64,000 nt of DNA from Bradyrhizobium septentrionale (GTDB taxonomy: Bacteria; Pseudomonadota; Alphaproteobacteria; Rhizobiales; Xanthobacteraceae): NCBI RefSeq assembly GCF_011516645.4, contig NZ_CP088285.1, forward strand, positions 5,040,501-5,104,500, written 5' to 3'. Below the pieces are notes generated by a model. The model was given only the letters and a program-made list of their open reading frames with translations. It was not told where the DNA came from and did not search any database. Positions 1 to 64,000 of this stretch are shown piece after piece (within the stretch, counting starts at the first letter, position 1; the number at the start of each line of letters is the position of its first letter). The position numbers and the translations under genes are program-made.

Positions 1-204
1 GCCGCTAATATGCGCATCAAATGGCCCGGCGTGGTCGCAACCCACACCAGCCCCGGACAGCGCCATCAACCCACTGCCCAACATTTCGGTCGAGGCGCCG
101 AGGCAGGTCGGCACGCAACACAGGCCGACGCAGCGCGCGGCGGCTCGCAGCACCTCATCTCCGCGTACAGCTTCGACCTCAGTGTTTTGCATCGGCGGTT
201 GCAT
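1..204 (-). CDS. Hypothetical protein, N-terminal part, cut by window edge
   Basis: An open minus-strand frame starts with ATG at 204 (or 192, in frame) and runs off the left edge without a stop, giving about 67 residues. It contains a Cys-rich hydrophobic stretch (CVGLCCVPTCLG) and mostly G/C third positions, which supports coding. No ribosome binding site is clear and I do not recognise the family. The plus strand over the same bases also has open frames, but they look like shadows. Confidence 0.3.
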   Translation of the reverse strand, partial: MQPPMQNTEVEAVRGDEVLRAAARCVGLCCVPTCLGASTEMLGSGLMALSGAGVGCDHAGPFDAHISG

Positions 205-403
205 GACGAGCATGAAGTCAGGTGACCGCCCCTGGATCGGATGCTCCTGGTCTGCCGGCGCGTCCGCCTACACCGGGTGCCGAAACATCGGACCCGGCGG
301 CATCCCCTTCAAGAGCTATACTCAGTGCACCGAAACCGGACTGAATAACGGTTGGAGAAGCGGTGAAGTCTCTGCGTATTGCACCAGCCTGGCTTTGAAG
401 TGA
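203..403 (+). CDS. Small cysteine-containing hypothetical protein
   Basis: The frame encodes about 66 residues from ATG at 203, or it can start from an upstream GTG at 182. The C-terminal half has spaced cysteines (YTGC, then SYTQC, then AYC), faintly resembling the short secreted DUF3551-type proteins common in Bradyrhizobium, but no convincing signal peptide precedes it. It may be a degenerate remnant. Function unknown. Confidence 0.22.
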   Translation: MTSMKSGDRPWIGCSWSAGASAYTGCRNIGPGGIPFKSYTQCTETGLNNGWRSGEVSAYCTSLALK

Positions 404-515
404 GAAGACGCAAGGACAGCTTCACGGTGCACGCGGTGAGCTTGGCGTTCGCAGCGATAAATAGTGCGGGTTCCGAAGCCGACAAATCAATGCCAGCTCA
501 CAGGATAACACGCCC

Positions 516-734
516 GTGAAGATCGCTTGGTTGATCATCGCGTTCTTCGGTTGGTGCGGCGTGATGTGGGTCAATGTGCGCGCGATCAAACAGGCCCGCG
601 CCGCGGGTTACAGGCTTTGGAGCTTCGATCCAGGAGCCCGCCGCGCTGCATGGCGAGGCAAGAACCTTGTCCTCTTTTTTATTTGTATGGCCATCTCTGC
701 CGCGTCAATTCTGGCAGGACTACTCTCGAAATGA
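516..734 (+). CDS. Small two-helix membrane protein
   Basis: The 72-residue product starts at GTG 516. It has a hydrophobic segment at residues 3-22 (WLIIAFFGWCGVMW) and a second at about 52-70 (LVLFFICMAISAASILAGLL), separated by a basic loop rich in Arg and Ala. It therefore looks like a two-pass inner membrane protein with the loop in the cytoplasm. No known domain is recognised. It stands alone, followed by 90 bases without a gene and then the duplicated lysR fragment. Confidence 0.5.
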   Translation: MKIAWLIIAFFGWCGVMWVNVRAIKQARAAGYRLWSFDPGARRAAWRGKNLVLFFICMAISAASILAGLLSK

Positions 735-824
735 GGCGGCATCTTTCGTCACGTCGCCATTTGATCAAAGCTGTCAGGCCGTCTCGGCTGTCCCGAGGCC
801 GCAATCAAGACCATCCGAGTGCCC

Positions 825-1164
825 CTACACGTTCTTCGCGACCTTCCGCGTGCGCGTCGGTCCGGCGCCGGCGATCGGCGGCTTGATATTCCACACCGCG
901 CGCACGCTGGCGAAGGCGTGGGCGATCACCGGCTCCTGGCGACGCGCGGCGAGGCAGGCAAAAGAGAGATCGCAGGTGAGCTTCACTTTGTCGACCACCA
1001 CGAACTGATGCGGGCGTGCCATCCGCGGCGCCAGCACGCTGTCGCGCGCGAGGCTGAGGCAGAGGCCGGATTCGACGAAGTCGATCATCGCTTCTTCCTG
1101 ATCGGTGTAGCCGATGCGCTTCGGCAACGGGCCGAGCGGGCGGAAGATGTCGTCGAGCAGCCGG
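825..1164 (-). pseudogene. Duplicated 3' fragment of the LysR regulator gene
   Basis: This fragment encodes the last 100-plus residues of the LysR effector domain, ending in the same C-terminus (RTRKVAKNV) as the full gene ending at 2301. It has no DNA-binding domain and no start signal. Positions 826-1164 match 2302-2640 base for base by eye; the stop codons differ because the match ends inside them (TAG here, TAA in the intact gene). It lies directly downstream of the substrate-binding protein gene on the same strand and is presumably non-functional. Confidence 0.85.
826..1164. repeat. 339-bp direct repeat, copy 1 (copy 2 at 2302-2640)
   Basis: Two apparently identical 339-bp copies lie in direct orientation with an offset of 1476 bases and enclose the 1.14-kb segment that carries the substrate-binding protein gene. 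Left of the repeat the bases differ (c before copy 1, t before copy 2), and right of it they diverge at 1165 and 2641. Identity over this length implies a recent event. Confidence 0.9.
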
Positions 1165-1229
1165 ACGGGTGCTCGGCGGCCGTTCCTGAATGATGAGTAT
1201 CCTGATCGGCGAACAACCCGCCGTTGGGT

Positions 1230-2231
1230 CTATTTTGTATCGGACGCATAGAGGTGTTCGATGAACCCCTCGTGTACCAGCTCTTCGATGAACGATGCAT
1301 CCGCAATGTCGCTTTCCTTGAGAGAAACGGCGGCAGGATATTTGCGTGCGAGCACGTCTCGCACATTCTGCAAGTTACCCAGCAGCGGCTTCGGCACCTT
1401 CTGAAACACGGGCACGTGGTACGCGTACAAGTCCTCGGCGGCCTTTCGATCCGCGACGTTCAGATATCGCTGGAGCAAAGGCACGACGAGGTCGGGCTGC
1501 GTCTTGAATAAATGAATCGTCTCGACAAAGCCGCGCATGACTCGCCCCACAAGCTCGCGATTGGATGCGATCAGCCTGCGCGTGCTCGCAAAAATCGAGG
1601 GCGTGCCGAACTCATAGATGGGAAATGCGTTCCAACCATAGCGCGATGCACCGACAAAGCGCAGATCGACAGGAAGCGCCCCCGCATCGATCTCGCCGGC
1701 CGCAAGCGCCGCGAAGATGCGATCGAACCTGACCAGGGGCAGGTAGGTTGCGGTTGCGCCGGCCTTTTCGATGGTGATGCGCGTCGCGAGACTGGTTTGG
1801 CCTGTCTCCGACAGCACGCCTACCCTTCGTCCGGCCAACTGGCCAAGCTCGGTGATTTCTTTCCGGGTCATCACGAACTGGTTGGGAAACTCCGACGTCG
1901 GGGTGGCCAGGATCACGATATCGTTGCCCTTGAGCACCTCGTCGGCAACCGGAAGCACGCCGGTGTGCGCGAATTCGAAGTCGCCGCGGATCACGCCGGC
2001 GGCTGCCTGCGGGCCGCCGACGGCAATCGCTGGTACGCTGAGATCGATGCTATACTTCCTGAAGATGCCAGCTTCGGCTCCAAGCCATGCCGTGCTTTGC
2101 CACATCGCGAGCAGGCCGGTCGCAACGCGGACCTGTTGCGATGTCTCTGCCTCAACCGGGTGGACAGGGATCGCCGACGCAGCAGTTACACTTGCCACGA
2201 ACTGCATGAAATCGCGTCGGTCAAGCGTCAT
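1230..2231 (-). CDS. ABC transporter substrate-binding protein (NMT1/TauA/SsuA-like)
   Basis: The 333-residue protein begins with a twin-arginine-type leader (LDRRDFMQFVASVTAASA), so it is probably exported by Tat and works in the periplasm. The mature part fits the SsuA/TauA/NMT1-like periplasmic-binding fold: GLLAMWQSTAWLGAEAGIFRK near residue 40, then GGPQAAAGVIRGDFEFAH and a lobe with AALAAGEIDAGAL. Such proteins deliver small organic anions to an ABC importer, but no permease or ATPase gene is next to it, so the substrate is unknown. A purine-rich ribosome site (GGGGGAG) precedes the ATG. It lies 69 bases after the lysR stop on the same strand and may be co-transcribed. The whole gene sits between two copies of a 339-bp repeat. 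Confidence 0.8.
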   Translation of the reverse strand: MTLDRRDFMQFVASVTAASAIPVHPVEAETSQQVRVATGLLAMWQSTAWLGAEAGIFRKYSIDLSVPAIAVGGPQAAAGVIRGDFEFAHTGVLPVADEVLKGNDIVILATPTSEFPNQFVMTRKEITELGQLAGRRVGVLSETGQTSLATRITIEKAGATATYLPLVRFDRIFAALAAGEIDAGALPVDLRFVGASRYGWNAFPIYEFGTPSIFASTRRLIASNRELVGRVMRGFVETIHLFKTQPDLVVPLLQRYLNVADRKAAEDLYAYHVPVFQKVPKPLLGNLQNVRDVLARKYPAAVSLKESDIADASFIEELVHEGFIEHLYASDTK

Positions 2232-2300
2232 TGAGCTCCCCCAATGCGGGGTCTATGCAACAGCTTGGTATCCGCAGCGGAACATCTGTCCGCGCCCCAC

Positions 2301-3296
2301 TTACACGTTCTTCGCGACCTTCCGCGTGCGCGTCGGTCCGGCGCCGGCGATCGGCGGCTTGATATTCCACACCGCGCGCACGCTGGCGAAGGCGTGGGCG
2401 ATCACCGGCTCCTGGCGACGCGCGGCGAGGCAGGCAAAAGAGAGATCGCAGGTGAGCTTCACTTTGTCGACCACCACGAACTGATGCGGGCGTGCCATCC
2501 GCGGCGCCAGCACGCTGTCGCGCGCGAGGCTGAGGCAGAGGCCGGATTCGACGAAGTCGATCATCGCTTCTTCCTGATCGGTGTAGCCGATGCGCTTCGG
2601 CAACGGGCCGAGCGGGCGGAAGATGTCGTCGAGCAGCCGGCGGTGGCCGGAATGCGGCGGTGTCGCGAGCCAGGGCAGCTCGGCGAGCTCGGCCCAGCCC
2701 TTGCCCATCACCCGCTCGCGCCAGGCGATCGGCGCGATCACCCGGTAGTCGTAGCTGAGCAGCGGGGCCAGCTGGTAGCGGCCGTCGGCGATGGTCCGTT
2801 CAGTGAAGCTGTGAAGGGCGAGCTGCTCCGGCGGCGTGGCGTCGACATAGTAGCCAACGTCGAGCTCGCCGCGGCCGACCTGCGCCAGCACGTCGTCGCT
2901 GACGCCATGGCGCAGAAATACTTCGGTGCGTTGCGAGGACATCGCAAGGCTGCGCACGAACGGTCCGAGCCGGGTGAATTCGGGGTCGAGGATGGTGCCG
3001 ACGCGCAAGGTGCCGCGCTGCGCCTCGTTCAGCGAGTCCGCCGTCGCCTTGAAGTCGGATGCCGCCGCCACCGCCCGGTGCGCCAGCGGCAGCAGCGCGG
3101 CGCCGGCCTCGGTCAGCGTAAAACCGCCCGGTGTGCGGTTGAACAGCTGCAACCCGGTGCTTTCCTCCAGCGCCTTCAGTTGCAGGCTGACCGCGGGTTG
3201 GGTCAGTTTCAGCATTGATGCTGCGCGCGACACGGTGCCCTCACGGGCAACCGTGATGAAGCAACGCAAGGCCTGGGTACGGGGGAGGTCGGACAT
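2301..3296 (-). CDS. LysR-family transcriptional regulator
   Basis: The 331-residue protein has the LysR winged helix at residues 8-65 (ALRCFITVAREGTVSRAASML, then LTQPAVSLQLKALEESTG) followed by the periplasmic-binding-like effector domain starting near GTLRVGTI at residue 95. Length is usual for the family plus a short basic C-terminal tail. It should be a cytoplasmic DNA-binding regulator answering a small ligand. The 3' third of the gene is present a second time at 826-1164. The neighbouring downstream gene encodes a substrate-binding protein, which is a plausible but unproven target. Confidence 0.88.
   Translation of the reverse strand: MSDLPRTQALRCFITVAREGTVSRAASMLKLTQPAVSLQLKALEESTGLQLFNRTPGGFTLTEAGAALLPLAHRAVAAASDFKATADSLNEAQRGTLRVGTILDPEFTRLGPFVRSLAMSSQRTEVFLRHGVSDDVLAQVGRGELDVGYYVDATPPEQLALHSFTERTIADGRYQLAPLLSYDYRVIAPIAWRERVMGKGWAELAELPWLATPPHSGHRRLLDDIFRPLGPLPKRIGYTDQEEAMIDFVESGLCLSLARDSVLAPRMARPHQFVVVDKVKLTCDLSFACLAARRQEPVIAHAFASVRAVWNIKPPIAGAGPTRTRKVAKNV
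2302..2640. repeat. 339-bp direct repeat, copy 2, inside the intact lysR gene
   Basis: This is the parental-looking copy because it lies within an intact reading frame. It matches 826-1164 throughout by eye. Confidence 0.9.
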
Positions 3297-3383
3297 TGAG
3301 TGGGCTTATAGCACACTTTTTTCGGCGCGCATCGACCGGCATCGTGCACTATTATATTATCAGAATACAACCAAGACGAGAAA

Positions 3384-4412
3384 TCAGGCCGGCCGCCACG
3401 CGATCATGCCTTCGGTCCGCGCGCGCACCTCCGGAGAGGCGAGGCAGGTCGCGACCGCTTCATAGCCCACCGCGCCGGGCACCGGCGTGACGCAGACCGG
3501 CACGCTGTGATTGGCGGGGCACAGGATGATCGCTTCATCGTCGCCGACCGCGTCGAGATCCAGGATCGCGCTGGAGCGCGTCAGGAAGAACAGCGGCCGC
3601 GCGTCCGGTCCGCGACGACGCAGCTGCGCGATCACCGCTTCCTGGCTTGCCGCATCGAGCCCGTGCTCGATCATGTCGATCACCAGGATCGCGTCGCCGT
3701 CGGCCTCGAGCTCTGCGAGCAGCGTGGTCAATGCCGGCGTCTGCACGGCGCCGTCAGCGAGATGAGCGGCAAGGCTTGCATCGACCCTGGCCTTGTTGGC
3801 GGGATCGACATCGAGACGCGCGCGAACCGCCGCGCCGCCATCGGCTGCGCGGTCCATGCCGACGAAGCTGGCGTTGGGCAGCGCTTCCGCAAGCCGCTGC
3901 GCGAGCCGCGTCTTGCCGCTGCCGAGCGGGCCGACGATGTAGTTCAGCGGCTTGACGTCGCGCAGCTCGAAGCGCTCGCCGCCCCAGGGCCACGGCAGAT
4001 CGAACGCGACGGCGATCGCCGGTCGCGCCCCGACTGCGCCGATCATTTCGCGCGCCGCAGGCATCTTGCCACGGCCGAGGTCGGCACGCAGCGCCCGTAC
4101 CCTGGCGATGCTGTCGCCGCATTGCCGGACACGCGCTTCGAGCGTGGCTTCGTGCGTAGCCAGCACGCGGTCGAGCACGGCGGCATCGCCGCTCAGGACC
4201 CGCGCCAGTTCACCGATGCCAAGGCCGAGCGCACGCAGCGCGACGATCTCGGCGCCGCGCGCCATCTCGGCCGGACCATAGGCGCGCCATCCCGCCGGCG
4301 TGCGGGAAGGCGCGATCAGGCCGCGCTCCTCATACAGGCGCAGCGCCTTGGCCGAGATGCCGAGCTGCCTCGCAGCTTCGGACGGACTGAGAAAACGGGC
4401 GGCAGCATTCAT
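3384..4412 (-). CDS. MerR-type regulator fused to a P-loop ATPase domain
   Basis: Residues 8-75 are a MerR helix-turn-helix (SPSEAARQLGISAKALRLYEERGLI, then the wing TPAGWRAY), followed by a coiled coil to about residue 112. Instead of a small ligand domain, the protein continues into a nucleotide-binding domain with a Walker A motif GPLGSGKT at 161-168 and a hydrophobic Walker B-like strand ILVIDMIE at 242-249. Total length is 342 residues, far above the usual 110-150 for simple MerR proteins. The ATG at 4412 is preferred over the in-frame ATG at 4427 because an AGGTGA box sits just before it. It is a single gene with its own promoter. Role unknown; ATP binding could act as the effector signal. 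Confidence 0.75.
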   Translation of the reverse strand: MNAAARFLSPSEAARQLGISAKALRLYEERGLIAPSRTPAGWRAYGPAEMARGAEIVALRALGLGIGELARVLSGDAAVLDRVLATHEATLEARVRQCGDSIARVRALRADLGRGKMPAAREMIGAVGARPAIAVAFDLPWPWGGERFELRDVKPLNYIVGPLGSGKTRLAQRLAEALPNASFVGMDRAADGGAAVRARLDVDPANKARVDASLAAHLADGAVQTPALTTLLAELEADGDAILVIDMIEHGLDAASQEAVIAQLRRRGPDARPLFFLTRSSAILDLDAVGDDEAIILCPANHSVPVCVTPVPGAVGYEAVATCLASPEVRARTEGMIAWRPA

Positions 4413-4441
4413 CGAATCACCTCGCATGGTCTGACCGCGTC

Positions 4442-4474
4442 TCTTATGGAGGCGGCCGCAGGGGCAAGGTCAAG
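4442..4474 (-). promoter_or_regulatory. Candidate MerR-type promoter with a long spacer
   Basis: Upstream of the MerR-ATPase gene, the minus strand shows TTGACC (complement of 4469-4474) and a -10-like CATAAG/ATAAGA (complement of 4442-4448). The gap is about 20 bases instead of 17. MerR regulators typically untwist promoters with 19-20-base spacers, so this may be an autoregulated promoter. GC-rich spacer symmetry is weak. Confidence 0.35.
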
Positions 4475-4558
4475 CGGTGAGGGTGGTGATCCTCATGCGG
4501 ATGACCAGTGAGGAGAGCACCTCGGACGCGACGCGCCGCGAGAATGCAAGCGCATATC

Positions 4559-4719
4559 CCGTCATCCCCGCGCAAAGGCTTCGCCTTTGTCGCTGGAGGT
4601 GCGAGCCTTGCGGCGCAATTGCGCGCTGGGCGAGCCTCGAAAGATGAAGGATGCACGGCCCCGCTGGTGGCCGTCGACCCTTCGAGACGCGCGCGATGCG
4701 CGCTCCTCAGGGGTGACGG
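4559..4719. repeat. Interspersed repeat with inverted ends (family A)
   Basis: The ends are inverted (CCGTCATCCC and GGGGTGACGG) and the interior includes GTGCGAGCCTTGCGGCGCAA and a GTCGACCCTTCGAGACG block. The same blocks, in the opposite orientation, occur at 24815-24940. It is intergenic and looks like a non-autonomous repeat common in Bradyrhizobium genomes. Confidence 0.7.
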
Positions 4720-4756
4720 GGGTAGCTGGCGCGTATTGCGCCAGAACGTTCTCAAG

Positions 4757-4877
4757 TCGTCCCTGCGAAAGCAGGGACCCATAACCACGAATGGCTATCG
4801 GTGAGCGGTGTTGGAACGACGGGTCTCTTCAACGACAACGGCCGCGGAGTATGGGTCCCTGCTTTCGCAGGGACGAC
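4757..4877. repeat. Long inverted repeat (family B)
   Basis: The left arm GTCGTCCCTGCGAAAGCAGG plus GACCCATA (4757-4783) is mirrored by the right arm TATGGGTC plus CCTGCTTTCGCAGGGACGAC (4850-4877), enclosing 66 bases. Each arm is itself a hairpin. A diverged relative with the same GGGACCCATAACCAC and TGGGTCCC blocks lies at 63444-63587. Confidence 0.8.
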
Positions 4878-4911
4878 AGCGGTGTGTGCGGAGGAATCGC
4901 GCTCAACTTCA

Positions 4912-5712
4912 TCACTCCAGATGGTTCACCTTCGCCACCCAGGCGCGGACGTCGCTAAGCACGTCGGGCAGCACGGCCTTGACCTCCTGCACGGTCATGC
5001 CCGGCTTGATGCGGGGGTCGTAGAGCAGGTTGAGCAGATATTGGTCGTAGACGTCGAAATAGCCCATCGAGACGCTGTCGTTGAACATGGTCCACGGCAC
5101 CGTCGCGGTATCGTTGATCGGGCCGAGCGACTGCAGCAGCTCCTCATAGGCGCAGTCGAGGAAGACGAAATCGCCGTTGTCGACGGTCAGGATCACGTCG
5201 GAATGCTCGATCTCGTAGTTCTCGTTCTTGCGGAAGCCGGACAGGCATTGCGGATCGAGCGAGGAGCGGATTTCCTTGGCGCGGTCCTGGCCGTAGAAGG
5301 TCGCGATGGTGCGGTAGAGCTCGCGGTCGCGCACCAGCTTGACCACGACATTGGCGGCGTCGCTGCTCTCGGTCATCGCGATGTCGAGATGCTGCACCTT
5401 GGCTCGGATGTCGGCCACGACCTTGGCGAGCTGGGCCTTGCGGTCGGCGCGGCTGCCGTCGGCGAACACGCGCACCGGGCTGTCGTATTTGCGGATGCGA
5501 TCGACCCGTCCGGCGAGATGATATTCCGCGCCGAACGCGGTCTTCAGAAAACCTTCGACAATCTCGGCGTCGGAGAAGAGCTTTTTCTCGTTGCGCTGAC
5601 GCACGACAACGGCCGGCACCTCGGCGCCGGCCGCGGGCACGGTGGCGTCAGTGAGGCAAGCGGCGAGCGCTGCGGCGAGAAGGAGCAGGATCGAAGGGCG
5701 GTGCTGGGGCAT
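4912..5712 (-). CDS. DUF2927-family lipoprotein
   Basis: From ATG 5712 the product (about 266 residues) starts with a lipoprotein-type leader ending in a lipobox-like LAAC (residues 16-19), so it is probably anchored in the envelope. The body matches my memory of DUF2927: a KYDSPVRVFADG segment and the conserved C-terminal run FLDCAYEELLQSLGPINDTA, then WTMFNDSVSMGYFDVYDQYLL, then LYDPRIKPGM. The frame is open to 5748, but those upstream bases form a hairpin (5720-5742), so the later start is preferred. It follows the L,D-transpeptidase gene on the same strand by about 110 bases. Biochemical role unknown. Confidence 0.78.
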   Translation of the reverse strand: MPQHRPSILLLLAAALAACLTDATVPAAGAEVPAVVVRQRNEKKLFSDAEIVEGFLKTAFGAEYHLAGRVDRIRKYDSPVRVFADGSRADRKAQLAKVVADIRAKVQHLDIAMTESSDAANVVVKLVRDRELYRTIATFYGQDRAKEIRSSLDPQCLSGFRKNENYEIEHSDVILTVDNGDFVFLDCAYEELLQSLGPINDTATVPWTMFNDSVSMGYFDVYDQYLLNLLYDPRIKPGMTVQEVKAVLPDVLSDVRAWVAKVNHLE

Positions 5713-5819
5713 TCTGACGACGCTGCCGCAATGCTTGCGGCAGCGCAAGACGGGATCAAGGCGGCGGGATCAGCGATCCTGCCGGACGGCGGCGCCTGGT
5801 TCCGGTGAAACCGACGCGA

Positions 5820-6389
5820 TCAGTTCTTCACCACGACGGTGGTGCCGACCGAGACCCGACCATAGAGGTCGGTGACGTCGTCATTGGTCATGCGGAAGCA
5901 GCCCGACGAGACCGCCTGGCCGATCGTCTCCGGCTCGTTCGAGCCGTGGATGCGGTAGAGCGTCGAACCGAGATACATCGCGCGCGCGCCGAGCGGATTC
6001 TCGATGCCGCCGTTCATGTGGCGCGGCAGATCGGGGCGGCGGCGCAGCATCTGCGACGGCGGCGTCCACGACGGCCATTCCTTCTTCGCCGAGATGCGGT
6101 GGACGCCGCCCCAGCGGAAGCCGTCGCGGCCGACGCCGATGCCGTAGCGCAGCGCCTGGCCGTTCGCCAGCACCAGATAGAGCCGGCGCTCGGCGGTATT
6201 TACGACGATGGTGCCCGGCGCGTAGTTGGTCGGGTAGTTGACGGTGGTGCGCGGGATCGGGCTTGCGCCGCCGCCGAAGAAGCTCGGTGGCTCGGACTGG
6301 TAGCCGCGGGAATCGAAGAACTGGGCCTGGGCCTGGCCGGCACCTGCCAGGATCGTGAGCGCGGCAAACATCAAGGCAATCGGGCGCAT
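5820..6389 (-). CDS. L,D-transpeptidase (YkuD/ErfK family)
   Basis: The 189-residue protein has a signal peptide (residues 1-22, ending AQAQ) and a YkuD catalytic domain from about residue 59 (GTIVVNTAERRLYLVLANGQ). The active-site signature is present with His148 (RIHGSN) and Cys164 in SSGCFRM. These enzymes form or edit 3-3 peptidoglycan crosslinks, or attach proteins to peptidoglycan, in the periplasm. ATG 6389 is chosen because a GAGGA box lies 8 bases upstream; the ATGs at 6395 and 6410 are poorly placed. It is divergent from the ThDP enzyme gene. Confidence 0.88.
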   Translation of the reverse strand: MRPIALMFAALTILAGAGQAQAQFFDSRGYQSEPPSFFGGGASPIPRTTVNYPTNYAPGTIVVNTAERRLYLVLANGQALRYGIGVGRDGFRWGGVHRISAKKEWPSWTPPSQMLRRRPDLPRHMNGGIENPLGARAMYLGSTLYRIHGSNEPETIGQAVSSGCFRMTNDDVTDLYGRVSVGTTVVVKN

Positions 6390-6568
6390 CGTCATCGTCC
6401 TCGCGAACAATCAAATATGCAGCCAGAGAGGCCACAATCGTCGGCGTTTCGCAAGCGACGAAGCCGTGACACCAGCCATTTTCCGACAACACGGTTTAAA
6501 AAGGCAACAGATCGGAAGCGATACCTGCATTGTCCGGCCAAGCCTTTGACGAAGCGGATGAAGAATGG

Positions 6569-6582
6569 TTGATCTGGATCAA
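6569..6582. promoter_or_regulatory. Perfect FNR/FixK box before the ThDP enzyme gene
   Basis: The site reads TTGATCTGGATCAA, a full TTGAT-N4-ATCAA palindrome. Its centre is 39.5 bases before the ATG at 6615, so a class II activator position (-41.5) would put the transcript start at the start codon itself. It could therefore repress, drive a leaderless message, or serve the divergent strand. Confidence 0.65.
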
Positions 6583-6614
6583 CCTCAAGAAACATCTCTG
6601 GCGGGAGCGGGATC

Positions 6615-8162
6615 ATGAACGGTGCGGAAAGTCTGGTGCGGACATTGGTCGCAGGCGGTGTGGACGTCTGCTTCACCAATCCGGGCACTTCGGAGATGCA
6701 TTTCGTCGCGGCGCTGGACAAGGTGCCGGGCATGCGCTGCGTGCTCGGTCTGTTTGAAGGCGTGGTGACCGGTGCAGCCGACGGTTATTTCCGCATGAAG
6801 GGAACGCCGGCCTCGACACTGCTGCATCTCGGGCCCGGCCTCGCCAACGGCCTTGCCAATCTGCACAACGCCAAGAAGGCCCATTCCGGGATCGTCAACA
6901 TCGTCGGCCAACACGCCACCTACCACATCGGCTACAACGCGCCGCTGACCTCTGACATCGAGGGTCTGGCGCGGCCGATGTCATCCTGGGTGCGCACCTC
7001 GCCGGATGCCAAGTCGGTCGCCGCCGATGGTGCGGCTGCGATCGCCGCGGCCAGGAGCGCGCCGCCGCAGATCGCAACCCTGATCCTGCCGGCCGACACC
7101 GCCTGGAACGAGGCCGACGGCATCGCCGAAACGCCTGTCGACACCCAGCGTCCGAGCTACTCGCCGCAGGCGGTCGAGCGTGCCGCGAAGATCCTGCACG
7201 GCGATGCCGCGCACACGCTGCTGCTGGTCACCGGCAGCGCGCTGACCGAACAGGGGCTGGCGCTCACCGAGCGCATCGCCGGCAAGACCGGCTGCACCGT
7301 GATGGGCCAGACCTATCATCCGCGCATGGCGCGCGGCCGCGGCCGGTTCTCGATCAACCGTATCCCCTATGTGATCGAGCAGGCGCTGCCGATCCTGAAG
7401 AATTTCCGTCACATCGTGCTGGTCGAGGCCAACGATCCCGTCGCGTTCTTCGCCTATCCGAACAAGCCGAGCATGTTGAAAGCGGAAGGCTGCGAGGTGC
7501 ATCGCATGACCGCCTGGGGCGAGAATTCGGTCGCAGCGCTCGAGGCGCTCGCGGGCGCGCTGCATGCCGCGGCGCACGACGTCAAGCCGCAGCAGCACCA
7601 GGAACTGGCCAAGCCGACCGGCGCGCTCAATCACGCCTCGATCGCGCAGGCGATTGCGTGCGCGATCCCCGAGAACGCCATCATGGTCGATGAATCCGTC
7701 ACCACCGGCCGCGGCTTCTTCCCGCCGACGGCGGCCTCAGCGCCGCATGACTGGCTGCAGAACATGGGCGGCTCGATCGGCTTCTCCACCCCGGTCGCAA
7801 CCGGCGCCGCGGTCGCCTGTCCGGACCGCAAGGTGATCTGCATGGTCGGCGACGGCTCGGCGATGTACACGATCCAGTCGCTGTGGACGCAGGCGCGCGA
7901 AGGGCTCAACGTCGTGACCATCGTGTTCGCCAACCGCATCTACCAGATCCTGCGCGGCGAGTTCGACGGCGTCGGCGCCGGCGAGCCGGGCAAGCGGGCG
8001 CAGGACATGCTGAAGATCGATCGCCCGACGCTCGACTTCGTCGCGCTCGCCAGGGGCATGGGCGTGCCGGGCAGGGCGGTGACGACGGCCGACGAGTTCA
8101 ACAAGGCGCTGGCGGAAGCCGTTGCCGAGCCGGGACCGCGGCTGATCGAAGTGCAGATGTAG
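6615..8162 (+). CDS. Thiamine diphosphate enzyme (acetolactate synthase/benzoylformate decarboxylase-like)
   Basis: The 515-residue protein has the three-domain ThDP decarboxylase layout. The N-terminal pyrimidine-binding domain shows TNPGTSEMHF and the cofactor-activating Glu48 (LGLFEGVV). The C-terminal domain has the ThDP motif GDGSAMYTIQSLWTQAREGL from about residue 412, closing with an Asn (FANRIYQIL). The substrate cannot be read from sequence; it is usually labelled acetolactate synthase large subunit, but no small regulatory subunit is adjacent and the overall look is closer to the benzoylformate decarboxylase branch. A GGGAG box precedes the start, and a perfect FNR box overlaps the promoter region, which suggests oxygen-linked control. 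Confidence 0.82.
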   Translation: MNGAESLVRTLVAGGVDVCFTNPGTSEMHFVAALDKVPGMRCVLGLFEGVVTGAADGYFRMKGTPASTLLHLGPGLANGLANLHNAKKAHSGIVNIVGQHATYHIGYNAPLTSDIEGLARPMSSWVRTSPDAKSVAADGAAAIAAARSAPPQIATLILPADTAWNEADGIAETPVDTQRPSYSPQAVERAAKILHGDAAHTLLLVTGSALTEQGLALTERIAGKTGCTVMGQTYHPRMARGRGRFSINRIPYVIEQALPILKNFRHIVLVEANDPVAFFAYPNKPSMLKAEGCEVHRMTAWGENSVAALEALAGALHAAAHDVKPQQHQELAKPTGALNHASIAQAIACAIPENAIMVDESVTTGRGFFPPTAASAPHDWLQNMGGSIGFSTPVATGAAVACPDRKVICMVGDGSAMYTIQSLWTQAREGLNVVTIVFANRIYQILRGEFDGVGAGEPGKRAQDMLKIDRPTLDFVALARGMGVPGRAVTTADEFNKALAEAVAEPGPRLIEVQM

Positions 8163-8236
8163 ACACACCGCTTTAGAAGGCCGCGGCGGCGGCCCGCGAT
8201 GAAGCTCATCGCGCATTAGTCCAGTCGGAGGCGCCA

Positions 8237-8773
8237 ATGCAGACCGAGCTGAACAAGGTGATCGCCGCCGTCGAGGAGTTTTATGCGCAGGAGACGTTCC
8301 TGCTGGAGCGCGACCTCGGCGAGCGAACGCTTACTCACCGGCTGGCCGTCTATGTCGAGCGGCAGTTTTCCGGCTGGCAGGTCGATTGCAACTACGACCG
8401 GCTCGGCGAGCGCACCCTGCGGCTGCCGCGCGGCTCGACGATCTCGACCGATGACCATCTCGGCAAGTCGATCTATCCCGATATCGTCGTGCATCAGCGC
8501 GACATCCCGAACAATCTGCTGGCCATCGAGCTGCGCAAGGACGGCAATCACCAGCCCGTCGAGCACGATCAGCGCAAGCTGCAGGCGCTGACCGATCCGA
8601 ATGTCTGGTTCGCCTACGCGGTCGGCGTGCTGCTGATCGTGGGAAAGGACGGGGTGAGCCTGTCCGAGGTCTATGCCGGCGGCGTCATCGACAGCACCGC
8701 ATCACGCTGGTTTGCCGAGCGGCTGGATGCGGGCGGGCTTGCGGGCAAGCATGACAATAGCGCTCAGCACTAA
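8237..8773 (+). CDS. PD-(D/E)XK nuclease-like hypothetical protein
   Basis: The 178-residue protein has a helical N-terminus (QTELNKVIAAVEEFYAQ) and a central segment YPDIVVHQRDIPNNLLAIEL then RK, which resembles the core of PD-(D/E)XK nucleases: Asp82 after a Pro, then Glu98 on the next strand with Arg100 and Lys101. The canonical E-x-K is altered to E-L-R-K, so activity is uncertain. It stands alone 74 bases after the ThDP gene, with no methylase or other defence gene next to it. A purine-rich site (CGGAGG) precedes the ATG. Function inferred only from the fold-like motif. Confidence 0.6.
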   Translation: MQTELNKVIAAVEEFYAQETFLLERDLGERTLTHRLAVYVERQFSGWQVDCNYDRLGERTLRLPRGSTISTDDHLGKSIYPDIVVHQRDIPNNLLAIELRKDGNHQPVEHDQRKLQALTDPNVWFAYAVGVLLIVGKDGVSLSEVYAGGVIDSTASRWFAERLDAGGLAGKHDNSAQH

Positions 8774-9051
8774 GTCCATGGATGAATCTTCTCTCCGCAT
8801 TGCCGTGATAGCCCGTTTGGATCATGCGCCACCTTCGCATGCGCGGCAGAACAGAAGGCGCGGGAGGTGGAGCAATTACTGAGGCTGGTGGTCAATTTCA
8901 GAACGATCCGATGGCGGTGCGGATTACCGGCTTCGCAACTCTTTCGCTCCCCCTCCCGCACTTGACTTCACGGGCTCAGCTCTCGCTCCCCAAACCGGCG
9001 GCGCAGCCGATTGCGACGTGACGGGTCGAGACAGCCCGCGAACCGAGACAG

Positions 9052-9077
9052 AAAAGGCCGCCCTCGGGCGGCCTTTT
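9052..9077. terminator. Bidirectional intrinsic terminator
   Basis: A 12-bp perfect stem, AAAAGGCCGCCC pairing with GGGCGGCCTTTT, works on both strands. It can end transcription of the 8237-8773 gene from the left and of the 9181-9402 gene from the right. Confidence 0.8.
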
Positions 9078-9089
9078 CCGTGATCTTCG

Positions 9090-9155
9090 AGATCGCCAAG
9101 AGATCGCCAAGAGATCGCCAAGAGATCGCCAAGAGATCGCCAAGAGATCGCAAAG
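9090..9155. repeat. Six tandem copies of an 11-bp unit
   Basis: The unit AGATCGCCAAG repeats head to tail: five exact copies (9090-9144) and a sixth with one change (9145-9155). It lies between a terminator and the stop codon of the 9181-9402 gene, so in that gene's 3' untranslated region. Copy number is likely to vary between strains. Confidence 0.95.
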
Positions 9156-9180
9156 CGCGATTGTGGGCGATTGCTTCTGT

Positions 9181-9402
9181 CTATTGCTTGGCCGCGTCGT
9201 CGCCGGTCTTTTCCCCAGTCTTGGCGCTCGATTTCTTTGCGGCTTTCTTCGCCTTCTTCTTCGGCGCCATCTTGGACGCCTCGCCCTTGGCCGCGGTGTC
9301 GCCGCTTGCGGCGGGGGCCGGGCTCGTGCCCGCCTTGTCCTGCGCGAGTGCGGCGGACGAGACGAAGGCAAGCGCCGTGGCGGCGAGGATCAATGTTCGC
9401 AT
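9181..9402 (-). CDS. Small secreted Lys/Ala-rich protein
   Basis: The 73-residue protein has a clear signal peptide (MRTLILAATALAFVSSAALA, cleavage after ALAQ) and a mature part of about 50 residues that is low-complexity: Ala, Pro and Gly first, then a basic run KKKAKKAAKKSSAK. ATG 9402 follows a GGGAGA ribosome site; the frame is open further upstream but without signals. It resembles the small periplasmic basic proteins of rhizobia. Role unknown; charge suggests binding to nucleic acid or anionic envelope polymers. Its 3' untranslated region contains the 11-bp tandem repeat. Confidence 0.65.
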   Translation of the reverse strand: MRTLILAATALAFVSSAALAQDKAGTSPAPAASGDTAAKGEASKMAPKKKAKKAAKKSSAKTGEKTGDDAAKQ

Positions 9403-9582
9403 CGGATGGTTCTCCCAAGTTGGTTTCCAGCGCCCCTCAACGGGACAGAATGTCGCAGGTTCCGCGACCGCGATCAGCAGTCCGTGAGCAGCGCGTGAAC
9501 GGCGCAACCATCGCGCAGGCGTCGGAACCGGGAACCTCGAGCCGCGTTATGTCGCTGGGCAGGAGTTCCGAGGAGACGCGCC

Positions 9583-9723
9583 ATGCGCTGGCGATCGATG
9601 ACGGAAACCACCGGCACCATGCTCGATACCGCCCCCGAGGACAGCTTCTACGCGGTGGGCTGGACGGTCAGCGGCGTGGCGACCCTGGCGACCATCGTTG
9701 CGGTCTGGATGTTCGGGATCTGA
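9583..9723 (+). CDS. Very small single-helix membrane protein
   Basis: This 46-residue frame starts at ATG 9583 behind a GAGGAG box with good spacing. The C-terminal half is one hydrophobic helix (VGWTVSGVATLATIVAVWMF) after a short acidic segment. Small one-helix proteins of this kind are frequent in Bradyrhizobium. No function can be assigned. Confidence 0.45.
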   Translation: MRWRSMTETTGTMLDTAPEDSFYAVGWTVSGVATLATIVAVWMFGI

Positions 9724-9790
9724 CGGCGACGGTCCTTCCAGACCACCGGCTTGCCGGCACCGGCAAGCAGCATTGGCATGCATCGGCGAC

Positions 9791-10162
9791 TTACTTCCGC
9801 AAGATCACCAGCGCTTCCCGATAGAGCTGCGAGAAGCAGACCAGCAGCGCGCTCGACAGCAGGAACATCGCGAGGCTGTCATAGTCTTCAGGGGTGGGCC
9901 AGCCGAAGTCGAAATAGGGCGGCATGAACGCCCACCAGACGATCGGAACCGTGATGATGGTGGCAAAGGCGCCGGCCGGCGCGCCGCCCATCAGGCCGGC
10001 GATCAGGATCGCCGGCACAAAACCCGCGAAATAGAGCTGCATGCCGAAGCTCGTGAACATCTCCTGAGTCGCGGTGGCGAGCACCACGGCCAGCAGGGCG
10101 ACCACGAACGTCGACAACGACCACGGCCGCAGCTTCAGAATGTAGTCATTGCCCTTGCGCAT
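9791..10162 (-). CDS. DUF4118-like membrane protein without a kinase
   Basis: The 123-residue protein is mostly four transmembrane helices: about residues 15-31, 44-60, 63-80 and 94-112. The pattern, with GFVPAILIAGLMGGAPAGAF in the middle, is that of the DUF4118 module normally found at the N-terminus of sensor histidine kinases such as KdpD. Here it ends after the last helix with no kinase domain, so it is either a free-standing membrane module or a relic. No partner gene is adjacent. Confidence 0.6.
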   Translation of the reverse strand: MRKGNDYILKLRPWSLSTFVVALLAVVLATATQEMFTSFGMQLYFAGFVPAILIAGLMGGAPAGAFATIITVPIVWWAFMPPYFDFGWPTPEDYDSLAMFLLSSALLVCFSQLYREALVILRK

Positions 10163-10346
10163 CGAGACGTCCCGGCCTCCGCGAGTTCCGGGAAGGTAGC
10201 CGAGGAGGCTCGCGAATAAAACACCGTAGGACTCCGTGGGGGGGGGCGGCGTTCTGTTCGATACCGTGAAAAGGAACCGGCCCGGTCAAGCCCCTGCCGC
10301 ATTGTCGCGCTTATTGCGTTGCGGCAAGGTGATTGGGGACGACACA

Positions 10347-10646
10347 ATGCTGGAGCTTCTGATTGTCGTTCTCGTCGCCGGGATCGGATTCGCATCGGGA
10401 TATGGCGTCCGCGAGCTGATTTCGCGCCGCCGGCGCCGGTCGCCGTTACGCGTTCACGCGCCGAAGGCGCGAGCCGCCAATGACGACATCTCGATGCAAG
10501 GCCGGCAGCGGCCGACCGGCACGCAACAGGCCAATCACGCCACCCCGCCCGACGAACTCGACGGCGCCGTTCGCGACCTGCTCGGCGAACTCAGCCGGCG
10601 CACCGCCAAGCCGTCATCATCGGCACAGCACCGCCGCCGGCAATGA
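10347..10646 (+). CDS. Small membrane-anchored hypothetical protein
   Basis: From ATG 10347, preceded by GGGGAC, the product is 99 residues. The first 20 form a hydrophobic helix (LELLIVVLVAGIGFASGYGV) followed by a strongly basic patch (RRRRR) and a polar, probably disordered tail containing a short helix (DELDGAVRDLLGELSRR). This predicts an N-out single-pass protein with a cytoplasmic tail. It ends just before the left attachment repeat of the tRNA island. Function unknown. Confidence 0.5.
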   Translation: MLELLIVVLVAGIGFASGYGVRELISRRRRRSPLRVHAPKARAANDDISMQGRQRPTGTQQANHATPPDELDGAVRDLLGELSRRTAKPSSSAQHRRRQ

Positions 10647-10674
10647 ACGAAAGCGGTCGATCTGCTGGGAGGGG

Positions 10675-10722
10675 ATGGTGGACGCACAAGGGATCGAACC
10701 TTGGACCTCTCCCGTGTGAAGG
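10675..10722. repeat. Left attachment-site copy: 3' half of tRNA-Val(CAC)
   Basis: These 48 bases are identical to 14125-14172, the 3' half of the intact tRNA-Val gene including the CCA end, T arm and anticodon loop. A lone tRNA 3' half facing the same way as the intact gene is the usual scar of an element integrated by a tyrosine recombinase. Confidence 0.88.
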
Positions 10723-10791
10723 CCCTCCCTGTGCTCGATTTTTCTAGGCTTTTTTGCTTCGAAATGCCGTTCCCCGGTTATTCCCCGCATT

Positions 10792-11499
10792 CTATTCTTC
10801 GATTTCATCGCTGAAATGGACAATGACAGGCATCACAACGGTCTGTCGCGCACCCGGATTCTCAGGGGCGGCTCGAGTTGCAAATGTCCAACTGACCGTC
10901 TTGCAAGTTCGACGTGAGTGTTTTGCGTTCGCGTAGCGATATGTGAGCTCGTACCTCAAGTGGGCTGACAAATGGTGCTCCAGCCCGTCGGTCTGCACGA
11001 CGGTGCGGACCGGAACGTCCTCCATCCTGACGAACAAGGTTTTCGAAGCATTGCCGTTGATAGGAAAGGATGCGTCCATTGGCTGGTCGAGATCCTTGCC
11101 GTTGATCGTCGCGAAAAGCTTGCCCTCAACCTCCATCAGCTTTGACATCGTGTTGAATAAATCGACGCCGAGCTCAACTGAGCAGGCCGGGTTGCGCGGG
11201 TAAACTGCCATCTTGGCAGTCGGCTTGCCTTCGACACGAAGGCTTCCGAGTTCCGGCCGGGATGAAAGCAGGTTGCGAATGCGGTCATCAGCATTCAGCG
11301 CAAGCCATAAGACGACAGCGATGATGCCGATCAGCACCGCTGCCGACGATACAATGAAAGATCGCTGTTCTGCCGAAAGGTGAGGAAGCCAGTAGCCGAG
11401 CTGCAGAGCTTTCTCGTTGAGGCCAAATGCGCCGGCAATGATGCGGACGGTGATCCAAGCCAAGAGGCCGACCACAACGCTGCTGATATATTTGCTCAT
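10792..11499 (-). CDS. Membrane-anchored hypothetical protein, island cargo
   Basis: The 235-residue protein has two N-terminal transmembrane helices (about residues 6-24 and 48-68, with VSSAAVLIGIIAVVLWLAL). A soluble domain of roughly 160 residues follows with an alternating beta pattern (YPRNPACSVELGVDLFN, then VEGKLFATINGKDLDQ). It ends with acidic residues (DEIEE). I do not recognise a family. It shares the anchor-plus-beta-domain plan with the neighbouring IS-split gene and is on the same strand, so the two may form a cassette. Confidence 0.6.
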   Translation of the reverse strand: MSKYISSVVVGLLAWITVRIIAGAFGLNEKALQLGYWLPHLSAEQRSFIVSSAAVLIGIIAVVLWLALNADDRIRNLLSSRPELGSLRVEGKPTAKMAVYPRNPACSVELGVDLFNTMSKLMEVEGKLFATINGKDLDQPMDASFPINGNASKTLFVRMEDVPVRTVVQTDGLEHHLSAHLRYELTYRYANAKHSRRTCKTVSWTFATRAAPENPGARQTVVMPVIVHFSDEIEE

Positions 11500-11549
11500 G
11501 AACTATGCGCGCTCTCGTCCTCATCCGGTCCCGACATTATCCCCAGTTC

Positions 11550-12118
11550 TCACGCGCCAGCCTTGCCGCCCTCCTGTTGCAAACTGTGATAGGTCTGCCC
11601 GAACGACGGATTGTACTTTTGCGCTTCTGCAAGTGGGACGACCGGTATCCAGAAACACTGCTTGTGATGAGTACCGAAGACGTCTTTCACCGCGACCTTC
11701 ACCCGCGTTCGATGCGACTTAGGAAACGGCATGAAGCCACCCCAGCTATCCCGCTGCTCGAAGTAAACCACCCCATTCACCGACTGGCCGGCTTGAAGAT
11801 AGACATCGGTCGAACGGCCCGTCGTTGCGCTTCCTTGAAATAATGACGGATATATTTTGATGTGCTGACCGACGTCCGCCTGGAAATCGGTCATCGTGAT
11901 GGCTGGCTGATCCAGCCAGTACCAAAAAAGACGATATCTCACCCACTCGAAGGTGAATCTTGGTCGAAGGTACCAGTGATATCCGAGGGACACGTTCTCA
12001 ATGCTTGTCGCCGCCGTTCCGACGTTGCTAACTCGCAGATATAAGGAGAGTGCGGTGCGATGGACCGGGAAATCCCCGTGTTTTGCACCAGTTGTGAAAG
12101 AGCTGGCGCCGGTTGTTT
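11550..12118 (-). pseudogene. C-terminal part of an IS-split membrane-anchored protein gene
   Basis: The frame is open from the IS3 edge to the stop at 11550. It does not begin at a real start: coding sequence continues upstream of the first GTG (11993) through TALSLYLRVSNVGTAATSIE. The segment looks like a beta-sandwich extracytoplasmic or cytoplasmic domain (SLGYHWYLRPRFTFEWVRYR, then SVNGVVYFEQRDSWGG). The missing N-terminus, with a membrane helix, lies on the other side of the IS at 13443-13657. Confidence 0.65.
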
Positions 12119-12244
12119 GGACAGCGCCCCGCGGGATTTAAGTGGATTCCTGCCGGGTTATGCTGAACGCGGGGCCTTACGATTTTGTCGTTGCGTCGGG
12201 AGGGCGTAGCCCGACCAGAGCGACGACAAAATCGTCGGCGACGG

Positions 12245-13072
12245 TCATGCGGCCATCACCATAGCTTGCGTGCCGAAGTAAGCCTCGTCGGGCGTGCGCC
12301 CGTCAAGGCTCGAGTGAGGGCGTCCCTGATTGTAGAAGGCCAGATACTTGGCAATTGACGCTCGCGCCTCGGACACGCTGTCGTAGGCGCGGAGATAAAC
12401 TTCTTCGTATTTGACCGTGCGCCAGAGCCGCTCGACAAACACGTTGTCGCGCCAGGCGCCCTTGCCGTCCATGCTGATGGCGATCTTCGCGTCCAGCAGC
12501 ACATCGGTGAACTCGAGGCTGGTGAACTGGCTGCCCTGGTCCGTGTTGAAAATCTCGGGCCTGCCGTGCTTCGCCAACGCCTCCTGGACCGCTTCGACGC
12601 AGAAGGCCGCCTCCATTGTGATCGAGACGCGATGGGCCAGGACCCGTCGGCTGAACACATCGACGACCGCCGCGAGATAGACGAAGCCACGCCGCATCGG
12701 AATGTAGGTGATGTCCATTGCCCACGCCTGGTCGGGCCGCTCGATCTTCAATCCGCGCAACAGGTACGGGTAGATCTTGTGACCCGGTGCCGGCTTACTC
12801 GTGTTCGGGCGACGATAGACCGCCTCGATCCCCATGCGCTTCATCAGCGTCGCGATGTGGCGGCGACCGGCGTATACGCCCTCCCGCCGCAGCAACGATC
12901 GCTGCATACGCGCTCCCGCGAAGGGATAATCGAGATGCAGCTCATCGAGCCGACGCATCAAGGCAAGGTCCTCGGCCGAAACTGGCCGAGGTTCATAGTA
13001 GACCGTGCTGCGAGCCAGCTTCAGGACCTTCGCCTGGCGCACGATAGAAAGATCATGACCGCGGTCGATCAT
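12245..13072 (-). CDS. IS3-family transposase OrfB (DDE integrase domain)
   Basis: The 275-residue protein has an N-terminal helix-turn-helix-like region (HTH_21: LHLDYPFAGARMQRSLLRRE) and an rve integrase core. The catalytic triad is Asp120 (WAMDITYIP), Asp178 (FNTDQGSQFTS) and Glu214 (NVFVERLWRTVKYEEVYL), with the 35-residue spacing typical of the DD(35)E group. It overlaps orfA by ATGA, so translational coupling or a -1 frameshift to make OrfAB is likely. The frame looks complete, so the element may be active. Confidence 0.92.
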   Translation of the reverse strand: MIDRGHDLSIVRQAKVLKLARSTVYYEPRPVSAEDLALMRRLDELHLDYPFAGARMQRSLLRREGVYAGRRHIATLMKRMGIEAVYRRPNTSKPAPGHKIYPYLLRGLKIERPDQAWAMDITYIPMRRGFVYLAAVVDVFSRRVLAHRVSITMEAAFCVEAVQEALAKHGRPEIFNTDQGSQFTSLEFTDVLLDAKIAISMDGKGAWRDNVFVERLWRTVKYEEVYLRAYDSVSEARASIAKYLAFYNQGRPHSSLDGRTPDEAYFGTQAMVMAA

Positions 13073-13374
13073 CGCTTTGCGCTCAGCAGGCCCGCCTTGG
13101 TGAGCGCGCCGGACAAAAAATCGTTTTCCAACGCCAGCTCGCCGATCTTGGCATGTAACGCCTTCAAATCGACCGGCGTCTCGGCCGACGCCTTGTCATG
13201 CCCAAACACGCCGGCGGCGCCTTCCAGGAGCTGGTTTTTCCAGATCGTGATCTGGTTCGGATGAACATCAAACAGTTGCGCCAGCTCCGCCAGCGTCTTG
13301 TCGCCTTTGACCGCAGCCAAAGCAACCTTCGCCTTGAATGCCGGAGAATGCATCCGGCGGCTCTTCTTCGTCAT
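13069..13374 (-). CDS. IS3-family transposase OrfA (HTH protein)
   Basis: The 101-residue protein begins at ATG 13374 behind a CAGGAG site. It has the HTH_Tnp_1 domain (HSPAFKAKVALAAVKGDKTL, then AQLFDVHPNQITIWKNQLLE) and a C-terminal leucine-zipper-like segment (LHAKIGELALENDFL) used for multimerisation with OrfB. It binds the IS ends. Confidence 0.9.
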   Translation of the reverse strand: MTKKSRRMHSPAFKAKVALAAVKGDKTLAELAQLFDVHPNQITIWKNQLLEGAAGVFGHDKASAETPVDLKALHAKIGELALENDFLSGALTKAGLLSAKR

Positions 13375-13442
13375 CTTCGCTCCTGATTCGCGGCAAGAAT
13401 CCTCGCCGCTGTCAGGCAGAAAATCCACTCAAGCTACTGTCC

Positions 13443-13657
13443 GAATTTGCGGAGCCAGCTCTGAACGTGGTGCACAGGGTGGGGCCGGGAATAATCGCTA
13501 ATTTGAGCTTCGGCTTTCTGCGAAGCGCTCCAAAAATTCCTGATGCCCACCCGAACAGGGCCGTTAACAAGAATATCGCGGCCGATACAACGCCTTGATT
13601 GTCGTTAAGCCATTTTTGAGCTTCGTTGTCGTTGAGCCAGCTCAGGATTGCGGCCAC
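13443..13657 (-). pseudogene. N-terminal part of the IS-split membrane-anchored protein gene
   Basis: The frame starts at ATG 13657 and gives an amphipathic N-terminus (SWLNDNEAQKWLNDNQGVV), one transmembrane helix (AAIFLLTALFGWASGIFGAL), a basic stop-transfer patch and the start of a beta domain (KLKLAIIPGPTLCTTF) before running into the IS. The continuation lies at 11550-12118. Removing the IS at the visible ends does not restore the frame exactly, so some bases were lost or the two halves come from related genes. Confidence 0.6.
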
Positions 13658-14124
13658 TAACGTCCCCCCATTTCATCGCTCCCCGCGGACCTTTCGCTTC
13701 GCAAAGACGGGGACCGGCAATAGGTCCGGCCGTCGAGCCTCGGCGCTCGCCATGGTGTGCTTATAGCGATCGGCCGAGTCCGGGTCCTTCGAGATGGCCT
13801 CTAAAGTTTCAACACTTAAAGGATGTCTCGGGGCAGAACAACAATCCGTAGATGCATGGTCTCGACTCTTATGTTCAGAAATCTACTCTTGCTCAACTCG
13901 CGGTCGGTCTCAGGTTGGGTCGTCCGGTGGCACGTCTCCCGGGATGATGCCATCCTGCCGGTGTTTTGCCCGACCGGTCAATCAAGTTCAGAAATGGCGT
14001 AACCCATTGATCCGGCTTGCGTCGGCTACTTTGCATGGGGTTGTTTTCGACATTTTTGATGAGGCGGTCCCGAAGGGCGCCAGAATGTCGTCAATCGTCC
14101 GTACCCGGCGGTTCAGGAAGGGGA
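13658..14124. other. Gene-poor right arm of the tRNA-Val island
   Basis: No frame here has a start, codon use and ribosome site that I would support. The part next to a tRNA 3' end is where an integrase gene would normally sit, and none is visible. The base composition is less GC-rich than the surroundings in 13800-14060. Confidence 0.5.
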
Positions 14125-14172
14125 ATGGTGGACGCACAAGGGATCGAACCTTGGACCTCTCCCGTGTGAAGG
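14125..14172. repeat. Right attachment-site copy, inside intact tRNA-Val
   Basis: The 48 bases equal 10675-10722. They form the 3' half of the working tRNA gene, so this end preserves the tRNA after integration. Confidence 0.88.
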
Positions 14173-14200
14173 GAACGCTCTCCCGCTGAGCTATGCGTCC
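14126..14200 (-). tRNA. tRNA-Val (CAC anticodon)
   Basis: Read on the minus strand it begins GGACGCATAGCTCAGCGGGA and ends with the GTTCGATCC T arm, GCGTCC acceptor and an encoded ACCA. The 7-base acceptor stem pairs fully, and the anticodon loop TTCACAC places CAC at 34-36, decoding GUG valine. Length is 75 with CCA. Its 3' half served as an integration site. Confidence 0.95.
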
Positions 14201-14357
14201 GGGATGTGACGTGCCAAAGGCCGCTGGTCGGCGGCCGGTCGATAGAGGCGCTTCGTCAGAGCGTGCGATTTACGAAGTGCCGGGTAGGGGTGTCAAGCCA
14301 AGACCTTCAGGAGACCTCAAGGAATCAAGGCTTGCAGGACATCAAACCCTGCGGGGG

Positions 14358-15653
14358 TCAGGCGCCCTGCTGGCGGGCGCGGGAGGCGTGTGACTGCAGC
14401 GCCCGGATGCGTTCGGCCAGCGTCCCGCCGCCTTCGGGCATCGCGCTGCCAGGCGAGACGCCATTGGCGGCACCGTTGGCGGGCTTGGCGGTCGCCTTGG
14501 CCGGCACGGTCGGCTCGGCCGCCAGCATGGCCTCGATCGCCGAGTTCGGTCCCTCAAGCTGGATCGCGAGCTTGGCGACTTCGGCCGCGATGTCGTTGAT
14601 GCGCTCGCGCAGCAGCGCGTTCTCCATCCGCTCGGTCGCCCAGGAGCTTTCGGCCTGCTGCTGGATCGCGTTGATGTCGCGTTGCAGCTTGCCGCGTTCG
14701 TCGCGGGCGATGCGCAGCTGCTCTTCGGCAGCGGCCTTCTCCTGGCGCAGCTTCTCGAGCGCGGACGATTTGCCGCCGCCTGCCGCCGCGATCTCCTCGC
14801 GCAGCTCCTGCACCGTCCGCTCGGCGGCGGCGTTGGCCTGCTTGAGCTGGCCGTTCTCGAACTCACGCTCGGCAAGCAGCTTGCCCTGGGTCGCGAGCCG
14901 CCCCTCGAGATCGGTGACGCGATTGCCGAGCATCTCGGCTTCCTTGACCTGGACGATCAGCTGGCGATCGAGATCGGTGACGCGCTGGCTCAGATTCTCG
15001 ACCCGGCCGCGCGCATCGGTGAGATCGCGCGTCGCGGTTTCCGACTGGCTGCGCTCCTGGGCGAGGCGGGCCTCGGTCGCCGCGAACTCCCGGGCGGCAT
15101 CGCCGACCCGGTTCTTCAACTCCTCGACCTGGGTCCGCACCGCGACCAGTTCGATCTGGCGGCTGTCGGCCGTCATGGAGCGGTCGTTGAGCGCGGCGTT
15201 GATCTTGCCGAGCTCGCTCTGCTTGTCGGTCAGCGCCTGCTCGGCATTGCGCAGCAGCTCGGTCTTGGCGGTGAACTCTTCCTCGGTGGCGCGAAGCTGC
15301 TCCTTCATCGCCTTCTCGCGCGCCTCCAGCGCGAAGATCGCGGCGTTCTTCTCGCCCAGCTCGATCTTCATGCGATTGATCGCGTCGGTCTTCTTGCCGA
15401 TCTCGGCGAGCTGGCTTGTGGTCTTGCTCTTGAGCTGATCGACGCTCATCTCGAGCCGGCGGGCCGACATCGCGAACTCGGCGCGGAGCTGGTCCTTGTC
15501 GGCCTGGATCTCGGCCATCGACAGCGGGGTGGCAGCCTCCATGCGGCGCGTGGTCAGCCGCACCGCCCGGTTATGCACCAGGGGCACGATCATCAGGCCG
15601 CACAGCATCGAGATCAGGAAACCGATCGCCGCGTACATGATCGGCTCGATCAT
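14358..15653 (-). CDS. Membrane-anchored long coiled-coil protein
   Basis: The 431-residue protein has one N-terminal transmembrane helix (IMYAAIGFLISMLCGLMIVP). After it comes an almost unbroken heptad-rich coiled coil from about residue 45 to 370, full of Glu, Gln, Lys, Arg and Ala (for example KTELLRNAEQALTDKQSELG). The end is a Pro/Ala/Gly tail and a short helix (TLAERIRALQSHASRARQQ). This predicts a cytoplasmic rod tethered to the membrane, a scaffold-type architecture. I recognise it only as a conserved Bradyrhizobiaceae type with no assigned role. It ends about 160 bases before the tRNA-Val gene. Confidence 0.72.
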   Translation of the reverse strand: MIEPIMYAAIGFLISMLCGLMIVPLVHNRAVRLTTRRMEAATPLSMAEIQADKDQLRAEFAMSARRLEMSVDQLKSKTTSQLAEIGKKTDAINRMKIELGEKNAAIFALEAREKAMKEQLRATEEEFTAKTELLRNAEQALTDKQSELGKINAALNDRSMTADSRQIELVAVRTQVEELKNRVGDAAREFAATEARLAQERSQSETATRDLTDARGRVENLSQRVTDLDRQLIVQVKEAEMLGNRVTDLEGRLATQGKLLAEREFENGQLKQANAAAERTVQELREEIAAAGGGKSSALEKLRQEKAAAEEQLRIARDERGKLQRDINAIQQQAESSWATERMENALLRERINDIAAEVAKLAIQLEGPNSAIEAMLAAEPTVPAKATAKPANGAANGVSPGSAMPEGGGTLAERIRALQSHASRARQQGA

Positions 15654-15793
15654 GAAGGGTCACTCCAAGAAAGAAGGAATTTGTTAATCACAATGCCACG
15701 GCAGGCCAGCCGAAGGCCAGCCCGTTTGCCGCGTTAACCTGAATCGCTAACTGTGCCGGAGCGCCGGCGTCATTACCCGATCAGGGCGGCGAC

Positions 15794-16399
15794 CTAGAAT
15801 GGGTTCCAGGTCGCGCGCGGGGTGTATTTGAGATAGCCGACGCTGGCGCCGAGCCGCAGGCCGATGCCCGAGCGAATCGGGACCAGCACGATGTTGTTGG
15901 CGGTCAGTGCCGTCATGCCGAAGCCGCCGACGATATAGGCCGAGCCGTCGATGCCGACGAAGCGCTGATAGATCGCCTGCGTCGAGGGCAGGTTGTAGAC
16001 CAGCGTCATGGTCCGGGCGCCGTCGCCGCCCCAGTCGAAGCCGACCGAAGGACCTTGCCAGTAGACCCTGAGGTCGCCGGCGTTCTTGGTGTAGAGCGTG
16101 CCCTCGCCATAGCGCAGCCCGGCCACGAACGCGCCGGAGCCTTCCTCGCCGAGCACATAGCCGTTCGGCAGACCCCATTGGCTGACCGCGCGCTCGATGA
16201 CCGAGGCCAGCCCGCGCGAGACATTGCCGAAGAACTTGTGTCCGGCTCCGACCAGCTCGCCGGGCCCGTAAGTATACGGGGTCGGGTCACGCTGCGGCGG
16301 CGGATATTGCGGTGGCGGCGCCTGCTGTGCCGATGCCCCCGCGCTCCAGCACATCAGCGCGGCGAACGCGACCGCGGCAAGGCGTGATGCGAAACTCAT
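15794..16399 (-). CDS. eipA: EipA-family (DUF1134) envelope protein
   Basis: The 201-residue protein has a signal peptide (cleavage near ASAQQ, residue 25), a Pro-rich stretch, and a DUF1134 domain from about residue 48 to the end (GAGHKFFGNVSRGLASVIER, then WQGPSVGFDWGGDGARTM, then GGFGMTALTANNIVLVPIRS). DUF1134 defines EipA, a periplasmic beta-barrel-like protein needed for envelope integrity in Brucella. The length fits. It is a single gene, divergent from the YHS gene. Confidence 0.85.
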   Translation of the reverse strand: MSFASRLAAVAFAALMCWSAGASAQQAPPPQYPPPQRDPTPYTYGPGELVGAGHKFFGNVSRGLASVIERAVSQWGLPNGYVLGEEGSGAFVAGLRYGEGTLYTKNAGDLRVYWQGPSVGFDWGGDGARTMTLVYNLPSTQAIYQRFVGIDGSAYIVGGFGMTALTANNIVLVPIRSGIGLRLGASVGYLKYTPRATWNPF

Positions 16400-16492
16400 A
16401 AAGAACCCCTGCTATCGAATCCCGGGCGTTGCCCTTTAACCTGATGCCAACAGGCACGGCTCTAGGTTGCGTCCAGTGTCCCCTCGACTCGG

Positions 16493-17017
16493 ATGTTATC
16501 GGTATCAACTATGACGGTACAACGGCAGGAAAGATATGGATCGTGCCGGGGGATGGCGTTTTTCGGCCTGTTGGCGGGCATTTTGGCGGCTATCTGGCCG
16601 CCGCTGCCTGTTGCGGCCACCACGACCGAGCGCGTGGTGACGAACCGCTACTCGGGATTGGCGATCGAGGGATTCGATCCCGTCGCCTATTTCACCGACG
16701 CTGCCGCCACCCAGGGGCGGCCCGAATTCGAGGCCGCCGCAAGCGGCGTGGTTTGGCGTTTCCGCAACGAGGGCAACCGCGCCTCGTTCGTGGCGCATCC
16801 CGAAATCTATGGACCGCAGTTCGGCGGCTATGATCCGACCGACCTGGTGCGGGGCGTCACCTGTGCAGGCAATCCGCGATTCTGGGCGGTGGTCGGGAAC
16901 CGGCTTTACCTGTTCAACCGGGAACGCAGCCGCGATGCCTTCGCTGCCGATCCCGCGCACTTCCTGAATGAAGCCACGGCGCGCTGGCCGGAGCTGGCAG
17001 AAAATCTCGCGCAGTGA
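16493..17017 (+). CDS. YHS domain-containing protein
   Basis: The product is 174 residues from ATG 16493; later in-frame ATGs at 16511 and 16553 are also possible, and none has a strong ribosome site. A hydrophobic leader (MAFFGLLAGILAAIWPPLPV) precedes a YHS domain with the signature YSGLAIEGFDPVAYF and the later FGGYDP and GNRLYLFN blocks. YHS domains are small metal-binding modules, so a periplasmic metal-linked role is likely. It meets cysQ tail to tail with no gap between the stop codons. Confidence 0.75.
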   Translation: MLSVSTMTVQRQERYGSCRGMAFFGLLAGILAAIWPPLPVAATTTERVVTNRYSGLAIEGFDPVAYFTDAAATQGRPEFEAAASGVVWRFRNEGNRASFVAHPEIYGPQFGGYDPTDLVRGVTCAGNPRFWAVVGNRLYLFNRERSRDAFAADPAHFLNEATARWPELAENLAQ

Positions 17018-17845
17018 TCACGTCGCTGCGGCCGGGTCGCCCCAGGCAATGAACTCCGGCACCAGAAAGTCCTCGCGGCCGAGCCCGAAATGCAGTGGGC
17101 CTCCGCTCGCATCGGTTACCTTCCCGCCGGCGGCAACGACGACCGCGTGACCGGCCGCCACGTCCCATTCGGATGTGGGCGACAGGCGGGGATAGATGTC
17201 GACCTGACCTTCGGCGACACGGCCGAACTTGACGGCCGAGCCCAGCACGGCGCGGACCGCGCCGCCGCGTTCGTCGATGAAGGCTTCGGTGCGCGCATCG
17301 CCATGTGAGCGGCTGACCGCAACCGTCCAGGGCGCGCCGCGCGGCGGGCAGAGACGGGTCTTGATCGGCACGGCTTGCGCAACCGCGCCGTTCTGCAGCG
17401 TCAATCGCTCGGCGCCCTTGCCGACGATGCCGCGCCAGATCAAGCCGAGCGCGGGCGCACCGACGATGCCGAGCAGCGGCACGCCGTGCGTGACCAGCGC
17501 CACATTGACGGTGAATTCATTGCGGCCGGCGACGAACTCCTTTGTGCCGTCGAGCGGATCGATCAGGAAGAAACTGTCCTTGTAGGGTGGCGTCGCCAGA
17601 TGGACACGCTCCTCCGACAGCAGCGACACGTGCGGCGCCAGCCGCGTCAGCCCTTCGACGATGATATGGTCGGCGGCGAGATCGGCCTCGGTCACCGGCG
17701 AGCCGTCACTCTTGCCGGTGACATTCATCGCGGAACGGTTGACCGCAAGAATCGCTTCGCCGGCCCGGATCGCCAGTTCGGTCAGCGATTCGAGCAGCGT
17801 GGCGGCGGCCTCGCAGCCGATCACGGGCGGCTGTGCCTTATTCAT
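17018..17845 (-). CDS. cysQ: 3'(2'),5'-bisphosphate nucleotidase CysQ
   Basis: The 275-residue inositol-monophosphatase-superfamily protein shows the metal-binding motifs in order: Glu in TEADLAADHIIV, LLSEE, the DPLDGTKEF loop and EWDVAAGHAVV. CysQ hydrolyses 3'-phosphoadenosine 5'-phosphate (PAP) to AMP during sulfate assimilation, in the cytoplasm or at the membrane. The length matches the family. It is a single gene here; the palindromic repeat at 17930-17999 lies upstream. Confidence 0.9.
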   Translation of the reverse strand: MNKAQPPVIGCEAAATLLESLTELAIRAGEAILAVNRSAMNVTGKSDGSPVTEADLAADHIIVEGLTRLAPHVSLLSEERVHLATPPYKDSFFLIDPLDGTKEFVAGRNEFTVNVALVTHGVPLLGIVGAPALGLIWRGIVGKGAERLTLQNGAVAQAVPIKTRLCPPRGAPWTVAVSRSHGDARTEAFIDERGGAVRAVLGSAVKFGRVAEGQVDIYPRLSPTSEWDVAAGHAVVVAAGGKVTDASGGPLHFGLGREDFLVPEFIAWGDPAAAT

Positions 17846-17929
17846 GGGCGGGTCTCATATCCTGTTCGTCTTCCCCAGAGATCGTGATGCGATGACTCGG
17901 TCTCGCATCATGATCTCATCTCCTTGTTT

Positions 17930-17999
17930 GAGCGTGATCTTTTCGGAAAACCCGCTTCCACTGTGCGTGAACGCGGCGGTTCCGGTCCGGATCATGCTT
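17930..17999. repeat. Palindromic intergenic element (family C)
   Basis: The ends are near-inverted (GAGCGTGATC and GGATCATGCT) and the interior includes GGAAAACCCGCTTCCACT and GGTTCCGGTCC. Related copies are at 21680-21728 and 26177-26270. Confidence 0.75.
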
Positions 18000-18108
18000 T
18001 ATCAGTCCCGCCGCAAGCTGGCAGCATCCGTCTGCGCGGTGTATCAAGCCGACAGGCATGCGTGATTCGCACTCCTCCCGCGGCGTGCGGTTTTCCAGGA
18101 AACAATCA

Positions 18109-18756
18109 ATGTCTGGCACTTCGTCTCCCGGTCCCGCTCCCGATGCGCTCGAACTCGCGGCGCTGTTGTGCTCGCGGGTCTGTCACGATCTCATCAGTCC
18201 GGTCGGCGCGATCGTCAATGGGCTTGAGGTCCTTGACGACAATCCCAAGCCCGAAGACCGCGACTTCGCGCTCGATCTCATTCGCAAGAGCGCCAAGACC
18301 GCGTCGGCCCGGTTGCAGTTCTGCCGGCTGGCGTTCGGCGCCGCCGGTTCCTCCGGCGCGCAGATCGACCTCGGCGACGCCCAGAACATGGCTAAGGGGC
18401 ATATCGAGGACGGCAAGGTGACGCTGACCTGGAATTTGCCGCGGCTGCTGTTGCCGAAGAACCGGGTCAAGCTGCTGCTGAACATGCTGGTCATCGCGCA
18501 GCAGACGATACCGCGCGGCGGCACGCTGATCATCGATCCGGTCGGCGACGGCGAGACCATGAGCTTCCGCATCACAGCCGCAGGCCTCAATGCGCGGGTG
18601 CCGCAGAACATCGTCGATCTCTTGAATGCGACGTCGTCAAATACGGTCGATGCGCATGCGGTGCAGCCGCATTACACCCGCCTGCTCGCGGACGCCTGCG
18701 GGCTGAAGGTGACGCTCGCGCTCGATGGCGATAAGGTCATTATCGCAGCGTCCTGA
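18109..18756 (+). CDS. chpT: Histidine phosphotransferase ChpT
   Basis: The protein is 215 residues from ATG 18109 (an AGGA box lies 8 bases upstream; the frame is open to 18058 without signals). The dimerisation helix carries the phospho-accepting His26 in LLCSRVCHDLISPVGAIVNG. The remainder is the degenerate, non-ATP-binding Bergerat-like domain typical of ChpT, ending near KVTLALDGDKVII. In Caulobacter and relatives ChpT moves phosphate from CckA to CtrA and CpdR, controlling the cell cycle and flagella. CtrA is encoded 9 kb away. The chemotaxis operon follows. Confidence 0.9.
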   Translation: MSGTSSPGPAPDALELAALLCSRVCHDLISPVGAIVNGLEVLDDNPKPEDRDFALDLIRKSAKTASARLQFCRLAFGAAGSSGAQIDLGDAQNMAKGHIEDGKVTLTWNLPRLLLPKNRVKLLLNMLVIAQQTIPRGGTLIIDPVGDGETMSFRITAAGLNARVPQNIVDLLNATSSNTVDAHAVQPHYTRLLADACGLKVTLALDGDKVIIAAS

Positions 18757-18776
18757 ACGCGGCCGCGGCGACATCA

Positions 18777-18791
18777 TTAATCAAAGGTTAC
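18777..18791. promoter_or_regulatory. Candidate CtrA site upstream of cheA
   Basis: TTAA-N7-TTAC differs by one base from the CtrA consensus TTAA-N7-TTAA. It lies 156 bases before the chosen cheA start, in the chpT-cheA gap. A match of this quality can occur by chance, so this is only a candidate. Confidence 0.35.
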
Positions 18792-18947
18792 GACCGGCCG
18801 CGCGATTCGATCGCGCGGCCTTATCTCTTTGTTGATCCCGTTCTTTTCCATTTACTCAACCAAACTTAAACGCTTTGCGGACAAGCTGGCCCGGTTCCGT
18901 CAGGCGCGTCGATGTCGCGCGCCGCCGCGTTTTCGAAGGTTGGTTTC

Positions 18948-21680
18948 ATGGACGATCTGTTGCGCGAGTTCCTGACGGAGAGCAGCGAGAGCCTGGATAC
19001 GGTCGACAACCAGCTGGTGCAGTTCGAGCAGGATCCGAACAACGCGAAGATCCTGGATAACATTTTCCGCCTGGTGCACACCATCAAGGGCACCTGCGGC
19101 TTCCTCGGGCTGCCGCGGCTGGAAGCGCTGGCGCATGCCGGCGAGACCCTGATGGGCAAATTCCGCGACGGCATGCCGGTGAAGGCGGAAGCCGTGACGC
19201 TGATCCTGTCCTCGATCGACCGCATCAAGGAGATCCTTGCAGGGCTCGAGGCCACCGAGGCCGAGCCTGAAGGCAACGACCGCGGTCTGATTGATCAGCT
19301 GGAAGCGATGGTCGAGCGCGGCATGGCCGCAATGGCCGCTGGTGAGACGGCCGAAGAAGACGTGCCTGTCGTCGAAGCGCCGTCCGTGCAGGCTGACATG
19401 ACCCAAGCGATGACTGAAGGCACGCTGGTGGTGCAGACGCTGGAGCGTCCGCTGCGTCCGGGCGAGGTCTCGCTCGACGAGCTCGAGCGCGCCTTCCGCG
19501 AGACCGCGACCGAAGTCGCCGCACCCACTGCCGTTGCCAAGCCTGCGGCCGTGGCTCCCGCTGCCGAAGCTGCCGAGCCCGCGAAGAAGCCGGCCCGCAA
19601 GGCCGCCGGTGAGGATGTCCAGGAAGGCGACAAGATCGCCAACCAGTCGATCCGGGTCAATGTCGACACCCTCGAACACCTCATGACCATGGTCTCCGAG
19701 CTGGTGCTGACCCGCAACCAGCTGCTCGAGATCTCAAGGCGCAACGAGGACACCGAGTTCAAGGTGCCGCTGCAGCGGCTCTCCAACGTCACCGCCGAGC
19801 TGCAGGAGGGCGTCATGAAGACGCGCATGCAGCCGATCGGCAATGCCTGGCAGAAGCTGCCCCGCATCGTCCGCGACCTCTCCGGCGAACTCGCCAAGCA
19901 GATCGAACTGGAAATGCACGGCGCCGACACCGAGCTCGACCGCCAGGTGCTCGACCTGATCAAGGATCCCCTGACGCACATGGTGCGCAACTCCGCCGAC
20001 CATGGCCTGGAGACCACCGCCGAGCGGGTCGCGGCCGGCAAGCCCGAGCAGGGCACCATTCGCCTCTCCGCCTATCACGAGGGCGGCCACATCATCATCT
20101 GCATCGCCGACAATGGCCGCGGGCTCAACACCGAGCGGATCAAGGCCAAGGCGCTCCAGAACGGCCTCGTCACCGAGGCTGAGCTGGAGAAGATGACCGA
20201 AGCCCAGACCCACAAGTTCATCTTCGCGCCGGGCTTCTCGACCGCAGCGCAGGTGACCTCGGTATCCGGCCGCGGCGTCGGCATGGACGTGGTGCGCACC
20301 AACATCGACCAGATCGGCGGCACCATCGACATCAAGAGCGTGGCCGGCGAGGGCGCCTCCGTCACCATCAAGATCCCGCTGACCCTGGCGATCGTCTCCG
20401 CCTTGATCGTTGAAGCCGGCGGCGACCGTTTTGCCATTCCGCAGCTCTCGGTCGTTGAGCTGGTACGGGCCCGCGCCAACTCCGAGCACCGCATCGAGCG
20501 GATCAAGGACACCGCGGTCCTGCGGCTGCGCAACAAGCTGCTGCCGTTGATCCATCTCAAGAAGCTGCTCAAGATCGACGACGGCGCGACCACCACCGAC
20601 GCCGAGAACGGCTTCATCGTGGTCACGCAAGTCGGCAGCCAGACCTTTGGCATCGTGGTCGACGGCGTGTTCCACACCGAGGAGATCGTGGTCAAGCCGA
20701 TGTCCACCAAGCTGCGTCACATCGACATGTTCTCCGGCAACACCATTCTGGGCGATGGCGCCGTGATCATGATCATCGATCCCAACGGCATCGCCAAGGC
20801 GCTCGGCGCCTCCGGCTCCTCGGCCCATGACATGGCCGAGGACAATGCGAATGCCCACGCCTCGAGCGGCGAGCAGCTGACCTCGCTGCTGGTGTTCCGC
20901 GCCGGATCGAACCAGCCCAAGGCGGTGCCGCTCGGCCTCGTCACCCGGCTGGAAGAGATCGCAACCGACAAGATCGAGCTCAGTAACGGCCGCTACATGG
21001 TGCAGTACCGCGAGCAGCTGATGCCGCTGGTGCAGATGGCCGGTGTCGAGGTGCAGACACAAGGCGCGCAGCCGATCCTGGTGTTCGCCGACGACGGCCG
21101 CTCGATGGGGCTCGTGGTCGACGAGATCATCGACATCGTCGAGGAGCGGCTCAACATCGAGGTCGCAGGCTCGCAGGACGGCATTCTGGGCTCGGCCGTG
21201 ATCAAGGGCCAGGCCACCGAGGTGATCGACGTCGGCCACTTCCTGCCGATGGCGTTCGCCGACTGGTTCTCGCGCAAGGAGATGCGGCCGTCGGCGTCAG
21301 CGCAGTCGGTGCTGCTGGTCGACGACAGCGCGTTCTTCCGCAACATGCTGGCGCCGGTCTTGAAGGCCGCCGGCTACAAGGTGCGCACCGCGCCGAACGC
21401 CCAGGAAGGGCTCGCCGCGCTGCGCTCGGGGCAGGCCTTCGACGTGGTGCTGACCGACATCGAGATGCCCGAGATGAACGGCTTCGAGTTCGCCGAGAAC
21501 ATCCGCAGCGACCACAATCTGATCGGGCTGCCGATCATCGCGCTGTCGGCGATGGTGTCGCCGGCGGCGATCGAGCGCGGCCGGCAGGCCGGCTTCCACG
21601 ACTATGTCGCCAAGTTTGACCGTCCCGGACTGATCGCGGCGCTGAAAGAACAGACCGCCGAGCTGCGTCGGGCGGCCTAG
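18948..21680 (+). CDS. cheA: Hybrid chemotaxis histidine kinase CheA with two CheW-like domains and a receiver
   Basis: ATG 18948 (GAAGG box 8 bases upstream) starts at the usual MDDLLREFLTESSE, giving 910 residues. Domains in order are an Hpt/P1 domain with His44 (RLVHTIKGTCGFLG), an Ala/Pro-rich linker at about 110-220 with no clear P2, the P3 dimerisation helix (LEHLMTMVSELVLTRNQLLE), and the kinase domain with N box (HMVRNSADHG) and G boxes (DNGRGLN, GRGVGMDVV). A CheW-like P5, a second CheW-like domain and a C-terminal receiver (LLVDDSAFFRNM, DIEMPEMNGFEF) follow. It phosphorylates CheY and CheB at the receptor array. It is first in the che operon. Confidence 0.94.
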   Translation: MDDLLREFLTESSESLDTVDNQLVQFEQDPNNAKILDNIFRLVHTIKGTCGFLGLPRLEALAHAGETLMGKFRDGMPVKAEAVTLILSSIDRIKEILAGLEATEAEPEGNDRGLIDQLEAMVERGMAAMAAGETAEEDVPVVEAPSVQADMTQAMTEGTLVVQTLERPLRPGEVSLDELERAFRETATEVAAPTAVAKPAAVAPAAEAAEPAKKPARKAAGEDVQEGDKIANQSIRVNVDTLEHLMTMVSELVLTRNQLLEISRRNEDTEFKVPLQRLSNVTAELQEGVMKTRMQPIGNAWQKLPRIVRDLSGELAKQIELEMHGADTELDRQVLDLIKDPLTHMVRNSADHGLETTAERVAAGKPEQGTIRLSAYHEGGHIIICIADNGRGLNTERIKAKALQNGLVTEAELEKMTEAQTHKFIFAPGFSTAAQVTSVSGRGVGMDVVRTNIDQIGGTIDIKSVAGEGASVTIKIPLTLAIVSALIVEAGGDRFAIPQLSVVELVRARANSEHRIERIKDTAVLRLRNKLLPLIHLKKLLKIDDGATTTDAENGFIVVTQVGSQTFGIVVDGVFHTEEIVVKPMSTKLRHIDMFSGNTILGDGAVIMIIDPNGIAKALGASGSSAHDMAEDNANAHASSGEQLTSLLVFRAGSNQPKAVPLGLVTRLEEIATDKIELSNGRYMVQYREQLMPLVQMAGVEVQTQGAQPILVFADDGRSMGLVVDEIIDIVEERLNIEVAGSQDGILGSAVIKGQATEVIDVGHFLPMAFADWFSRKEMRPSASAQSVLLVDDSAFFRNMLAPVLKAAGYKVRTAPNAQEGLAALRSGQAFDVVLTDIEMPEMNGFEFAENIRSDHNLIGLPIIALSAMVSPAAIERGRQAGFHDYVAKFDRPGLIAALKEQTAELRRAA

Positions 21681-21728
21681 AGCATGATCCGGAAAAGTGG
21701 GAACCGGTTTTCCGATCGGATCATGCTC
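21680..21728. repeat. Palindromic intergenic element (family C) between cheA and cheW
   Basis: GAGCATGATCC at the left is inverted as GGATCATGCTC at the right, with an inner GGAAAAGTGGGAACCGG then TTTTCC hairpin. It starts on the last base of the cheA stop codon, inside the operon, and could affect message stability. Confidence 0.85.
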
Positions 21729-21757
21729 AAACAAAGGACTCGAAGGAAACAGGATCG

Positions 21758-22226
21758 ATGACCAGCAAGACCGAGACCAGCGAAGGCGCGATGGCCGAAT
21801 ACGTCACCGCCGTGATCGGCGGGCAGCTGTTCGGGCTGCCGATCTCGCGGGTGCAGGACGTGTTCATGCCGGAGCGGCTGACGCGCGTTCCCTTGTCGTC
21901 GGCCGAGATCGCCGGCGTGCTCAATTTGCGCGGCCGCATCGTCACCGTGGTCGACATGCGCGCCCGGCTCGGGCTGCCGAAGGCCGCTGACGGCCAGCCG
22001 CCGATGGCGGTCGGGGTCGACCAGCGCGGCGAATCCTATGGTCTTGATCGACCAGATCGGCGAAGTGCTGCGGCTGCCCGACGACAGCCGCCAGGACAAC
22101 CCGGTCAACCTCGATCCCCGCATGGCCAAGCTCGCCGGCGGCGTCTACCGCCTCGACGGCCAGCTCATGGTCGTCCTCGATATCGATCGTGTGCTCGAAC
22201 TGGTGCCCGACGCCAAAGCGGCGTGA
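21758..22226 (+). pseudogene. cheW: Chemotaxis adaptor CheW, frameshifted
   Basis: The first frame (from ATG 21758) encodes a normal CheW start: EYVTAVIGGQLFGLPISRVQ, NLRGRIVTVVDMRARLGLP and up to DQRGESYG. At 22040-22046 the homology jumps to another frame, which continues IDQIGEVLRLPDDSRQDNPV to the end ELVPDAKAA at 22226. Either one extra base or two missing bases explains it. Unshifted, the first frame runs to 22315 with a non-homologous Arg-rich tail. CheW links CheA to receptors. It may be a true mutation, partly covered by the CheW-like domains of CheA, or a sequencing error. Confidence 0.85.
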
Positions 22227-22289
22227 ACAGGGCCGCCAGAACTGAAGAACTGAAACATCCCAACGGGGATGAGGAAGTAGAGGTCGCAA

Positions 22290-22655
22290 ATGAGAACCTG
22301 TCTTGTTGTCGATGACTCAAGCGTCATTCGCAAGGTCGCCCGCCGCATCCTGGAAGGGCTCGACTTCCAGATCATCGAGGCCGAGGACGGCGCCAAGGCG
22401 CTCGAAGCCTGCAAGCGGGCGATGCCGGAGGCGGTGCTGCTCGACTGGAACATGCCGGTCATGGACGGCTACGAGTTTCTTGGCAATCTCCGCCGCATGC
22501 CCGGCGGTGATCAGCCCAAGGTCGTGTTCTGCACCAGCGAGAATGACGTCGCGCATATCGCACGCGCGCTGCATGCCGGTGCCAACGAATACATCATGAA
22601 GCCGTTCGACCGGGACATCGTCACCGCGAAGTTCCAGGAAGTCGGTCTGATTTAA
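22290..22655 (+). CDS. cheY: Chemotaxis response regulator CheY
   Basis: This is a single receiver domain of 121 residues. The acidic pair is Asp8-Asp9, the phospho-accepting Asp is residue 52 ([11 protein letters not shown]), the switch Thr/Ser follows CTSE, and the conserved Lys is in YIMKPF. No output domain is present, as expected for a CheY that binds the flagellar motor or acts as a phosphate sink. It lies between cheW and cheB. Confidence 0.92.
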
Positions 22656-22732
22656 GTCCATCGTTCGATCCGGCGGCAGAAGCCTTCGGCTCAACGGTTT
22701 GTTGTGCGTCGTGTTGCGTCGCTGGTGAAGTC

Positions 22733-23905
22733 ATGAGTATTGCGTTGACAAATGCTGCGGTCCCGACATTGACCCGTACCGACAAGGTGCGGGTGATGGT
22801 GGTCGACGATTCCGTGGTGATCCGCGGAATGATCTCGCGCTGGATCGGCGCCGAGCCCGACATGGAGGTGGTGGCATCGCTGCGCACCGGCCTCGATGCC
22901 GTCAACCAGCTCGAGCGCATCAACCCCGATGTCGCGGTGCTCGATATCGAAATGCCTGAGCTCGACGGCATCTCGGCGCTGCCGCAGCTGCTGGCGAAGA
23001 AGCGCGACCTCGTCATCATCATGGCCTCGACGCTGACCCGCCGCAATGCGGAGATCAGCCTGAAGGCGCTGTCGCTCGGCGCGTCCGATTACATTCCGAA
23101 GCCGGAAAGCACGCGCGAGGCGACCGCCGCGGAGACCTTCCGTCACGACCTGATCCAGAAGATCCGTCATCTCGGCGCCAAGGCGCGGCGCGGCACCGCG
23201 CACACGACGTCAAGCCCGCCGCTTGCGCCCGGACATGACAGATTGCGCACGGCGGCTCCGGGAGCGCCCGCTGCAGCCGTCGCGGCGGCGCCGATTGTGC
23301 GCCGCGCGTTCGGCCTGCTGCCGCCGAAGGTGCTGCTGATCGGCTCTTCCACCGGCGGCCCGCAGGCGCTGATGACGCTGGTCGGCGAGATCGGATCGGT
23401 GATCGATCGGTTCCCGGTGCTGATCACCCAGCACATGCCGCCGACCTTCACCACCATTCTCGCCGAGCATCTGGCGCGCGCCAGCAAGCGGCCGGCGCAT
23501 GAGGCGATCGACGGCGAGAGCATCAGGCCCGGCCAGATCTATCTGGCGCCGGGCGGACGTCACATGCGCATCGCCCGCCGCGGCATCGATGCCACCATCG
23601 CGCTCGACGACGGACCGCCGGTTAATTTCTGCAAGCCCGCGGTGGACCCGATGTTCACCTCCGCCATCGATGTCTGGCAGGGCAGCATCATGTCGGTGAT
23701 CCTGACCGGCATGGGCTCCGACGGCATGCGCGGCGGCAAGGATATCGTCGCCGCCGGCGGCAGCGTGATCGCCCAGGACGAAGCCACCAGCGTGGTGTGG
23801 GGCATGCCCGGAGCCGCGGCCAACGCCGGCATCTGCGCCGCCGTGCTGCCGCTCAATCAGATCGCACCGAAACTTGTTCGCGTGTTTTCGGGAGACCGTG
23901 CGTGA
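22733..23905 (+). CDS. cheB: Protein-glutamate methylesterase/deamidase CheB
   Basis: The 390-residue protein has an N-terminal receiver (Asp71 in [10 protein letters not shown]) and a C-terminal methylesterase domain. Catalytic residues are Ser206 ([11 protein letters not shown]), His234 (ITQHMPP) and Asp330 ([11 protein letters not shown]). It removes methyl groups from receptor glutamates during adaptation and is activated by CheA. The linker (residues 150-195) is Ala/Pro-rich. It overlaps cheR by 4 bases (GTGA), so translation is coupled. Confidence 0.94.
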
Positions 23906-24774
23906 CGCCGCTGGACTATGAGTATCTGCGCAAGCTGCTGAAGGAACGTTCCGGCCTCGATCTGTCGCCCGACAAGCAATATCTGGTCGAGAGCCGCCTG
24001 CTGCCCTTGGCGCGCCGGTCGAACCTCGCCGGCATTCCCGAGCTGGTGCAGCGGATGAAGGGCGGCGCCGAGCGGCTGACCTCCGATGTGGTCGAGGCGA
24101 TGACCACCAACGAGACCTTCTTCTTTCGCGACAGGATCCCGTTCGATCATCTGAAGGACGCGGTGCTGCCCGCGCTGGCGCAGGCGCGCGCCTCCCGCCG
24201 CAGCCTGCGGATCTGGTGCGCGGCATCGTCGACCGGGCAGGAGCCCTATTCGATCGCGATGCTGCTGAAGGAAATGACCGCGCTGTTCGCCGGCTGGCGC
24301 ATCGAGATCGTCGCCACCGACCTGTCGCAGGCGGTGCTGGAAAAGTCCAAGGCCGCCCTGTTCAGCCAGTTCGAAGTGCAGCGCGGCCTGCCGATCCAGC
24401 TGCTGGTGAAGTATTTTGTGCAGAAGGGCGAGCTCTGGCAGCTCAACGCCGATATCCGCGGCATGGTGCAGCATCGCCAGCTCAATCTGCTGCAGGACCT
24501 GTCGCATCTCGGCACCTTCGACGTGATCTTCTGCCGCAACGTGCTGATCTATTTCGATCAGCAGACCAAGGCCGGCATCTTCGGCAAGATCGCGCGGATG
24601 CTCGAGCCCGACGGCGTGCTGGCGCTCGGCGCCGCGGAATCCGTGGTCGGCATCACCAATCTGTTCAGGCCCTATCCCGACCGGCGCGGGCTCTATCAGC
24701 CGAGCGTCGCCCCGGTCGCGCGCGCCGGCGCCGCGGTTCACGTGCTGAAGGCGGTCGCGTCGGCTGCGCGTTGA
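23902..24774 (+). CDS. cheR: Chemotaxis protein methyltransferase CheR
   Basis: GTG 23902, overlapping the cheB stop, gives 290 residues. The N-terminal helical domain begins [17 protein letters not shown] and includes [10 protein letters not shown]. The SAM-binding domain has [20 protein letters not shown] and the later [14 protein letters not shown] motif. It methylates receptor glutamates using S-adenosylmethionine, opposing CheB. It is the last gene of the cheAWYBR operon. Confidence 0.94.
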
Positions 24775-24814
24775 GCCAGATCGCTCCGGATCAGGGAAGG
24801 CGACTCCGCCTGTT

Positions 24815-24940
24815 CCGTCACCCTGAGGAGCCGCGAAGCGGCGTCTCGAAGGGTCGACGGCCACCAGCCGGGCCGTGCATCCTTCGAGGCTCGCCCAGCG
24901 GCGCAATTGCGCCGCAAGGCTCGCACCTCAGGATGACGGG
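24815..24940. repeat. Interspersed repeat with inverted ends (family A)
   Basis: CCGTCACCCTGAGG at the left matches, inverted, CCTCAGGATGACGG at the right. It is the opposite orientation of the element at 4559-4719 and lies downstream of cheR. Confidence 0.8.
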
Positions 24941-24966
24941 AATCGAGATGTGCGCGTCTCTGCCAG

Positions 24967-26124
24967 CTACAAAATCGCGTGCGGCAGAAACCGGGAGGTG
25001 TTGCCGGTGATCGGGTTCTCGTCCTCGCGGATCGACAGCCCGCACGGCGTGTGGTCGACCAGCCAGCTGCCGAGCACGGGGTACTGCCCGGAAAAATTCG
25101 GCAACGGCGCCAGCGCCTGGCGGATGAAGCCTTCGGCGCCGTAGGGGCCTTCCTCCGCGACCAGCGTAAGGCCGGCGCTGACCAGTTCGACGTTGGCGCC
25201 CTCGCGCGAATAGATCGGCTTGCGCACATAGGAGGTGCCGAGCTGAGCGGCCTGCGGGTCGTCCTCGAAATAGGCCGGCAGCAGATTGGGGTGGTTCGGG
25301 AACATCTCCCACAGCAGCGGCAGGATGCCCTTGTTGGACAGGATCGCCTTCCAGGGCGGCTCGATCCACTGCGTCGGCGCGGCCGCGAGATTCTTGCCGA
25401 ACGCATCGTGAAACATCCACTCCCACGGGTAGAGCTTGAACGCCAGCCTGATCGGGCATTCGTCGAGGTCGACGAACTGGCCGTCGTTGCGCAGCCCGAT
25501 CTGCTCGATGTCGAGCAGCGTGGTCTTCAGCCCGGCTTGCGCTGCGGTGTCTTCGAGATAGGCGAGCGTGCCGGCGTCCTCGGCGTTTCCGGTCAGGCCG
25601 GTGAGGTGCAGCGGGTGGGTCGCGCCGATCGTCTTCCAGGCCCCGATCAGTGCCTCGTGGATCGAGTTGAACTGGTCGGCGCGCTTCGGGATGATGTTGC
25701 GCGCGATCGCCTGTTCGAGCCAGGTCCATTGAAACACCGCCGCCTCGAAGATCGAGGTCGGCGTGTCGGCGTTGTATTCGAGCAGCTTTGCCGGGCCGCT
25801 GCCGCTGAATTTGAGGTCGAGCCGGCCGTACAGGCTCGGGTTCTTGCGGCGCCAGCTCACAGCGATCAGATCCCAGTACGCCTCGGGGATCTTCAGCCGG
25901 CGCAGATAGCGCTCGTCCTTGACCGCGCGGCCGGCGAGCTCGAGGCACATCGCGTCGATCTCGCCGGTCGGCGCTTCGATGTCGCGCTCGATCTCGTCCA
26001 ACGTGAAGGCGTAATAGGCACGCTCGTCCCAGTAACGTTCGCCGTCAATGCTGTGGAAGGTGAAGCCGGCGTTCTCGGCGGTCGTTTGCCAATCGTCGCG
26101 CTCGGGGCATGCGATGCGTTGCAT
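24967..26124 (-). CDS. Glutathionylspermidine synthase-like ATP-grasp protein
   Basis: From ATG 26124 the product is 385 residues, close to E. coli YjfC/YgiC. It has the GSP-synthase ATP-grasp features: RLDLKFSGSGPAKLLEYNAD near residue 85 (ligand loop), FKLYPWEWMFHDAFG, and KPIYSREGANVELV. It lacks the N-terminal amidase domain of E. coli Gsp. Substrates are not established for this YjfC-type branch. The frame reads further upstream into a palindromic repeat, so a longer start is unlikely. It is last in a yjfLMC-like operon. Confidence 0.85.
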   Translation of the reverse strand: MQRIACPERDDWQTTAENAGFTFHSIDGERYWDERAYYAFTLDEIERDIEAPTGEIDAMCLELAGRAVKDERYLRRLKIPEAYWDLIAVSWRRKNPSLYGRLDLKFSGSGPAKLLEYNADTPTSIFEAAVFQWTWLEQAIARNIIPKRADQFNSIHEALIGAWKTIGATHPLHLTGLTGNAEDAGTLAYLEDTAAQAGLKTTLLDIEQIGLRNDGQFVDLDECPIRLAFKLYPWEWMFHDAFGKNLAAAPTQWIEPPWKAILSNKGILPLLWEMFPNHPNLLPAYFEDDPQAAQLGTSYVRKPIYSREGANVELVSAGLTLVAEEGPYGAEGFIRQALAPLPNFSGQYPVLGSWLVDHTPCGLSIREDENPITGNTSRFLPHAIL

Positions 26125-26176
26125 GGGGTGGCCCGTGATCTTCACGACGCGTGTCAGCCTGGTGTCAGATTTGCTT

Positions 26177-26270
26177 GAGCATGATCTTCGCGCAAACGCT
26201 TCGCGTTTGTGGCGCGGAAAACCGGTGTCCACTTTGCGCTAACGCGGCCGTTCCGGTCCGGATCATGCTC
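26177..26270. repeat. Palindromic intergenic element (family C) with inner hairpin
   Basis: The outer ends GAGCATGATC and GATCATGCTC are inverted. The interior includes a CAAACGC-TTC-GCGTTTG hairpin and GGAAAACCGGTGTCCACTTT. It sits in the gap before the YjfC-like gene, within the presumed operon. Confidence 0.85.
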
Positions 26271-26491
26271 TAGCTTCCGCCATGCGAGGGATCGCCGTCG
26301 CCGAAGCGGGCGATGCTGCGCGGCGCGCCGCCGAAGCCGCCGGAGGGCGACAATTGCTCGGGCTTTCTCTTCTTCCTGTGCCCTGCATGGTGCTGGTGAC
26401 TGCGGGCCTGACCTGGCGTCAGGCCGATCGACGCCGCGCCGATCGCGACGCTTCCCATCAATTTCAGCCAGACGCGGCGCGAGCGTTTCAT
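26270..26491 (-). CDS. Small secreted protein of the yjfLMC-like operon
   Basis: From ATG 26491 the product is 73 residues: a basic, hydrophobic leader (MKRSRRVWLKLMGSVAIGAA, cleavage possibly after QARS) and a His/Lys-rich then Gly/Ser-rich mature part with GGFGGAPRSIARFGDGD. The GGFG segment echoes the end of DUF1190 proteins (YgiB/YjfM). It lies between the DUF1190-like gene and the YjfC-like gene on the same strand. Function unknown. Confidence 0.5.
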   Translation of the reverse strand: MKRSRRVWLKLMGSVAIGAASIGLTPGQARSHQHHAGHRKKRKPEQLSPSGGFGGAPRSIARFGDGDPSHGGS

Positions 26492-26593
26492 GGGCGCAAT
26501 CCCTGCCATTTGCGGAGCCGCGCCGAGTGTCCACCAGCCGGGATGGCCGGGCAAGCGAAAGCGCGATGACGCGCCGATGACACCACAAAATGC

Positions 26594-27028
26594 TCATCCG
26601 CCGCTGCCGAAGCCGAACGCATGCGCGAGCGAGCCGAAGCCGCCGCGGCTGACCGAGGAGCTCGACGACGAACTCGACGAGGATGACGAGCCGCCCGACG
26701 AGGAGCTGCTGCTGTAGAAGCTGCTGCGCGAGGAGCCGCCGCTGCTACCGCCCGAGCCTGACGACGAGCTGCGCGCCGTGCAATCGACGCCGGGTTGCGG
26801 GGGCATTGGCGCAGTGGTGCCCGGTGCGGTGACGCCCGGTGGTGGCGGCTGCACGGGCTGGCAATTCGGCCGCGGCATCAGCGCGTAGGCGCTGCCGCCG
26901 ACCGCGAGCGTGCCCATGATCAGCAGCGCGACATGGTTGGAGCGCTTGGAGGGTGGATCCGGCCGCGGCGGCACCGCCGGCACGACCGGCCGCCGCTTGC
27001 CGAAATCCGGGTTCGGTTTGCGCGCCAT
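26594..27028 (-). CDS. Ser-rich membrane protein, DUF1190/YjfM-like tail
   Basis: The 144-residue protein has a Pro-rich basic N-terminus, one transmembrane helix (NHVALLIMGTLAVGGSAYAL, about residues 31-51), a Pro-rich spacer and a Ser/Gly run of more than 40 residues, then VSRGGFGSLAHAFGFGSGG. The final SRGGFG block matches my memory of YgiB/YjfM (DUF1190), whose genes precede YgiC/YjfC in E. coli. Membrane-bound with the Ser-rich tail outside is the likely topology. The gene lies 15 bases after the DUF350 gene. Confidence 0.6.
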   Translation of the reverse strand: MARKPNPDFGKRRPVVPAVPPRPDPPSKRSNHVALLIMGTLAVGGSAYALMPRPNCQPVQPPPPGVTAPGTTAPMPPQPGVDCTARSSSSGSGGSSGGSSRSSFYSSSSSSGGSSSSSSSSSSSSVSRGGFGSLAHAFGFGSGG

Positions 27029-27043
27029 GGTTAGCTCATTGGC

Positions 27044-27448
27044 TCAGTAGATCATGCAGGCCGCGTTCAGCGCGCCTGCGGCCAGCGAGGACAACCCGAG
27101 CCAGATCGCCGGCGCGAGCTCGCCGGAGGCAATCCGCGCCGACAGGTTCGGCACCGGGATCTTCACGATGTAATAGACGATGATCTGCACGATCAGCGCG
27201 ATCATGCTCCAGATCAGGCAGTCGATCACATTGGCGGAGTGGGCGATGGCGCTGACCACCGGCAGCACGAAGCCGAGCAGGCTCAAGCCGAGCGCAATCG
27301 CCGCCGCCGGATCATTGTCGCGGATCAGCTGGAATTCGTCGTGTGGCGTGACGCGCGTATAGACGAAGAGGTAGGCGACCACGGCGATCAGTGCCGTGCA
27401 GAAATAGACCAGGAACGCCGGCAGGCCGGCGAGGGATTGCAGGATCAT
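27044..27448 (-). CDS. DUF350 (YjfL-like) membrane protein
   Basis: From ATG 27448 the product is 134 residues with four transmembrane helices at about residues 7-27, 45-67, 74-93 and 111-131. The DUF350 pattern is seen in ALIAVVAYLFVYTRVTPHDE, DNDPAAAIALGLSLLGFVLP and NVIDCLIWSMIALIVQ. YjfL in E. coli is DUF350 and is encoded just before YjfM and YjfC, as here. It is the first gene of the operon and is separated from ctrA by a terminator. Function unknown. Confidence 0.8.
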   Translation of the reverse strand: MILQSLAGLPAFLVYFCTALIAVVAYLFVYTRVTPHDEFQLIRDNDPAAAIALGLSLLGFVLPVVSAIAHSANVIDCLIWSMIALIVQIIVYYIVKIPVPNLSARIASGELAPAIWLGLSSLAAGALNAACMIY

Positions 27449-27540
27449 GTCGGGGCGGTCCGGGAGTTCGTCGGGATTCGCGCGAGGCAGGATTGCACGT
27501 TCCCTTGGTCTGCGCATGCCGGGAGCGGGTTCAATCCCAA

Positions 27541-27569
27541 ACAAAAACCCCGCCATTTGCGGCGGGGTT
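27541..27569 (-). terminator. Intrinsic terminator after ctrA
   Basis: On the minus strand AACCCCGCC pairs with GGCGGGGTT around a 6-base loop and is followed by a T-rich run. It lies 47 bases past the ctrA stop. Confidence 0.85.
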
Positions 27570-27615
27570 GAGGTCGGGAGGAGCGAACCTTGGGTTCGCT
27601 GCGGCGTCCGGAAGG

Positions 27616-28317
27616 TCAGGCGGGAATGCGCTCGTCGGCCTCGTGCGGCTCGCGCAGCACGTAGCCGCGGCCCCACACGGTCTCGATGAAGTTGCGGCCC
27701 TCGGAGGCGTTGGCGAGCTTCTTGCGCAGCTTGCAGATGAAGACGTCGATGATCTTCAGCTCCGGCTCGTCCATGCCGCCGTAGAGATGGTTGAGGAACA
27801 TTTCCTTGGTGAGCGTGGTGCCCTTGCGGAGCGAGAGCAGCTCCAGCATCTGGTATTCCTTGCCGGTCAGATGCACGCGCTGGCCGCCGACCTCGACCGT
27901 CTTGGTGTCGAGATTGACCACGAGATCGCCGGTCTGGATGACCGACTGGGCGTGACCCTTGGAGCGGCGCACGATCGCGTGGATGCGGGCGACCAACTCG
28001 TCCTTGTGGAAGGGCTTGGTCATGTAATCGTCGGCGCCGACGCCGAGACCCTTGACCTTGTCCTCGATGCCGGCGAGGCCGGAGAGGATCAGAATGGGAG
28101 TCTTGATCTTCGAGACCCGGAGCTGCTTCAGCACATCATAACCGGACATGTCGGGCAGGTTGAGGTCGAGCAGGATGATGTCGTAGTCGTAAAGCTTGCC
28201 GAGATCGACGCCTTCTTCACCGAGATCCGTCGTGTAGACGTTGAAACTCTCGGATTTGAGCATCAATTCGATCGACTGCGCGACGGCGCTATCATCTTCA
28301 ATCAGCAAAACGCGCAT
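27616..28317 (-). CDS. ctrA: Cell-cycle response regulator CtrA
   Basis: The 233-residue OmpR/PhoB-type regulator has a receiver with Asp9-Asp10 and phospho-accepting Asp51 ([20 protein letters not shown]). It also has a winged-helix output domain with the highly conserved [20 protein letters not shown] and [20 protein letters not shown]. These blocks are diagnostic of CtrA. It controls flagellar, chemotaxis and cell-cycle genes and receives phosphate from ChpT. The C-terminus is slightly extended and charged. It is transcribed divergently from fliI; the shared region carries many CcrM sites. Confidence 0.95.
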
Positions 28318-28682
28318 GCCAGTCCCCTATAGTCGCCGCTCCGGGCGTCAGGTCGGCCGCACTTGCGGCACTCAAAACGCCTTTGAACAACTGATTCGGA
28401 TCCTGACGAGATATGGTTAACAAAAACTGATTCCTTCACGCAAGCTCTAACCGTGCAATTTTTGTCGAATCGCCCTAAGATATTGCGTAGAAGTAGGTTT
28501 TCCTAACCGCGCTCGTTCAGATTCCAGATTAAGAGGCGGGCCTAACCGACTCTCGCGACTCGCCCTTCTTCTGATGGGCAAGCGACCTCAGTCACCAAAG
28601 ACAGTGACGCAATGATTAATGATGCGGGTAAACACGAAGTTAAGCGGCTGGAGCAAAATCGCGGAAACTTAAGGTTTTCGCA
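28318..28682. promoter_or_regulatory. ctrA-fliI divergent promoter region with six GANTC sites
   Basis: CcrM-type GANTC sites occur at 28393, 28429, 28467, 28520, 28548 and 28557 (first base of each), all within 169 bases on the ctrA side. In Caulobacter a GANTC site in the ctrA P1 promoter ties transcription to methylation state. The region is AT-richer than its surroundings, and has TTAA half-sites near 28418, 28617, 28640 and 28671 but no full TTAA-N7-TTAA. Confidence 0.6.
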
Positions 28683-30008
28683 ATGAAGGCGCTCGCGGAG
28701 CAGATCGGCGACATCGACGGCGTCAATATTTATGGCCGTGTGGTCGGCGTTCGCGGGCTCATGGTCGAGATCGCGGGGCCCATTCACGCGATGTCGGTCG
28801 GCGCCCGCATCGTGATCGATGTCGGTGCAGGCCGCTTCATCCCGGCCGAGGTGATCGGCTTCTCCGGCGAGAACGCGGTGGTGATGCCGTTCGGCGGGCT
28901 CGAGGGTGTCAGGCGCGGTTGCCGCGCCGTCATCGCCAATGCGGCGAGCCAGGTGCGGCCGTCGCCGGCCTGGCTCGGCCGCGTCGTCAACGCGATGGGC
29001 GAACCGATCGACGGCAAGGGCCCGCTGCCGCAGGGCGCCTCACCGATGTCCTACCGCAACTCGCCGCCCCCTGCGCATTCGCGCAAGCGGGTCGGTCCGC
29101 CGCTCGATCTCGGCGTGCGCGGCCTCAATACCTTCCTGACCTGCTGCCGCGGCCAGCGCCTCGGCATCTTCGCCGGCTCCGGCGTCGGCAAGTCGGTGCT
29201 GCTGTCGATGCTGGCGCGCAATGTCGATGCCGCGATCTCGGTAATCGGGCTGATCGGCGAACGCGGCCGCGAGGTGCAGGAATTCCTCCAGGAAGACCTC
29301 GGCGAGGAGGGGCTGGCGCGCTCGGTCGTGGTGGTCGCGACCTCGGACGAGCCGGCGCTGATGCGGCGCCAGGCGGCCTATCTGACGCTCGCCATCGCGG
29401 AGTATTTCCGCGACGAGGAGCAGGATGTGCTGTGCCTGATGGACTCGGTGACGCGCTTTGCGATGGCGCAACGCGAGATCGGCCTCTCGGCCGGCGAGCC
29501 GCCGACCGCCAAGGGCTACACGCCGACCGTGTTCACCGAGCTGCCGAAGCTGTTGGAGCGGGCCGGCCCGGGCACCGGCGACGGCACTATCACCGCGATC
29601 TTCACCGTGCTGGTCGACGGCGACGACCACAATGAGCCGATCGCGGACGCGGTGCGCGGCATCCTCGATGGTCATATTGTAATGCAGCGGGCGATCGCCG
29701 AGCGCGGCCGCTACCCCGCGGTCAACATCCTCAAGTCGGTCTCGCGCACCATGCCGAAGTCGGCCGATCCGAACTTCCTGCCCTACATCAACAAGGCGCG
29801 GCAGGTGATGGCGACCTATGCCGACATGGAGGAATTGATCCGGCTCGGGGCCTACCGGCCGGGTTCCAGCCCCGAGGTCGACGAGGCGATCCGGCTGCAT
29901 GAGCCGCTCGAGGCCTACCTGCGCCAGGCCAAGGAGGAGGCGACCAGCCTTGGCGACGGCTACCGGCAACTCGCTCAAATCCTGTCGGGTTTGGAAACGG
30001 AACGCTAA
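28683..30008 (+). CDS. fliI: Flagellar export ATPase FliI
   Basis: The 441-residue F1-type ATPase has an N-terminal beta-barrel domain, Walker A AGSGVGKS at 164-171, the segment [20 protein letters not shown], Walker [11 protein letters not shown] and the FliI-type C-terminus. The length is normal for FliI. It drives export of flagellar subunits at the base of the motor together with FliH and FlhA. It is followed by fliJ after 108 bases. Confidence 0.94.
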
Positions 30009-30116
30009 CTTTGTCAGGCCATCATCTCCGGCACACCATAGCTATGCCGGCGGGGCCCAGGGGGGAGCCGGTTCTGTCCCGCGTTCAGAATTGGGACTTC
30101 TGGGGAGTATGAGTCG

Positions 30117-30536
30117 ATGAAGTCACGTGAAACGCTGATCCGCCTGAAGAAGTTTCAGGTCGATGAAAAGCGCCGTCGGGTTACCCAGATCGAAGGCATG
30201 ATCGCCGACTTCCAGCGCATGTCCGTCGAACTCGAGCGCGAGATCCAGACCGAACAGGAGCGCGCCGGGATCAACGACCCCACGCACTTCGCCTATCCGA
30301 CCTATGCCAAGGCCGCGATCCAGCGCCGCGAGAACCTGACCCGCTCGGCCGACGAACTGCGCGCCCAACTCGACGACGCCAAGGCGCTGCTGTCGGAGGC
30401 CTTCGAGGAGCTGAAGAAGGTCGAGCTGCTCGACGAGCGCGACCAGGCGCGCGAACGCGCGGAGGAGAGCGCCCGCGAGCAGGCCGACATGGATTCGATC
30501 GGCCTGATGCGGGCCCGTCTCGGCGTCATCGCCTGA
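30117..30536 (+). CDS. fliJ: Flagellar export chaperone FliJ
   Basis: The 139-residue protein is almost wholly helical and charged (ETLIRLKKFQVDEKRRRVTQ, then IQRRENLTRSADELRAQLDD), matching the antiparallel coiled coil of FliJ, which sits in the centre of the FliI ring. Position directly after fliI supports the call. It is followed by a strong terminator. Confidence 0.88.
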   Translation: MKSRETLIRLKKFQVDEKRRRVTQIEGMIADFQRMSVELEREIQTEQERAGINDPTHFAYPTYAKAAIQRRENLTRSADELRAQLDDAKALLSEAFEELKKVELLDERDQARERAEESAREQADMDSIGLMRARLGVIA

Positions 30537-30565
30537 TATCTCGCTCCTCCGCTGACCAGATTGAG

Positions 30566-30592
30566 AGCCCGGGCCGATCGCCCGGGCTTTTT
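30566..30592 (+). terminator. Intrinsic terminator after fliIJ
   Basis: AGCCCGGG pairs with CCCGGGCT around 7 bases, followed by five T. It lies 30 bases past the fliJ stop. Confidence 0.88.
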
Positions 30593-30747
30593 GTTGGGCG
30601 CTGTCCACAAGCGGGCCACTTGGCGCCCACTTGGCGGATCGTGGTGTCCCAAAATATGCTACCACCGGTCCGGACCGGACGATCGGCGGCACGGTGGCAA
30701 TGAGGCGATGGGGGATGCAGGCTTGATGCAGGCTTGGGGGGCGCAAG

Positions 30748-31293
30748 ATGCTGACGCCGGCTGAGCTGGTCTGGCTGATCGCCGCCGTTGCGAGGGGGGA
30801 CGAGGCCGCCTTTGAGCGGCTGTACGCCGCGACCCGCGCGAAACTCTTCGGCGTTGTGCTCCGTATCTTGCGGCGACAGGACCTCGCAGAGGAGGTCATT
30901 CAGGAGGCTTACGTCAAGATCTGGAACAGCGCCGGGCAGTTCAACCCAGCCCTGTCGTCGCCGATCACGTGGATGACGTCGATCGCGCGCAACCGCGCCA
31001 TCGACGTCGTGCGCAAGCGAGGCGAGTCCTCGCTGGAAGATGAGCCGGCCGCGATGGAAGTCGCCGCCGACTCACCCGATCCGCTGGCGCGACGGGAAAT
31101 GACGGAAGAGTTGAAACGGTTGTTGGAGTGCGTCGGTCGTCTGGAGCCGGATCGTCAGAAGCTCGTGCTGCTCGCCTATTACAACGGCTGGAGCCGCGAA
31201 CAGCTCGCCGCAAAGTTCGAGACGCCGGTGAACACGGTGAAGACCTGGCTGCGCCGCAGCCTGATGGATATCCGGGAGTGTCTTGGACTCTGA
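30748..31293 (+). CDS. ECF RNA polymerase sigma factor (SigK-like)
   Basis: The 181-residue protein has sigma region 2 (FERLYAATRAKLFGVVLRIL, with EEVIQEAYVKIWNSA and SPITWMTSIARNRAIDVVRK) and region 4 (LLAYYNGWSREQLAAKFETP then VNTVKTWLRRSL). There is no C-terminal extension. The next gene, starting 3 bases after its stop, encodes the likely anti-sigma factor, the arrangement seen for SigK/RskA-type pairs. The inducing signal is not evident. Confidence 0.9.
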   Translation: MLTPAELVWLIAAVARGDEAAFERLYAATRAKLFGVVLRILRRQDLAEEVIQEAYVKIWNSAGQFNPALSSPITWMTSIARNRAIDVVRKRGESSLEDEPAAMEVAADSPDPLARREMTEELKRLLECVGRLEPDRQKLVLLAYYNGWSREQLAAKFETPVNTVKTWLRRSLMDIRECLGL

Positions 31294-31296
31294 TTG

Positions 31297-32262
31297 ATGG
31301 CCATTAGCGAAGACCATATCGCGCTCGCCGCGGAATATGCGCTCGGTACGCTCGACGCCGAGGAGCGCGCGCAGGTCGAGACCATGATGGCCGTCGACGC
31401 CGAGTTCGCAGCCCTCGTACAGGCCTGGGAGTTCAGGCTCGGGCCGCTCAACCAGATGGTTGGCTCGGTCGAGCCGCGCCCGGTGGTCTGGGACAACATC
31501 AAGGCGGCGATCGGCCATGCGAGCGCGCCGCTTGTGCTGCCCGAGCCGCCGGCCGCGACGGTGACGCCGCCGCCGCCGCGGCCGATCATGGACGATTCCG
31601 AGTTCGGCTCGGCGTTCGATCCGGACGAGCCGCAGCAGCCGCGGGCGATACCGCAGCCAACCGAGATCCGGCGGCCACGGGTCAGCTTCGGTGACAGCAA
31701 CGTGGTCGCGCTGACGAGCCGCGTGAAGCGCTGGCGCGGCATTGCGTCGGCTGCGACTGCGATCGCTGCCGCGCTGCTGGTGACGCTCAGCCTGCAGATC
31801 TTCCGGCCCGATGCCTTGCCGAACGCGATCCGGCCGAAGCCGCGCATCCAGACCGTGGAAGTGAAAACGCCGGCGCCGGCATTCGCGCCGTCCGCGCAAT
31901 ATGTCGCGCTGTTGCAGGGGCAGAATGGCGGGCCCGCCTTCATCCTCACCATCGACGGCGCGACCAAGAACTTCACGGTCCGCAAGGTCGTCGCCGCGTC
32001 GGAGCCCGGCAAGAGTTTTGAGCTCTGGCTGATCTCCGACAAGCTGCCGCAGCCGCGCTCGCTCGGCGTGATCGGCGCCGATGATTTCACCGCGCGCCCG
32101 GTGTTGTCGGGCTACGATCCCGACGTGATCAATGGCGCCACCTACGCCGTGACCGTCGAGCAGTCCGGCGGTTCGCCGAATGGCCAGCCGACCTCGGCAC
32201 CGATCTTCACCGGGAAGCTGATCGAGACCGTGCCGCCCGCGCCGGGTTCGACGCCGCGGTAA
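31297..32262 (+). CDS. Membrane anti-sigma factor (RskA-type)
   Basis: ATG 31297 is chosen over the TTG at 31294. The 321-residue product starts with a sigma-binding helical region (DHIALAAEYALGTLDAEERA then QVETMM), without the His-x3-Cys-x2-Cys zinc motif. A Pro-rich linker, one transmembrane helix (GIASAATAIAAALLVTLSLQ, about residues 147-167) and an RskA C-terminal periplasmic domain (GPAFILTIDGATKNFTV, KSFELWLISD) follow. It should hold the cognate sigma factor at the membrane until a signal releases it. Translation is likely coupled to the sigma gene. Confidence 0.87.
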   Translation: MAISEDHIALAAEYALGTLDAEERAQVETMMAVDAEFAALVQAWEFRLGPLNQMVGSVEPRPVVWDNIKAAIGHASAPLVLPEPPAATVTPPPPRPIMDDSEFGSAFDPDEPQQPRAIPQPTEIRRPRVSFGDSNVVALTSRVKRWRGIASAATAIAAALLVTLSLQIFRPDALPNAIRPKPRIQTVEVKTPAPAFAPSAQYVALLQGQNGGPAFILTIDGATKNFTVRKVVAASEPGKSFELWLISDKLPQPRSLGVIGADDFTARPVLSGYDPDVINGATYAVTVEQSGGSPNGQPTSAPIFTGKLIETVPPAPGSTPR

Positions 32263-32288
32263 GAGCCCGGCGCAATATCGGTGTTCTC

Positions 32289-32380
32289 CGTCATGGCCGG
32301 GCTCGTCCCGGCCATCCACGTCTTTGGCCCGCCGAGGTGAGCAAGACGTGGATGCCCCGGACAAGCCCGGGCATGACGAG
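32289..32380. repeat. Palindromic intergenic element (family D)
   Basis: CGTCATGGCCGGGCTCGTCC at the left is broadly mirrored by CCGGGCATGACG at the right, with ATCCACGTCTT and AAGACGTGGAT as perfect inner arms. It follows the anti-sigma gene. Confidence 0.8.
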
Positions 32381-32449
32381 TTGAAGTGTTCTTGCCGGTT
32401 CAGCGATCAGCACAATCTCGAACGACGCTGTTGCCATCCGCACAAAAAG

Positions 32450-32476
32450 AAAACGCCCGTGGGGAGCGGGCGTTTT
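32450..32476. terminator. Bidirectional intrinsic terminator
   Basis: AAAACGCCCG pairs with CGGGCGTTTT around a 7-base loop. It can serve the sigma/anti-sigma operon on the plus strand and the small 32590-32790 gene on the minus strand. Confidence 0.8.
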
Positions 32477-32589
32477 CGGTAGTCAACTTGGGGGTAGTTG
32501 GGGGTCTTAAATATCCACGCAGCGACTTTGGGGGGCTGTAAAGAACACTACGTGAATTCGTGAAACTCTCCTGTTAGCGAGCGAACTGA

Positions 32590-32790
32590 TCAGCGGACCA
32601 GCGAGTTGCTCGAGCTTGTGATCGCGACCGGCTTGCCGGCCTTCATGACACGCGCCGTCTGCGTATAACCGTCATCCGACGAATTGTGCGCCGCGATGCC
32701 GAAACCGGCGACCAGGATACCGGCGAACAACGCCACGACCACAATCTTCAGGTGCGTCATACGATCGGCGCTGTAGATCGAGTGGTTCAT
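32590..32790 (-). CDS. Small single-pass membrane protein
   Basis: The 66-residue protein follows a good AGGAG box. One hydrophobic helix (HLKIVVVALFAGILVAGFGI, residues 13-32) is followed by a polar tail ending in AITSSSNSLVR. I recall close relatives in Bradyrhizobium genomes annotated only as hypothetical. Topology is probably N-in with a periplasmic tail. It is a single gene next to a bidirectional terminator. Confidence 0.6.
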   Translation of the reverse strand: MNHSIYSADRMTHLKIVVVALFAGILVAGFGIAAHNSSDDGYTQTARVMKAGKPVAITSSSNSLVR

Positions 32791-33107
32791 GGAAGTCTCC
32801 TGCCGCCTTCCTGCTCTGTAAATCTGTCGGACTGGTCTGATGCCCGGTTCAACGTCTCGCGCCCCACTAACGTAGGATTTGACGTTTCCGTTCCCTAGAG
32901 GCCATCACAAGGGCGTGATTAGACGTGATCCGACGCGATCAAAACTCGCCTCCAGCACCCGAAAATAACATTAACTGCACGTAATATCAGTAGCTTGCTC
33001 GAATGCCGGGTGGCAATCACCAAGATAGGGCCGTTTCGGGCGGTTCCACACAAATCAGTTGCCTGTGGCGAGAAAACACAGGCGAAAACGCGAATGATTT
33101 GCTCGCG

Positions 33108-35240
33108 CTAGACGCTTCCGACCGTCTTCAGCCGGGCGCGCGGATGGATCTCGGCCTGCGACAAAACGGTGGTTTGCGAGCGGAACCGTTCCACCAGGGA
33201 GCGAACGAACGGCCGGATCGCGGCCGACGTCACCAGCACCGGTGCCTCGCCTTCGCGCGCGGCCTGCTCGAAGGCGTTGCGCACGGCAGTCATGAATTCG
33301 GACAGCTTTGACGGCTGCATCGCCAGGCTGCGGTCATCGCCCTGACCGACGATCGACTCGGCAAACGCCTGCTCCCAGCGCGCCGACAGCGCGATCAGCG
33401 GCAGATAGCCGTTCGGCGAGGTGTTCTGGGCGCAGATCTGCCGCGCCAGCCGGGCCCGGACATGCTCGACCATGGCGGCCGGATTGCGCGAGAACGCCAG
33501 CGCGTCGGCGATGCCTTCGAGGATGGTCGAGAGATCGCGGATCGAGATGCGCTCGGCGAGCAGCAATTGCAGCACGCGCTGGATGCCCGACATCGTGACC
33601 TGGCTCGGCACGATGTCCTTGATCAGCTCGCCCTGCTCCTTCGGCAGGTCCTTCAGCAGCTTCTGCACCTCGCCGTAGGACAGCAGGTCCGCCATGTTGG
33701 TCTTGAGCAGCTCGGTCAGATGCGTCGACAGCACGGTGGCGGCGTCGACCACGGTGTAGCCCTTCAGCGCGGCCTCTTCCTTCAGGCCGGCATCGACCCA
33801 GGTCGCCGGCAGGCCGAAGGTCGGCTCGATGGTGTGGATGCCGGGCAGCTGTACCTGGTTGCCGGCGGGGTCCATGACCATGAACTGGCTCGGCCAGATC
33901 TTGCCGGTGCCGGCGTCGACTTCCTTGATCTTGATGACGTAGCTGTTGGCCTCGAGTTGGACGTTGTCGAGGATGCGCACCGCCGGCATCACAAAGCCCA
34001 TCTCGATCGCCAGCGAGCGGCGCAGCGCCTTGATCTGCTCGGTGAGGCGGTCGGTGCCGTCGGGTCCGTTGACCAGCGGCAGCAGCGCGTAGCCGAGCTC
34101 GATCTTGAGGTCGTCGATCTTCAGCGCGGCGGCGATCGGCTCCTCCGCGGCGGCGGCTGCCGCGGCCGCGGCCGCAGCGGGGGCGGCGGCTTCGGCGGCC
34201 TCGGCGGCCTTCGCCGCCCGCTTGTGCTTGCGCGCGTTCCAGGCCAGCGCCGCGGCGCCGGAGCCCAGCGCCAGGAACGGCAACGTCGGAATGCCCGGCA
34301 GCAGCGCCAGCATCAGCATGACGCCGGCCGACATGCCGAGCGCCTGTGGATAGCCGGAGAGTTGGCGCATCAGCGCCTTGTCGGCGGCGCCGGTGATGCC
34401 GGCCTTGGAAACGAGCAGGCCCGCGGCGGTCGAGACGATCAGCGCCGGCACCTGGGTGACGAGGCCGTCGCCGACCGTCAGCACGGTGTAGGTGCGGGCG
34501 GCTTCGCTGAAGGAGAGGCCCTGCTGGGCGACGCCGATGATGATGCCGCCGACGATGTTGATGCCGACGATCAAGAGGCCGGCGATGGCGTCGCCGCGGA
34601 CGAATTTCGAAGCACCGTCCATGGCGCCGAAGAAGCCGCTCTCGTCTTCCAGTGCCTTGCGGCGTTCCTTGGCCGCCTTCTCGTCGATCAGGCCGGCGGA
34701 CAGGTCGGCGTCGATCGCCATCTGCTTGCCGGGCATCGAGTCCAGTTGAAAGCGCGCCGCGACTTCGGCGATGCGGCCCGAACCCTTGGTGATGACCACG
34801 AAGTTCACGATCACCAGGATCGCGAACACGATGATGCCGATCACGAAGTTGCCGCCCATCACGAAATTGCCGAACGCCTCGATGACGTGGCCGGCCGCAG
34901 CCGTGCCCTCATGACCGTGGCTCAGGATCAGCCGGGTCGAGGCCATGTTCAGCGACAGCCGCATCATGGTCGAGATCAAGAGGATGGTCGGAAACGACGA
35001 GAATTCCAGCGGCGCCTGGATGAACAGCGAGGTCATCAGGATCAGGATCGAGATCGTGATCGAGACCGCCAGGAACAGGTCGAGCACGATCGAGGGCAGC
35101 GGCAGGATCAGCACCACCAGGATGGTGAGAACGCCGAGTGCCAGCGCGAGGTCGCCGCGCTTTAAGATGTCGCCGATCTCGCCTAGGCTCGGCAATCCGC
35201 TCTTGCCTGCCGTGCCCTGACCCGCCGTGACGTCGACCAT
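33108..35240 (-). CDS. flhA: Flagellar type III export channel protein FlhA
   Basis: From ATG 35240 the product is 710 residues. The N-terminal half has eight transmembrane helices and the FHIPEP motifs (LMTSLFIQAPLEFSSFPTIL, then STMMRLSLNMASTRLIL, then KGSGRIAEVAARFQLDSMPG). Near residue 345 there is an unusually Ala-rich linker, then the cytoplasmic ring domain (ELGYALLPLVNGPDG to the end). FlhA forms the export-gate ring that receives substrates from FliI/FliJ. An upstream in-frame ATG at 35354 would add 38 residues but lacks support. Confidence 0.94.
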   Translation of the reverse strand: MVDVTAGQGTAGKSGLPSLGEIGDILKRGDLALALGVLTILVVLILPLPSIVLDLFLAVSITISILILMTSLFIQAPLEFSSFPTILLISTMMRLSLNMASTRLILSHGHEGTAAAGHVIEAFGNFVMGGNFVIGIIVFAILVIVNFVVITKGSGRIAEVAARFQLDSMPGKQMAIDADLSAGLIDEKAAKERRKALEDESGFFGAMDGASKFVRGDAIAGLLIVGINIVGGIIIGVAQQGLSFSEAARTYTVLTVGDGLVTQVPALIVSTAAGLLVSKAGITGAADKALMRQLSGYPQALGMSAGVMLMLALLPGIPTLPFLALGSGAAALAWNARKHKRAAKAAEAAEAAAPAAAAAAAAAAAEEPIAAALKIDDLKIELGYALLPLVNGPDGTDRLTEQIKALRRSLAIEMGFVMPAVRILDNVQLEANSYVIKIKEVDAGTGKIWPSQFMVMDPAGNQVQLPGIHTIEPTFGLPATWVDAGLKEEAALKGYTVVDAATVLSTHLTELLKTNMADLLSYGEVQKLLKDLPKEQGELIKDIVPSQVTMSGIQRVLQLLLAERISIRDLSTILEGIADALAFSRNPAAMVEHVRARLARQICAQNTSPNGYLPLIALSARWEQAFAESIVGQGDDRSLAMQPSKLSEFMTAVRNAFEQAAREGEAPVLVTSAAIRPFVRSLVERFRSQTTVLSQAEIHPRARLKTVGSV

Positions 35241-35625
35241 GGTAGCCGCTCTCCCCCGCGACTGGCGGCTGCGGCCGCCAAGCGTCTGCGCGACGGCCGC
35301 AGGGCCGCCGTTCCGAAAGTGAGGCACCGCGCTGGCGTCCACGGGGATCTCCACCCGTTATACGCGTTCGACGACACTCGACTTCACTCGGCAATTCTTG
35401 CCGGGTGTATGGTTAGCAAAGGGTTAATAAGTGCCGGCGATGGGATCGCGCGGGTCGTCGCAGGCCTCGGGGAGGGGGATTTGGGCCGCGGAGGGCAGGT
35501 CGGACCGCCCGCCCGCTCAGGAGACGGGTTCACGGCAGACGATCGCGGGGCACGACGACGCCCGATGCGGCGATGATGCCGGGCGCGAGGACGCTGCGCT
35601 CGTCAGGACGTCGGCGCCCTGTCAC
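35241..35625. other. Intergenic stretch, no gene seen
   Basis: This region upstream of flhA should hold its promoter. I see no frame with a credible start and no clear hairpin or operator. Confidence 0.5.
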
Positions 35626-35832
35626 CTAATTGGCCGAATGCATCCATCTGCGCCAATGCGTCGGCTGGATATCGAGATGCCTGCTGCTGGCATGGTCGAC
35701 CCATTCGGCGCCGTCCCGGTGGCACGGAAACATGAGCGCGTGGACCATGCCGTCGTAGTCGAGGACACAGACCTCGAGCTCCCGATCAGATGGCGCAATG
35801 GCAACGGGCAACCACTCTGCTGACGACGAATG
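35626..35832 (-). CDS. Small conserved hypothetical protein
   Basis: From ATG 35832 (behind GGAGGG) the product is 68 residues: EWLPVAIAPSDRELEVCVLD, then HALMFPCHRDGAEWVDH and DIQPTHWRRW. The WxPVxxAPxDR...PTHWR pattern resembles small DUF551-like proteins of phage and rhizobial origin. Function unknown. Confidence 0.6.
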   Translation of the reverse strand, partial: HSSSAEWLPVAIAPSDRELEVCVLDYDGMVHALMFPCHRDGAEWVDHASSRHLDIQPTHWRRWMHSAN

Positions 35833-36104
35833 CATGATGACCCTCCGACAGTATGCGCTTCGATCCTTTACCTTGCGAACTGCGTGACATCCCGGCGAAA
35901 TGATAGTTCGGGTTGCGCGCCGCCAGTGTGAACTGCTTCGCATTATAGCAGCTTTCTTCATCAGCATGGATCATCGTTCGACCAGCGATATTCCCGAGCC
36001 GGCGGAGCCGGAGAATTGAACTTGCCGGACCCGGCGCCGACCAAATGCAACGTAAAGGTCATTGTGGATGCCGAATGCCAAACCAGATGCGCCGCGCCAT
36101 TGCG

Positions 36105-36533
36105 ATGATTGACAGGCGCGGGTTCGTGAAGCGGGGTCTTGTCGCGGCCATTTCCCTTTGCGTTGCGACCGCGGCGGCCGCGAAACCGCCCGGCGCCGAG
36201 GCCGTGATGATCCGCATGATCGCCTGCGAAGGCGCGGGGGTTCGGATGGAGGTCTATCTGCCGCTATCGGTCGATCGCCATATGCGAGGCGGGCAATCGG
36301 TGATCGGCTACTACACGCTGGACCTGACGGATGTGAACAAGGGCAAGCCGCTCGAGCCGGTACGCGTCACCCTGAGCGCCGACGAGAAGACTGTGGCCGT
36401 CGATCAATACCTCCGTGGCCTGCCGCCGACCCGGATTCCCGTCGCCGGCGGCACCGTCGATTTCGACCAGCGGTTCGCCAGGCGCGCGAAGTGCGGCGCG
36501 TTCCAGTCGCAGGATCCGAATTTCGGGAATTGA
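36105..36533 (+). CDS. Tat-exported hypothetical protein
   Basis: From ATG 36105 the 142-residue product starts MIDRRGFVKRGLVAAISLCV, a twin-arginine signal with cleavage near AAAAK. The mature 115 residues have two cysteines and a beta-rich pattern (VRMEVYLPLSV, SVIGYYTLDLTD). No family is recognised. Upstream ATGs at 36045 and 36087 are in frame but would bury the Tat signal. It likely acts in the periplasm. Confidence 0.5.
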   Translation: MIDRRGFVKRGLVAAISLCVATAAAAKPPGAEAVMIRMIACEGAGVRMEVYLPLSVDRHMRGGQSVIGYYTLDLTDVNKGKPLEPVRVTLSADEKTVAVDQYLRGLPPTRIPVAGGTVDFDQRFARRAKCGAFQSQDPNFGN

Positions 36534-36675
36534 TCCGTCCACCATGGCGGCGCGGTGCGGGTCCCGTTGCTGGCGCATGCCTAATCTCTCGGCAATGTGG
36601 CTTGACCGCGAGGCAAATGCCGACGAAGTTCCGCCTGCCGTGGCAATTTCTTCTGAATTTTCCCCTGAAGTCGCA

Positions 36676-37875
36676 ATGTTCATTCCCGACTCTCGCCGGG
36701 CGTGGCTGCGCCTTGCCGTGGCCGTGGCCATCGGCTCGCTCGGCAGCGTCGGCATGTGGTCGGTCGTTGTGGCGCTGCCGGTGGTGCAAACCGATTTCGG
36801 CGCCACCCGCGGAACGGCCTCGCTCGCCTTCACCATGGTGATGCTCGGCTTCGGCATCGGCCAGGTCGTGACCGGCAAGATCAGCGACCGCTACGGTATC
36901 GTCGCGGCGATCGGCGCCGGGATCGGCATCCTCGGCCTCGGCTATGTCGGCGCCGGCTACGCGCCGTCGATCTGGGCCTTCATCCTGCTGCATTTCGCCA
37001 TCGGCCTGTCGTCGGCCGCGACCTTCGGCCCGCTGATGGCGGAGGCGTCGCACTGGTTCGAGCGCTACCGGGGGCTGGCGGTCGCGATCGCCGCGAGCGG
37101 CAATTATGTTGGCGGCACGGTATGGCCGCCGCTGGTCAATTTCGGCATGCAGAGCGTCGGCTGGCGCACCACCCATATTGCGATCGGCATCTTCACCGCG
37201 ATCGCGATGACGCTCGCGCTGATGGTGCTGCGACTGTTGATGGGGGCGGCTGTCAGGCGCAGCCATGTCAACGCGGCGCCGCCGCGGGTCGATCTCAGGC
37301 TCTCCACCAATGCGCTGACCGCGATCCTGGCGCTCGCGTCGATCTCCTGCTGTGTCGCGATGTCGATGCCGCAGGTCCACATCGTCGCCTATTGCGGCGA
37401 TCTCGGCTACGGCGTGGCGCGCGGCGCCGAGATGCTGTCGCTGATGCTCGGCTTCGGCATCATCAGCCGGATCGGCTCCGGCTTCCTCGCCGACCGGATC
37501 GGAGGCATCCGCACGCTCTTGATCGGCTCGATCGCGCAGGGCTCGGCGCTGCTGTTCTATCTGTTCTTCGACAGCCTGTCCTCGCTCTACGTCATCTCCG
37601 CGATGTTCGGCCTGTTCCAGGGCGGCATCGTGCCGAGCTACGCCATCATCGTGCGGGAGGCGATGCCGGCGTCGGAGGCCGCGACCCGGATCGGCATCGT
37701 GATCTTCGCCTCGGTGTTCGGCATGTCCTTTGGCGGCTGGATCTCGGGCGTGATCTTCGACGCAACCGGCTCCTATGCCGCGGCCTTCGCCAATGGCCTC
37801 GCCTGGAACCTGCTCAATGTCAGCATCATCCTGCTGCTTCTGATGCGGGCGCGGCAGCGCGTCGCAATCGCCTGA
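36676..37875 (+). CDS. MFS transporter
   Basis: From ATG 36676 the 399-residue protein has twelve predicted helices. Motif A-like loops are GKISDRYGIVAAIGAG after helix 2 and ADRIGGIRTLLIGS in the second half. The overall pattern resembles the oxalate/formate and monocarboxylate-type MFS branch. Substrate unknown. It is convergent with the MarR gene at 37930, 54 bases apart. Confidence 0.82.
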   Translation: MFIPDSRRAWLRLAVAVAIGSLGSVGMWSVVVALPVVQTDFGATRGTASLAFTMVMLGFGIGQVVTGKISDRYGIVAAIGAGIGILGLGYVGAGYAPSIWAFILLHFAIGLSSAATFGPLMAEASHWFERYRGLAVAIAASGNYVGGTVWPPLVNFGMQSVGWRTTHIAIGIFTAIAMTLALMVLRLLMGAAVRRSHVNAAPPRVDLRLSTNALTAILALASISCCVAMSMPQVHIVAYCGDLGYGVARGAEMLSLMLGFGIISRIGSGFLADRIGGIRTLLIGSIAQGSALLFYLFFDSLSSLYVISAMFGLFQGGIVPSYAIIVREAMPASEAATRIGIVIFASVFGMSFGGWISGVIFDATGSYAAAFANGLAWNLLNVSIILLLLMRARQRVAIA

Positions 37876-37929
37876 TCCAAGACTGCAGCGGAAGTTCAAC
37901 TCTTCGGGAGAGGGGCGTCTCGGTGACTG

Positions 37930-38421
37930 TTAAAGGTCGGCCGAGACCTTCAAGATCGCTTTTTCCAGCCGGTTCTTGATGGAATTCATCTTGCCGGTGA
38001 GTTGCTGCAGTTCCCGTAAGTCCAGGTCGGCATAGACGAACTCGCTCAACGCTTTACGCTGCGAAGACAGCTTTGCCATCTGCTTGTTGGCGTGGTCGGT
38101 CAGCGACAGGTTCACGACCCGCGCATCCTCGGTCGAACTTTTGCGGCGCAGGAGATTCTTCTTCTCGAGCAATTTCGACTGCGTCACCACAAACGACTGA
38201 TCGACGCGCAGCGCCCGCGAAACAGCGCCGACGGGCAGGCCGATGTGGCGGTCTTCGGCATTCGCCAGCACCGTCATGATCATCCATTGGGGACCGGTGA
38301 TTCCGATCATCTTGGCCCAGATGCTGCGCAACTCCTCCAGGCGGATGCTGGTCGACACGATTTCCCAGGCCAACCCCTCAGCCGCATCCTGCAGTTTGTC
38401 AGTCGACCTGCGCTCGTTCAT
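37930..38421 (-). CDS. MarR-family transcriptional regulator
   Basis: ATG 38421 (AAGGA box 6 bases upstream) gives 163 residues. The winged helix covers about residues 46-115 (GLPVGAVSRALRVDQSFVVT, then KLLEKKNLLRRKSSTEDARV with the DxR wing). It is cytoplasmic and dimeric by family. It could regulate the convergent MFS gene or the porin 315 bases upstream in the divergent direction; neither is proven. Confidence 0.82.
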   Translation of the reverse strand: MNERRSTDKLQDAAEGLAWEIVSTSIRLEELRSIWAKMIGITGPQWMIMTVLANAEDRHIGLPVGAVSRALRVDQSFVVTQSKLLEKKNLLRRKSSTEDARVVNLSLTDHANKQMAKLSSQRKALSEFVYADLDLRELQQLTGKMNSIKNRLEKAILKVSADL

Positions 38422-38735
38422 GGCATTCCTTACCAAAAAGTCATCTTCACTGATATCCGGTTTTTTTTGAAGTGGTGGTCTCGCGAAAATGTTCACCCAG
38501 GCGTTGCCTGAATGGCACATGGCAGCCGAAACATAAGATGATTAACTAATATAAGTTGAACATGCGACCGTCGGGTGCATAGTTTCCCGCCGTAGATGGG
38601 GGGCATCCGCCATCTCACGCCTGCAGTGGCCGAGTTGACCACGAGCATCTTGAAAATGGCTGCGCCGCAGCGGTTTTCGAGAGGGGTACTTTTTGTCGCT
38701 TTGCCAGCAGCGCAAGGCATCACTTGGAGGATAGC

Positions 38736-40289
38736 ATGAAGATGGTAAAGGGCCTTCTGTTGGGCTCGGTGGCGGCGCTCATCGCGAGCAGCGGCGCGCA
38801 GGCGGCCGACCTTCCGGTCAAGGCCAAGGCGGTTGAGTATGTGAAGGTTTGCTCGCTGTATGGTCCCGGGTTCTACTTCATCCCGGGTACCGATACCTGC
38901 ATCAAACTGGGCGGCTATCTGCGTGTCGACGTGCTGGCCAACACCAACTCGGACGCGTCCGGCAACACGTCAGGCGCTGGTGGCGCGCAGAACCGCTTCA
39001 CGAACGGCTACACTTGGCGTTCGCGTGAAGATCTGAACGTCGATACCCGCACCGCGACCGAGTACGGCGTGGTTCGCACCTATTTCGACGCGGTGTTCAG
39101 CTGGACGTCGGATACCTACGGTGGGCAGGGTAACGGCGCGACCGTTTACTCACCTATCGGAACGGCGGCGGCTCCGAACAACGCAACCTCGGGCGGCGTT
39201 GCCGCCGGCACGGTCGGCGTCTACTACGCCTTCATCCAGTTCGCCGGCTTCACGATGGGTAAGGCGGTCTCGCAGTTCTCGGCGCCGTGGACTAACTACC
39301 CGGGCAACAACTTCGACGGTCTCGTCGGCGGCGGCGGTACGGTCACCGGCGTGAACCAGTTCACCTACACCGCGCAGTTCGGCAACGGCGTGTCGCTGTC
39401 GCTGTCGGCCCAGGATCAGTCGGCCTATTATCAGGCCGGCGTGCAGAATCTCGGTGTGCTCGGTACCGGCAGTCTCGGTGCCTACGGTGCGAGCGACTAT
39501 GCCGGCACGATCGCGCCGGACCTCGTCGCCGCGGTCAAGGTCGACCAGGCCTGGGGTCTGTTCCAGGCATCGTTCGCGGCCCATGACAACCACGCAGCCT
39601 ACTATGGCGGCACCGAGTTGACCGGTCATCCGGACGACAAGTGGGGCTGGGCCGGTCAACTGGCCTTGTCGATCAAGAACATTCCGACCGGGCCAGGCGA
39701 CACGATCAACATCCAGGGCGTCTATACGGACGGTGCAACCCGTTACAACATCCAGGATCTGTCGATCGCTGGTGCGATCACCTACTTCGGCGGCACCAAC
39801 GTGCCCGGTGCCTATCAGAGCATCGGCTTTGGCATGGCGCCTGACAGCGTGTTCGTGAACGGCGGCCAGCAGCAGCTGATCCAGACCTGGGGCATGCGTG
39901 GTGCGTACGTCCACAACTGGAGCCCCAACTGGAACACCAGCGTCTATGGTGCCTACGCGGGTATTCGCTACAACGACACGGCCAAGAGCGCGATTTGCGG
40001 ACCGGGCGGTAACGGTGTCGGTGGTTCGTTCGGTGCTGTGTTCGGCACCGCCGGCCTGACCTCGTGCAATCCGGACTACAACATCGCGCAGATCGGCACG
40101 CAGACTCAGTGGACCCCGGTCAAGAACCTGACCTTCTCGGCAGACCTGACCTACACTCATCTGGATCAGAAGTACGCGGGTACGATCACCTATCCCGGCA
40201 GCGCCTCGATCGGCAAGCCGGCCACGGTGTACGAGCTGAAGGATCAGGACACCGTCACGCTGCTGCTCCGCGCCCAGCGCAACTGGTAA
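38736..40289 (+). CDS. Outer membrane porin (alphaproteobacterial porin family)
   Basis: ATG 38736 behind GGAGG starts a 517-residue protein with a signal peptide (cleavage after GAQA, residue 23) and the family signature CSLYGPGFYFIPGTDTCIKL near residue 40. Alternating beta strands and a C-terminal aromatic residue (RNW) fit a 16-strand trimeric barrel of the porin_2/OmpIIIb group. Codon use is strongly biased to preferred codons, which suggests high expression. A 315-base upstream gap probably carries a strong promoter, and a terminator follows. Confidence 0.93.
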   Translation: MKMVKGLLLGSVAALIASSGAQAADLPVKAKAVEYVKVCSLYGPGFYFIPGTDTCIKLGGYLRVDVLANTNSDASGNTSGAGGAQNRFTNGYTWRSREDLNVDTRTATEYGVVRTYFDAVFSWTSDTYGGQGNGATVYSPIGTAAAPNNATSGGVAAGTVGVYYAFIQFAGFTMGKAVSQFSAPWTNYPGNNFDGLVGGGGTVTGVNQFTYTAQFGNGVSLSLSAQDQSAYYQAGVQNLGVLGTGSLGAYGASDYAGTIAPDLVAAVKVDQAWGLFQASFAAHDNHAAYYGGTELTGHPDDKWGWAGQLALSIKNIPTGPGDTINIQGVYTDGATRYNIQDLSIAGAITYFGGTNVPGAYQSIGFGMAPDSVFVNGGQQQLIQTWGMRGAYVHNWSPNWNTSVYGAYAGIRYNDTAKSAICGPGGNGVGGSFGAVFGTAGLTSCNPDYNIAQIGTQTQWTPVKNLTFSADLTYTHLDQKYAGTITYPGSASIGKPATVYELKDQDTVTLLLRAQRNW

Positions 40290-40321
40290 TCTCCAGCTGA
40301 CGTGATCTGACCTTTAAAAAG

Positions 40322-40355
40322 AACCCCGACGGGCAACCGTCGGGGTTCTGTTTTT
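40322..40355 (+). terminator. Intrinsic terminator after the porin gene
   Basis: AACCCCGACGG pairs with CCGTCGGGGTT around a 4-base loop, followed by a T run (40351-40355). Confidence 0.92.
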
Positions 40356-40384
40356 GCAATGAGGCCGTTGTCGAAACGAGATCA

Positions 40385-40520
40385 CTGTATGATTTACTAA
40401 CATTATTAGATCATATACAAACCCGCAGCGGCTTTTGCCGCCGATGTTGATGAGGAGATAACCAACCTCTTCATGAACGAACCTCCCGAACCTCCGGCAA
40501 TGCCCTGCCGGAGGTTTTCG
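40385..40520 (+). ncRNA. Candidate small RNA with terminator
   Basis: An AT-rich promoter-like stretch (40385-40425) leads into a GCGGC-TTTT-GCCGC hairpin, single-stranded CT-rich segments (ACCTCTTC, CCTCCC) able to pair with Shine-Dalgarno sequences, and a strong terminator at 40489-40520 (AACCTCCGGCA pairing with TGCCGGAGGTT, then T). No protein gene ends at this terminator. This is the build of an Hfq-type trans-acting small RNA, but I cannot name its family. Confidence 0.4.
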
Positions 40521-40754
40521 TTTGTGCGCGGTTCGATCGCGCTGTCGGCGAAATTCCAGCACGCGCGCGCCGACAGGGCGATGCAAAGCCCTTTCGGTGC
40601 GCGCAGGCGCGGCGCACGTGTTCGTGAAGCCCGGGATCGAAGGGCGGCCTCGAAATCGTGATCTGCCACACGGCCGAGGCGGCAGGATCATCTGGACGGG
40701 AAGTCTTATGCCAGTTATATGACTCTATCATAGAATTGCGGGAGCGTGCCCGGC

Positions 40755-41345
40755 ATGCCGAAGGCAAACGCAGAATCAAGCCGTCACCGTAAACCTTCGA
40801 CTGCCGATTTGCCGGCGGCGGTTCGCTCGACTGCTCGAACCCATCGAGTCGCGAAAGCAACGGAACTGCAGCTGCAGCGCCTCACGGGCTGTCTGCACTC
40901 CCTGGCATCGCGCCACCACGACCTGACCCAAGGCTATGCAGCGCATGTCGGCATCGCCGGCATTCAGTACACGATCCTGACCACGATCCGTTATCTCGAG
41001 ACCAAAGGCGACGTCTTCCCGGTGACCGTCGCCGAGTATCTCGGCTTGACCAGCGCGGGTGTGACGAAGGCGATCCAGCACCTGACCGAGCTTGGACTGG
41101 TCGAGAAGGCCGGGGATTCGGATGATCGCCGCCGGACCAGGCTGACCGTCACACATGGCGGCAGCATCCTTCTCGACTCGCTCGCGCCCATGCAGTCGAA
41201 CGTCAACGACGTCTGGCTGGACTGCATGAATGATGAAGAATTCTCCATCTTTCTCGAACTCGTCGAGCGCTTCATCAGGTCAAGCGATCGAGCGCTGGCG
41301 ATGCAGGACTATCTGGCCAGGGACAGCGACATCGTCTCGTTCTAA
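40755..41345 (+). CDS. MarR-family transcriptional regulator
   Basis: ATG 40755 (or GTG 40746) gives 196 residues. A polar N-terminal tail of about 45 residues precedes the MarR domain: YTILTTIRYLETKGDVFPVT, then VAEYLGLTSAGVTKAIQHLT and EKAGDSDDRRRTRLTVT with the wing. It lies upstream, on the same strand, of the alpha/beta-hydrolase-like gene, with 444 bases between them that contain a perfect 22-bp palindrome. Confidence 0.82.
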   Translation: MPKANAESSRHRKPSTADLPAAVRSTARTHRVAKATELQLQRLTGCLHSLASRHHDLTQGYAAHVGIAGIQYTILTTIRYLETKGDVFPVTVAEYLGLTSAGVTKAIQHLTELGLVEKAGDSDDRRRTRLTVTHGGSILLDSLAPMQSNVNDVWLDCMNDEEFSIFLELVERFIRSSDRALAMQDYLARDSDIVSF

Positions 41346-41467
41346 CGGCATGACTTGTCAAGTTGCCTGACCAGGTCACGGTCGAGTGACCGGCAACATC
41401 CCGCTGCTCGCAATTCTGTGAGCAGACTTGCGCCGGCGGCACGCTCGCCACATGAGACAGTGCGCGT

Positions 41468-41489
41468 TTACCGAGCAATTGCTCGGTAA
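41468..41489. promoter_or_regulatory. Perfect 22-bp palindrome, candidate operator
   Basis: TTACCGAGCAA is followed immediately by its exact inverse TTGCTCGGTAA. There is no loop and no T run, so it is not a terminator. The form fits the operator of a dimeric TetR- or MarR-type repressor. It lies 123 bases past one MarR gene and about 300 bases before the hydrolase-like gene. Confidence 0.6.
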
Positions 41490-41789
41490 CGATTGCGGCG
41501 GCAACAATCAGCAATCAGCTGTCAGACATAAGCGCAACGCATTCCTGCGCCGCCATATCAACGATTGCGGCCGCCGAATTACTTTAATTATATGAAAGGC
41601 GCTCGTGTATTTTCTTGGGAGAGCTGGGTGATTGGCGTTTGCGATTTCGGCGCCGGCTTTCCGCGGCTACGCAAACTCCAACTGTCGCGACCAACCGCAC
41701 GCGAAGATCTCAGCTGTAGAGGCGAAATCGTTGGCTTGCCGGTAAGCAGGATCAGGGACCCTTCCGAGAAGCGAACGAGTTGATGGAAT

Positions 41790-42932
41790 ATGCATGAGCA
41801 CCGGGGGGCGCGCGGCGCCTCGTCAAGCGGCGTCGAGTTTGACGACAAGGGCTGGCCTTCCTGGCCGGGCCGAGAGGATTTGTCGGCGGAGTTCATCAAA
41901 CTGCTGGCTGCCGCGCAGGAGGGAGGTTCGACCGTTTCCGAATGCTGGCTGACACTGAGCAGGATCGACCTTGCTTCGGAAAATTCCTGGTCCGAAGAGT
42001 GGATCAGGACCGCGGAACTGAACGAGGCGAGAGCCGATCTTTCGTTGTTGAACGGCAATTTGATCACCGCCCGTCACAACTGGCTGCGGGCCACGACCTA
42101 CTTTCATGCCGCCGCAAGGCTTCCCGGGTGCTCCAGCAATCTTTTGAAATGCGCCGTCGACGGCATGCGGCGATGTGCAACGAATTTCCTGGAGAACAGG
42201 ATTCCAGCCGGCCAGGTGCTCTCGATCCCCTGGACTGAAGACCTCTTTCTTCAGGCCTGCTATTTGCCGTCGGCTTTCCGCGACAATGGGCCCGTCATCG
42301 TATGCATCGGCGAGCCGGGTTCCTACAAGGAAGAATTGATCACCAAATACGCCAGCCATGCGAACGAGCGCGGACTGTCGCTGCTGACCGTGGATCTCTT
42401 GGGTACTCAAATGGCTCTGCCGCCGGAGCGGCTCGGAGGCCAGAAGTTCGAGACTGCGATGAGCCGCATCCTGGATTATCTCGCGGAGAAGCCGGGTGTC
42501 GACAGCAGCCGGATCGCCATCGTGGCGGATGCATGGAATTCCTCGCTGGTCGCGCGAGCCGCCGCAAGCGACGCCCGATTTGCCGCTGCCGTGTGCGATG
42601 CCGGCATTTGGGACTCGCACGAGAGAAGCTTCTTTTACCAGCATGCCGCCGGCCGGGAGCAGCCTGGATGGCTTGAAGACGCCAGCTCGATGTCACGGCG
42701 GATCGATTGTCCGCTGCTTGTCACCGCGGGCGAAGGCGGCTGGCTTCTTCCCGGTGCCCTGACCGAATTCGGCAATCAATTGGACAGCATTCATCATGAC
42801 GCCCGGCTGATCCTGTTTCGCTGTGCTGAAACGGCTGCCATGCAGGGACATATCGATAATCCCACATTGGCCAATGAAGTGATATTCGACTGGCTGGAAG
42901 ACAGGCTCCGGCTGAGAAAGGACTTGTCCTGA
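41790..42932 (+). CDS. Alpha/beta-hydrolase-like protein with altered nucleophile elbow
   Basis: The 380-residue protein has a helical N-terminal half (residues 30-150, LNGNLITARHNWLRATTYFH) and a C-terminal alpha/beta hydrolase domain, the plan of 2,6-dihydroxypseudooxynicotine hydrolase and FrsA-like proteins. The oxyanion region is IVCIGEPGSYKEEL. At the nucleophile elbow, where G-x-S-x-G-G is expected, it reads VADAWNSSLVARAA, so the catalytic Ser position is Ala. A candidate catalytic His remains (MQGHIDNP). It may be an inactive or re-purposed member, perhaps with a sensing role. Confidence 0.7.
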   Translation: MHEHRGARGASSSGVEFDDKGWPSWPGREDLSAEFIKLLAAAQEGGSTVSECWLTLSRIDLASENSWSEEWIRTAELNEARADLSLLNGNLITARHNWLRATTYFHAAARLPGCSSNLLKCAVDGMRRCATNFLENRIPAGQVLSIPWTEDLFLQACYLPSAFRDNGPVIVCIGEPGSYKEELITKYASHANERGLSLLTVDLLGTQMALPPERLGGQKFETAMSRILDYLAEKPGVDSSRIAIVADAWNSSLVARAAASDARFAAAVCDAGIWDSHERSFFYQHAAGREQPGWLEDASSMSRRIDCPLLVTAGEGGWLLPGALTEFGNQLDSIHHDARLILFRCAETAAMQGHIDNPTLANEVIFDWLEDRLRLRKDLS

Positions 42933-42963
42933 GGTTTTCCAGCCCCGGGAGCAGGCCAGCAGA

Positions 42964-43368
42964 TCACACCGCCTGGCCGGCTTTAAGCAGCGAGCAGCCG
43001 GTGATCTTCAAGCTGCCGTCCGCCTGCCGCTCCAGCGTGTAGAGCGCCTCCCACGCCTCGCCATTCGCATCGACGATATGGACGCGCTGCGCGATCCGGT
43101 CGCCGTCGCTCTGCGCCGCGCCGAACTCGAAGCTCCGGTGGCGATAGACCGGCGCGTACTGGCTCTGCACCATCGACATGAAGATGTCGGGCTGCGGAAA
43201 GATCTGCCGGATCGCGGGCGCGGCATAGGAATAGGCGGAAGCGGCGTCGTCGCGGCCGAATGCCTGCTCCTGGGCGCGGATCACATCCTGCGCGGCGCCG
43301 ACGTCGTCGGCGGCAGCTGATGAGACGAGGGCGAACAGAAGGGCGGCAATGAGGGCGATCGCGCGCAT
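42964..43368 (-). CDS. DUF4864 secreted protein
   Basis: ATG 43368 gives 134 residues with a signal peptide (cleavage after SSAAA). The rest has the DUF4864 pattern: VIRAQEQAFGRDDAASAYSY, then PAIRQIFPQPDIFMSMVQSQ and a VYRHRSFEF strand. The domain resembles SnoaL/NTF2-type folds. It is probably periplasmic; function unknown. A single gene, 83 bases after the caspase-like gene on the same strand. Confidence 0.8.
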   Translation of the reverse strand: MRAIALIAALLFALVSSAAADDVGAAQDVIRAQEQAFGRDDAASAYSYAAPAIRQIFPQPDIFMSMVQSQYAPVYRHRSFEFGAAQSDGDRIAQRVHIVDANGEAWEALYTLERQADGSLKITGCSLLKAGQAV

Positions 43369-43451
43369 GCGGGGCTCCATCTCGGATACCTGCTGTTACG
43401 CATGACACCCCAGGCCGGTTTCCGCTGCAAGCGACAAAGGCGTTGCGTGCG

Positions 43452-44297
43452 TCAGCGCGGGACGCCGCGCGGCGGCCTGGCCGCTAGTCCGGCATCCCGT
43501 GCAGGCTCGGTTTCCCTGGCGACCGCCGGCTCGCCGGCAAAATAGAACCGGTCCGCGATCGGCGAGGCGGCGACCCACGGCAATTGCCGGCCGTGGGTTG
43601 CCTTCTCGACCGCAAGCCCGACCTCGTTGAAGGTCCTGAACAGGCCATAGCCCTGATGCCGCATGGTGGCGGCCAGCGCGCGCGTGTAGGGGCTGTGGCC
43701 GTTGTCGCCATCCAGCGCGACGCTGCGCGGCTGGGTCGCAAACGAGATCAGCGTGCCCGCCGGCGCCTGCATCTGCGCCAGTCCACCGGTGGCGGAGCGC
43801 ACGCCGCGGTCGCGAAACGGATTGTTGCGGCAGGCATCGAGCAGCACGAGATTGATCCTGGCGCCGGACTTCTCCATCTGGTCGAGTACGCCGGCCATGG
43901 CGATGCCCTGCATGAACACGTCACCCTCGTCAGTGGGATCGGCGTCGACCGGCACCAGATAATTCAAGCCGTGGGTCTCGACGCCGTGGCCGGCATAATA
44001 GAACAGCGCCACGTTGGCGCCGGCCAGTTCGCGGCCGAAAGCCTGCAGCACCGCGTCGAAGCCGGCTTTGGTCAGGTCGACCTGCGCGCCGCCGCCGACC
44101 ACGATGAAGCCGAGCGACGACAGCGTGTCCGAGATCAGCTTGGCATCGCCGGCCGGGTTCGGCAGCTTCGGCGCGCTCTGATAGGCGGAATTGCCGATCA
44201 CCAGTGCGACCCGCTTCTCGGCCTGAACGGCGGTGCCGATGCACAGCACGAATGCCGCGACGATCAGGCGCGACAGGATGCCGTTTCGGCCGGACAT
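43452..44297 (-). CDS. Secreted caspase-family (peptidase C14) protein
   Basis: The 281-residue protein has a signal peptide (cleavage after VQAE, about residue 26) and a caspase p20-like domain: KRVALVIGNSAYQSAPKLPN at the start, catalytic His104 in FYYAGHGVE and Cys156 in LLDACRNNPF. Both catalytic residues are in place, so peptidase activity is plausible. Bacterial relatives of this secreted type are common in rhizobia, mostly without known targets. The C-terminal 50 residues are a Pro/Arg-rich tail. Confidence 0.85.
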   Translation of the reverse strand: MSGRNGILSRLIVAAFVLCIGTAVQAEKRVALVIGNSAYQSAPKLPNPAGDAKLISDTLSSLGFIVVGGGAQVDLTKAGFDAVLQAFGRELAGANVALFYYAGHGVETHGLNYLVPVDADPTDEGDVFMQGIAMAGVLDQMEKSGARINLVLLDACRNNPFRDRGVRSATGGLAQMQAPAGTLISFATQPRSVALDGDNGHSPYTRALAATMRHQGYGLFRTFNEVGLAVEKATHGRQLPWVAASPIADRFYFAGEPAVARETEPARDAGLAARPPRGVPR

Positions 44298-44420
44298 GGT
44301 GATGCACTCCGCGGGACGGGACGTCGGGCTGTTATGGATTGGTCTTTCCGGATCGCCTCAGGTTCGAACGAAGCTGCCGCCCGTTATCGGGCGTGCACCG
44401 ATCCAGATCGAGGAGCCATG

Positions 44421-44855
44421 TCAGTTGACGCGCCGGTTGCGGCGCAGCAGCGCCTCGGCGGTCGGGCATCCGGTCCGCCGCGCTGAGGGCGTCGCGAAGG
44501 GCCGCTCGATGGTGACGATCTGGCAGCCGTGCTGCGCCGAAACGTCGGCGACGACGCTCGACACCGCGTCGTCGATCCGCGAGCCGGGCAGATGGGCGAC
44601 GATCAGGTCGCTGATGCTGAGTCGCCTGCGGACGCGCAGGTCGCTGTCGATCCGGTAGCTGAAGACGGCATGGATGACGCCACGGCGATCGCGGATCGCG
44701 ATCAGCCCGGTCTCGGGCGAACTGCTGCGGCTGCGCCGGCGCACGAATCGCAGCCATTGCTCCGTGGTAATACTGGCATCGTGCATGAACACCAGCGGAT
44801 AGGCCGCGATCGCGTCCTGATGGTCGATCGGAAGTGCTTGGAAATGCTCGTTCAT
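44421..44855 (-). CDS. Hypothetical protein under an FNR box
   Basis: ATG 44855 gives 144 residues. Mixed alpha/beta pattern (TGLIAIRDRRGVIHAVFSYR, then LIVAHLPGSRIDDAVSSVVA and CQIVTIERP) recalls a GNAT acyltransferase core, but no acetyl-CoA loop is clear. It is divergent from the FNR-type regulator gene. An FNR box (44908-44921) is centred 59.5 bases before its start, a good place for activation. Function unknown. Confidence 0.55.
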   Translation of the reverse strand: MNEHFQALPIDHQDAIAAYPLVFMHDASITTEQWLRFVRRRSRSSSPETGLIAIRDRRGVIHAVFSYRIDSDLRVRRRLSISDLIVAHLPGSRIDDAVSSVVADVSAQHGCQIVTIERPFATPSARRTGCPTAEALLRRNRRVN

Positions 44856-44907
44856 CGTCGGTTTCCCCGAACACGGTCGAAGTTGCTGGGGAACGGGCGG
44901 CGCAGCA

Positions 44908-44921
44908 TTGATCTGCATCAA
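44908..44921. promoter_or_regulatory. Perfect FNR/FixK box 1
   Basis: TTGATCTGCATCAA. At -41.5 it would start a minus-strand transcript near 44873, 18 bases before the 44855 ATG. Confidence 0.75.
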
Positions 44922-44933
44922 TGACCCCGGCGG

Positions 44934-44947
44934 TTGATCCAGATCAA
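44934..44947. promoter_or_regulatory. Perfect FNR/FixK box 2
   Basis: TTGATCCAGATCAA. At -41.5 it would start a plus-strand transcript near 44982, about 14 bases before the regulator ATG at 44996. The two boxes are 26 bases apart, centre to centre. Confidence 0.75.
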
Positions 44948-44995
44948 ATCGGGGCTGATAGTGTCGACATCGAAACCACGCGGACCCCCGAAGCC

Positions 44996-45748
44996 ATGAG
45001 CATCGCCGAACCACTGCAGGATTCGTTTGCCGGCGCGGCGCCGTGCGACTGCAGGCACGGCCGCGCCACCAATGGCTGCGAGGACTGCAAGGTCAGGCTG
45101 TTCAGCGTCTGCGCCGCACTGGAGCTGTCCGAGCTCGAGGAACTCGACCGGATCAGCCAGGCCAAGCAGGTCCCGGCAAGAGCGACGCTGTTCGAGCAGA
45201 GTGCGCTGGCGGGAAGCGTGTTCAACGTCACCGACGGGGTCGTGCGGCTGTACAAGTCATTGCCCGACGGCCGCCGCCAGATCGTCGGTTTCGCGCTGCC
45301 GGGCGACTTCCTCGGACTCGCGCTGCAGGACCGCTACGGCGTCACCGCGGAGGCGGTGAACCAGGTTGCGGTTTGCCGTTTCGCGCGATCGACATTCCTC
45401 GCCTATGTCGACGGCAAGCCGCATCTGCTGCGCCGCCTGCATGAATTCGCGGGGCACGAGCTCAGCCTGGCGCAGGACCAGATGCTGCTGCTCGGGCGGC
45501 GCAGTGCCGAGGAAAAGATCGCTGCGTTCCTGCTCAACATGCAGACGCGACACGCCCGGATCGGAAGCATGTCCGTCACCGTGCCGCTGCCGATGAGCCG
45601 GCAGGACATCGCCGACTATCTCGGTCTCACCATCGAGACGGTGAGCCGAACCCTGACCCGGCTTGCGCGCGAGAAGGTGGTGCTGATCGTGCCCGATGGC
45701 GTGCGGCTGCTCGACCTCGAACGGCTGAAGCTGAGCGGCGCGAGCTGA
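44996..45748 (+). CDS. FNR/FixK-family oxygen-responsive regulator with iron-sulfur cysteines
   Basis: ATG 44996 gives a 250-residue Crp/Fnr protein. The N-terminus has Cys28-x2-Cys31-x7-Cys39, and Cys127 lies in the cNMP-like domain, so the four ligands for an FNR 4Fe-4S cluster are present, as in FnrN and FixK1 rather than FixK2. The recognition helix shows ETVSR (SRQDIADYLGLTIETVSRTL), the E-x2-S-R pattern that reads TTGAT half-sites. Two perfect FNR boxes upstream point to autoregulation and control of the divergent gene. Confidence 0.9.
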   Translation: MSIAEPLQDSFAGAAPCDCRHGRATNGCEDCKVRLFSVCAALELSELEELDRISQAKQVPARATLFEQSALAGSVFNVTDGVVRLYKSLPDGRRQIVGFALPGDFLGLALQDRYGVTAEAVNQVAVCRFARSTFLAYVDGKPHLLRRLHEFAGHELSLAQDQMLLLGRRSAEEKIAAFLLNMQTRHARIGSMSVTVPLPMSRQDIADYLGLTIETVSRTLTRLAREKVVLIVPDGVRLLDLERLKLSGAS

Positions 45749-45825
45749 CGCTGCTTTTTGATCCAGCACAAGGCGATGCGCGCGTGAGCGCGCTAGGTCT
45801 CTCCATCATATGCAGGAGACGACCC

Positions 45826-45927
45826 ATGCCCCTCGACACCATCCTTGTCATGATCGCCGTCACCGCGATGTTCGCCACCATTGCCGTCGTCATCGCGTGG
45901 GGCGACCGGCAGACGCGCGATCTCTGA
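45826..45927 (+). CDS. 33-residue membrane protein next to the FNR-type regulator
   Basis: ATG 45826 follows a near-perfect AGGAG box at 7 bases. The product is a single transmembrane helix (LDTILVMIAVTAMFATIAVV) with a charged end (WGDRQTRDL). The layout resembles the small subunits that accompany terminal oxidases or cation pumps, but no such complex is encoded nearby. Placement 78 bases after the regulator suggests co-expression. Confidence 0.6.
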   Translation: MPLDTILVMIAVTAMFATIAVVIAWGDRQTRDL

Positions 45928-45940
45928 CGCTGTCCGCGCT

Positions 45941-47437
45941 TTAGCGGATCGCGCCCTTGAATTTGTCGATGTCAGGCGAAGGGCGGGCGGGAAACAGCCG
46001 CGCAGTTGAGGAGATGTCGAGCCGGCGCCGGCATTTTGCCTCGTCGGCGCTGTCCTCGGCGCCGTCCTTGCCGGTGCGTTTCTTCGCAAAAACGTCGTCC
46101 TGCCGGTTGACGATCAGCATGGCGTGGTCGCGCTCGAGCGTGTCGGGGTTCTTGCGCTGCTCGTCGGAGCGGAACGCGCCGCCGGTGATCTTGCCGGTCA
46201 TGTCGTAGTCGCAACCCGCCTTCCAGTCGCCCTGATCCCACTTCCATCCCGCGGCGCTCAGGGTGCCGTCGCTGTCGGCGGTGACCTTGATGACGGCGTT
46301 ATAGGCGAGCCAGATGCCGGTGAGCCCATTGCGCTTGTCGTCAAAGCCTTCGAGCAGCGCGAGGCGTTCGCGCTGCAATCCGTCGACATGGTCGCGGGCA
46401 CCGACGGTATCGTGCACCTGCGAGGTCTGTTTCTCCCACGCCGGGTGCAGGAATTCGGGATACTCCTCGGCCTGGCTCTTCACCCAGTTGCGCTGGTCGT
46501 CGATCAGCGCGCGCCGCGTCGCCTCGTCGAGCCGTGGCTGCAACGCCTTCCAGGCGCGGTTCAGCCGCTGGTCGTTGTCGGCGAGATCGGGATCGGCGCA
46601 GATTTCCTCATCGGTCGCCGTCTCGGGTCTGGTGCAGTCAAAGGTCGGGGCGACGAACGCGGTGTTGGCCGTGTCGGATGCTGCATCCTTGCCGGCGGCA
46701 AAATAGCTGCCGGTGACTTGCCCCATGGATTCGCATGCGGCAAGGCCGCCCTCGTCGTCGCCCAGGATCGCAACGATGCGCAAGCTCTCTCCCTGGCGGC
46801 GGACCTTCAACGACGGTGGCTTTGCGGGTTCGGCAGTCTTCGCCGGGTCGGTGAGTGCGGGGCCGGACAGCCAGCCGCTCGCGGCAGGCTTGACCAGCGC
46901 GGTCAGCTTGCAAGTCCGCCGCCGGTCGCCGCCATAGTCGCCGCGCAGATCGGCGGCGAGGCGATAGGCGCCGCCCTCGGCCGGCGTCAGCGTGATGTTG
47001 CCGAAGGCGTTGACCCATTTGCCGGCGAGGCCGGGACGGCCGGATGCCATTCCGTCAAGCGCGGTGACGCGGCGGCGCAACGCCTCGGCGAAACTCTCCT
47101 TCAGCTCGTCCGTATCGGCGTCGGCCAAGACCTCCGCGGCGTCGATGATCATCTCGTTGAACCAGGCCTGGTCGCGCTTCAGCAGCGGCTTGATGTTCGC
47201 CGGCATTTTTGCCAGCGCCGCATCGAACGCCTTGTCGATCTGCGCCACCAGCTTGTCAGTGCCGGCCTTCTTGCAGTCGGAGGTCTTGATCGTGCTGTCG
47301 GCGGTATCTCCGCACAGCCTGATCGCGGTCGGTGCGCTGCTCGATGCGCGCAGATAATCGTCCATCGCAATGGACGGGCCGGACGCCAGGACCGTGATGG
47401 CCGCGGCGATGGCCGCGAGCCGAGGGGAGCGAGGCAT
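45941..47437 (-). CDS. Secreted protein with LprI/DUF1311-like domain
   Basis: The 498-residue protein has a signal peptide (cleavage near SIAMD, residue 24). Two regions show the LprI/DUF1311 pattern: residues 40-125 with paired cysteines and KRDQAWFNEM, and about 260-330 with FDCTRPETATDEEICADPDL, then LNRAWKAL and IDDQRNWVKSQ. DUF1311 proteins include inhibitors of lysozyme and are periplasmic. Between and after them lie beta-rich lobes with more cysteines. The exact role is unknown. Confidence 0.75.
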   Translation of the reverse strand: MPRSPRLAAIAAAITVLASGPSIAMDDYLRASSSAPTAIRLCGDTADSTIKTSDCKKAGTDKLVAQIDKAFDAALAKMPANIKPLLKRDQAWFNEMIIDAAEVLADADTDELKESFAEALRRRVTALDGMASGRPGLAGKWVNAFGNITLTPAEGGAYRLAADLRGDYGGDRRRTCKLTALVKPAASGWLSGPALTDPAKTAEPAKPPSLKVRRQGESLRIVAILGDDEGGLAACESMGQVTGSYFAAGKDAASDTANTAFVAPTFDCTRPETATDEEICADPDLADNDQRLNRAWKALQPRLDEATRRALIDDQRNWVKSQAEEYPEFLHPAWEKQTSQVHDTVGARDHVDGLQRERLALLEGFDDKRNGLTGIWLAYNAVIKVTADSDGTLSAAGWKWDQGDWKAGCDYDMTGKITGGAFRSDEQRKNPDTLERDHAMLIVNRQDDVFAKKRTGKDGAEDSADEAKCRRRLDISSTARLFPARPSPDIDKFKGAIR

Positions 47438-47505
47438 GGGCTATGACCTGCGAGGCCGCGGCATGCGGCCCTTGCGCCTTGGGTCGCCGGCGGCGCGCGC
47501 CGGGT

Positions 47506-48054
47506 TCAAAATGTCGGCGGTGTGCAGGCCGAGATCACCTCGCACGGCTTGGCGCCGATGCAGCGGAAGCGGTGCGGGCGGCGGCTTTCGAAATAATAGG
47601 CGTCGCCGGCGTTCAGCACCCGACGCTCGTCGTCGACCGTGACCTCGAGCCGGCCCGAGACCACGATGCCGCCTTCCTCGCCCTCGTGCACCAGCGGCAC
47701 CCGGCCGGTGTCGCTGCCGGGCTCGTAGCGCTCCTTCAGGATCTGCAAGGCCCGGCCGAACAGGCTGTCGCCGATCTGGAGGTAGGAGATCGGCTTCTTG
47801 CCGATCTCGGTCAGCTCGTCGGCGCGGTAGAACGCCTTGCGCGGCCGCTCCGGCTCGATCGCGAAGAACTCGGCGAGCCCCATCGGGATGCCGTCGAGGA
47901 TGCGCTTCAGCGCGCCGACCGACGGGTTCATCTGGTTGGATTCGATCAGCGAAATCGTCGAATTGGTCACGCCGGAGCGCTTGGCGAGTTCGCGCTGCGA
48001 CAGCTTGTGCCGCGCGCGGATGAATCGCAGCCGTCCGCCGATGTCGACGCTCAT
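47506..48054 (-). CDS. XRE-family regulator with C-terminal cupin domain
   Basis: ATG 48054 gives 182 residues: a helix-turn-helix at 5-60 (LRFIRARHKLSQRELAKRSG, then VTNSTISLIESNQMNPSVGA) and a cupin at about 105-180 (HEGEEGGIVVSGRLEVTVDD, then YFESRRPHRFRC). This is the PuuR-type architecture used to control amine and amino-acid catabolism. It is divergent from the aminotransferase gene, its most likely target. The upstream gap has a direct repeat of AGTCCCTTT (48057-48079). Confidence 0.87.
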   Translation of the reverse strand: MSVDIGGRLRFIRARHKLSQRELAKRSGVTNSTISLIESNQMNPSVGALKRILDGIPMGLAEFFAIEPERPRKAFYRADELTEIGKKPISYLQIGDSLFGRALQILKERYEPGSDTGRVPLVHEGEEGGIVVSGRLEVTVDDERRVLNAGDAYYFESRRPHRFRCIGAKPCEVISACTPPTF

Positions 48055-48213
48055 GACAGTCCCTTTACAGTCCCTTTGGCAAAATCGCTGTTGCAGGTGT
48101 TGCGGATCGAACAAATCTTTGCAGACCGCCTCAACAAGATCAATGGCTTGCCGTGCGACAGAAAAGGACTTGTTGAGTGCCGGGAAGAGTGGTCCGACTA
48201 GGCATCGTCAGCA

Positions 48214-49554
48214 ATGGAGCGCGCCGTGACCGTTCATCAGATTCCGAACACCATCGAGACCGAATCGCTCTGGATGCCGTTCACGGCCAACCGGCAGTTC
48301 AAGAAAGCGCCGCGGCTGTTCTCCTCCGCCAAGGGCATGTACTACACCTCGGTCGACGGCCGGCAGGTGATCGACGGTTCCGCCGGTCTCTGGTGCGTCA
48401 ACGCCGGCCATGGCCGCCCGCAGATCGCGTCCGCGGTCGAGCGGCAGCTGACCACGCTGGACTTCGCGCCCTCGTTCAACATGGGCCACCCGCTGGCGTT
48501 CGATTTCGCCGAGCGCCTCGCCGAGATCGCCCCGAAGGGGCTGGATCGCATCTTCTTCACCAATTCGGGCTCTGAATCGGTCGACACCGCGCTCAAGATC
48601 GCGCTGGCCTATCATCGCGCCGCTGGCCAGCCGACCCGCACCCGTCTGATCGGCCGCGAGCGCGGCTATCACGGCGTCGGCTTCGGCGGCATGTCGGTCG
48701 GCGGCATGGTCGCCAACCGCCGCCAGTTCGCGACCCATCTGCCCGGTGTCGACCATATCCGCCACACCCATGATATGGCGCGCAACGCCTTCGCCAAGGA
48801 CATGCCGGATCACGGCGCCGAGCTTGCCGACGACGTCGAGCGGATGGTGGCGCTGCATGGCGCCGACACCATCGCCGCCGTGATCGTCGAGCCGGTGCCG
48901 GGCTCGACCGCGGTGCTGCCGCCGCCGAAGAATTATCTGCAGCGGCTGCGCGAGCTCTGCACCAAGCACGGCATCCTCTTGATCTTCGACGAGGTCATCA
49001 CCGGCTTCGGCCGCCTCGGCACGCCGTTCGCCGCCAACTTCTTCGGCGTGACGCCGGACATGATGACCACCGCCAAGGGCATCACCAATGGCAGCGTGCC
49101 CTGCGGCGCGGTGTTCGCAACCCGTCAGATCCATGACGCGCTGATGACCGGCCCCGAGGGCATGATCGAGCTGTTCCACGGCTACACCTATTCGGCGCAT
49201 CCGGTGGCCTGCGCCGCCGGTATTGCCACGCTTGACATCTACAAGGATGAAGGCCTGCTGACCCGCGGGGCCCAGATGGCCGACTATTTCCGCGATGGCC
49301 TGCATTCGCTGAAGGGGCTGCCGAACGTCGTCGACATCCGCAATATCGGTCTGATGGGTGCGGTCGAAGTCGCGCCGCGCGATGGTGTCGTCGCCGCGCG
49401 CGGCTATGACCTCATGGTCGACTGCTTCAACAGCGGGCTGTATCTGCGCATGAGCGGCGACTCGCTCGCGGTGTCGCCGCCCTTGATCGTCGAGAAGAAG
49501 CACATCGACGACATGGTCTCGATCCTGAGCGATGCCATCAAGCGCGTGGCCTGA
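48214..49554 (+). CDS. Class III omega-aminotransferase (beta-alanine:pyruvate type)
   Basis: The 446-residue PLP enzyme has the class III signature LLIFDEVITGFGRLGTPFAA and Schiff-base Lys288 in TTAKGITNG. The N-terminus (LWMPFTANRQFKKAPRLFSS, then GLWCVNAGHGRPQI) is that of the beta-alanine:pyruvate aminotransferase branch. It would move the amino group of beta-alanine or another omega-amino acid to pyruvate, giving alanine. dadA, 107 bases downstream, fits as an oxidase of the D-alanine type, and the PuuR-type regulator is divergent. Confidence 0.9.
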   Translation: MERAVTVHQIPNTIETESLWMPFTANRQFKKAPRLFSSAKGMYYTSVDGRQVIDGSAGLWCVNAGHGRPQIASAVERQLTTLDFAPSFNMGHPLAFDFAERLAEIAPKGLDRIFFTNSGSESVDTALKIALAYHRAAGQPTRTRLIGRERGYHGVGFGGMSVGGMVANRRQFATHLPGVDHIRHTHDMARNAFAKDMPDHGAELADDVERMVALHGADTIAAVIVEPVPGSTAVLPPPKNYLQRLRELCTKHGILLIFDEVITGFGRLGTPFAANFFGVTPDMMTTAKGITNGSVPCGAVFATRQIHDALMTGPEGMIELFHGYTYSAHPVACAAGIATLDIYKDEGLLTRGAQMADYFRDGLHSLKGLPNVVDIRNIGLMGAVEVAPRDGVVAARGYDLMVDCFNSGLYLRMSGDSLAVSPPLIVEKKHIDDMVSILSDAIKRVA

Positions 49555-49661
49555 TAATTGCTAGCAAATTAGCCGCTAGCACTACAAATTGCTGTCGCCG
49601 TTGCGGAGCAGAGTGGTTTCGCAGCGGCGATTGCGTTTGTTGCTGCAGGATGTGAGGAAAA

Positions 49662-50927
49662 GTGAAGGTCCTTGTTCTCGGCAGTGGCGTGATCGGCGTC
49701 ACCTCGGCCTATTACCTTGCGCGCGCCGGCCACGAGGTGACGGTGATCGACCGTCAGCCGAAGCCCGCGCTGGAAACCTCGTTCGCCAATGCCGGCGAAG
49801 TGTCGCCGGGCTATTCATCGCCCTGGGCCGGTCCCGGCGTGCCGGTGAAGGCGGTGAAGTGGCTGCTGATGAAGCACGGCCCGCTGGTGATCCGCCCGAA
49901 GCTCGATCCCGTGATGTGCCTGTGGCTTCTGAAGATGCTGCGCAACTGCACCACCTCGCGCTACGCGGTGAACAAGAGCCGGATGATCCCGATCGCGGAA
50001 TACAGCCGCGACTGCTTGCAGGCGCTGCGCAATGACATCGGCATCCGCTATGACGAGCGCGCACGCGGCACGCTGCAGCTGTTTCGCGAGCAGGCCCAGC
50101 TCGATCACACCGGCGACGACATCGCGGTGCTCAAGCAATATGGCGTGCCGTTCGAGGTGCTCGACCGCGAGGGCTGCATCAAAGCCGAGCCTGCGCTCGC
50201 CTCTGTGAAGCAGAAGTTCGCCGGCGGACTTCGATTGCCGCATGACGAGACCGGCGACTGCCACATGTTCACGCAGGCGCTGGCGCTGGAAGCCGAGAAG
50301 ATCGGCGTGCGCTTCAGCTTCAACGTCGGCATCGACGGTCTGAATGCGGACGCGACCCGGATCACCGGCGTTGCGACCAGCGCCGGCATGATGACCGCCG
50401 ATGCCTATGTTCTGGCGCTCGGCAGCTACTCGCCGCATCTGGTGCGGCCGCTCGGCATCTCACTGCCGGTCTATCCGGTGAAGGGCTATTCGATCACGGT
50501 GCCGATCAAGGACGCCGCCGGCGCGCCGGAATCGACCGTGATGGACGAGAGCTACAAGGTCGCGATCACCCGGCTCGGCGATCGCATCCGGGTCGGCGGC
50601 ACCGCCGAGATCTCGGGCTATTCGACCAAACTCTACGCCGCGCGGCGTGCGACGCTGGACCATTCGCTGACCGATCTGTTCCCGCGCGGCGGCGATCTTC
50701 CCAAGGCCACCTTCTGGTGCGGCCTGCGCCCGATGACCCCGGACGGCCCGCCGGTGATCGGCGCGACGCGCTTTGCCAATCTGCATCTCAACACCGGTCA
50801 CGGCACGCTCGGCTGGACCATGGCCTGCGGCTCGGGCCGGGTGCTAGCCGACATGCTCTCCGGCAAGAAGCCCGAGATCGACACCAAGGAGCTGTCGATC
50901 AAGCGCTACGATCAGCGATTCGGGTAA
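49662..50927 (+). CDS. dadA: D-amino acid dehydrogenase small subunit DadA
   Basis: GTG 49662 behind GAGGAAA starts a 421-residue FAD protein. The dinucleotide-binding motif is [14 protein letters not shown] (residues 7-20), with [17 protein letters not shown] and the C-terminal [20 protein letters not shown] that match DadA. It oxidises D-amino acids such as D-alanine to keto acids and passes electrons to the respiratory chain at the inner membrane. It sits downstream of the aminotransferase. Confidence 0.92.
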
Positions 50928-51005
50928 CGGCGTTTTCCAGACGCCGTCCCACGCGCGGATACCGGTATTGCCGGTGTGCCGGCTTCATCGAAGGAAGCAA
51001 AGTGA

Positions 51006-51452
51006 ATGCAGACGCAGCAGACCGTTGCCGGATACGAGATATCGACCGATGCAGGCCGCCTGAACCTGGATGTGATTCATACGTTCCTGGCAGAGCAGAG
51101 CTACTGGTCGCCGGGCGTTCCAAGATCGATCGTCGAGCGCGCGATCGAGAATTCGCTCTGCTTTGGTGTCTATCATGGCGCTGCGCAAGTTGGCCTTGCG
51201 CGTGTCGTCACCGACAAATCGACTTTCGCATTGCTTGCCGACGTGTTCATCCTGGAGGGACATCGCGGCAAGGGTCTGTCGAAGTGGCTGATGCGTTGCG
51301 TTGTCGAGCACGAAGACCTGCAAGGCCTGAGGCGCCTCCTGCTCCTGACGTCGGACGCGCACGGATTGTACCGCCAATTCGGCTTCGAAGCGCTCGGCAA
51401 TCCATCCCGTTTCATGGAAGTTGTTCGCCCGGATATCTATCGGTCGCGTTGA
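51006..51452 (+). CDS. GNAT-family N-acetyltransferase
   Basis: The 148-residue protein has the GNAT core with the acetyl-CoA-binding loop HRGKGLSKWLM at about residue 85, preceded by a strand LADVFILE. The N-terminal segment AEQSYWSPGVPRSIVERAIE is typical of one GNAT subfamily of unknown substrate. It starts 79 bases after dadA on the same strand and may belong to that operon. Confidence 0.85.
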   Translation: MQTQQTVAGYEISTDAGRLNLDVIHTFLAEQSYWSPGVPRSIVERAIENSLCFGVYHGAAQVGLARVVTDKSTFALLADVFILEGHRGKGLSKWLMRCVVEHEDLQGLRRLLLLTSDAHGLYRQFGFEALGNPSRFMEVVRPDIYRSR

Positions 51453-51459
51453 TGGTCTC

Positions 51460-52856
51460 GTCAGGTGGTAAAACCAGCCGCCTCCTCTGAATATCGCTGT
51501 TCGGTTTGTCGGCGCGGTAGCAAGCGTAGATGGGTAACGGCCGGCCGCCCGCTCGCTACGGCGCGATTTGGAAGCGCGCTCGCGAGCGGCCTGTTGGTTG
51601 GAAGGCGGTCGTCCCTCAAACTGATGGTGTCAACGGAGTCGGGCAAGCCCGCTCCAAGCATCATTAAGGGACGACCATGTACCACTATGCAGGAATCGAC
51701 GTGTCTTTGGAATGCTCGAGCGTCTGCCTTGTCGATGGGACGGGTAAGATTTTGCGCGAGGCGAAGGTTGCGAGCGAGCCGGAGGCCTTGATCGGCTGGT
51801 TCCGGTCGCTGGGGTTGGTGCTGGAACGGATCGGGCTGGAGGCTGGTCCGCTGTCGCAATGGCTCTACGCAGCGATGCGGGATGCGGGCCTGGCAGTCGA
51901 ACTGTTGGAGACGCGGCACGTCCGCGATGCCTTCAAGGCGATGCCGGTGAAGTCGGACCGCAACGATGCCCGCGGGATCGCGCAACTGATGCGGCTGGGC
52001 TGGTTCCGGCCGGTGCACTGCAAGTCGATCGAAGCGCAGGAGACGCGGGCGGTTCTGACGGCACGCAAGCTGCTGCAGTCGAAGCTGCGCGACATCGAGA
52101 ACAGCCTGCGCGGCGTGCTCCGCGGCTTCGGTCTGAAGGTCGGCCCGACCACCGAGCGCACGTTCGCCGAACGCATCCGGGAGCTCGTAGCGGGCCATCC
52201 TGGACTTGAGGTGGTGGCCCAGGCACTGCTCGAAGCCCACGCCGTGCTGCGGCGCGAGTTCAATGGCCTGGATAAGCACACCCAAAGGCTCGCCAGGTCG
52301 CACCCGCAGGCGAAGCTCTTGATGACGACACCGTCCGTCGGCCCGATCGTGGCGCTCACCTATGCCTCGGCGATCGACGACCCGAAGCGCTTCCGGTCAT
52401 CGAAGGCGACGGGAGCGCATTTTGGCCTCACCCCGAAGAAGTACCAATCGGGCGAAACCGACTATACCGGCCGCATCAGCAAGATCGGCGATGCCTCCGT
52501 GCGCGAGGCGCTCTATCAGGCGGCTCATGTCATGCTGACCAAGCCGGTCAGGAACTGCTCGGCGCTGAAGGGCTGGGCGATGCGGATCGCCCGGCGCGCA
52601 GGCATGCGCAAGGCCAAGGTGGCGCTTGCACGCAAGCTCGCCGTGATCCTGCATCGCATGCTCGCCGACGCCAAACCGTTCAACCCGATGGCCAAGGCCT
52701 CGGCAACCTAAGCAAGGAGCAGCAATCGGTTCCGGGCGGGCCACGACACCAGGCTCTCCCTGAGCGAGGTCCCTTCGCCGGGACGATGGATCCGGTCAGG
52801 CCGCCATCCGGGAAGTGGCTCACAACCACGCTTCCGTAGATTGGCCGGCCGGCTCC
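51460..52856 (+). mobile_element. IS110-family insertion sequence, limits approximate
   Basis: IS110 elements lack clear terminal repeats, so only the transposase frame (51677-52711) is firm. The flanks between the GNAT stop and the frame, and about 150 bases after it, contain no other gene and are assigned by inference. Confidence 0.45.
51677..52711 (+). CDS. IS110-family transposase
   Basis: The 344-residue protein has the N-terminal DEDD RuvC-like domain (MYHYAGIDVSLECSSVCLVD, then ERIGLEAGPLSQWLY and KSDRNDARGIAQLM) and the C-terminal transposase_20 domain (LLMTTPSVGPIVALTYASAI, with SGETDYTGRISKIGDASVRE). The catalytic Ser lies in the C-terminal domain. The frame looks complete. It has high similarity in plan to IS1111/IS110 elements common in rhizobia. 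Confidence 0.93.
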   Translation: MYHYAGIDVSLECSSVCLVDGTGKILREAKVASEPEALIGWFRSLGLVLERIGLEAGPLSQWLYAAMRDAGLAVELLETRHVRDAFKAMPVKSDRNDARGIAQLMRLGWFRPVHCKSIEAQETRAVLTARKLLQSKLRDIENSLRGVLRGFGLKVGPTTERTFAERIRELVAGHPGLEVVAQALLEAHAVLRREFNGLDKHTQRLARSHPQAKLLMTTPSVGPIVALTYASAIDDPKRFRSSKATGAHFGLTPKKYQSGETDYTGRISKIGDASVREALYQAAHVMLTKPVRNCSALKGWAMRIARRAGMRKAKVALARKLAVILHRMLADAKPFNPMAKASAT

Positions 52857-52965
52857 TCAATGCACCCCATCAGGCGACGGCCACCGCGCCGATCCCGTAC
52901 AGAAGCAAGTGCCCGGCGACTGGATCACGCAAAAAGGGATTGACTTACCAAGGCCCGTTACAGAA

Positions 52966-52997
52966 GCCCGGATGAGCGAAGCGACATCCGGGTTTTG
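52966..52997. repeat. Hairpin of the CCCGGATG type
   Basis: CCCGGATG pairs with CATCCGGG around 10 bases and is followed by TTTT, so it could also end transcription on the plus strand. The same core occurs in the element at 58571-58674. The rest of the gap 52857-53328 has GC-rich hairpins (near 53030 and 53075) and no supported gene. Confidence 0.6.
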
Positions 52998-53328
52998 CGT
53001 CCCGTTCCCGCACAACATCGTCGCAGGAGCCTCGCTTCGAGCGAGGCCTTCTGATGCGAAATTGTGAAACAACCCGGCACGACGGCCGGGCTGGATCATG
53101 AATATTCACTAGTTTGCAATACCGGCATCTAACGAGATTATCGCCGTCCAGTCTGTGCACTTCAGCACACTTGTGCGGGCTTATGCGGTTCATATGCCGC
53201 GGCGTGCGCAGCGCTCTCGAATTCATATCCCGCCCTGAAGATATTGAGCCCGATGCAAGCGCTCCCGCGGACGCCAGGCCGCCGAGGCTCTGCTGCACGC
53301 GCGAGCGCGAACGGGAACAGGTGATGTC

Positions 53329-53772
53329 ATGTCTTCGCTTCAGATTACCGCCGGCGACCGGATCATCGAGCCGATGATCGCGCTGGCCGGCTGCACGACC
53401 CAGCAGCGTATCGTCGTGGCCGGCTCGAAGAGCATGGAGTTGATGTTCGAGCTGCACCGGCGCGGCTATCTGCGCGCGACAGCGACCGGCAATTGCGGCC
53501 GTCCGGTCGGCCAGTACGATGCCGCGCTGGTCGACTGGCGGCGTCGTACGCTTCCTGCGCTCGAGCCGGCACTGGACTGGCTGGCGAATTTCCTCAGCGC
53601 CCGGGCGGTGCTGGTGGTCTGGGTCGACGCGCAGAAGGCCTCGGCCAACCAGAGCCTGCGCGCCTCGCTGGAGCGGCGCGGCTTCGTCGTCGAGCAGGGC
53701 ATCGTGCATCAATACGGTTGCGCGCTGTCGGCGCGGCGGTCGCAGGCCCATCCGATGCAGCTGGCGGCCTGA
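53329..53772 (+). CDS. Hypothetical protein with Rossmann-like start
   Basis: The 147-residue protein starts with a pattern QQRIVVAGSKSMELMFELHR and later ARAVLVVWVDAQ, which recalls strand-loop-helix units of a Rossmann or methyltransferase fold, but no SAM motif is complete. It is followed by two more small genes on the same strand. I do not recognise the family. Confidence 0.5.
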   Translation: MSSLQITAGDRIIEPMIALAGCTTQQRIVVAGSKSMELMFELHRRGYLRATATGNCGRPVGQYDAALVDWRRRTLPALEPALDWLANFLSARAVLVVWVDAQKASANQSLRASLERRGFVVEQGIVHQYGCALSARRSQAHPMQLAA

Positions 53773-53823
53773 CGCGCCACTGGTTGCGCCATGGCGAACG
53801 CGGTTTGCCGGAAGGAATTTCAT

Positions 53824-54009
53824 ATGTCCAAGGTACGACGCGCCGTGATTCGCGAATGGATGTTGCTGGCCCGCGAGAAGCGGCAATCCGGCCAGCAGGC
53901 AGCAGCCTTTGCAAAGGCGGCGTCGCAGCGGCACAACCTGCCGCGCAGCCGGCGCACGCCGCACGCGATCATCGTGGGATGGCTGTGGCCGCGCACCGGA
54001 CGTCCGTAA
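53824..54009 (+). CDS. Small basic hypothetical protein
   Basis: ATG 53824 behind AAGGA gives 61 residues, very basic, with EWMLLAREKRQSGQQAAAFA and a Pro-Arg end (WLWPRTGRP). It is separated from the previous gene by 51 bases and followed directly by a palindromic element. Function unknown. Confidence 0.5.
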   Translation: MSKVRRAVIREWMLLAREKRQSGQQAAAFAKAASQRHNLPRSRRTPHAIIVGWLWPRTGRP

Positions 54010-54121
54010 GAGCGTTTTCCAGCGAAGCCTGAGGCGGGATGGACACCGGTTCGCGTCAAGAAAATGCGTCAAAACAAGTCTGGAGCCCCGTTCCGAATCC
54101 ATCGGAATTGAAAAGGCTCCA
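54010..54121. repeat. Two-part palindromic intergenic element (family E)
   Basis: The first part (AGAGCGTTTTCCAGCGAAG to AAAATGCGTCAAAACAA) and the second (TGGAGCC to GGCTCCA) are both inverted, with CCGTTCCGAATCC-ATCGGAATTG inside the latter. I recall this bipartite unit as common between Bradyrhizobium genes. Confidence 0.75.
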
Positions 54122-54167
54122 GGGCGGCCGCCGCTCCGCCGGCGCGGGGTGGGCGGAGGAGTGATCG

Positions 54168-54767
54168 ATGCAGATCCGTGAGCTTGAGTTGTTCTCCCGC
54201 GCGCCTCGCGGCGCGGAAGACCTGGTTGCAGACGTCGCGCAGTCGACCTCCGGCGCTGCTGCGCGCAGCGCGGCGGCGCTCGCGCAGGTATGCTGCGACA
54301 TTATTGCCGGTGAGGGGCCGACCGTCGCCGGCCGGGCGCATTTCTCGCGAACGATCGACGCCGACGACGCAACATTATGCGCGCGCATTCTCTGTGTCGC
54401 AGGCCGCGCAGGCGTTTCGGTCAGTCGCGCCGAAGCCGACGCATTGTTTGCGATCGACGCCGTCGGGAGCGAACGATGCGACGACGGACGTTTCGATGAT
54501 TTGCTTGCGAAGGCGGTGCTGCATCATGTGATGGGGGCGGCCGGCGCATCGATCCCCCGCCGCGAGCAGGCGCTGGCCCGCGAGAATCCATTGGGTGCCT
54601 GGGGATCGGCGATCGTGCTCGCCGCGGAGCCGCGATCCTGGCTCGTGGCTCATCTTGACTGGATGAAGCAGTCATCTCCGGCCGCGCGCGCAATCGACGC
54701 GGTGCTTCATATCAATCCGGCCGGGCCCCGGCTGCCGCTCGGCGTTCTCTTCAACATGGCGGCCTGA
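54168..54767 (+). CDS. Hypothetical protein, TerB-like helical region
   Basis: The 199-residue protein is largely helical. The segment VSRAEADALFAIDAV, then FDDLLAKAVLHHVMG (residues 94-125) recalls the TerB/tellurite-resistance helical repeat (acidic, with x-E-A-x-x-L-F-x-I). The C-terminus has RSWLVAHLDWMK. No signal peptide or membrane segment is seen, so it is probably cytoplasmic. Function unknown. Confidence 0.5.
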   Translation: MQIRELELFSRAPRGAEDLVADVAQSTSGAAARSAAALAQVCCDIIAGEGPTVAGRAHFSRTIDADDATLCARILCVAGRAGVSVSRAEADALFAIDAVGSERCDDGRFDDLLAKAVLHHVMGAAGASIPRREQALARENPLGAWGSAIVLAAEPRSWLVAHLDWMKQSSPAARAIDAVLHINPAGPRLPLGVLFNMAA

Positions 54768-54788
54768 GCGAACTCCGATCATTCGAAA

Positions 54789-55652
54789 CTACTGGAAGGT
54801 ATTGGTCAGCGTTCCCAGATGGCTGATCGAGATCGATACGGTGTCGCCGGCGCGGAGAAATTTGGGCGGATTGAAACCCAGGCCGACTCCGGCCGGTGTG
54901 CCGGTTGCGATGATATCACCGGGTTTCAGTGTGAGACCTGCGGAGATGATTGCCACCAGGGTCGGGATGTCGAAAATCAGGTCGCGCGTATTGGCGTTCT
55001 GGCGCAATTCCCCGTTCACCCAGCATTTCACGTCGAGGTTTTCGGAGTCGACGTCTTCGCGGGTGGCGATCCAGGGTCCCATCGGACAGAATGTGTCCAG
55101 TGCCTTGCCGAGGAACCACTGCTTGTGATTGCGCTGGCGATCGCGGGCGGTGACGTCGTTCACGATCGTGTAGCCGAAAATGTGATCGTAGGCGTGCTCC
55201 GGCTTGATGTCTCGGCCTTGCTTGCCGATGATCAGCGCAAGCTCGGCCTCGTAATCAACACTCGATGTAATGTGCGCATGCAATTGGACGACATCGTTCG
55301 GTCCCACCACGGTACTTGCGGGTTTGGTGAACACCGCGGGATGGCTGTCGATTTCGGCGCCTTTCACCGCGCCTGCCTCGTAGCCGCTGTTTGAGAACTC
55401 CCGCGCATGCTCGCGATAATTCTTGCCGACGCAGAATATGTTGCGGAGTGGGGCCGGGATCGGCGCCAGCAACCTGACGTCGGCGAGTGAATGGGCCGGC
55501 GCATCGCCGGCTGCGACGCCGCCGATGTCGTCGATGCGTTCGATTGCGTCGACCATGTCGCTGACGCCGGCAATTGGAACAATGGTTGCTTCGGCCTGGT
55601 CAATACGGCCGATTCGAATGGCGCCGTTCAGGGCATAGCGAGCGAGCTTCAT
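54789..55652 (-). CDS. Fumarylacetoacetate hydrolase-family protein
   Basis: ATG 55652 behind AGAGGGA gives 287 residues. The FAH core starts at NIFCVGKNYREHAREF and has the metal-binding DYEAELALIIGKQGRDI and VNDVTARDRQ, with the oxyanion-type loop TGTPAGVGLGF near residue 250. Family members cleave C-C bonds of acylpyruvates or decarboxylate keto acids in aromatic catabolism. It is in a cluster with an MFS permease and a cupin protein. Confidence 0.9.
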   Translation of the reverse strand: MKLARYALNGAIRIGRIDQAEATIVPIAGVSDMVDAIERIDDIGGVAAGDAPAHSLADVRLLAPIPAPLRNIFCVGKNYREHAREFSNSGYEAGAVKGAEIDSHPAVFTKPASTVVGPNDVVQLHAHITSSVDYEAELALIIGKQGRDIKPEHAYDHIFGYTIVNDVTARDRQRNHKQWFLGKALDTFCPMGPWIATREDVDSENLDVKCWVNGELRQNANTRDLIFDIPTLVAIISAGLTLKPGDIIATGTPAGVGLGFNPPKFLRAGDTVSISISHLGTLTNTFQ

Positions 55653-55716
55653 AAATCCCTCTTGGTTTGTCGGTTGCGGCGGCGCACGACAGGTACGCCG
55701 CCGTGTCGGTGCTGCG

Positions 55717-57000
55717 TCAGGCGGCGAGCGAGCGCCCCTTGGTTTCGGGCAGCAGGAGTGCTGCGACAATGATCAGCCCGTAGGCGGCCAGCGTGAATAT
55801 CCCGATGGCCTGGCCAAGCGGCATGGTCGCACTGATGTAACCGACGAGGGCCGGAAACAGCGCGCCGATGGCGCGGCCGACATTGAAGCAGAAGCCGATG
55901 CCCGAACCGCGTACGCTGGTCGGATAAAGCTCGTTGAAGAACGCCCCGATGCCGCTGTAGATGCCCGAGGCGAAAAAGCCGAGCGGTGCGCCGAGGAAGA
56001 ACAGGACGGAGTCGCCGATCGGCAGGAACATGTAGGCGAAAACGGTGAATATCGAGCAGACGGCGAACAGGACGAAGTTTCTCCGACGTCCGAGGATGTC
56101 AGTGAGATAGGCGCTGACCACGTAACCGAGAAATGAAGCCACGATGATGATGGCGAGAAAACCGCCGGTGCCCAGCACAGACAGGCCGCGCACCGTCTTC
56201 AGGTAGGTCGGCAGCCAGATCATGATGGCGTAGTAGCCGCCCTGGGTGCCGATGGTCAGCACCGACGCCAGGACCGTGGTTCGCTACAACGACGGTGCAA
56301 ATATCTTCAGGAAGCTCGGCCGGGCTTCCTGGCCGCTGGCATAGCGGCGCTGAGCGTCCACGAACAGCGTTGGCTCGTCGACGAAGCGACGGACAAAGAA
56401 CACAGAGACCGCGGGCAGAATTCCGATCGCGAACAGCGCGCGCCAGGCGACAGTCTCGGGAAGGAATGTGAACAGCACGGTATAGGCGATGACCGCGACG
56501 CCCCAACCGACCGCCCAGCCCGAATGCACGATGCCGTTGCCCTTTCCACGATGTTCGTCGCGGATGATCTCGCCGATCAGCACGGCGCCCGCCGCATATT
56601 CGCCGCCGAAGCCGAAGCCCTGCAGTGCGCGGAACAGGAAGAGCTGCTCATAGGACGTTGCGAAGGCGCACAGGAAAGTGAAAACCGAGAACCACAGGAT
56701 CGTCACCTGCAGCATGCGCACGCGGCCAAAACGGTCAGCAAGAATGCCGACCAGCCAACCGCCCAGCGAGGACGCGAGCAGCGTTGCGGTCGCGAGCAGG
56801 CCTGCATCTGCGCGGCTGATCGACCAAAGCGCGGTGAGCGTGGCGATCACCAGACTGTAAAGCTGCACATCCATGGCATCGAGGGCCCAACCCGTAAAGC
56901 AGGCCCAGAATGTGCGGCGTTCCTTGGCGGAAAGTTCATGGTACCATCCGAGAACGGCGCCAGTCCGTTCCTCGGTGGTGTTGGCGATTTGCTGCGACAT
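55717..57000 (-). pseudogene. MFS organic-acid/aromatic-acid permease gene with an amber codon
   Basis: The start is ATG 57000 behind GGAGG. Both halves are in the same frame: the first ends KIFAPSL at a TAG (complement of 56284-56286), and the second continues RTTVLASVLTIGTQGGYYAI to the stop at 55717, giving 427 codons in total. Motifs include ADRFGRVRMLQV after helix 2 and RALQGFGFGGEYAAG in helix 4, which match the sialate/aromatic-acid MFS branch. A single base change (TTG or TTA to TAG) explains the break. Unless suppressed or an error, the transporter is not made whole. Confidence 0.82.
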
Positions 57001-57125
57001 CAATCCTCCCCCCGTATTTTTTGTCGAGCGCATGCGATCGCGCCGGCGCGTGCCGGCGAGATTCGCCGCTGTCTCGATTCCATCGGTATGAAGCGCGGCG
57101 TTCCGCGTCGGGCCGCCGCGTTAGC

Positions 57126-57593
57126 TCACGATGCGTGCTCGAGCGCCTTGCCCCATTTCAGGCCCCAGTCGTCGCCGAGCAGGTCGACGACCTTGCCGTC
57201 CTTCTCGTAGAACTTGTTGGGAATCTGAAAGATGGCGATCATCAGTCCGCCTTCCGGCGTCCATGCCGAATGACGGCTGCCCGCCGGGCGCCACACGAAC
57301 TCGCCGGGACCGCAGGACAGACCTGTCTCCGGTCCTTCCTTGTCGACCAGACGGCCCTCGATCATGAAGGTCTGTTCGAGCATGACGTGCTCGTGGTCGG
57401 GGAGCTCGGCGCCCGGATCCATCTTCAGCAGCACCGTAAGCAGGCCGGAAGCCTTGTCGACCATAAGCGTCTTCACGTGACAGCCTGGATAGCGGATCGG
57501 CTCCCAGGGCATATCGTTGGCGTGCACGAGGCGTGAGGCAAGCGGTCCCAGGCCTTCGTGGTTCTTCGCGTTGGGCGTGAATGCGGAGGTCAT
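57126..57593 (-). CDS. Cupin-domain protein (ChrR/dihydroxyacetophenone-dioxygenase-like)
   Basis: ATG 57593 behind GGAAGGA gives 155 residues. The cupin fold carries metal ligands in DHEHVMLEQTFMIEG and a later His in PAGSRHSAW. Members with this look include 2,4'-dihydroxyacetophenone dioxygenase relatives and ChrR cupins. Given the FAH and MFS neighbours, an oxygenase or isomerase in the same catabolic path is likely. It is divergent from the GntR regulator. Confidence 0.78.
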   Translation of the reverse strand: MTSAFTPNAKNHEGLGPLASRLVHANDMPWEPIRYPGCHVKTLMVDKASGLLTVLLKMDPGAELPDHEHVMLEQTFMIEGRLVDKEGPETGLSCGPGEFVWRPAGSRHSAWTPEGGLMIAIFQIPNKFYEKDGKVVDLLGDDWGLKWGKALEHAS

Positions 57594-57767
57594 GTTTTTT
57601 CCTTCCCTGCAGACGCATTGGCTTTGGTGTGCTTGATCATGAACCAATTGAACCAATGTCTGATTGCTATGCTGGCATGGGTATATGGATGCGTCAAGCT
57701 TCGCTATAGAATTCGCAGCTGACTGCGTCATCGCTAAAGTAACGCGATTAAACGATTTGGCTTAGAT

Positions 57768-57784
57768 TGGTATAGATGGTATAG
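57768..57784. promoter_or_regulatory. Direct repeat TGGTATAG, candidate regulator site
   Basis: TGGTATAG occurs twice with one base between (57768-57775 and 57777-57784), 35 bases before the GntR start, in the gap between the cupin and regulator genes. It is a candidate regulator or promoter site; direct rather than inverted symmetry is unusual for GntR. Confidence 0.35.
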
Positions 57785-57818
57785 CGAACATGACGGCAAT
57801 GGTTTGCGGATCAATCCG

Positions 57819-58517
57819 ATGAGCATCGAAGTTTCACAGCGCATGCCCAAGCAGACATCGGCTGATCGCCTGCTGCTGTCACTCCAGGAAGCGATCGACG
57901 TCGGTCGCTGGAAGCCCGGCGAGCGGATTCCCACCGAGCGCGCGCTGTCGGATCACTATGGTGTTGCGCGCAATACCATCCGTCGCGCGTTGCAGCAGCT
58001 CGAGGACGCGGGACGTATCGTCCGCCATGTCGGCCGCGGCACCTTTGTCGAGCAGGGCAAGCGCACGCAGCCGAACGACCTCGCGCACCGCATCGAGAAT
58101 GCGAGCCCGGCGGAGATCATGGAGGTGCGCCTGATGATTGAACCGCAGGCCGCCGAATGCGCGGCTGCGCGCGCCAACGGCGCCGAGCTCGACGCCATGG
58201 CCGAATGCCTGGAGAAGGGCGAGAGAGCGCCGACAGTGGCAGAATTTGAAATGTGGGACGGTCTATTCCATCAGGCGCTGATTGCCGCATGCCGCAACCA
58301 GCTCCTGATCGACATCTACGACGCGATCAACGCGGTGCGCCGCAAGGCCGATTGGGCCGCCCTGAAGGCGCGCGTCGTGACGCCCGCGCGTCGCGCGGTG
58401 ACGCAAAAGCAGCATCGCGACATCCTGGCAGCTCTGCGCGCGCGCGACGCTCAACGCGCGGGATTGGAAATGAAGAACCATCTGCTCGACGTTCGCCGCA
58501 GCCTGGTCGGTTCCTGA
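57819..58517 (+). CDS. GntR-family regulator (FadR/FCD subfamily)
   Basis: From ATG 57819 the product is 232 residues. The winged helix is at about 15-75 (ERIPTERALSDHYGVARNTI, then RRALQQLEDAGRIVRHVGRG). The FCD ligand domain follows with VRLMIEPQAAECAAAR and the metal-type His/Asp residues (WDGLFHQALIAACRN). It probably controls the divergent cupin-MFS-FAH cluster in response to a catabolic intermediate. Confidence 0.87.
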   Translation: MSIEVSQRMPKQTSADRLLLSLQEAIDVGRWKPGERIPTERALSDHYGVARNTIRRALQQLEDAGRIVRHVGRGTFVEQGKRTQPNDLAHRIENASPAEIMEVRLMIEPQAAECAAARANGAELDAMAECLEKGERAPTVAEFEMWDGLFHQALIAACRNQLLIDIYDAINAVRRKADWAALKARVVTPARRAVTQKQHRDILAALRARDAQRAGLEMKNHLLDVRRSLVGS

Positions 58518-58570
58518 GCGGGCCTGTAGCGCCGCGTTCAACTGGATTGAGCGACGGACCGTTGTCGGCT

Positions 58571-58674
58571 GTAGCCCGGATGAGCCAACGGGTCGCGCGA
58601 ATGCGCGCCCGATGACAGGCTCCGCGATATCCGGGGCTGCCGGTCCCGCATGTCGCTGCGCTCATGCGGGCTAC
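58571..58674. repeat. Palindromic intergenic element with GTAGCCCG ends
   Basis: GTAGCCCGGATGAGC at the left and GCTCATGCGGGCTAC at the right are inverted. Inside, CCCGGATGAGC is answered by GATATCCGGGG, so two hairpins can form. Related to the hairpin at 52966-52997. Confidence 0.75.
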
Positions 58675-58730
58675 TGGCGGCACCGGAGAGCCTGATGAAG
58701 TTAGCTTGAACCGGAGCAGCCGCAGAAACT

Positions 58731-58757
58731 TCACCTCTCCCCGATGGGGAGAGGTGA
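58731..58757. repeat. Perfect 12-bp hairpin
   Basis: TCACCTCTCCCC pairs with GGGGAGAGGTGA around GAT. It lies between the convergent GntR and TetR genes and lacks a T run, so it is listed as a repeat rather than a terminator. Confidence 0.65.
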
Positions 58758-58797
58758 ACCGAACCAACGGACCGATTCGATCTAAATTCATCACGCT

Positions 58798-59448
58798 CTA
58801 GCGCGATGGTTTGAGGCTGGCTTTCTTTCGTGCCGGTTTCGACTCTTGCGGGCCCGTCGCCGTGCCCGCCGACTGCACCCGCAAGCCGTCGACGAACACA
58901 TCGAGCAGCCTGAGCGCCGTGGTCTGCCAGCCCGGCTGGTCGTGCATGTAGCACATGCCGATCAGCGCGCGCAGCACGTCCTCGGCGCTGATGTCGTTGC
59001 GGATTGCGCCGGCCGCGACCGCGCGCGCGAGCAGGGTGCCGATGGCCTTGGTCAGGCGGTCGAACGAATAGGCGTGCAGCTCGCTCGAGCCGGCCGCCAC
59101 CAGTGCAAGTGCTGCGACCATGCCCTTCTTGGTGGCGACGAATTCGACATTGGCGCGCAGCCAGCGCCGCAGCGCGTCGACCGGCTCGGGCGCGCTTTGC
59201 AACTGCTCGGCAAGGTCGCCGAGCTGCTCGACCTCGCGGCGATAGACCGCCTCATACAGCGCCTCGCGGGTCGGGAAGTGGCGATACAGCGTGCCGATGC
59301 CGACGCCGGCGCGGCGCGCGACGGCCTCGAGGCTCGCCTCGCTGCCGCCGGCCGAGAACACAGCCTTCGCCGCCTCCAGCACGCGCTCGCGATTGCGCAC
59401 GGCATCGGCGCGCGGCTTGCGAGCCATTTCTGTCGATGGACCGGCCAT
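58798..59448 (-). CDS. TetR-family transcriptional regulator
   Basis: ATG 59448 gives 216 residues. The TetR helix-turn-helix is at about 15-60 (RERVLEAAKAVFSAGGSEAS, then GVGIGTLYRHFPTREAL). The C-terminal domain (WLRANVEFVATKKGMVAALA) is of the type often found in regulators of MFS or oxidoreductase genes. The tail is basic. It is divergent from the molybdenum hydroxylase genes, with an operator-like palindrome between. Confidence 0.87.
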   Translation of the reverse strand: MAGPSTEMARKPRADAVRNRERVLEAAKAVFSAGGSEASLEAVARRAGVGIGTLYRHFPTREALYEAVYRREVEQLGDLAEQLQSAPEPVDALRRWLRANVEFVATKKGMVAALALVAAGSSELHAYSFDRLTKAIGTLLARAVAAGAIRNDISAEDVLRALIGMCYMHDQPGWQTTALRLLDVFVDGLRVQSAGTATGPQESKPARKKASLKPSR

Positions 59449-59473
59449 TGCTTTTTCTTCTCGCCCTCCCTTG

Positions 59474-59496
59474 TAAACGGAGGGCGCCTCCGTATA
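59474..59496. promoter_or_regulatory. Candidate TetR operator
   Basis: ACGGAGG-GCG-CCTCCGT (59477-59493) is a perfect inverted repeat and extends to 23 bp with one mismatch. An overlapping CGCCCTCC-N9-GGAGGGCG lies at 59462-59486. It sits in the TetR/hydroxylase divergent gap, where autoregulation would be expected. Confidence 0.6.
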
Positions 59497-59599
59497 TGGC
59501 GACCAGCACCCGGCCTGACAAGGCGCGCCGATCACCGATCGGCGGCCACGGGACGGCGTTGCCCTGATTCAACCGACCATACACGGATCGGAGCCCCGC

Positions 59600-60097
59600 A
59601 TGAATCTCCCACTCAGTCTCACCATCAATGGTGTCCGCCGGGAAATTGTCCTCGACGACCCCCGCGTCACCCTGCTCGACCTGTTGCGCGAGCGGCTCGA
59701 CCTGACCGGAACCAAGAAGGGATGCGACCGCGGTCAGTGCGGCGCCTGCACCATCCTGGTCGACGGCCGCCGCATCAATCCCTGCCTCGCGCTCGCCGTC
59801 AGCCATGACGGCGCCGAGATCTTAACCATCGAGGGCGTCGGGCGCGGCGATCAACTGCATCCGGTGCAGGCCGCCTTCATCGCCCATGACGGCTTCCAGT
59901 GCGGCTTCTGCACGCCGGGCCAGATCATGAGCGGCATCGGCCTGATCCAGGAGGGGCAGGCGGGCGACGATCCGGAGCGGGTGCGCGAATGCATGAGCGG
60001 CAATCTCTGCCGCTGCGGCGCCTATCAGGGGATCACCGAAGCCGTGCTCGAGGCACAGAGCAACATGACCACTGCAAAACAAAGGCGCTCCGCATGA
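59600..60097 (+). CDS. Molybdenum hydroxylase, [2Fe-2S] subunit (PaoA/YagT-like)
   Basis: The 165-residue protein has the plant-type ferredoxin cluster motif (GCDRGQCGACTILVDG, with a further Cys in NPCLAL) and the helical cluster motif QCGFCTPGQ with ECMSGNLCRCGAYQGI. It carries electrons from the molybdenum centre to FAD. It lacks the Tat leader of E. coli PaoA, so this complex is predicted to be cytoplasmic. It overlaps the next gene by ATGA. Confidence 0.9.
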   Translation: MNLPLSLTINGVRREIVLDDPRVTLLDLLRERLDLTGTKKGCDRGQCGACTILVDGRRINPCLALAVSHDGAEILTIEGVGRGDQLHPVQAAFIAHDGFQCGFCTPGQIMSGIGLIQEGQAGDDPERVRECMSGNLCRCGAYQGITEAVLEAQSNMTTAKQRRSA

Positions 60098-61140
60098 TGA
60101 ATTTCGATTATGTCAGGCCGGCCAGCGTCGCGGATGCGATCGCGGCGGCTTCCGAAAACGGCGCGACCTATCTCGCCTCCGGCACCAATCTGCTCGATCT
60201 GATGAAGGGCGGCGTCAGCCGGCCGAGCCGCCTGGTCGACGTCACGCGGCTGCCCGGGCTCGATCGCATCGAGCATCTCGCCGACGGTAGCTTGCGCATC
60301 GGTGCGCTGGTGCGCAATGCCGATCTCGCGCACGACGCGGACTTCGCGCGCAATTATCCCGCGGTCGCCGAAGCGCTGCTGTCGGGCGCATCCGCCCAGC
60401 TTCGCAATGCCGCCACCGTCGGCGGCAATCTGATGCAGCGGACACGCTGCGCCTATTTCTATGACGCCGGCAGCGCCTGCAACCGACGCTGGCCGGGTGC
60501 CGGCTGCGACGCCTTGAAGGGCGAGAACCGCCTGCACGCGGTGCTCGGCTGGAGCGAGGGCTGCATCGCGACCCATCCGTCGGATTTCTGCGTGCCGCTG
60601 GTCGCGCTCGATGCAATCGTCGAGATCGAGGGCAAAAGCGGCCGGCGCGAGCTGCCGCTCGAGGCGCTGCACCGGCTGCCTGGCGAGACACCGGAGCGTG
60701 AGACCGCGCTGGAGCGCGGCGACCTGATCGTCGCTCTGCGCCTTCCGGCCGACGCGCAGGGCTTTGCCAGGCATGCCCGCTACATCAAGGTCCGCGAGCG
60801 CACCTCCTATGCCTTCGCCGTGGTCTCGGCCGCGGCGGCCTTGCGCATCGCAGACGGCAAAATCCGCGAAGCGCGGCTCGCGCTCGGCGGCGTCGCCGCA
60901 AAGCCGTGGCGCACGCGCGAGGCCGAGCAGGTGCTCGCCGGTCGCGCGGCAGATACGGCCAGCTATCGCGAGGCGGCGCGCGCCGCGCTCGCCGATGCAA
61001 AGCCGTCCGGCGACAACGCCTTCAAGATCGAGCTCGCGCAGCGCATCGTCGTGCGCGCGCTCACCCTTGCTGCCGCAGGCACGCCGGACCGTATCCCCGC
61101 GCTGCCGGGCTCTCCCTTCTCATCCGTTGCAGGAGCGTGA
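60094..61140 (+). CDS. Molybdenum hydroxylase, FAD subunit (PaoB/YagS-like)
   Basis: ATG 60094 gives 348 residues with the FAD-binding loops TYLASGTNLLDLMKGG and NAATVGGNLMQRTRCAYFYD. Extra cysteines follow (SACNRRWPGAGC and SEGCIATH, with DFCVPL), the arrangement that binds an additional [4Fe-4S] cluster in PaoB. It passes electrons to the final acceptor. Translationally coupled to the genes on both sides. Confidence 0.9.
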   Translation: MMNFDYVRPASVADAIAAASENGATYLASGTNLLDLMKGGVSRPSRLVDVTRLPGLDRIEHLADGSLRIGALVRNADLAHDADFARNYPAVAEALLSGASAQLRNAATVGGNLMQRTRCAYFYDAGSACNRRWPGAGCDALKGENRLHAVLGWSEGCIATHPSDFCVPLVALDAIVEIEGKSGRRELPLEALHRLPGETPERETALERGDLIVALRLPADAQGFARHARYIKVRERTSYAFAVVSAAAALRIADGKIREARLALGGVAAKPWRTREAEQVLAGRAADTASYREAARAALADAKPSGDNAFKIELAQRIVVRALTLAAAGTPDRIPALPGSPFSSVAGA

Positions 61141-61143
61141 CGC

Positions 61144-63411
61144 ATGACAGCTGAACTCAATCTGACCCGCGACCCGGCCCATCTCCGCCATGGCTCGAAC
61201 ATCGGCCAGCCGCTGACCCGCACCGAGGGCGTGCTCAAGGTGACCGGCAAGGCCCGCTATGCCGCCGACAATCATCCGCCCGCCATGGCCTATGCGGTGA
61301 TCGCGACCAGTTGCATCGCGCGCGGCCGCGTCACCGCGCTCGACGTCGCCGCCGCAAAGCGCCACCCCGATGTCATCGACGTGATGACGCCGGCGCACAA
61401 GCCCGAGCTTGCGGAGGATCCCGACGCCAAAGGCAATCCGTTCGCCTTCCGCATGGAGCTGTTGCAGAGCGACGAGGTGCGTTACGCCAACCAGGCGATC
61501 GCGGTCGTGATTGCCGAGACGCTGGAGGCCGCGACCGAAGGCGCTGCGCTGCTGTCGCCGCGCTATCAGGTCGAGATCGCACGCGTCGGCCTCGACGCCG
61601 GCGAGGCCTATGCACCGCCGGTGGTCGGCATTGGCAATCCGGCCGAGGTTCGCCACGGCGACATCGATGCCGGTCTTGCCGCGGCCTCGAAGCTGACAGA
61701 TGCAACGTATGAGACGCCGGCGCAGTATCACAACGCGATGGAGCCGCACGCCATCGTCGCGGTGTGGGACGGCGACCGTCTGTTCATCGACACGCCGAGC
61801 CAGGGCATGGCAATGGCGCAGATGCGGATCGGCGGGCTGTTCGGCATTCCGCCGGCGAATATCCACATCAACAGCCCGTTCCTCGGCGGCGGCTTCGGCT
61901 CCAAGGGACTGGTCTCCGGGCCGCAGGTGCTCGGCATCATGGCGGCCAAGCTGGTCGGACGCCCGGTCAAGCTGGTGCTGCGGCGGAGCCAGATGTATGG
62001 CCCGGTCGGCCATCGTTCGGCGACCAGGCAGCGCATTCGGATCGGCACCGACGATGCGGGCCTGTTGATCGCGCTCGATCACGAGGCGCGCATCACGACG
62101 TCGAGCTTCGACGATTTCTACGAGCCCGCGGCGGACGCCTCGCACACGCTCTATGCCAGTCCCGCGATCCGGACCGCGCATGAAGCGGTGCGCGTCGATA
62201 CCGGCACGCCGCTGTTCATGCGCGCACCGGGCGAAGCCACCGGATCGATTGCGCTCGAGAGCGCGATCGACGAGGCGGCGTTCGCCTGCGGTATCGATCC
62301 CCTGGAATTCCGGCTGAAGAATTACTCCGAGGTCGAGCCGATCACCGGCAAGCCGTTCTCCTCCAAGGCGCTGCGCCAATGCTACGCGAAGGCCGCCGAA
62401 CGTTTCGGCTGGGCGGGGCGTCCGCTCAAGCCGCGGCAGATGCGCGACGACAACGGTTTTCTGGTCGGCTGGGGCATGGGTACCGCGACATTCCCGGCGC
62501 TGATGTTCCAGGGTAATGCCCGCGCCGTGATCCGCGCCGACGGGCGCGGCGTGATGGAGAGCGGCGCACATGACATGGGGCAGGGCGCCTGGACCGCGTT
62601 CACGCAGATCTCGGCCGATGCGCTCGGCCTCGAGCTCGATCAGATCTCGTTCCTGTCGGGCACCTCTGATCTGCCGGATGCCGGTATCGCCGGCGGCTCG
62701 GCGCATACCGCAACGGTGGGCGCCGCGATCCACAATGCCGGCGCGGCCGCGATCGCAAAACTCGCCGAACTCGCGACGTCAGACCAGCGCTCGCCGCTGT
62801 TCGGCGCCGGCAATGCCGGCGTGGTGGCGCGGGGCGGACGGCTGCATCGCCGTGACGACGATACGCGCAGCGAAAGCTATGCCGAGATCCTGACGCGCGC
62901 CGGCGTTGCCGAGGTCGAGGCCAATGGCACCGGTGCGGCCGATCCCGCGGCGCAATCGCAATATGCGATGCACGCGCATGGCGCGGTCTTCGCCGAGGTC
63001 AAGGTCGATCCCGAGCTCGGCCAGATCCGCGCCACGCGGCTGGTCGGCGCGTTCGCCGCCGGCCGTATCATCAATCCGCTGATGGTGCAGAGCCAGCTGC
63101 GCGGCGGCATGATCTGGGGCCTCTCCTTCGCGCTGCATGAGGAAGCGGTGATGGATCACAGGTCCGGCCGCATCCTCAATGCGAACCTTGCCGAGTATCA
63201 TGTGCCCGTGAATGCCGACGTGCCGCCGATGGAGGTGATCACGGTCGACGAGCACGATCCGCACGTCAATCCGCTCGGCATCAAGGGCGTCGGCGAGATC
63301 GGCATCACCGGCAGCGCCGGCGCAGTCGCCAACGCCGTCTGGCACGCGACGGGGATCCGCGTTCGCCGCTTCCCGATCAAGATCGAGGAATTGGTGATGG
63401 GATTGGGGTGA
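61144..63411 (+). CDS. Molybdenum hydroxylase, molybdopterin subunit (PaoC/YagR-like)
   Basis: The 755-residue catalytic subunit starts with TRTEGVLKVTGKARYAADNH, has the cofactor-binding SPFLGGGFGSKG loop, RAPGEATGSIALESAIDEAA, and the catalytic Glu in GIKGVGEIGITG near residue 718. Such enzymes hydroxylate aldehydes or purine-like rings using water. The set (2Fe-2S, FAD with 4Fe-4S, Mo) matches E. coli PaoABC aldehyde oxidoreductase. No maturation gene (PaoD) is within the window. Confidence 0.92.
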   Translation: MTAELNLTRDPAHLRHGSNIGQPLTRTEGVLKVTGKARYAADNHPPAMAYAVIATSCIARGRVTALDVAAAKRHPDVIDVMTPAHKPELAEDPDAKGNPFAFRMELLQSDEVRYANQAIAVVIAETLEAATEGAALLSPRYQVEIARVGLDAGEAYAPPVVGIGNPAEVRHGDIDAGLAAASKLTDATYETPAQYHNAMEPHAIVAVWDGDRLFIDTPSQGMAMAQMRIGGLFGIPPANIHINSPFLGGGFGSKGLVSGPQVLGIMAAKLVGRPVKLVLRRSQMYGPVGHRSATRQRIRIGTDDAGLLIALDHEARITTSSFDDFYEPAADASHTLYASPAIRTAHEAVRVDTGTPLFMRAPGEATGSIALESAIDEAAFACGIDPLEFRLKNYSEVEPITGKPFSSKALRQCYAKAAERFGWAGRPLKPRQMRDDNGFLVGWGMGTATFPALMFQGNARAVIRADGRGVMESGAHDMGQGAWTAFTQISADALGLELDQISFLSGTSDLPDAGIAGGSAHTATVGAAIHNAGAAAIAKLAELATSDQRSPLFGAGNAGVVARGGRLHRRDDDTRSESYAEILTRAGVAEVEANGTGAADPAAQSQYAMHAHGAVFAEVKVDPELGQIRATRLVGAFAAGRIINPLMVQSQLRGGMIWGLSFALHEEAVMDHRSGRILNANLAEYHVPVNADVPPMEVITVDEHDPHVNPLGIKGVGEIGITGSAGAVANAVWHATGIRVRRFPIKIEELVMGLG

Positions 63412-63443
63412 CACGGCTCGACGCAATGGCGGAGTAACCATCG

Positions 63444-63587
63444 TCGTCGTCCCGGCCTAGTGCGCAATTGCGCACGGGAGCCGGGACCCATAACCACCAA
63501 TGTGAGTTGTGGTGCGACGCCGGGGCCACAGCCTGCTTCAACAACATGACCCTGTGGTAATGGGTCCCGGCATTCGCCGGGACGACG
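63444..63587. repeat. Inverted repeat element (family B, diverged)
   Basis: The left side CGTCGTCCCGG with GGGACCCATAACCAC and the right side TAATGGGTCCCGG with CCGGGACGACG are inverted. It includes GTGCGCAATTGCGCAC, a 16-bp perfect palindrome (63470-63485). Confidence 0.75.
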
Positions 63588-63603
63588 TGGATAGGACCAA
63601 GCC

Positions 63604-64000
63604 TTACCCCGCCGCGGTCACGCAATTCACCCACAGCACCACGGCCTTGGCATCATCAGCCGGGTTGGAAAACCGGTGCGGGCGGCGGCTGGCGAATCTG
63701 AAACTGTCGCCCTGTTTCAGGGTCCAGGTCTCGGTGTCCACCGTGAGCGTCATCTCGCCGGAAAGCACGAGGCCGGCCTCTTCGCCGTCATGGGTATAGA
63801 ACTCGTCGCCGGTGTTGCCGCCGGGCTCGAGATGCACCAGGAACAGATTGAGCCGGCTCTCGCTGCCGGCCGGGCTCAACAGCTGCTTTGAAATTCCGGT
63901 GCGCCACAGTTTCAGTTCGGCGCGCTGCACTTCGCGGGTCACGACGCCGCCGGCGCCGTCATCCCGCGGCGTTGCGCCGAACAGCGCGGCGATGCCGACG
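63604..64000 (-). CDS. XRE-cupin regulator, C-terminal part, cut by window edge
   Basis: The minus-strand frame is open from the right edge to the stop at 63604. The visible 132 residues are a linker (GAGGVVTREVQRAELK) and a cupin (YTHDGEEAGLVLSGEMTLTV, then FRFASRRPHRFSNPADD), the same plan as the regulator at 47506-48054. The helix-turn-helix must lie beyond the window. It is convergent with the hydroxylase operon. Confidence 0.8.
   Translation of the reverse strand, partial: VGIAALFGATPRDDGAGGVVTREVQRAELKLWRTGISKQLLSPAGSESRLNLFLVHLEPGGNTGDEFYTHDGEEAGLVLSGEMTLTVDTETWTLKQGDSFRFASRRPHRFSNPADDAKAVVLWVNCVTAAG

Follow-up and report, generated by a model that had tools for sequence, protein, structure and literature searches.

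A probable remnant of a larger tRNA-Val(CAC) genomic island in Bradyrhizobium septentrionale

When foreign DNA lies between a partial copy of a tRNA gene and the intact gene, do the two copies mark both ends of a single element? The question arises in the soil bacterium Bradyrhizobium septentrionale, where a foreign stretch (10723-13914) lies beside a valine-tRNA gene in the 64,000-nucleotide piece of DNA that we analysed (the window). The original prediction took a 48-bp copy of the tRNA 3' half (10675-10722) and the intact tRNA as the ends of an integrase-less unit, either a decayed island or a mini-element mobilised in trans. The repeat itself is exact. ARAGORN places tRNA-Val(CAC), the sole tRNA of the window, on the minus strand at 14126-14200, and a repeat search of the window yields a direct repeat (10671-10722 and 14121-14172) identical at 51 of 52 positions, the only mismatch preceding an exact run of 48 bp (47 bp of tRNA plus one base). 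A 33-base probe of the tRNA repeat has two matches in the window versus none in 100 shuffles. GC content is 0.547 in 10723-12098 and 0.551 in 13463-13914, compared with 0.655 and 0.661 in the flanks. Two parts of the original prediction were supported: foreign DNA is tied here to a tRNA-Val attachment core, and a decayed island is a fitting reading.

The chromosomal left flank (9791-10646), the last part of which contains a 136-amino-acid ORF on the plus strand (10236-10646), is 85-88% identical in 16 relatives. It is followed by a short flank variant lacking d, which we call e (10647-10674, defined by alignment), and then by the copy of the tRNA 3' half, which forms the left-end attachment core (attR). 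The combination of e and core was present in 1 of the 265 genomes searched, B. septentrionale itself, where it occurs in two places. An arm-like motif, TTCCCCGGTTATTCCCC, lies on the plus strand at 10770-10786, 47 bp after GTGTGAAGG. The same form (TTCCCCG-n-TTCCCC) is found at the same distance from the core at the left ends of tRNA-Val islands in two other genomes, G188 and G248 (at the second of two cores in the latter). Of the 26 end stretches tested, four have it (the left end in the window, both ends in G188 and the second left end in G248), and 314 kb of the B. septentrionale chromosome contain it once. Counting against the reading of the locus as an island remnant, the motif was formulated after these ends had been seen, and the first G248 core does not have it.

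The original prediction saw no integrase, and indeed none of the 36 Phage_integrase matches in the genome (34 of them over the cut-off) falls within the window. However, a C-terminal stub of a tyrosine integrase is present on the minus strand (13673-13793), with 26 of 28 residues identical over 13706-13789, so the unit was not integrase-less by origin: full-length relatives of the stub are 378-amino-acid tyrosine integrases. In a tblastn search of the window with this integrase, the stub scored E=4e-11 and the next best match 1.6; the C-terminal stub is all that remains of the island's own integrase gene. Complete close integrases were found in 3 of 242 genomes searched. In G188 the distance from the gene to a tRNA-Val core is ~2.1 kb; the sequence we call dlong precedes this core, and the intact tRNA follows ~38 kb further on. 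In G248 the gene lies 6.8 kb from a core, at a site with two cores in tandem. In the third genome, G066, no tRNA-Val core is present in the 18 kb fetched, which counts against the remnant reading, as do the alignable length of only 28 residues and the score of this integrase family below the Pfam Phage_integrase cut-off. One of the 36 genomic matches adjoins another tRNA-Val core. No relative of the stub's integrase was detected elsewhere in the genome at E<=1e-30.

What lies beside the intact tRNA bears on the question of two ends. The 211 bp at 13915-14125 (plus strand; dlong/d) are also found beside tRNA-Val in unoccupied relatives. When the best dlong locus in each of 30 genomes was surveyed, 29 had a tRNA-Val core within ~70 bp on that side and the remaining one ended at a contig edge; several genomes have additional matches at other positions. 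No right-end arm-like motif was found in the 211 bp. We considered whether d could be what an ancient island left behind of its right end, and rejected this because d adjoins tRNA-Val cores also in genomes without the B. septentrionale left flank. Judged by these sequence comparisons, 13915-14125 belongs natively next to the tRNA-Val 3' end and is not an island right end. Since native dlong, rather than an island right end, adjoins the tRNA, the locus is a remnant and not a complete island, and the proposal that a single element ends in the 48-bp copy on one side and in the intact tRNA on the other is not supported.

Of 17 relatives, G049 (an assembly in 1310 contigs) was left out of the table, leaving 16. 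Apart from this table, L185 (G084) was dropped for its poor alignment. Empty tRNA-Val(CAC) sites, anticipated by the original prediction, were found in four of the 16 (G010, G069, G120 and G192), in which flank, d and tRNA follow one another and no additional 45-bp core is present; the foreign DNA is absent from the unoccupied relatives. Islands with the same tRNA-Val core, likewise anticipated, occupy ten. On the far side of dlong, some genomes carry another copy resembling tRNA-Val(CAC). Among 16 other genomes examined, G043 has it complete and 7 more have it in partial or degenerate form at E<0.001, with G002 at 0.002. Such outer copies suggest a way in which islands could come and go with the working tRNA unharmed.

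Taken in order, the locus consists of left flank, 48-bp core, arm-like motif at the family's distance, cargo and integrase C-terminal tail, followed by the native tRNA-Val neighbour and the intact tRNA, with no recognisable island right end. The direct repeat, the GC drop, the integrase stub, the arm-like motif and the native dlong beside the tRNA all support our preferred reading, that the locus is probably what survives of a larger tRNA-Val(CAC) tyrosine-recombinase genomic island, namely its left (attR) end, by whatever route the right end was lost. A larger island would have integrated in a tRNA-Val(CAC) core, and an event that cut inside the integrase gene would have removed ~340 integrase codons along with the remainder of the island and the right-hand attachment end. 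That native sequence flanks the intact tRNA has its simplest explanation in a tandem pair: the island would have sat in the outer tRNA-Val copy or core, which disappeared together with it. We give this route slightly less than an even chance. Tandem tRNA-Val pairs are seen in other Bradyrhizobium. This step stays a proposal, since 13794-13914 showed no remains of an outer tRNA copy, and neither did G183 or G004, which share its flank group. We expect the remnant to be immobile.

The right half of the island could instead have been replaced. Here an occupied site (flank, core and left island part) would have recombined with DNA from an unoccupied site (dlong, tRNA and right flank), giving a chimera that is still a remnant and whose likelihood is included in that of the remnant reading. 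The left flank is of the e type, without d, and the right side is of the dlong type; moreover, the left flank has a 94-95% identical second copy 250 kb away, complete with a tRNA-Val core of its own, which shows that stretches of left flank do move. However, comparing the left and right flanks with the 16 relatives by identity does not clearly point to different origins, and the presumed left crossover showed no recognisable homology; we regard replacement as possible but rather doubtful. Another rival is an integrase-less, CIME-like mini-element, with an attachment site carrying dlong, moved in trans by another integrase. The 48-bp cores on both sides would fit, as would the 36 Phage_integrase matches, including the one that adjoins another tRNA-Val core, and G183 has a comparable 2.2-kb unit with MerR-, MerT- and MerP-like genes, dlong on both sides and no integrase among ORFs of at least 100 amino acids. 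Yet the integrase stub lies inside the unit and dlong is native flank, and because no right arm was recognised and the genome holds no close relative of the stub's integrase at E<=1e-30, mobilisation in trans, already weakened as an original prediction, is improbable. It is equally a long shot that tRNA-Val of Bradyrhizobium hosts a whole class of very small integrase-less units, comprising the B. septentrionale stretch and the G183 unit, whose attachment site includes dlong and which would move between hosts as cassettes through dlong and tRNA homology, by a foreign integrase or plain recombination. The G004 arrangement was examined as a third mini-element and rejected: its amidase-to-dlong stretch reads as native (the amidase stretch is 98.6% identical in G183), and the integrase found there sits next to a different core.

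Duplication of a tRNA half, or an old tRNA copy where no island ever sat, would be in keeping with the degenerate outer tRNA-Val copies of the genus, but is scarcely credible given 48 unchanged bp, the GC drop, the family end motif, the integrase stub and cargo that is absent from relatives. Returning to the island remnant, scars of this sort are common in genomes, and the locus lies at an already known island landing spot, one more decayed element at an integration hot spot. It also illustrates that a tRNA-half repeat bracketing foreign DNA need not represent two ends of one element; native flank order therefore needs checking in unoccupied relatives. An integrase family with a recognisable end motif offers a handle for finding its islands.

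Among known systems, tRNA-Val (CAC in PMC4036050) is described as the attachment gene of Bradyrhizobium symbiosis ICEs (PMC9174649; PMC9239051; PMC4036050). As in those accounts, attachment here is at tRNA-Val with a partial tRNA copy, 45 bp in the symbiosis ICEs; in the relatives that we read, the ICE-type copy ends in GTGTGAA. The remnant is far smaller, and symbiosis and transfer genes are absent between the cores; the ICE left end, (A)CCACAAT..., directly follows the core, where the window sequence differs. The nodA gene of B. septentrionale is at C2:909799, ~4.1 Mb away. A 20-mer on the plus strand (13834-13853) resembles the left end of the tRNA-Val symbiosis ICEs with three mismatches (one match in the window, none in 100 shuffles) and might, tentatively, be a trace of a second island; no significant tRNA core precedes 13838 (rank 2807 of 128000). 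The G188 island and the second-core island of G248 share with the window the core, the motif distance and the integrase family, but have a complete integrase and other cargo, and G188 also has a motif-bearing right end. CIMEs, cis-mobilizable elements (PMC5704250), are likewise small remnants at an att core that have no integration or transfer genes, and the site here resembles theirs also in its tandem cores. A CIME keeps attL and attR, whereas the stretch in the window has a left end but, on the right, native sequence without the arm-like motif that is not recognisable as an island end.

Between the cores lie two cargo genes, an insertion sequence and the integrase stub, with no symbiosis or T4SS genes. 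Searching the cargo with PADLOC, NCBIfam and Pfam gave no match. An intact gene on the minus strand (10792-11499) encodes a 235-amino-acid protein that only B. septentrionale has among 265 genomes and that has one homologue besides itself (41% identical). Both cargo proteins are called membrane-anchored from a hydrophobic N-terminal stretch judged by eye. One cargo homologue has a single weak, sub-threshold Pfam match. The predicted structure of homologue P0003 has a mean pLDDT of 83.1, and its matches in the PDB are weak (TM-score by query at most 0.32 among the 50 matches listed). Cargo DNA (10723-12098) has weak matches in 7 of 264 other genomes, 65% over ~500 bp in G158 and over 31-45 bp in the other six; it had no match in the compared left-end stretches of G188 and G248 and is absent from both genomes by DNA search, as is the 235-amino-acid protein by protein search; that the cargo is unshared counts against the remnant reading.

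The two membrane-anchored proteins and the insertion sequence of the original prediction are all present, although the second protein is encoded by one gene that the insertion sequence splits into two pieces. Its C-terminal part (11550-12098, minus strand) and its N-terminal part with the hydrophobic anchor (13463-13657, minus strand), compared separately with homologues of about 220-264 amino acids, match the family, the latter by agreement with the N-terminal consensus judged by eye. The insertion sequence (12099-13462, minus strand) has imperfect terminal inverted repeats, a 3-bp target duplication (GAA) and two transposase ORFs (13069-13428 and 12245-13072, minus strand) with rve and HTH_Tnp_1 domains. 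These are the features of an IS3-type element, IS3 being the presumed family, as named in the original prediction.

The window, C2:5040501-5104500 of a 10.41-Mb genome in four contigs, contains a single tRNA gene, tRNA-Val(CAC), on the minus strand at 14126-14200. The predicted copy of its 3′ half at 10675-10722, here called the left core, was confirmed as an exact 48-bp identity with 14125-14172, made up of 47 bp of the tRNA 3′ half and one further base. GC content is ~0.66 outside and drops to 0.55 between the left core and the tRNA. The first gene after the left core (10792-11499, minus strand) encodes a 235-aa membrane-anchored protein. Two membrane-anchored genes and an IS3-type element do lie between the repeats, as originally described, but the second gene is split by the element (12099-13462; target duplication GAA). 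An integrase stub, 211 bp of native sequence and tRNA-Val then follow. Three more copies of the IS3-type element (99.9-100% identity), each with its own 3-bp duplication, were found at 5.16-5.25 Mb of the contig that holds the window (C2) when the neighboring 250 kb were searched. Outside the island, translations of 8924-9418 contain a short repeat (AISWRSLGDLLAISWRSLGDL).

The sequence beside the intact tRNA bears on whether the repeats delimit one element. A segment of ~105-130 bp adjoining the tRNA (d; longer version, dlong) is the native neighbor of tRNA-Val, since dlong is matched in 234 of 265 genomes searched and, in the 30 best genomes, 29 of 30 dlong loci have an intact or partial tRNA-Val core at most ~70 bp away on the same side; the remaining locus stops at a contig edge. 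Simple integration would leave d next to the partial copy. In the window, dlong (13915-14125) instead adjoins the intact tRNA, with the partial copy to the outside of the cargo. Because of this arrangement, the two repeats are not simply the two ends of a single element, as had been proposed.

The chromosomal left flank (F, 9791-10646) has a strong match (at least 850 bits) in 17 other genomes; leaving out G049, whose assembly is in 1310 contigs, gave a table of 16. Four of the 16 (G010, G069, G120 and G192) have the anticipated empty site, with F, d and tRNA and no further 45-bp core, and two are composite (G183 and G004). Larger islands were also expected: in the other ten, F, d and the tRNA core are followed by (A)CC(A/G)CAAT..., the left end of tRNA-Val ICE-type islands. 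A short flank variant lacking d (10647-10674), joined to the left core, occurs in one of 265 genomes, its own, at two places. Two papers describe the tRNA-Val bipartite ICE as the most prevalent Bradyrhizobium symbiosis ICE (PMC9174649, PMC9239051), and another reports that USDA110 has a partial copy of tRNA-Val, 45 bp long, which S23321 lacks (PMC4036050). A further paper describes how elements at att sites decay and accrete in tandem, and defines CIMEs (PMC5704250).

The original observation that no integrase is visible needs qualification: none of the 36 Phage_integrase matches in the genome falls in the window, but a C-terminal stub is present. Sequence 13660-13912 matched seven other genomes, five of them (G248, G108, G093, G066 and G188) over 13709-13793 (~80 bp); the match spans 57 bp in G084 and 22 bp in G213. 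In G248 (378 aa counted from ATG), G066 and G188, the ~80-bp match forms the 3′ terminus of open frames 395-426 codons long. Short C-terminal pieces stand alone in G108 (L181 2494-2640) and, twice, in G093 (L182 8732-8890; L183 8813-8956), beginning at residue 327 and, for both G093 pieces, 321; the window stub begins at 342. In the stub, 26 of 28 residues are identical, including an ...ADRYKHT... stretch that we take to contain the catalytic tyrosine, and tblastn against the window gave E=4e-11 (next best, 1.6). The family scores under the Pfam Phage_integrase cut-off (E 0.018, 0.0027); five relatives at 36-42% identity share TG.R or NG.R, H..(R/C)H and RY boxes. Close full-length copies occur in 3 of 242 genomes and distant ones (41-47%) in five. 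As for an integrase elsewhere, no relative of the stub's integrase was found in the window's own genome at E<=1e-30.

The G188 and G248 loci of this family share an end motif with the window. The G188 integrase gene ends ~2.1 kb away from a core of tRNA-Val (94% over 54 bp) that has dlong before it; an intact tRNA lies ~38 kb further on, the two ends of this stretch having been read. G248 has a tandem pair of cores, the second 6.8 kb from the integrase gene; no core was found within the 18 kb fetched from G066. The window has TTCCCCGGTTATTCCCC 47 bp after GTGTGAAGG, G188 and the second G248 core have TTCCCCGTCTTTTCCCC at the same distance, and the G188 right end reads TTCCCCCGTCATTCCCC. This motif, defined post hoc from the ends that show it, is present in 4 of 26 end stretches tested (the window, G188 left and right, and the second G248 core), is absent from the first G248 core and occurs once in 314 kb of the window's own chromosome. 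The window cargo has no match in the G188 and G248 left-end stretches compared, and neither its DNA nor, by protein search, the 235-aa protein was found in those genomes.

The locus thus retains a left end (core and family motif), cargo and roughly the last 40 codons of an integrase, with no recognisable island right end. We infer that an island of this integrase family inserted itself at a tRNA-Val core, and that a later event removed everything from inside the integrase through the island right end. Insertion into an outer tRNA-Val copy could explain the surviving native flank and good tRNA. In a survey of 16 other genomes, a second tRNA-Val(CAC) beyond dlong is complete in G043 (92%; ARAGORN), and partial or degenerate copies lie there in G105, G013, G209 (twice), G122, G177, G198 and G199 (E<0.001) and in G002 (E 0.002); loci with such copies are L151 (G043), L157, L158, L189, L163, L146, L144 and L165. 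None was found beyond dlong in G183, G004 or the window. The main rival route for loss of the right end is recombination with an unoccupied site, which would leave unaffected the reading of the locus as the left end of a larger island. The 20 bases at 13834-13853 differ from the ICE left end by 3 mismatches (one match; none in 100 shuffles) and may mark a second decayed island; no significant core precedes them, and 13 of the 199 loci fetched contain the exact 17-base form of the word.

Excision of the remnant by the original route would require the right arm and cognate integrase. Since neither was found (beside the intact tRNA and in the genome, respectively) and the window lacks a Phage_integrase match, mobilisation in trans appears unlikely. 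Among the cargo, the 235-aa protein matched a single homologue apart from itself (41%; Bradyrhizobium sp. AZCC 1708) and is absent from all other genomes of the 265 searched. For the split protein, the C-terminal part has 55 protein matches, its own included, one being from Polaromonas sp. The modelled structure of a cargo homologue (P0003; mean pLDDT 83.1, pTM 0.74) combines a helix at the N terminus with a beta-rich domain; a structure search with it gave no functional lead, and our guess is a role at the cell envelope.

Other tRNA-Val elements were seen. A third 3′ fragment, 250 kb away and inverted (C2:5298137-5301487; L104 3138-6488, also L003), has one of the Phage_integrase matches beside it. 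The 414-aa tyrosine integrase ORF there is ~1.4 kb from the fragment, with neighboring ORFs that look IS66-like to us, and tRNA-Arg(CCG) lies ~19 kb beyond. The fragment adjoins a 94-95% copy of left-flank sequence 10029-10646; an island seems to have carried chromosomal flank along with it. In G183 (L113 4845-7075), a tRNA-Val core and the intact tRNA enclose a 2.2-kb unit that carries MerR-, MerT- and MerP-like genes (MerP above the NCBIfam cut-off, the others below). This unit has dlong on either side and a left end similar to that of the L104 element. In G004 (L109 11729-16127), a 487-aa integrase, which has an amidase and a toxin-antitoxin pair of RelE/ParE type as neighbors, is flanked by a tRNA-Val core and CCCTCTCAAGG, which looks like a second core; a 92% identical integrase at C2:4855798 of the window's own genome also adjoins CCCTCTCAAGG.
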